Source: Spirochaetales bacterium (GTDB lineage: Bacteria > Spirochaetota > Spirochaetia > Treponematales > UBA12059). Taken from it: a stretch of 11,548 bases of DNA. The stretch spans positions 1 through 11,548 of the forward strand of contig JAFGUM010000500.1 of assembly GCA_016938515.1 (NCBI GenBank), given 5' to 3'. Shown here piece by piece: positions 1 through 11,548 of this stretch (within the stretch, counting starts at the first letter, position 1; every line of letters begins with the position of its first letter). The translations under genes and the position numbers were made by a program. Below the pieces are notes generated by a model. That model was not told where the DNA came from. It made no database searches and saw only the letters and a list, made by a program, of their open reading frames with translations.

Positions 1-1268
1 GAGACGACGCGGCGCAGGGATCCCTGGCAGTCGCCGAGCACCGAAGCAAAGTACGGATCCATTGCCAGCGATGGTAGCTCCTGATTCCTGTCAAACGCTT
101 CCTTGATTTTACCTAGGAAGGTGGAGCGGATGATGCATCCACCGCGCCAGGTCATCGCTATGGAGCCATAGTCGAGGTGCCAGGACCGCTCCTTATCAGC
201 CTCGCGGAGCAGCATGAAACCCTGCGTGTACGACACGATCTTGGCGGCTAACAGGGCTTTGCGCAGATCCTCGACCAGACTGTCCCGCTCTGCCCCTGCA
301 GGAAACGCCACAAGAGTTGCCGACCCTGGGCCTGCAAGCACCGCGGACGCTGCCTTGCGTTCGTCAACCAGCGATGACAGGCCCCGCGCGTACACGGCTT
401 CGGTGATGAGCGTCAGCGGTACGCCGGCATCCAGCGCTTCCTGGCTTGTCCACTTGCCCGTCCCCTTCTGCCCCGCCGCATCTAGTATACTCTCGACGAG
501 TGGGGAACCATCTTCGTCCTTGTACGCCAGGATGCCGGCGCTTATCTCTATGAGGTAGCTTTCAAGCTCGGTCTGGTTCCAAGCGCCAAACGTCGATGCC
601 ATCGTATCGTAGTTGAGTCCGAGCATCTCGTGCAGCAGCTGGTACGTTTCGGCTATCAGTTCCATATCACCATATTCGATGCCGTTGTGCACCATTTTAA
701 CGAAGTGGCCAGACCCGCCGGGGCCCATCCAGGCGCAGCACGCCTCGCCATCCGGCGTTCTGGCGGCTATGGCTTCGAACATATTTCTGACGAGGGGCCA
801 GGCTTCCGGATCCCCGCCGGGCATCAGCGATGGCCCGTGGCGCGCCCCCTCCTCGCCGCCGGAAACCCCCGAGCCGATGTACCTGATACCCTTCGCAGCG
901 AGATAGCCAGCCCGCCTGTCGGTGTCCTTCCAGAACGAGTTGCCGCCGTCAACGATAACATCACCCGCTTCGAGCAGGGGGAGCAGCTTGGCTATCGTAT
1001 CGTCTACAGCCTGTCCGGCTTTGACGAGCAGGATAACCGTGCGGGGCCGCTCCAGCATGCCAACGAAGCCTTCGATGGACTCGGACCCTACGATAGGTTT
1101 TGATGACGAACCCGGGCTACGCCCCTCGGATTCCGCACGCGCCAGAAACTCCCGCACGGGATTGGGCGAGCGGTTGTGTACTGCCACTGAAAAACCCTTG
1201 TCGTTCAGGTTGAGAACGAGATTCTGACCCATGACAGCCAAGCCTATCAAGCCAACATCAGCTTTCAT
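1..1268 (-). CDS. gnd: 6-phosphogluconate dehydrogenase, decarboxylating (3' end outside window)
   Basis: Converts 6-phosphogluconate to ribulose 5-phosphate, CO2 and NAD(P)H in the cytoplasm (oxidative pentose phosphate pathway). I translated 422 codons; the frame is open to the left edge, so about 50 C-terminal residues are missing against the usual ~470-480. Seen: Rossmann start with GLAVMGQN (residues 9-16); the catalytic segment HFVKMVHNGIEYGD (188-201) with Lys191, His194-Asn195 and Glu198; and the family signature ILDAAGQKGTGKW (261-273) of the all-helical C-terminal domain. The substrate-phosphate ligands known from sheep and E. coli enzymes that fall inside the window (Tyr of IEYGD, Lys and Thr of QKGTG, Arg of the YARGLSS segment) are all present, so ordinary 6PG activity is expected. 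The last Arg/His ligands lie beyond the edge. It starts 12 bp after the kinase stop and is the third gene of the rpiR-kinase-gnd operon. The full C-terminal domain argues against the shorter YihU/3-hydroxyisobutyrate dehydrogenase relatives. Confidence 0.95.
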   Translation of the reverse strand, partial: MKADVGLIGLAVMGQNLVLNLNDKGFSVAVHNRSPNPVREFLARAESEGRSPGSSSKPIVGSESIEGFVGMLERPRTVILLVKAGQAVDDTIAKLLPLLEAGDVIVDGGNSFWKDTDRRAGYLAAKGIRYIGSGVSGGEEGARHGPSLMPGGDPEAWPLVRNMFEAIAARTPDGEACCAWMGPGGSGHFVKMVHNGIEYGDMELIAETYQLLHEMLGLNYDTMASTFGAWNQTELESYLIEISAGILAYKDEDGSPLVESILDAAGQKGTGKWTSQEALDAGVPLTLITEAVYARGLSSLVDERKAASAVLAGPGSATLVAFPAGAERDSLVEDLRKALLAAKIVSYTQGFMLLREADKERSWHLDYGSIAMTWRGGCIIRSTFLGKIKEAFDRNQELPSLAMDPYFASVLGDCQGSLRRVV

Positions 1269-1280
1269 CTATCCCGCCTT

Positions 1281-2363
1281 TCAGCGCTGTACCCGGGCGC
1301 TGCCGCCCTGTGCCAGAGCTTCCACGTCCGCGAGGCTCGCCATCGTCGTATCCCCGGGGTAGGTCGTTACGAGCGCGCCGTGTGCCCACCCGAGCCGGAG
1401 CGACTCTTCCGGCGATCTTCCCGACATCAGCCCGTAGAAGAGCCCCGCCGCGAACCCGTCCCCGCCGCCGATCCTGTCGTACACGTCCAGCTCCATGGTC
1501 GGAGCTACCCACGACTGGCCGTTTATCCAGAGTACGGCGCTCCACGAATGCCTGTTGGTAGACCGAACCTCCCTCAGTGTCGTAGCCACGACGGAGATAT
1601 TCGGGAAGCGTGCTGTCACCTGTCCCATGATGGCAAGGAACCTGGCGGGGTCGAGCTTCGACACGCTGCTTGTTTCGAGCCCGGCCAGGCCAAGACCAAG
1701 TTGCAAATCTTCTTCGTTGCCAACGAGCACGTCGACATTTTCGACGATGCGCGACAGTACCTCAGGCGCGTTTACATGCCCGGAAGCCTTCCATAATTTA
1801 GCTCGGTAGTTCAAGTCGAACGAGACGACTACTCCGGCCGCCCTTGCCGCCTTCATGCCTTCGATGACGAGCTCAGGCGCGGCCTGCGACAGCGCCGAGA
1901 AGATACCACCCGAATGGAACCATCGTGTGCCACCGGCGAACACAGCGTTCCAGTCAAAGCTGCCTGGTGCGAGCAGGGCGGCGGCTTCGTTGGCTCTGTT
2001 GTAGAACACCACCGGTGGGCGCGGCCCCTGACCGCGGTCGCTCCACACCGTGGCCATGTTCGGTCCGCGTACTCCATCGTGGCTAAAGCGCGCGTAGATA
2101 CCCTCGACCCCCACCGCCCGTACTTCCCGCTCCACCTTGTGCCCTATGGGGTAATCAACGATGGCGCTGGTTACAGCCGTTTTCATGCCAAAGCAGCGAG
2201 CCAGATTGGCCGCGACGTTGTACTCACCCCCCGATACGTGCAGCGAGTACGTGTCGGCCACTGAAAATGGCACAATACCGGGATCCATCCTGGTTACCAG
2301 CGCGCCCAGGGTCACAAAATCTCGCGCGCCATCGCGTTTGGGTGGGATTACAAGGTTCCGCAT
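1281..2363 (-). CDS. kdgK: PfkB-family sugar kinase, 2-keto-3-deoxygluconate kinase type
   Basis: ATP-dependent kinase expected to phosphorylate 2-keto-3-deoxygluconate to KDPG in the cytoplasm, feeding the lower Entner-Doudoroff route. The protein has 360 residues. Features in order: SGGEYNVAANLARCFG near residues 44-59 (sugar-binding lid region, PfkB signature 1 area), WFHSGGIF (148-155), SFDLNYRAKLW (181-191), VDVLVGNEED (210-219), TLREV (262-266), and the C-terminal signature DRIGGGDGF (296-304) with catalytic base Asp302. SFDLNYRAKLW, the NEED segment, the TLRE segment and a C-terminal PGD motif (336-338) match the Thermotoga maritima KDG kinase pattern as I recall it. The site has GGGD where most PfkB proteins have GAGD; this variant also occurs in KDG kinases. 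The start is set by GAGGAG about 9 nt upstream of the ATG. It lies 54 bp after the RpiR gene and 12 bp before gnd. Other substrates (fructose-, gluconate- or sulfo-sugar-like) cannot be excluded from sequence. Confidence 0.85.
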   Translation of the reverse strand: MRNLVIPPKRDGARDFVTLGALVTRMDPGIVPFSVADTYSLHVSGGEYNVAANLARCFGMKTAVTSAIVDYPIGHKVEREVRAVGVEGIYARFSHDGVRGPNMATVWSDRGQGPRPPVVFYNRANEAAALLAPGSFDWNAVFAGGTRWFHSGGIFSALSQAAPELVIEGMKAARAAGVVVSFDLNYRAKLWKASGHVNAPEVLSRIVENVDVLVGNEEDLQLGLGLAGLETSSVSKLDPARFLAIMGQVTARFPNISVVATTLREVRSTNRHSWSAVLWINGQSWVAPTMELDVYDRIGGGDGFAAGLFYGLMSGRSPEESLRLGWAHGALVTTYPGDTTMASLADVEALAQGGSARVQR

Positions 2364-2417
2364 ACGTCGATTCTCCTCGAACTGGGCGCGGCAGACGCCC
2401 GAAAGTTTACGTCCACC

Positions 2418-3278
2418 TTACAGGCGGCGTCCGGCTATGGCATTTCTCATGTCCTGCAGGTGCCGATTTCCCGCGTCCCCCAGTCTTTCCATGATGAGTA
2501 CGTACAGGCTGTCCATGATTGCCAGCTGGGCTATGCGGGCGGACCAGGCTTCGGACACGTACGGAACAGACGGCGTCCTCGATACGAGCACCACGTCAGC
2601 CTTGCGGGCAAGAGGGCTTCTGGCGTGGCTCGTTACAACCACAACGGTGACGCGATCTCGTCGAACCGTTTCCAGAATCGACAGCGCGTCGACGTTGGCT
2701 CCCGTGTGGGAAAACAGTATAGCGAGGGAGCCAGGCTTGGCCTGTGACGCTACCATCAGCTGCAGGTGAAAATCAGACGGCGCTTGGCACGGCACACCAG
2801 TCCTTACAAACTTATGCAGCGCGTCCTGGGCTACCGTGTTTGACCCGCCAAGCCCGAACAACAGGATGCACGGAGCTTCGACAGCCGTGCGAGCCACCGT
2901 GTCCAGGGCTGCCTGGTCAAGAGACGCCAGCGTTGCTTCGAGAGCAGCTATGCTCGTCTTGAATACCGTCGTGACGGCGGATTGCTCGTCAAAAGCCGCT
3001 TCAGGAGCTTCGTACCAGGTGTCCCGCGGTGCGAGCACTTCGGTAGCCAGGGCTATGCGGAACTGCTGGTACCCGCCAAACCCCAGCTTGCGCACAAAGC
3101 GGAACAGCGTAGATTCGGAGACGCCGATGTGTTCAGCCAGCTCCTCGATGCTCGGGTTTACCGCGTCCCCGGGATGGGCGAGGATGTACTCCGCGACCCG
3201 CCGCTCCTTGGCAGAGCTGGTACCCAGGGCAGTACGAATAGCATCGAGGCATCCCGAATCTGATGTGCGCGCAACCAT
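2418..3278 (-). CDS. RpiR/MurR-family transcriptional regulator
   Basis: Sugar-phosphate-responsive DNA-binding regulator of 286 residues, the usual RpiR length. An N-terminal helix-turn-helix domain covers about residues 10-80; the turn and recognition helix are in SIEELAEHIGVSESTLFRFV (43-62). A SIS sugar-phosphate isomerase-like effector domain covers about 125-255, with its two typical loops at FGLGGSNTVA (141-150) and LFSHTGANVDAL (188-199). I chose the ATG at 3276-3278. The frame stays open upstream to 3392, but that 38-residue extension is encoded by the A/T-rich control region, looks nothing like the family, and would make the protein too long. No clear Shine-Dalgarno precedes the chosen ATG (see the promoter entry). 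First gene of the operon with kdgK and gnd, so it likely controls that operon and itself in response to a phosphorylated intermediate such as 6PG or KDPG. The effector is inferred only. Confidence 0.92.
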   Translation of the reverse strand: MVARTSDSGCLDAIRTALGTSSAKERRVAEYILAHPGDAVNPSIEELAEHIGVSESTLFRFVRKLGFGGYQQFRIALATEVLAPRDTWYEAPEAAFDEQSAVTTVFKTSIAALEATLASLDQAALDTVARTAVEAPCILLFGLGGSNTVAQDALHKFVRTGVPCQAPSDFHLQLMVASQAKPGSLAILFSHTGANVDALSILETVRRDRVTVVVVTSHARSPLARKADVVLVSRTPSVPYVSEAWSARIAQLAIMDSLYVLIMERLGDAGNRHLQDMRNAIAGRRL

Positions 3279-3284
3279 ACGCCC

Positions 3285-3313
3285 ATGGTAGTACGAAAGA
3301 AATATTTTTTCAA
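3285..3313 (-). promoter_or_regulatory. Putative promoter of rpiR-kdgK-gnd, apparently leaderless
   Basis: On the minus strand TTGAAA (3313-3308, 5 of 6 to the -35 consensus) is followed after exactly 17 bp by TACCAT (3290-3285, 4 of 6 to the -10 consensus). A start about 7 nt downstream falls on the chosen ATG of the regulator, which fits the absence of a ribosome binding site there. This is a prediction from consensus only. Confidence 0.4.
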
Positions 3314-3334
3314 GAAAGAAATTTTTATTATTTC
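3295..3334. promoter_or_regulatory. Paired A/T-rich GAAA...TTTC motifs, candidate RpiR operators
   Basis: Two 17-bp motifs bounded by GAAA and TTTC lie in the divergent control region: GAAAGAAATATTTTTTC at 3295-3311 and GAAATTTTTATTATTTC at 3318-3334. The second has perfect 5-bp arms, GAAAT and ATTTC. The 9-mer GAAAGAAAT also recurs directly at 3295 and 3314, 19 bp apart. The first motif sits in the spacer of the predicted rpiR promoter and the second just upstream of its -35. A/T-rich GAAA/TTTC palindromes are typical for MurR/RpiR-family operators. The assignment to this regulator is inferred from position. Confidence 0.45.
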
Positions 3335-3384
3335 CTGTCCATCGATTCCTGTCGTTGTTTCGCAGCGTTCGGTGCGATATCGTA

Positions 3385-3411
3385 TTGACCATGCGGCGGT
3401 ACAGGTATCAT
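3385..3411 (+). promoter_or_regulatory. Weak candidate promoter for the secreted protein gene
   Basis: TTGACC (3385-3390, 5 of 6 to -35) and TATCAT (3406-3411, 5 of 6 to -10) have only a 15-bp spacer, which is short for a sigma-70-type promoter. It lies 27 bp upstream of the plus-strand start codon. An alternative pair, TTGTTT/TATCGT at 3355-3383, has a 17-bp spacer but poorer boxes. Confidence 0.25.
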
Positions 3412-3437
3412 CCGGTACGGCTTTGGCAGGAGGCTTC

Positions 3438-3968
3438 ATGAAAACAGGCATACCGCTCGTCATCGCGTTGTGTGGTTTCCTGCTCATCGTTCCACCAGGG
3501 TCAGAAGCCCAGGAGACGCGCCATGTATACGAGGTGCGAGCCGCCGGGGAACCCTCGGCGCTGGCGTACACAGCGGGAATGCGCGTAGCCGCGGAAGCCG
3601 CCCGCCTGTTTGTGCCGGTGCGTTTCAGCAAAAAAGGAGACAGGGTCGAGTTCCAGTTGACCGGAGCAATCGAGTTTTCGGGCTTGGCATCGGTGGAAGT
3701 AGCCAGGTGGGAAGGATCGGTGGTGCTTCGCCATGAGTTCCTGGTGGGTTCACCACAACGACTCCCCAAAGCCGACAAGCGCTTTACGGTGCGCTTCAGC
3801 CTTGCCGAGCTCAAAGAACACGGCGGCTCCTACGCCGCTTCGCCACTGTTGTACGCTGTCTTCAAGGCCATCAGGGCAAGCCCGTACGCCCGGGGAAGCG
3901 CCTGGATACTCAGCGAACGCTTTACTGGTACAGGCTTCGTTGTCATCGTCGGCTTGAGCGCAAGCTGA
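3438..3968 (+). CDS. Secreted protein of unknown function
   Basis: A 176-residue protein with a clear N-terminal signal peptide: MKTG, a hydrophobic core to about residue 18, and a likely signal peptidase I site after SEA (22-24). The mature part is about 150 residues, basic and beta-rich in appearance, with no Cys and no further membrane helix. I do not recognise a family. The start is decided by the strong AGGAGG at 3429-3434 just upstream of the ATG. The same frame is open back to 3285, but that extension runs through the A/T-rich control region and would bury the signal peptide. The gene is divergent from rpiR and 116 bp upstream of the OsmC gene. Its position suggests a periplasmic or surface role, possibly co-controlled with the RpiR operon, but no function can be assigned. 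Confidence 0.75.
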   Translation: MKTGIPLVIALCGFLLIVPPGSEAQETRHVYEVRAAGEPSALAYTAGMRVAAEAARLFVPVRFSKKGDRVEFQLTGAIEFSGLASVEVARWEGSVVLRHEFLVGSPQRLPKADKRFTVRFSLAELKEHGGSYAASPLLYAVFKAIRASPYARGSAWILSERFTGTGFVVIVGLSAS

Positions 3969-4014
3969 AGCAGCCGGACGCGTATCATCTCCTGGTGCCG
4001 ATCTATCGTGATTT

Positions 4015-4023
4015 TGGTATATT
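4015..4023 (+). promoter_or_regulatory. Extended -10 promoter for the OsmC-family gene
   Basis: TGGTATATT matches an extended -10 element (TG-N plus TATATT, 5 of 6). No good -35 lies at 16-18 bp, which is acceptable for an extended -10 promoter. It starts about 60 bp upstream of the OsmC start codon, giving a short leader. Confidence 0.45.
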
Positions 4024-4034
4024 GTACAGAGCTT

Positions 4035-4061
4035 GACCCGGAAGCGTAGCGCCATCGGGTC
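4035..4061 (+). repeat. Inverted repeat in the OsmC leader
   Basis: GACCCG (4035-4040) and CGGGTC (4056-4061) form perfect 6-bp arms around 15 nt, with a smaller GCG/CGC hairpin inside. It lies just downstream of the predicted start site and 23 bp before the OsmC ATG. It could be a leader hairpin or a regulator site. No T-run follows, so it is not a terminator. Confidence 0.35.
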
Positions 4062-4084
4062 GCATCACATTCCGGAGGTAGTGC

Positions 4085-4498
4085 ATGTACGAGGTTTCCT
4101 GCGGCTGGCAAGGAGATATGGCTTTCAAGGCAGAGGTGGGTGGCCACGAGATTATGCTGGATGCCGACGAGGCGGTTGGTGGTCACGACCAGGGACCAAC
4201 ACCAAAACCCCTCACACTGGTCTCGCTGGCGGGTTGTACGGGTATGGACGTTATTTCCATACTCAGGAAGATGCGTGAGCCCGTATCGTGGTTCAACGTG
4301 CGGGTGCAGAGCGATCTTACGGGTGAACACCCCAAGACGTATACAAATATCAAGATTATTTACGAGTTCAAAGCCGCTGATGGGCTCAAGGATGAAAACG
4401 TCAGAAAGGCCATACTGCTATCGCAGGATAGGTACTGCGGTGTAAGCGCGATGATTAAAAAGGCTACACCCATCGATTTTGAAGTAGTGTACTTGTAA
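4085..4498 (+). CDS. OsmC/Ohr-superfamily protein, YhfA type
   Basis: A 137-residue cytoplasmic protein of the OsmC superfamily, whose characterised members are thiol peroxidases that reduce organic hydroperoxides. The two conserved cysteines are Cys51, in LAGCTGMDVISIL, and Cys118, in DRYCGVSAM. The second motif and the length (E. coli YhfA is about 134) place it in the YhfA-like branch, whose physiological substrate is not well defined, rather than among classical OsmC or Ohr proteins. The start is set by GGAGG about 6 nt upstream of the ATG. It follows the secreted protein gene by 116 bp with its own predicted promoter and converges on the sugar-uptake operon across a terminator hairpin. 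No functional tie to the neighbours is evident. Confidence 0.88.
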   Translation: MYEVSCGWQGDMAFKAEVGGHEIMLDADEAVGGHDQGPTPKPLTLVSLAGCTGMDVISILRKMREPVSWFNVRVQSDLTGEHPKTYTNIKIIYEFKAADGLKDENVRKAILLSQDRYCGVSAMIKKATPIDFEVVYL

Positions 4499-4502
4499 CT
4501 GC

Positions 4503-4537
4503 AAAAAACCAACCGCTGCCATGCGGTAGCGGTCGGT
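4503..4537 (-). terminator. Intrinsic terminator of the leftward sugar-uptake operon
   Basis: On the minus strand ACCGACCGCT (4537-4528) pairs with AGCGGTTGGT (4517-4508), including one G-U pair, followed by a short capped top and a run of five T (4507-4503). It begins 11 bp past the transporter stop codon. On the plus strand the same hairpin lies 9 bp past the OsmC stop but has no T-run after it, so it probably works mainly leftward. Confidence 0.75.
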
Positions 4538-4548
4538 ATCGTTGCCTT

Positions 4549-6237
4549 CTAGACGGCTCCCAGCCTGGTCTCGTCGTACGGTACTCCGCTGAGCGTTTCG
4601 CAGACACTTCGCGTTTGCTCGTCTACCGCGGATCTGTCTCCACCAGCGCGGAGGCGTTCCAGCTCGGAGAGCAGAACACGGTGGTTGGCTGGATCAAGGC
4701 GCAGTCGTGTGGATACGGCGACGCCCAGGGCCAGCAATAGTATCGGCAACAGCGCGAACAGCGCGCGTATTTTTCCCGCGGTGCCTGTGGGCTGTGCTAC
4801 AGCGACGGTAGCGCGCGTCGCGCCAGAGCCCTTGTAACCAGCGGCGTCGAGAGCGCGGCGCACAGCGCGGGCGTCTTCGTCGTCTAGTGCCGAATCAAGC
4901 GCGAGCAGCCCATCTCCACCGTCGACGTAGGCGCGCTCGAGCGCGGCGCGGTCTGCGGGCGTTGCGCTCGACGCGCGGGGGACGATGACGGTGGCCAGCT
5001 CTACTGGTTCCAGCCGGGCTGGTACGGGTCCCAGATACCCGATGGCGGCCAGAACAGCCCCGAGGAGCGGCAGTACGAGCGCGCCCTGGATGAGCTTGCG
5101 GATAAGTGTCATAGCGCCGGTATAGGTTCCCGCCCGTTTCTGTCCGGTCAGCAACTCGTCAACATCGACGACAAAAGGCAACAACTGGAAGGGCACGAGG
5201 ACAGCGGCTGATTGCCCAATGCCAGCGAGCACGCAGTTGAGCACCAACAGCACGGTCGGCGTCGTCGGTGTATGAAAGTACATGGCGGCCATGGCCACGA
5301 GCATGATGGACAGTCCGACGCGGTACGCGAAGGCGTGGCCTTTCTTGTTGGCAATCGCTATGTACACCGGCAAAGCCGCGATCTGCGGGATGAGGATAGC
5401 GGCCATCGCTACCATCAGGAAGCCTGGCTTGCCCAGATAATCCGCCAGGTAGAACTTGAGCCAACCCATGAGCACGTCCATCGTCGCGTACGCGAAGATG
5501 TACATGGCTATGTGGATGCGGAAGCTGCGGTTCCTGAAGATGGAAGCAAAGTTTCGTACGAATCCATCACGGGCTGTAGACGTGGAGGAGCTCTTGTCCG
5601 CCTCGGACTCCCAGGTGCCCAGATATACTACTATCCATGGCGCGGCGAACAACGCTCCGAATACAAGCCCCATTACGAGGTGACCCGTGCGCGGATCGTC
5701 AAACGCGTTGATGATGAGCTGGGGCATCGTGCCGGCCACGAGGGCAGCGAGCATTGAGAAAAACATGCGAAAACCCGTCAGCTTGTTGCGGTCCTTGAAG
5801 CTGAAGGCCATCTCGGCTGATAGCGCCCCGTAGGGTACGAGCACCATCGTCGTTACGGTGTAGAAAAAAATGTACGCAAAAAAATAGTACGTGAACAGCC
5901 CGAAGTCGGTGGACGCCCGTACCGGCACCCAGATGAGCACCATCGACAGGAATATGGGCACGATGCCGACGAGGAACCAGACGCGCCGTCTGCCAAAGCG
6001 ACTTTTCGTTCTGTCAGAAATATAGCCCATCAACGGGTCTGACACCGCATCCCAAATCTTGCCCAAGCCGGGTATGAGACCCGCGAGGAGGGGGCTCATG
6101 CCAACGATGGCTACGAGGTAGTACATCGTAAAGGTGCTTACGAGCAGAAAAGCCCCTCCGCCGTACAGGTCACCCAGTCCGTAGGCAATGCAGTTGCCGG
6201 TCTTGATCTCTCGTGCTGTGTTGGTGTGTTCCGTCAT
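4549..6237 (-). CDS. GPH-family sugar:cation symporter (MelB/YihO-like MFS)
   Basis: Inner-membrane transporter of 562 residues in the glycoside-pentoside-hexuronide family, with about 12 predicted helices. The diagnostic segment IWDAVSDPLMGYISD (61-75) carries Asp63 and Asp67, equivalent to MelB Asp55 and Asp59 that bind the coupling cation, followed by the basic loop RTKSRFGRRR. DVDELLTGQKRAGTYTG (358-374) is the family's usual second-half motif. E. coli YihO and YihP, of the sulfoquinovose locus, belong to this family, so with a sulfoquinovosidase directly upstream it is a candidate SQ or SQ-glycoside carrier. The exact substrate and direction are inferred. It is longer than the usual 440-500 residues because of an insertion at about 402-488, between the last two helices. 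The start at 6237 has GAGG upstream and leaves a 10-bp gap to the GH31 stop. An in-frame ATG at 6267 behind AGGTG would add 10 residues and overlap GH31 by 20 bp. Confidence 0.88.
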   Translation of the reverse strand: MTEHTNTAREIKTGNCIAYGLGDLYGGGAFLLVSTFTMYYLVAIVGMSPLLAGLIPGLGKIWDAVSDPLMGYISDRTKSRFGRRRVWFLVGIVPIFLSMVLIWVPVRASTDFGLFTYYFFAYIFFYTVTTMVLVPYGALSAEMAFSFKDRNKLTGFRMFFSMLAALVAGTMPQLIINAFDDPRTGHLVMGLVFGALFAAPWIVVYLGTWESEADKSSSTSTARDGFVRNFASIFRNRSFRIHIAMYIFAYATMDVLMGWLKFYLADYLGKPGFLMVAMAAILIPQIAALPVYIAIANKKGHAFAYRVGLSIMLVAMAAMYFHTPTTPTVLLVLNCVLAGIGQSAAVLVPFQLLPFVVDVDELLTGQKRAGTYTGAMTLIRKLIQGALVLPLLGAVLAAIGYLGPVPARLEPVELATVIVPRASSATPADRAALERAYVDGGDGLLALDSALDDEDARAVRRALDAAGYKGSGATRATVAVAQPTGTAGKIRALFALLPILLLALGVAVSTRLRLDPANHRVLLSELERLRAGGDRSAVDEQTRSVCETLSGVPYDETRLGAV

Positions 6238-6247
6238 TTTTTCCTCA

Positions 6248-7564
6248 CTACGTATTGATTGTGTCACCTAGAATCGAAAACAGATCGCTCCACGCGGTTG
6301 CGGCCCTCCAGAACACCGGCGGCTTGCCGAGCGGGGCGTCTACAACGACGTCCCCCGCGGCGTAGCGTCTGGCCGTCCACAGGTGTACCCATTCGTCCAC
6401 CGGCTCACCGGCAGGCAGGTGTACCGCGCGGCTGACGGCCCCTTCCTCGATCACGGGAGCCACGAGCAGATCACGCCCGAACAGGTACTGATCTTTAATG
6501 CTGAACGACGCCGCTTCATTCTCATAATGGAAGAATAGCGGACGCATCGCGGCGACGCCATCGCGGGTGTTTTCCGCGAGTACGGCCTGTCGGTACGGCT
6601 TTAGCGCGACGAACAGCCTGCCCAGCCGAGCCAGCGCGTCCAGCGTGTCATCGTCGGTATCGAACTGCCAGTTGTCCGCCGGACGATTGCCTTCGTGCGT
6701 CCGCATCATCGGTGTGAACGCGGCGAACTCTGCCCATCGGAGCAGCAGCTCCTTCGTACGCCTCATACCAAACAAGGTTGTGTAACCGCCTATGTCGCTG
6801 TGGTGTACGCCGTGTCCGCAGACGGACAGGGACAGAGCCGCGGTAATTACCGAGGGCAGGCCATCGTCTTCCGACCAGTCTACATTCTGGTCGCCAGCCC
6901 ACATGGTGGGGCACCAGCGCTGGCTGCCCGCCGCTCCAGCGCGCATAAAATAGACTATATCGTCGGCCTTGCCCGCTTCGGCTACCGCCTCGTAGCAGAG
7001 CCGCGCCCACATCGCCGGCCACGGATTGTGCGCCAGCATCGCCGGAGTGCCGTCGTGCAGTACGGCATCGGTGGGCAGGTATTCGCCAAAATCGGCCATC
7101 CAGCCGGACAGGCCGAAGTCTAGCAGGTTGCGCCTGATGACGCCCTTGTACCACTCGAAAGCCTCGGGATTGGTAAAGTCGACTATGCCAGCGTCAAACT
7201 CGCCAAAGTCGAGCCTATAGTCGTTGCCATTGGCATCTCTGGCCAAAAATCCCCTGGCCGACGCTTCGTTCCACAGCGGCTTGTCAGCGGCGACGTAGGG
7301 GTTGGCGTACCCGAGAAATCGCACTCCCAGAGAACGCCAGCGATCTATCGCGGCCGGCAGACCGGGGTAACGATCCGGGTCCCACTCCCAGTTCCAGCGG
7401 AGTCGCTGGCCAAAACTGGTTATGTTTATGCCTTCCCAGTCCTGGGCCCTGACGCCGGCCACCGGCACTCCGCGGGCTGTAGCCCTTCGCAGCCGAGCCT
7501 CGCAGACGTCGGTACCGCCCTGCATGCCCAGGATAACGCCATCGTGCACCCACGCGGGCAACAC
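6248..7564 (-). CDS. yihQ: GH31 sulfoquinovosidase, catalytic part (C-terminal piece of split yihQ)
   Basis: Catalytic (beta/alpha)8 barrel plus C-terminal domains of a family 31 glycosidase that cleaves alpha-sulfoquinovosides (the headgroup of plant sulfolipid) to sulfoquinovose. Residues counted from the GTG at 7564: Gln15 (MQGGTDVC), Gln41 (AQDW), Arg54 and Trp57 (GQRLRWNW) and Tyr261 (DIGGYTT) match E. coli YihQ Q262, Q288, R301, W304 and Y508. Asp158 (MADFGE) and Asp225 (WAGDQN) match nucleophile D405 and acid/base D472. All seven share the same offset of 247. The 438-residue frame is the direct in-phase continuation of the upstream frame after TAA and CCC. Translated alone it would start at GTG behind a weak AGG, by reinitiation. 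It could be a working separate subunit, a decayed gene, or a base error. Upstream of the GPH transporter by 10 bp. Confidence 0.85.
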   Translation of the reverse strand: MLPAWVHDGVILGMQGGTDVCEARLRRATARGVPVAGVRAQDWEGINITSFGQRLRWNWEWDPDRYPGLPAAIDRWRSLGVRFLGYANPYVAADKPLWNEASARGFLARDANGNDYRLDFGEFDAGIVDFTNPEAFEWYKGVIRRNLLDFGLSGWMADFGEYLPTDAVLHDGTPAMLAHNPWPAMWARLCYEAVAEAGKADDIVYFMRAGAAGSQRWCPTMWAGDQNVDWSEDDGLPSVITAALSLSVCGHGVHHSDIGGYTTLFGMRRTKELLLRWAEFAAFTPMMRTHEGNRPADNWQFDTDDDTLDALARLGRLFVALKPYRQAVLAENTRDGVAAMRPLFFHYENEAASFSIKDQYLFGRDLLVAPVIEEGAVSRAVHLPAGEPVDEWVHLWTARRYAAGDVVVDAPLGKPPVFWRAATAWSDLFSILGDTINT

Positions 7565-7570
7565 GGGTTA
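7565..7570 (-). other. In-frame TAA interrupting the sulfoquinovosidase gene
   Basis: On the minus strand the reading is GGC AGG TAA CCC GTG TTG CCC: Gly-Arg-stop-Pro-Val-Leu-Pro. Frames on both sides are in the same phase (2082 bp from ATG to final stop is divisible by 3), so this is a nonsense codon, not a frameshift. As I recall, relatives usually have Gln after Gly-Arg at this place (FGRQP), so a single C-to-T change, CAA to TAA, would explain it. It falls exactly between the N-terminal sandwich and the barrel. Confidence 0.9.
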
Positions 7571-8329
7571 CCTGCCAAAATAATCTGAAACATCCGTAGC
7601 AAGTTCGAGCATCGTCGCCGCCGAGCCGACCGTGAGCGACTCCGGCAGAGCCCAGAACTCCAGCTCATGGAAGCCATCCTGGGTAAAGTCAAAAACCGCG
7701 TACGCTGGGCAGTCCGCGTGCAGCCAGTAGTGTCTGCTTGACGCGAAGGTGGGCTGCGGAAAGAAGGTCCACCAGTAGTCGCCACCAGCTTTGTCGGCGA
7801 CGTCGGCTTCCCAGGTAACGCGGGTGTTTTTGTTGCGCCCCACTCCCTGCTCGCTCGTCCACAGCGGGAATCGCCTGCCGCGCAGGTTGAAGTGCGAGAA
7901 CTGTTCGCCGCCACCGAATACCGATTCGCCGGGCTCGGCGGACAGTCGGAACCAGAAACGGTTTGGTACGGCAGGAGCGCTACCCGCCGGCCGGGGTCCT
8001 TCGGGCCCGCCCGCTATCAGGGGCGAGACGATGAGCGAGGGCTTTATAACGAGGCGGCCAGAGTCTTCCGACAGAGCCAGCGTCATCGACATTCCCTGAG
8101 CACTCGTCAGCGTTACGCGATACGCCTCGCCATCATCGCCGATGGAAAAATCACCAAGACCGATACGCTCTTCCAGGCGATCCTGAATGTCGAAGTTGCC
8201 GCGATACGCTACTACTGCCTCGACACCCCGCCCGACATACGCACACGGCGCGGCCCTCGTATGCTTTATAACGCAAAGGCCATTGTGTGTTACCGAGAAA
8301 CCGTGCTCGTCGTATTCGAGCAAAATCAT
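7568..8329 (-). CDS. yihQ: GH31 sulfoquinovosidase, N-terminal sandwich part (of split yihQ)
   Basis: The 253-residue N-terminal piece of the sulfoquinovosidase: the beta-sandwich domain that precedes the barrel in GH31 enzymes. It holds the YihQ-type block FGGGEQFSHFNLRGRRFPLW (138-157), then TSEQGVGR (158-165), AGGDYWWTFFPQPTFASSR (181-199) and HELEFWALPE (221-230). GEQFSHFNLRGR with TSEQGVGR is characteristic of the sulfoquinovosidase branch rather than of general alpha-glucosidases. It ends at TAA after Tyr-Phe-Gly-Arg, where the intact family continues into the barrel. On its own it lacks every catalytic residue. The ATG at 8329 has AGGAGGG 7-8 nt upstream, so translation entry is strong. 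Together the two pieces would make a 693-codon protein against about 678 residues for E. coli YihQ. Confidence 0.85.
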   Translation of the reverse strand: MILLEYDEHGFSVTHNGLCVIKHTRAAPCAYVGRGVEAVVAYRGNFDIQDRLEERIGLGDFSIGDDGEAYRVTLTSAQGMSMTLALSEDSGRLVIKPSLIVSPLIAGGPEGPRPAGSAPAVPNRFWFRLSAEPGESVFGGGEQFSHFNLRGRRFPLWTSEQGVGRNKNTRVTWEADVADKAGGDYWWTFFPQPTFASSRHYWLHADCPAYAVFDFTQDGFHELEFWALPESLTVGSAATMLELATDVSDYFGR

Positions 8330-8345
8330 CGAAGCCCTCCTCAGT

Positions 8346-8376
8346 AAAAAACACCCGCCCGTCTTCCCCGGGCGGG
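8346..8376 (-). terminator. Intrinsic terminator between permease and sulfoquinovosidase genes
   Basis: On the minus strand CCCGCCCG (8376-8369) and CGGGCGGG (8361-8354) form a perfect 8-bp G/C stem with a 7-nt loop, followed by TG and six T (8351-8346). It lies inside the ABC-GH31-GPH gene cluster, 24 bp after the permease stop and immediately upstream of the GH31 ribosome binding site. There is no room for a promoter between the T-run and the GH31 start (16 nt), so it should act as a partial stop or attenuator. Confidence 0.85.
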
Positions 8377-8399
8377 CTCGATACGCGAAGATGCGAAGC

Positions 8400-9233
8400 T
8401 TAGCCTTTTACGCCACCCGCGGCGACGCCCCGTATGAGGAACCTCTGCATCGCGAGGGTAAACACGAACACCGGCGTGAGCATCACCGTGCTCGCCGCGC
8501 ACATCTGCCCCCAGGTAAGCGTATCGCCGCCTATGAGGCTGGAAATGGCTACCGGAGCGGTTCGCGCCTTTACGCCCGTCAGGATGAGCGCGTACAGGAA
8601 CTCGTTCCAGCTGTTTATAAATGCGAATACAGCCGCCACGACGAGCCCGGGAGCTACCAGCGGCAGGAACACGAGCCGGAACAGGGTCCAGCGCGTGCAG
8701 CCATCCACCATCGCGGCTTCCTCGTAGCTTTTATCCACCGCCGTAAAGAACGGAATCAGCATCCATATAACGTACGGCACGTTGAAGCTCGAGTGCGCCA
8801 GCGTGATGCCGGCAATAGTATCGCGCAAGCCTATGCTCCGGAACATCAGGTACAGGGCGACCACGAGAGACATCTGCGGCAGCATGCGGAATACGAGGAA
8901 GCTGTACGCGAGGGCGTTGCGCCCCCGAAACTTGAACCGTGATATGCCGTATGCCGCCATGGCACCCACGCCAACCGAGAGAGCGGTAGACAGGAGGCCG
9001 ACCAGTATCGAGTTTCCCATCGCCTTCATCATCTGCTTGTTCTTGAACACCAGCATGTAGCTGTCGAGGGTAAACTGGTTGGCGGAGAATTTCTGCCCGG
9101 AGAGTATTACAATATCCCGGCGGAACCCGTTGAGGAGCGTGATGATGATGGGGTACAGCTCGACTAGAAGCAGAGCCAGTGCAAAAAACATCACGGCGGC
9201 CGATATGGTCTTGCGCCTGTTGGCCAGCGTCAT
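8400..9233 (-). CDS. ABC sugar transporter permease, MalG type
   Basis: Inner-membrane permease of 277 residues with about six helices, second subunit of a carbohydrate uptake (CUT1) ABC importer. The cytoplasmic EAA loop that docks to the ATPase is EEAAMVDGCTRWTLFRLVFL (171-190), with the conserved Gly, and is followed by the typical INSWNEFLYALIL segment (206-218). The start ATG overlaps the stop of the upstream permease by 4 bp (ATGA), showing translational coupling. No ATPase gene is present in the cluster, so a shared MsmX/MalK-type ATPase encoded elsewhere is likely. The gene ends just before the terminator that precedes the sulfoquinovosidase. The substrate is inferred from context to be a sulfoquinovose glycoside, as for the Agrobacterium Smo ABC system. 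Confidence 0.93.
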   Translation of the reverse strand: MTLANRRKTISAAVMFFALALLLVELYPIIITLLNGFRRDIVILSGQKFSANQFTLDSYMLVFKNKQMMKAMGNSILVGLLSTALSVGVGAMAAYGISRFKFRGRNALAYSFLVFRMLPQMSLVVALYLMFRSIGLRDTIAGITLAHSSFNVPYVIWMLIPFFTAVDKSYEEAAMVDGCTRWTLFRLVFLPLVAPGLVVAAVFAFINSWNEFLYALILTGVKARTAPVAISSLIGGDTLTWGQMCAASTVMLTPVFVFTLAMQRFLIRGVAAGGVKG

Positions 9234-10177
9234 CGGTTACCGCCCTGGTCTTCAAGCTTCTCAAGACTCATGTTCTTGCGAACGAGGGTAACCGCGAACG
9301 CCACTGAGATAAGCAGCAGGAATATGGCCATGGCGCTCGACATACCCACTTTCATGTAGCCAAAGGCTTGCCGGTGCGTGTACAGGCTGAACAACGTCGT
9401 TGCCATGCCCGGGCCTCCCTCAGTCATCACGTACACTTCGCTGAAGATACGCAGAGCGTCTATGATGCGCAGAAGCAGCGCGGTAAGGATGGTGGGGTAC
9501 AACAGTGGCAGTATGACGCGGAACAGGCGCTTCCAGAAGCCCGCACCGTCTATTTCTGCGGCTTCCAGCACGTCTGTCGGGATTCCGGCAAGGCCTGCGT
9601 ACAGGAGCATGAACACGAACGGCCACATGCGCCAGATGTCCTGGATTATAACAGCAACGTACGCGAACACGGGGTCACCCAGCCACGTAATCTCGGGAGC
9701 GCCGAGCATCAAAAGAAAGTTGTTGAGCGCTCCGTAGCGCGGCTGCAGCATGAAGCGCCAGGTCATGCCGGATACTATGGGCAAGAAGAACACCGGCAGC
9801 AGAATGAGCGCGCGTATGACTCGCCCACCCTGAAACTCGCGGTTCAGAAGCAAGGCGGCGCCAAGCCCCAGCAACAGCTCGAGGGGTATCGCTATAAAGA
9901 TGAAACCAAGCTGCAGCTTGAGGCTGTTCCAGAATTCTGCATCCTGCACCAGCGCGACATAGTTGCCTCCTCCTATAAAGCGCCGCTCTCCACCGCCGGC
10001 TGACAGCGGCCAGTCAAAGAGGGATACCACAAAGGAGAACACTATGGGAAAGATGAGTACCGCAAATACAATCAGGAGCGCCGGTATCAAAAAAGGAACG
10101 GGGGACCCCTGGCCCCCCGCCCTTTTCAAGGCGACTCTCCCGGTCTGGCTAGTAGCCGGCCTTCTTGAGAATGTCAT
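9230..10177 (-). CDS. ABC sugar transporter permease, MalF type
   Basis: Inner-membrane permease of 315 residues, partner of the MalG-type subunit. Helices begin at about residue 28 (FLIPALLIVFAVLIFPIVFS). The EAA loop is LEAAEIDGAGFWKRLFRVIL (204-223), and the conserved periplasmic-side motif VYVMTEGGPG (248-257) is typical of CUT1 MalF-like proteins. Two starts are possible. The ATG at 10177 has AAGGA upstream and overlaps the binding-protein gene by 29 bp. A TTG at 10129 behind GGGAGAG would start 20 bp after the binding-protein stop and drop 16 residues. I kept the ATG. A G/C hairpin sits in the first codons (10100-10117). Confidence 0.92.
   Translation of the reverse strand: MTFSRRPATSQTGRVALKRAGGQGSPVPFLIPALLIVFAVLIFPIVFSFVVSLFDWPLSAGGGERRFIGGGNYVALVQDAEFWNSLKLQLGFIFIAIPLELLLGLGAALLLNREFQGGRVIRALILLPVFFLPIVSGMTWRFMLQPRYGALNNFLLMLGAPEITWLGDPVFAYVAVIIQDIWRMWPFVFMLLYAGLAGIPTDVLEAAEIDGAGFWKRLFRVILPLLYPTILTALLLRIIDALRIFSEVYVMTEGGPGMATTLFSLYTHRQAFGYMKVGMSSAMAIFLLLISVAFAVTLVRKNMSLEKLEDQGGNR
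10100..10117 (-). repeat. Small G/C hairpin at the binding-protein/permease junction
   Basis: On the minus strand a run of five G pairs with a run of five C around an 8-nt loop. It lies just inside the MalF-type permease gene, 32 bp past the binding-protein stop. It has no T-run. Hairpins at this position in sugar ABC operons often protect the upstream binding-protein message or lower permease translation; here that role is only a possibility. Confidence 0.3.
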
Positions 10178-11477
10178 TGGTTTCCTTGACTATGGCCTTG
10201 ATCGCTTCTCGCGTATCCATGGCGCCGGTAATTCCCATGACCCAGTACTTTTTAACTACGTCCTGAACCTGGCCAATCTCCTTGAAGCGTGGCCTGGAGG
10301 CCGCTACTTCCATTGAAGCGGCGAGCGCGGGCAGGTGCGGCTTGCTGGCGGTAAACGCGGGGTTGGTAAGCGACTCGGTGCGGGCTGGTATGGTGTTGAG
10401 CTGGACGAGCCTGTCTGCGACGGACTTGCTTGACCACCAGTAGACAAATTCAGCGGCCGCTTCCTGGTTCTTGGAAGCCTTCGGGATGGCTATTGCCCAT
10501 GCGCCGGTAACTGCTGCCTGGCCGCGGGGGCCGGCGGGCGGTGCCGAGTAGGCGATCTTGCCGGCTACGAGCGACTTGGCGGGATCTTCGTACGCGGCGA
10601 TCTGGGCTGGCCAGATGAACATCGAGAACACGCCCTTGGGATCGGCGGCGAAAGCTGCCTGGCGCTCGACGTGAGCCATGGTCTCGGCGCCCTTGGGCGA
10701 AATGGCCATCAGCTTCTTGTAGAACTCGATGCCCTCTACAGCCTTGTCCTCGTCAAGGACTACTTTGAAGGTGCCGTTTACATAATCGATGAACTTGGTG
10801 CCGTAGGATTCCCACATATACACCGCTTCTGACAGAACACCGGCGGGACCGCCGTTGAAGGGGCCAAAACCGGCGGCGATGTCGTTCTCATAGAAGAACG
10901 TACCCATCTCCAAGAGTTCCTTGAAGGTCTTCGGAACGCCGAGGTCGTAGCCGTACTTGGCTTTGAACTGCGCCTTGTACTCAGGGTTTTCGATGAGGTC
11001 CTTGCGGGTCATCCAGACGTACAGGTTGCCGTTGATCGGCACGCCGAGCTGCACGCCGTTCCAGGTGCCGATGCTGTACATCTTGGGGGTGACGGAATCG
11101 GGGTCGGTCTTGGGGTAGACGGTGCCCTTGCTCCACTGGTCAAACGGCAACAGCAACGACGCAAAAACGGGTACGTTGCCTTCGTCGATGCCAACGACGT
11201 CGTAGTCTGTGCTGGTTTCGGTAACCGAGACGGCCGTCTTGGTAAGCACCTGCGGCGGCTGGAGCATTTCGATATTCACCGTGATGTTCGTTGCCGCGGT
11301 AAACTCGGGCAGCATGTCGATAAGCGCCTTGGGATACGGGTCGTCCCACAGCAGCACATTGATGGTCCGCGCCGGAATGGCGGCAGGCGCGTCACCGTCC
11401 TTGCCTCCCATGGCGAATGCCGTGATGGCGGTAAGCGCCATCAGTACGATGACGAGCAGCGTGATCTTTGACTTCAT
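10149..11477 (-). CDS. ABC sugar transporter periplasmic solute-binding protein, MalE type
   Basis: Extracytoplasmic binding protein of 442 residues that captures the sugar and delivers it to the MalF/MalG permease pair. The N-terminus MKSK, a hydrophobic core and TAFA before MGGKDG fit a signal peptide cut after about residue 22. There is no lipobox Cys, so it would be soluble in the periplasm. The mature start INVLLWDDPYP, the internal VPINGNLYVWMTRKDLIEN segment and TGAWAIAIPKASKNQEAAAEFVYWW in the second half are typical of the CUT1 binding-protein fold (SBP_bac_1). The start at 11477 is set by AAGGAAGGA 5 nt upstream. The ATG 24 nt further upstream (11501) would place this site inside the gene. 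First gene of the cluster. The ligand is inferred from the linked sulfoquinovosidase; sulfonate-binding residues cannot be judged by eye. Confidence 0.92.
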   Translation of the reverse strand: MKSKITLLVIVLMALTAITAFAMGGKDGDAPAAIPARTINVLLWDDPYPKALIDMLPEFTAATNITVNIEMLQPPQVLTKTAVSVTETSTDYDVVGIDEGNVPVFASLLLPFDQWSKGTVYPKTDPDSVTPKMYSIGTWNGVQLGVPINGNLYVWMTRKDLIENPEYKAQFKAKYGYDLGVPKTFKELLEMGTFFYENDIAAGFGPFNGGPAGVLSEAVYMWESYGTKFIDYVNGTFKVVLDEDKAVEGIEFYKKLMAISPKGAETMAHVERQAAFAADPKGVFSMFIWPAQIAAYEDPAKSLVAGKIAYSAPPAGPRGQAAVTGAWAIAIPKASKNQEAAAEFVYWWSSKSVADRLVQLNTIPARTESLTNPAFTASKPHLPALAASMEVAASRPRFKEIGQVQDVVKKYWVMGITGAMDTREAIKAIVKETNDILKKAGY

Positions 11478-11507
11478 CGTGTCCTTCCTTCCCAACATCA
11501 ACTGATT

Positions 11508-11530
11508 GCGGAAACCCTACGGCATTCCGC
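11508..11530. promoter_or_regulatory. Inverted repeat upstream of the binding-protein gene
   Basis: GCGGAA (11508-11513) and TTCCGC (11525-11530) are perfect 6-bp arms around 11 nt, centred about 42 bp upstream of the binding-protein start. The position fits an operator or a leader hairpin of the uptake operon. I see no convincing -35/-10 pair in the 71 bp available; the promoter may lie beyond the edge. Confidence 0.35.
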
Positions 11531-11548
11531 CTACCCTCAAGCGCACCC

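Follow-up and report, generated by a model that had tools for sequence, protein, structure and literature searches.

Sulfoquinovose ranks among the most abundant organic sulfur compounds, and sulfoquinovosidases free this plant sulfur sugar from its lipid backbone. In Escherichia coli YihQ, we take Arg301 to be the sulfonate-binding residue, Asp405 the nucleophile and Asp472 the acid/base, and the residues Gln262, Gln288, Arg301, Trp304 and Tyr508 presumably form the sulfonate and sugar-pocket set, a set also named in an earlier note on the DNA analyzed here. Regarding the fate of the released sugar, a review (PMC12890257) places in Spirochaetes both the sulfo-transketolase (sulfo-TK) pathway and a variant of it that uses SqwD and SqwKL, which the review credits to Chu et al. 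(2023). Similarly, two other papers describe YihQ along with a transcribed sulfo-TK pathway in rumen Sphaerochaetaceae (PMC13219744) and name Spirochaetota with sulfo-SMO clusters (PMC13372026). According to a further paper, DUF4867 corresponds to SqvB and SqvD is an isomerase (PMC9594981).

The window, i.e., the whole stretch of DNA analyzed (11,548 nucleotides), is a complete contig (C127) from a fragmented genome of 2.55 Mb in 605 contigs, 79% complete. On its minus strand, from 11501 to 4549, genes for a solute-binding protein, two ABC permeases, a GH31 enzyme and a GPH-type symporter follow each other (Table 1). The 5' part of the GH31 gene is preceded by a Shine-Dalgarno-like GAGGAGG, and the symporter scores 173 bits on TIGR00792, below the cut-off of 231. 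The closest named relatives of the GH31 gene are spirochaete MAGs, the first being Spirochaetae bacterium HGW-Spirochaetae-7 (74%), in agreement with the spirochaete origin that the earlier note had supposed. We consider it very probable that this locus represents the uptake and first-cleavage part of a sulfoquinovose pathway in an uncultured spirochaete, with a GH31 gene cut by a recent nonsense mutation or a consensus error.

Table 1. Features of the window (residues in the numbering of the protein read through the stop).
Feature	Position	Strand	Basis
ABC solute-binding protein SBP_bac_1, candidate sulfoquinovosyl-glycerol or sulfoquinovose binder	10149..11501	-	Pfam + relatives
ABC importer permease, UgpA/MalF-like	9230..10177	-	BPD_transp_1; identity 89-91% in three relatives
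ABC importer permease, MalG-like	8400..9233	-	BPD_transp_1; identity 88-94% in three relatives
GH31 5' part, N-terminal mutarotase-like sandwich, 253 aa, ends at in-frame TAA	7568..8329	-	ORF
In-frame TAA, codon 254, opposite YihQ residue 246	7568..7570	-	ORFs + alignment
GH31 3' part, barrel + C-terminal domain, same frame as 5' part	6248..7567	-	ORF 6248-7564, 438 aa
Gln270 = YihQ Gln262	7520..7522	-	alignment
Gln296 = YihQ Gln288	7442..7444	-	alignment
Arg309 = YihQ Arg301	7403..7405	-	alignment
Trp312 = YihQ Trp304	7394..7396	-	alignment
Asp413 = YihQ Asp405	7091..7093	-	alignment
Asp480 = YihQ Asp472	6890..6892	-	alignment
Tyr516 = YihQ Tyr508	6782..6784	-	alignment
GPH-type cation symporter, overlaps end of GH31 gene as called	4549..6267	-	MFS_2; TIGR00792
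RpiR, PfkB kinase, 6-phosphogluconate dehydrogenase (last one cut by contig start)	3-3392	-	family matches

The genes at the other end of the contig were rejected as sulfosugar genes: the PfkB kinase is nearest to 2-keto-3-deoxygluconate kinase, the 6-phosphogluconate dehydrogenase scores as an ordinary one, and neither of these nor RpiR was matched in the neighboring stretches of the relatives compared. The plus strand carries an ORF without Pfam or NCBIfam match (3285-3968) and an OsmC-like gene (4085-4498), and homologs of both are located near GH31 in two genomes of the same genus (G001 and G003).

When read through the stop, the GH31 protein reaches 906 bits on the NCBIfam model NF007746 (cut-off 553), whose underlying PRK10426 we take to be YihQ. 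It matches YihQ itself with 809 bits and 50% identity over 690 columns, and the top six PDB sequences (8r56, 5aed, 5aee, 6pnr, 5ohy and 5ohs) with 675-812 bits, the seventh scoring 168 bits. All seven binding and catalytic residues align to those of YihQ at a constant shift of 8, which is the single offset of 247 claimed by the earlier note once its second-ORF numbering is converted. The YihQ-type sandwich block described there was also recovered, GEQFSHFNLRGR/TSEQGVGR aligning to GEQFSYFDLRGK/TSEQGVGR of YihQ. Among the best 120 of 5691 homologs, these positions read QQRW-D-D-Y in 119 and QQRW-D-D-F in one. In a 47-row tree, the window sequence groups with its orthologs from G001, G003, G007 and G011 (100/99) inside a group of 16 QQRWY rows (98/91), spirochaete except one named only 'bacterium'. 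This group adjoins YihQ, Bacillota and rhizobial KERWY rows in a QQRWY + KERWY clade (96/97), and rows of the type of YicI, an alpha-xylosidase, are split off by the longest inner branch (100/100), a placement with YihQ and apart from non-SQ members as had been anticipated. A quick 64-row tree gave the same place for the window sequence; in that tree, a row from a Clostridiales MAG (L080) is placed amid the spirochaete rows. One YihQ-like protein (P0167) bears the name of Chlamydia abortus in its record but is listed among Paenibacillus copies of equal identity to the query (57%), so that this name seems to stem from mislabelling or contamination. Sequence comparison confirms the window gene as that of a predicted sulfoquinovosidase of the YihQ type, in interrupted form.

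The interruption is a single codon: 6248-8329 consists of two same-frame ORFs parted by one TAA, the GH31 frame being otherwise open. This stop stands between the sandwich and the barrel domain, at a residue which is Gln in the four closest relatives, and the first possible restart is a GTG three bases on (7562-7564). As sequenced, the gene lacks an intact reading frame and a full-length enzyme is not made from it. While the family assignment proposed earlier holds by residues, tree and model score, a working enzyme from this copy is not supported because of the in-frame TAA; the word 'joined' in the earlier note suggests that the break had already been noticed. The orthologs of G001, G003 and G007 (same genus) and of G011 (same family), which are 73-75% identical, are open, and the other family-matched ORFs of the window are without internal stop. 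After the stop, dN/dS is 0.08-0.11 between the window and relatives (four pairs) and 0.09-0.14 among intact relatives (six pairs); before the stop, it is 0.15-0.20 and 0.11-0.26, respectively, all these values being rough since dS is 0.8-2.2 in these comparisons. Such ratios suggest that selection acted on the gene until very recently, and the TAA most likely reflects either a nonsense mutation of very recent date or a consensus error of the assembly. An old pseudogene is not supported, as purifying selection on either half resembles that seen among the intact relatives. The matches provide no second copy of the species against which to judge the stop: the N-terminal piece with the window's end occurs in the protein collection from this contig only and no full-length homolog above 77% identity is found among the matches listed. 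A partial homolog (P0164, 81%) is a barrel-side piece of 453 residues which begins ahead of the junction and retains the Gln.

Stops were also encountered in other YihQ-like genes. Two copies from spirochaete MAGs (L152:8862-10946 and L151:1-1935) contain a single in-frame TAG, opposite YihQ 124 and 337, and a third (G074) contains one TGA. A programmed or shared stop is not supported, the stops of the first two sitting at other places than that of the window. These positions also bear on a two-chain sulfoquinovosidase, in which the TAA would end a sandwich subunit and the ribosome would restart at the GTG to produce a barrel subunit, both forming the active enzyme. Such an arrangement would fit a stop located at a domain boundary, an AGG six bases ahead of the GTG and the selection apparent on both parts; however, both triplets also serve as ordinary codons of the protein and the in-frame stops of the two MAG copies are elsewhere. 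Two distant pieces could be similar cases, P0099 ending two residues before the junction and P0010 just past it, but among 240 proteins, the 16 which end within 18 residues of the junction (window's own included) provide no clear second case, and several of them have unrelated tails or lie on short contigs. Natural fission of the gene was rejected on this ground. We judge the two-chain enzyme very improbable and retain a very recent nonsense mutation or consensus error.

The genomic context was analyzed in 22 chosen loci with a QQRWY GH31 (each from a different genome; 21 carry a spirochaete name or bin assignment and one is called only 'bacterium'), many of these stretches being cut by contig ends. 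At least one importer gene lies within 3 kb of the GH31 gene in 20 of them; of the other two, the L121 sequence starts inside the GH31 gene, and L079 carries a GPH gene in place of an importer gene. The window's binding protein matches 11 PDB sequences at 1e-6, none labelled as a sulfoquinovosyl-glycerol binder, and its closest counterparts of solved structure bind maltose and trehalose. In two rhizobial sulfoquinovosidase loci, the permeases are matched by those of the window, but the binding protein finds no counterpart at 1e-8. The GPH gene adjoins the enzyme in the window and in G003 (ortholog 76-77% identical) but not in G001 and G007, and the G011 contig ends there. The earlier proposal that the ABC importer and the GPH symporter carry sulfoquinovosyl glycerol or sulfoquinovose is thus borne out as to the proximity of importer genes; as to the substrate, gene linkage makes the binding protein and the GPH carrier candidates.

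Homologs of SqvD, SqwG, SqwH or SqwI, gene names which are given here from family and gene order, are present in the same stretch as GH31 in 12 of the 22 loci. In G007 (98% complete), one contig carries in a row ROK, SqvD, SqwG, SqwH, SqwI, an acylating aldehyde dehydrogenase, CoA-ligase beta and alpha, a DASS carrier, DUF4867, the binding protein, the two permeases and GH31. Its dehydrogenase scores 512 bits on NF047625 (acylating sulfoacetaldehyde dehydrogenase), below the cut-off of 600, and its SqvD homolog, 63% identical to Sphaerochaeta SqvD, scores 187 bits on NF048012, below the cut-off of 700. The window's own genome likewise contains SqvD, SqwGH and SqwI homologs: one contig (C599) carries those of SqwG, SqwH and SqwI with the same dehydrogenase (480 bits), a SqwD-like gene located at a contig end, and another (C117) begins with the C-terminal 126 residues of SqvD, followed by a second GH31. 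SqwK and DUF4867 (SqvB) were not found in this genome, which is only 79% complete. The three contigs are joined by binning, not by sequence, and have G+C contents of 59.6, 63.5 and 55.7%. Between the SqwH and SqwI homologs, about 550 bases (L145:1774-2333) look repetitive from their translation. A sulfo-EMP pathway was rejected for these spirochaetes, E. coli YihS, YihT and YihV being without match at 1e-15 in the spirochaete locus flanks.

A pathway can be proposed in which the binding protein and the two permeases, with a presumed ATPase, would import sulfoquinovosyl glycerol, from which the YihQ-type GH31 would release sulfoquinovose. SqvD, SqwGH, SqwI and SqwD, encoded on other contigs, would then convert sulfoquinovose to sulfoacetaldehyde and further to the CoA ester of sulfoacetate. 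Alternatively, the gene could encode an ordinary alpha-glucosidase or alpha-xylosidase with an importer for malto- or xylo-oligosaccharides, alpha-glucosidase being both the description of NF007746 and a frequent database name of the homologs, and the binding protein being nearest to maltose and trehalose binders. Against this stand the residues, the tree and the linkage to sulfo-transketolase genes, and the Q, Q, R, W, Y set of YihQ corresponds to S, D, A, W, F in YicI; we therefore consider such an enzyme very improbable. Recoding or suppression, by which the TAA would be read as an amino acid to give a full-length enzyme, agrees with a frame open and conserved on either side but is hardly credible, since TAA terminates the permease, RpiR and OsmC ORFs of the window and is therefore not reassigned, and the few own-genome matches seen are without other in-frame TAA. 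The preferred reading thus remains that of a YihQ-type gene with a recent nonsense mutation or consensus error.

The second GH31 of the genome (L002:379-2385) directly follows the end of sqvD and scores 824 bits on NF007746, but Gln replaces Arg301. Among the best 120 of its 1543 homologs, 103 have QQQW, one QQRW and 16 other residues. A search for SqvD in 297 genomes of the class gave 20 with a match at 1e-60, own genome included, and GH31 was searched in 24 genomes, i.e., these 20 and four genus and family members found before. In 12 of the 24, the start of a GH31 gene and the end of the sqvD match lie on the same strand and no more than 45 bases apart, with Gln at position 301 in 11 and His in one truncated copy (G001). 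The remaining 13 GH31 matches comprise nine QQRW copies and four Gln copies located elsewhere in their genomes. The QQRW and QQQW groups (121 vs 103 proteins) differ at 15 positions including R301, with more than 80% agreement in each, and most R301Q members also show Y337F, V338L, G368 to T or P, N474L and N579Y; Arg is present at position 301 in the five solved relatives compared. In the 47-row tree, the Gln rows do not form a single clade: two of them branch separately close to the root, itself of uncertain position, and G002 and G005, genus mates in which SqvD had no match, carry an ERRWD form inside the group. The specificity positions of these copies (L106 in G002 and L105 in G005) read ERRW-D-D-D, and both genomes do have a SqwK-like gene. 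On a Spirochaetota bin79 contig, a single sulfo-transketolase cluster includes two GH31 genes, one of the QQRWY and one of the QQQWY form (L008:9896-12037 and 19629-21818). G007:C17 (L127, L170) contains a partial QQQW copy running into an N stretch, and the 24,496-residue open frame reported for this contig is probably due to the N run.

These comparisons tentatively suggest, as a possibility somewhat short of probable, that spirochaete sulfo-transketolase organisms have two kinds of YihQ-like GH31: 1) a QQRWY form with an ABC importer and 2) a sqvD-coupled form in which the loss of Arg (R301Q) and the other changes would provide new sulfonate recognition or act on a different sulfosugar glycoside. 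Against a special role, Gln at 301 may simply be the older state. In the window's genome, this divergent GH31 might stand in for the interrupted copy. Nothing on the QQRWY, KERWY and R301 signatures was found in the freely accessible literature covered. If the R301Q group is active, the GH31 sulfoquinovosidase residue signature, as also used here, would be too narrow, and surveys that depend on it would overlook or misname genes of this group.

By its gene set, an uncultured spirochaete genus joins the organisms equipped for anaerobic sulfoquinovose breakdown, and the locus cautions that a full set of residues does not guarantee an uninterrupted gene. Compared with E. coli YihQ (PDB 5aed and 5oht), to which it is 50% identical over the 690 aligned columns with all seven residues retained, the window gene is broken by a TAA, would supply a transketolase route instead of sulfo-EMP, and is adjoined by an ABC importer. 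Rhizobial KERWY-type sulfoquinovosidases encoded on plasmids (L157 and L158) belong to the same GH31 clade and have permeases nearby which are 32-35% identical to those of the window, whereas K and E replace Q and Q at YihQ 262 and 288 and the binding protein finds no match there. As to the variant with SqwD and SqwKL, G007 has SqwD-, SqwK- and SqwL-like genes in one cluster, in contrast to the window's own incomplete genome, where SqwK is missing from the matches. The Sphaerochaeta halotolerans cluster (L059) likewise combines a binding protein, two permeases and a QQRWY GH31, beside SqvD, SqwG, SqwH and SqwI homologs; it differs by Fe-ADH and TauE (isethionate branch), while the window's genome and its genus mate have the acylating dehydrogenase. 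Since spirochaete sulfosugar pathways have already been published, the window does not represent a new kind of system; it adds a member to a GH31 family and a pathway already known, spirochaetes included.
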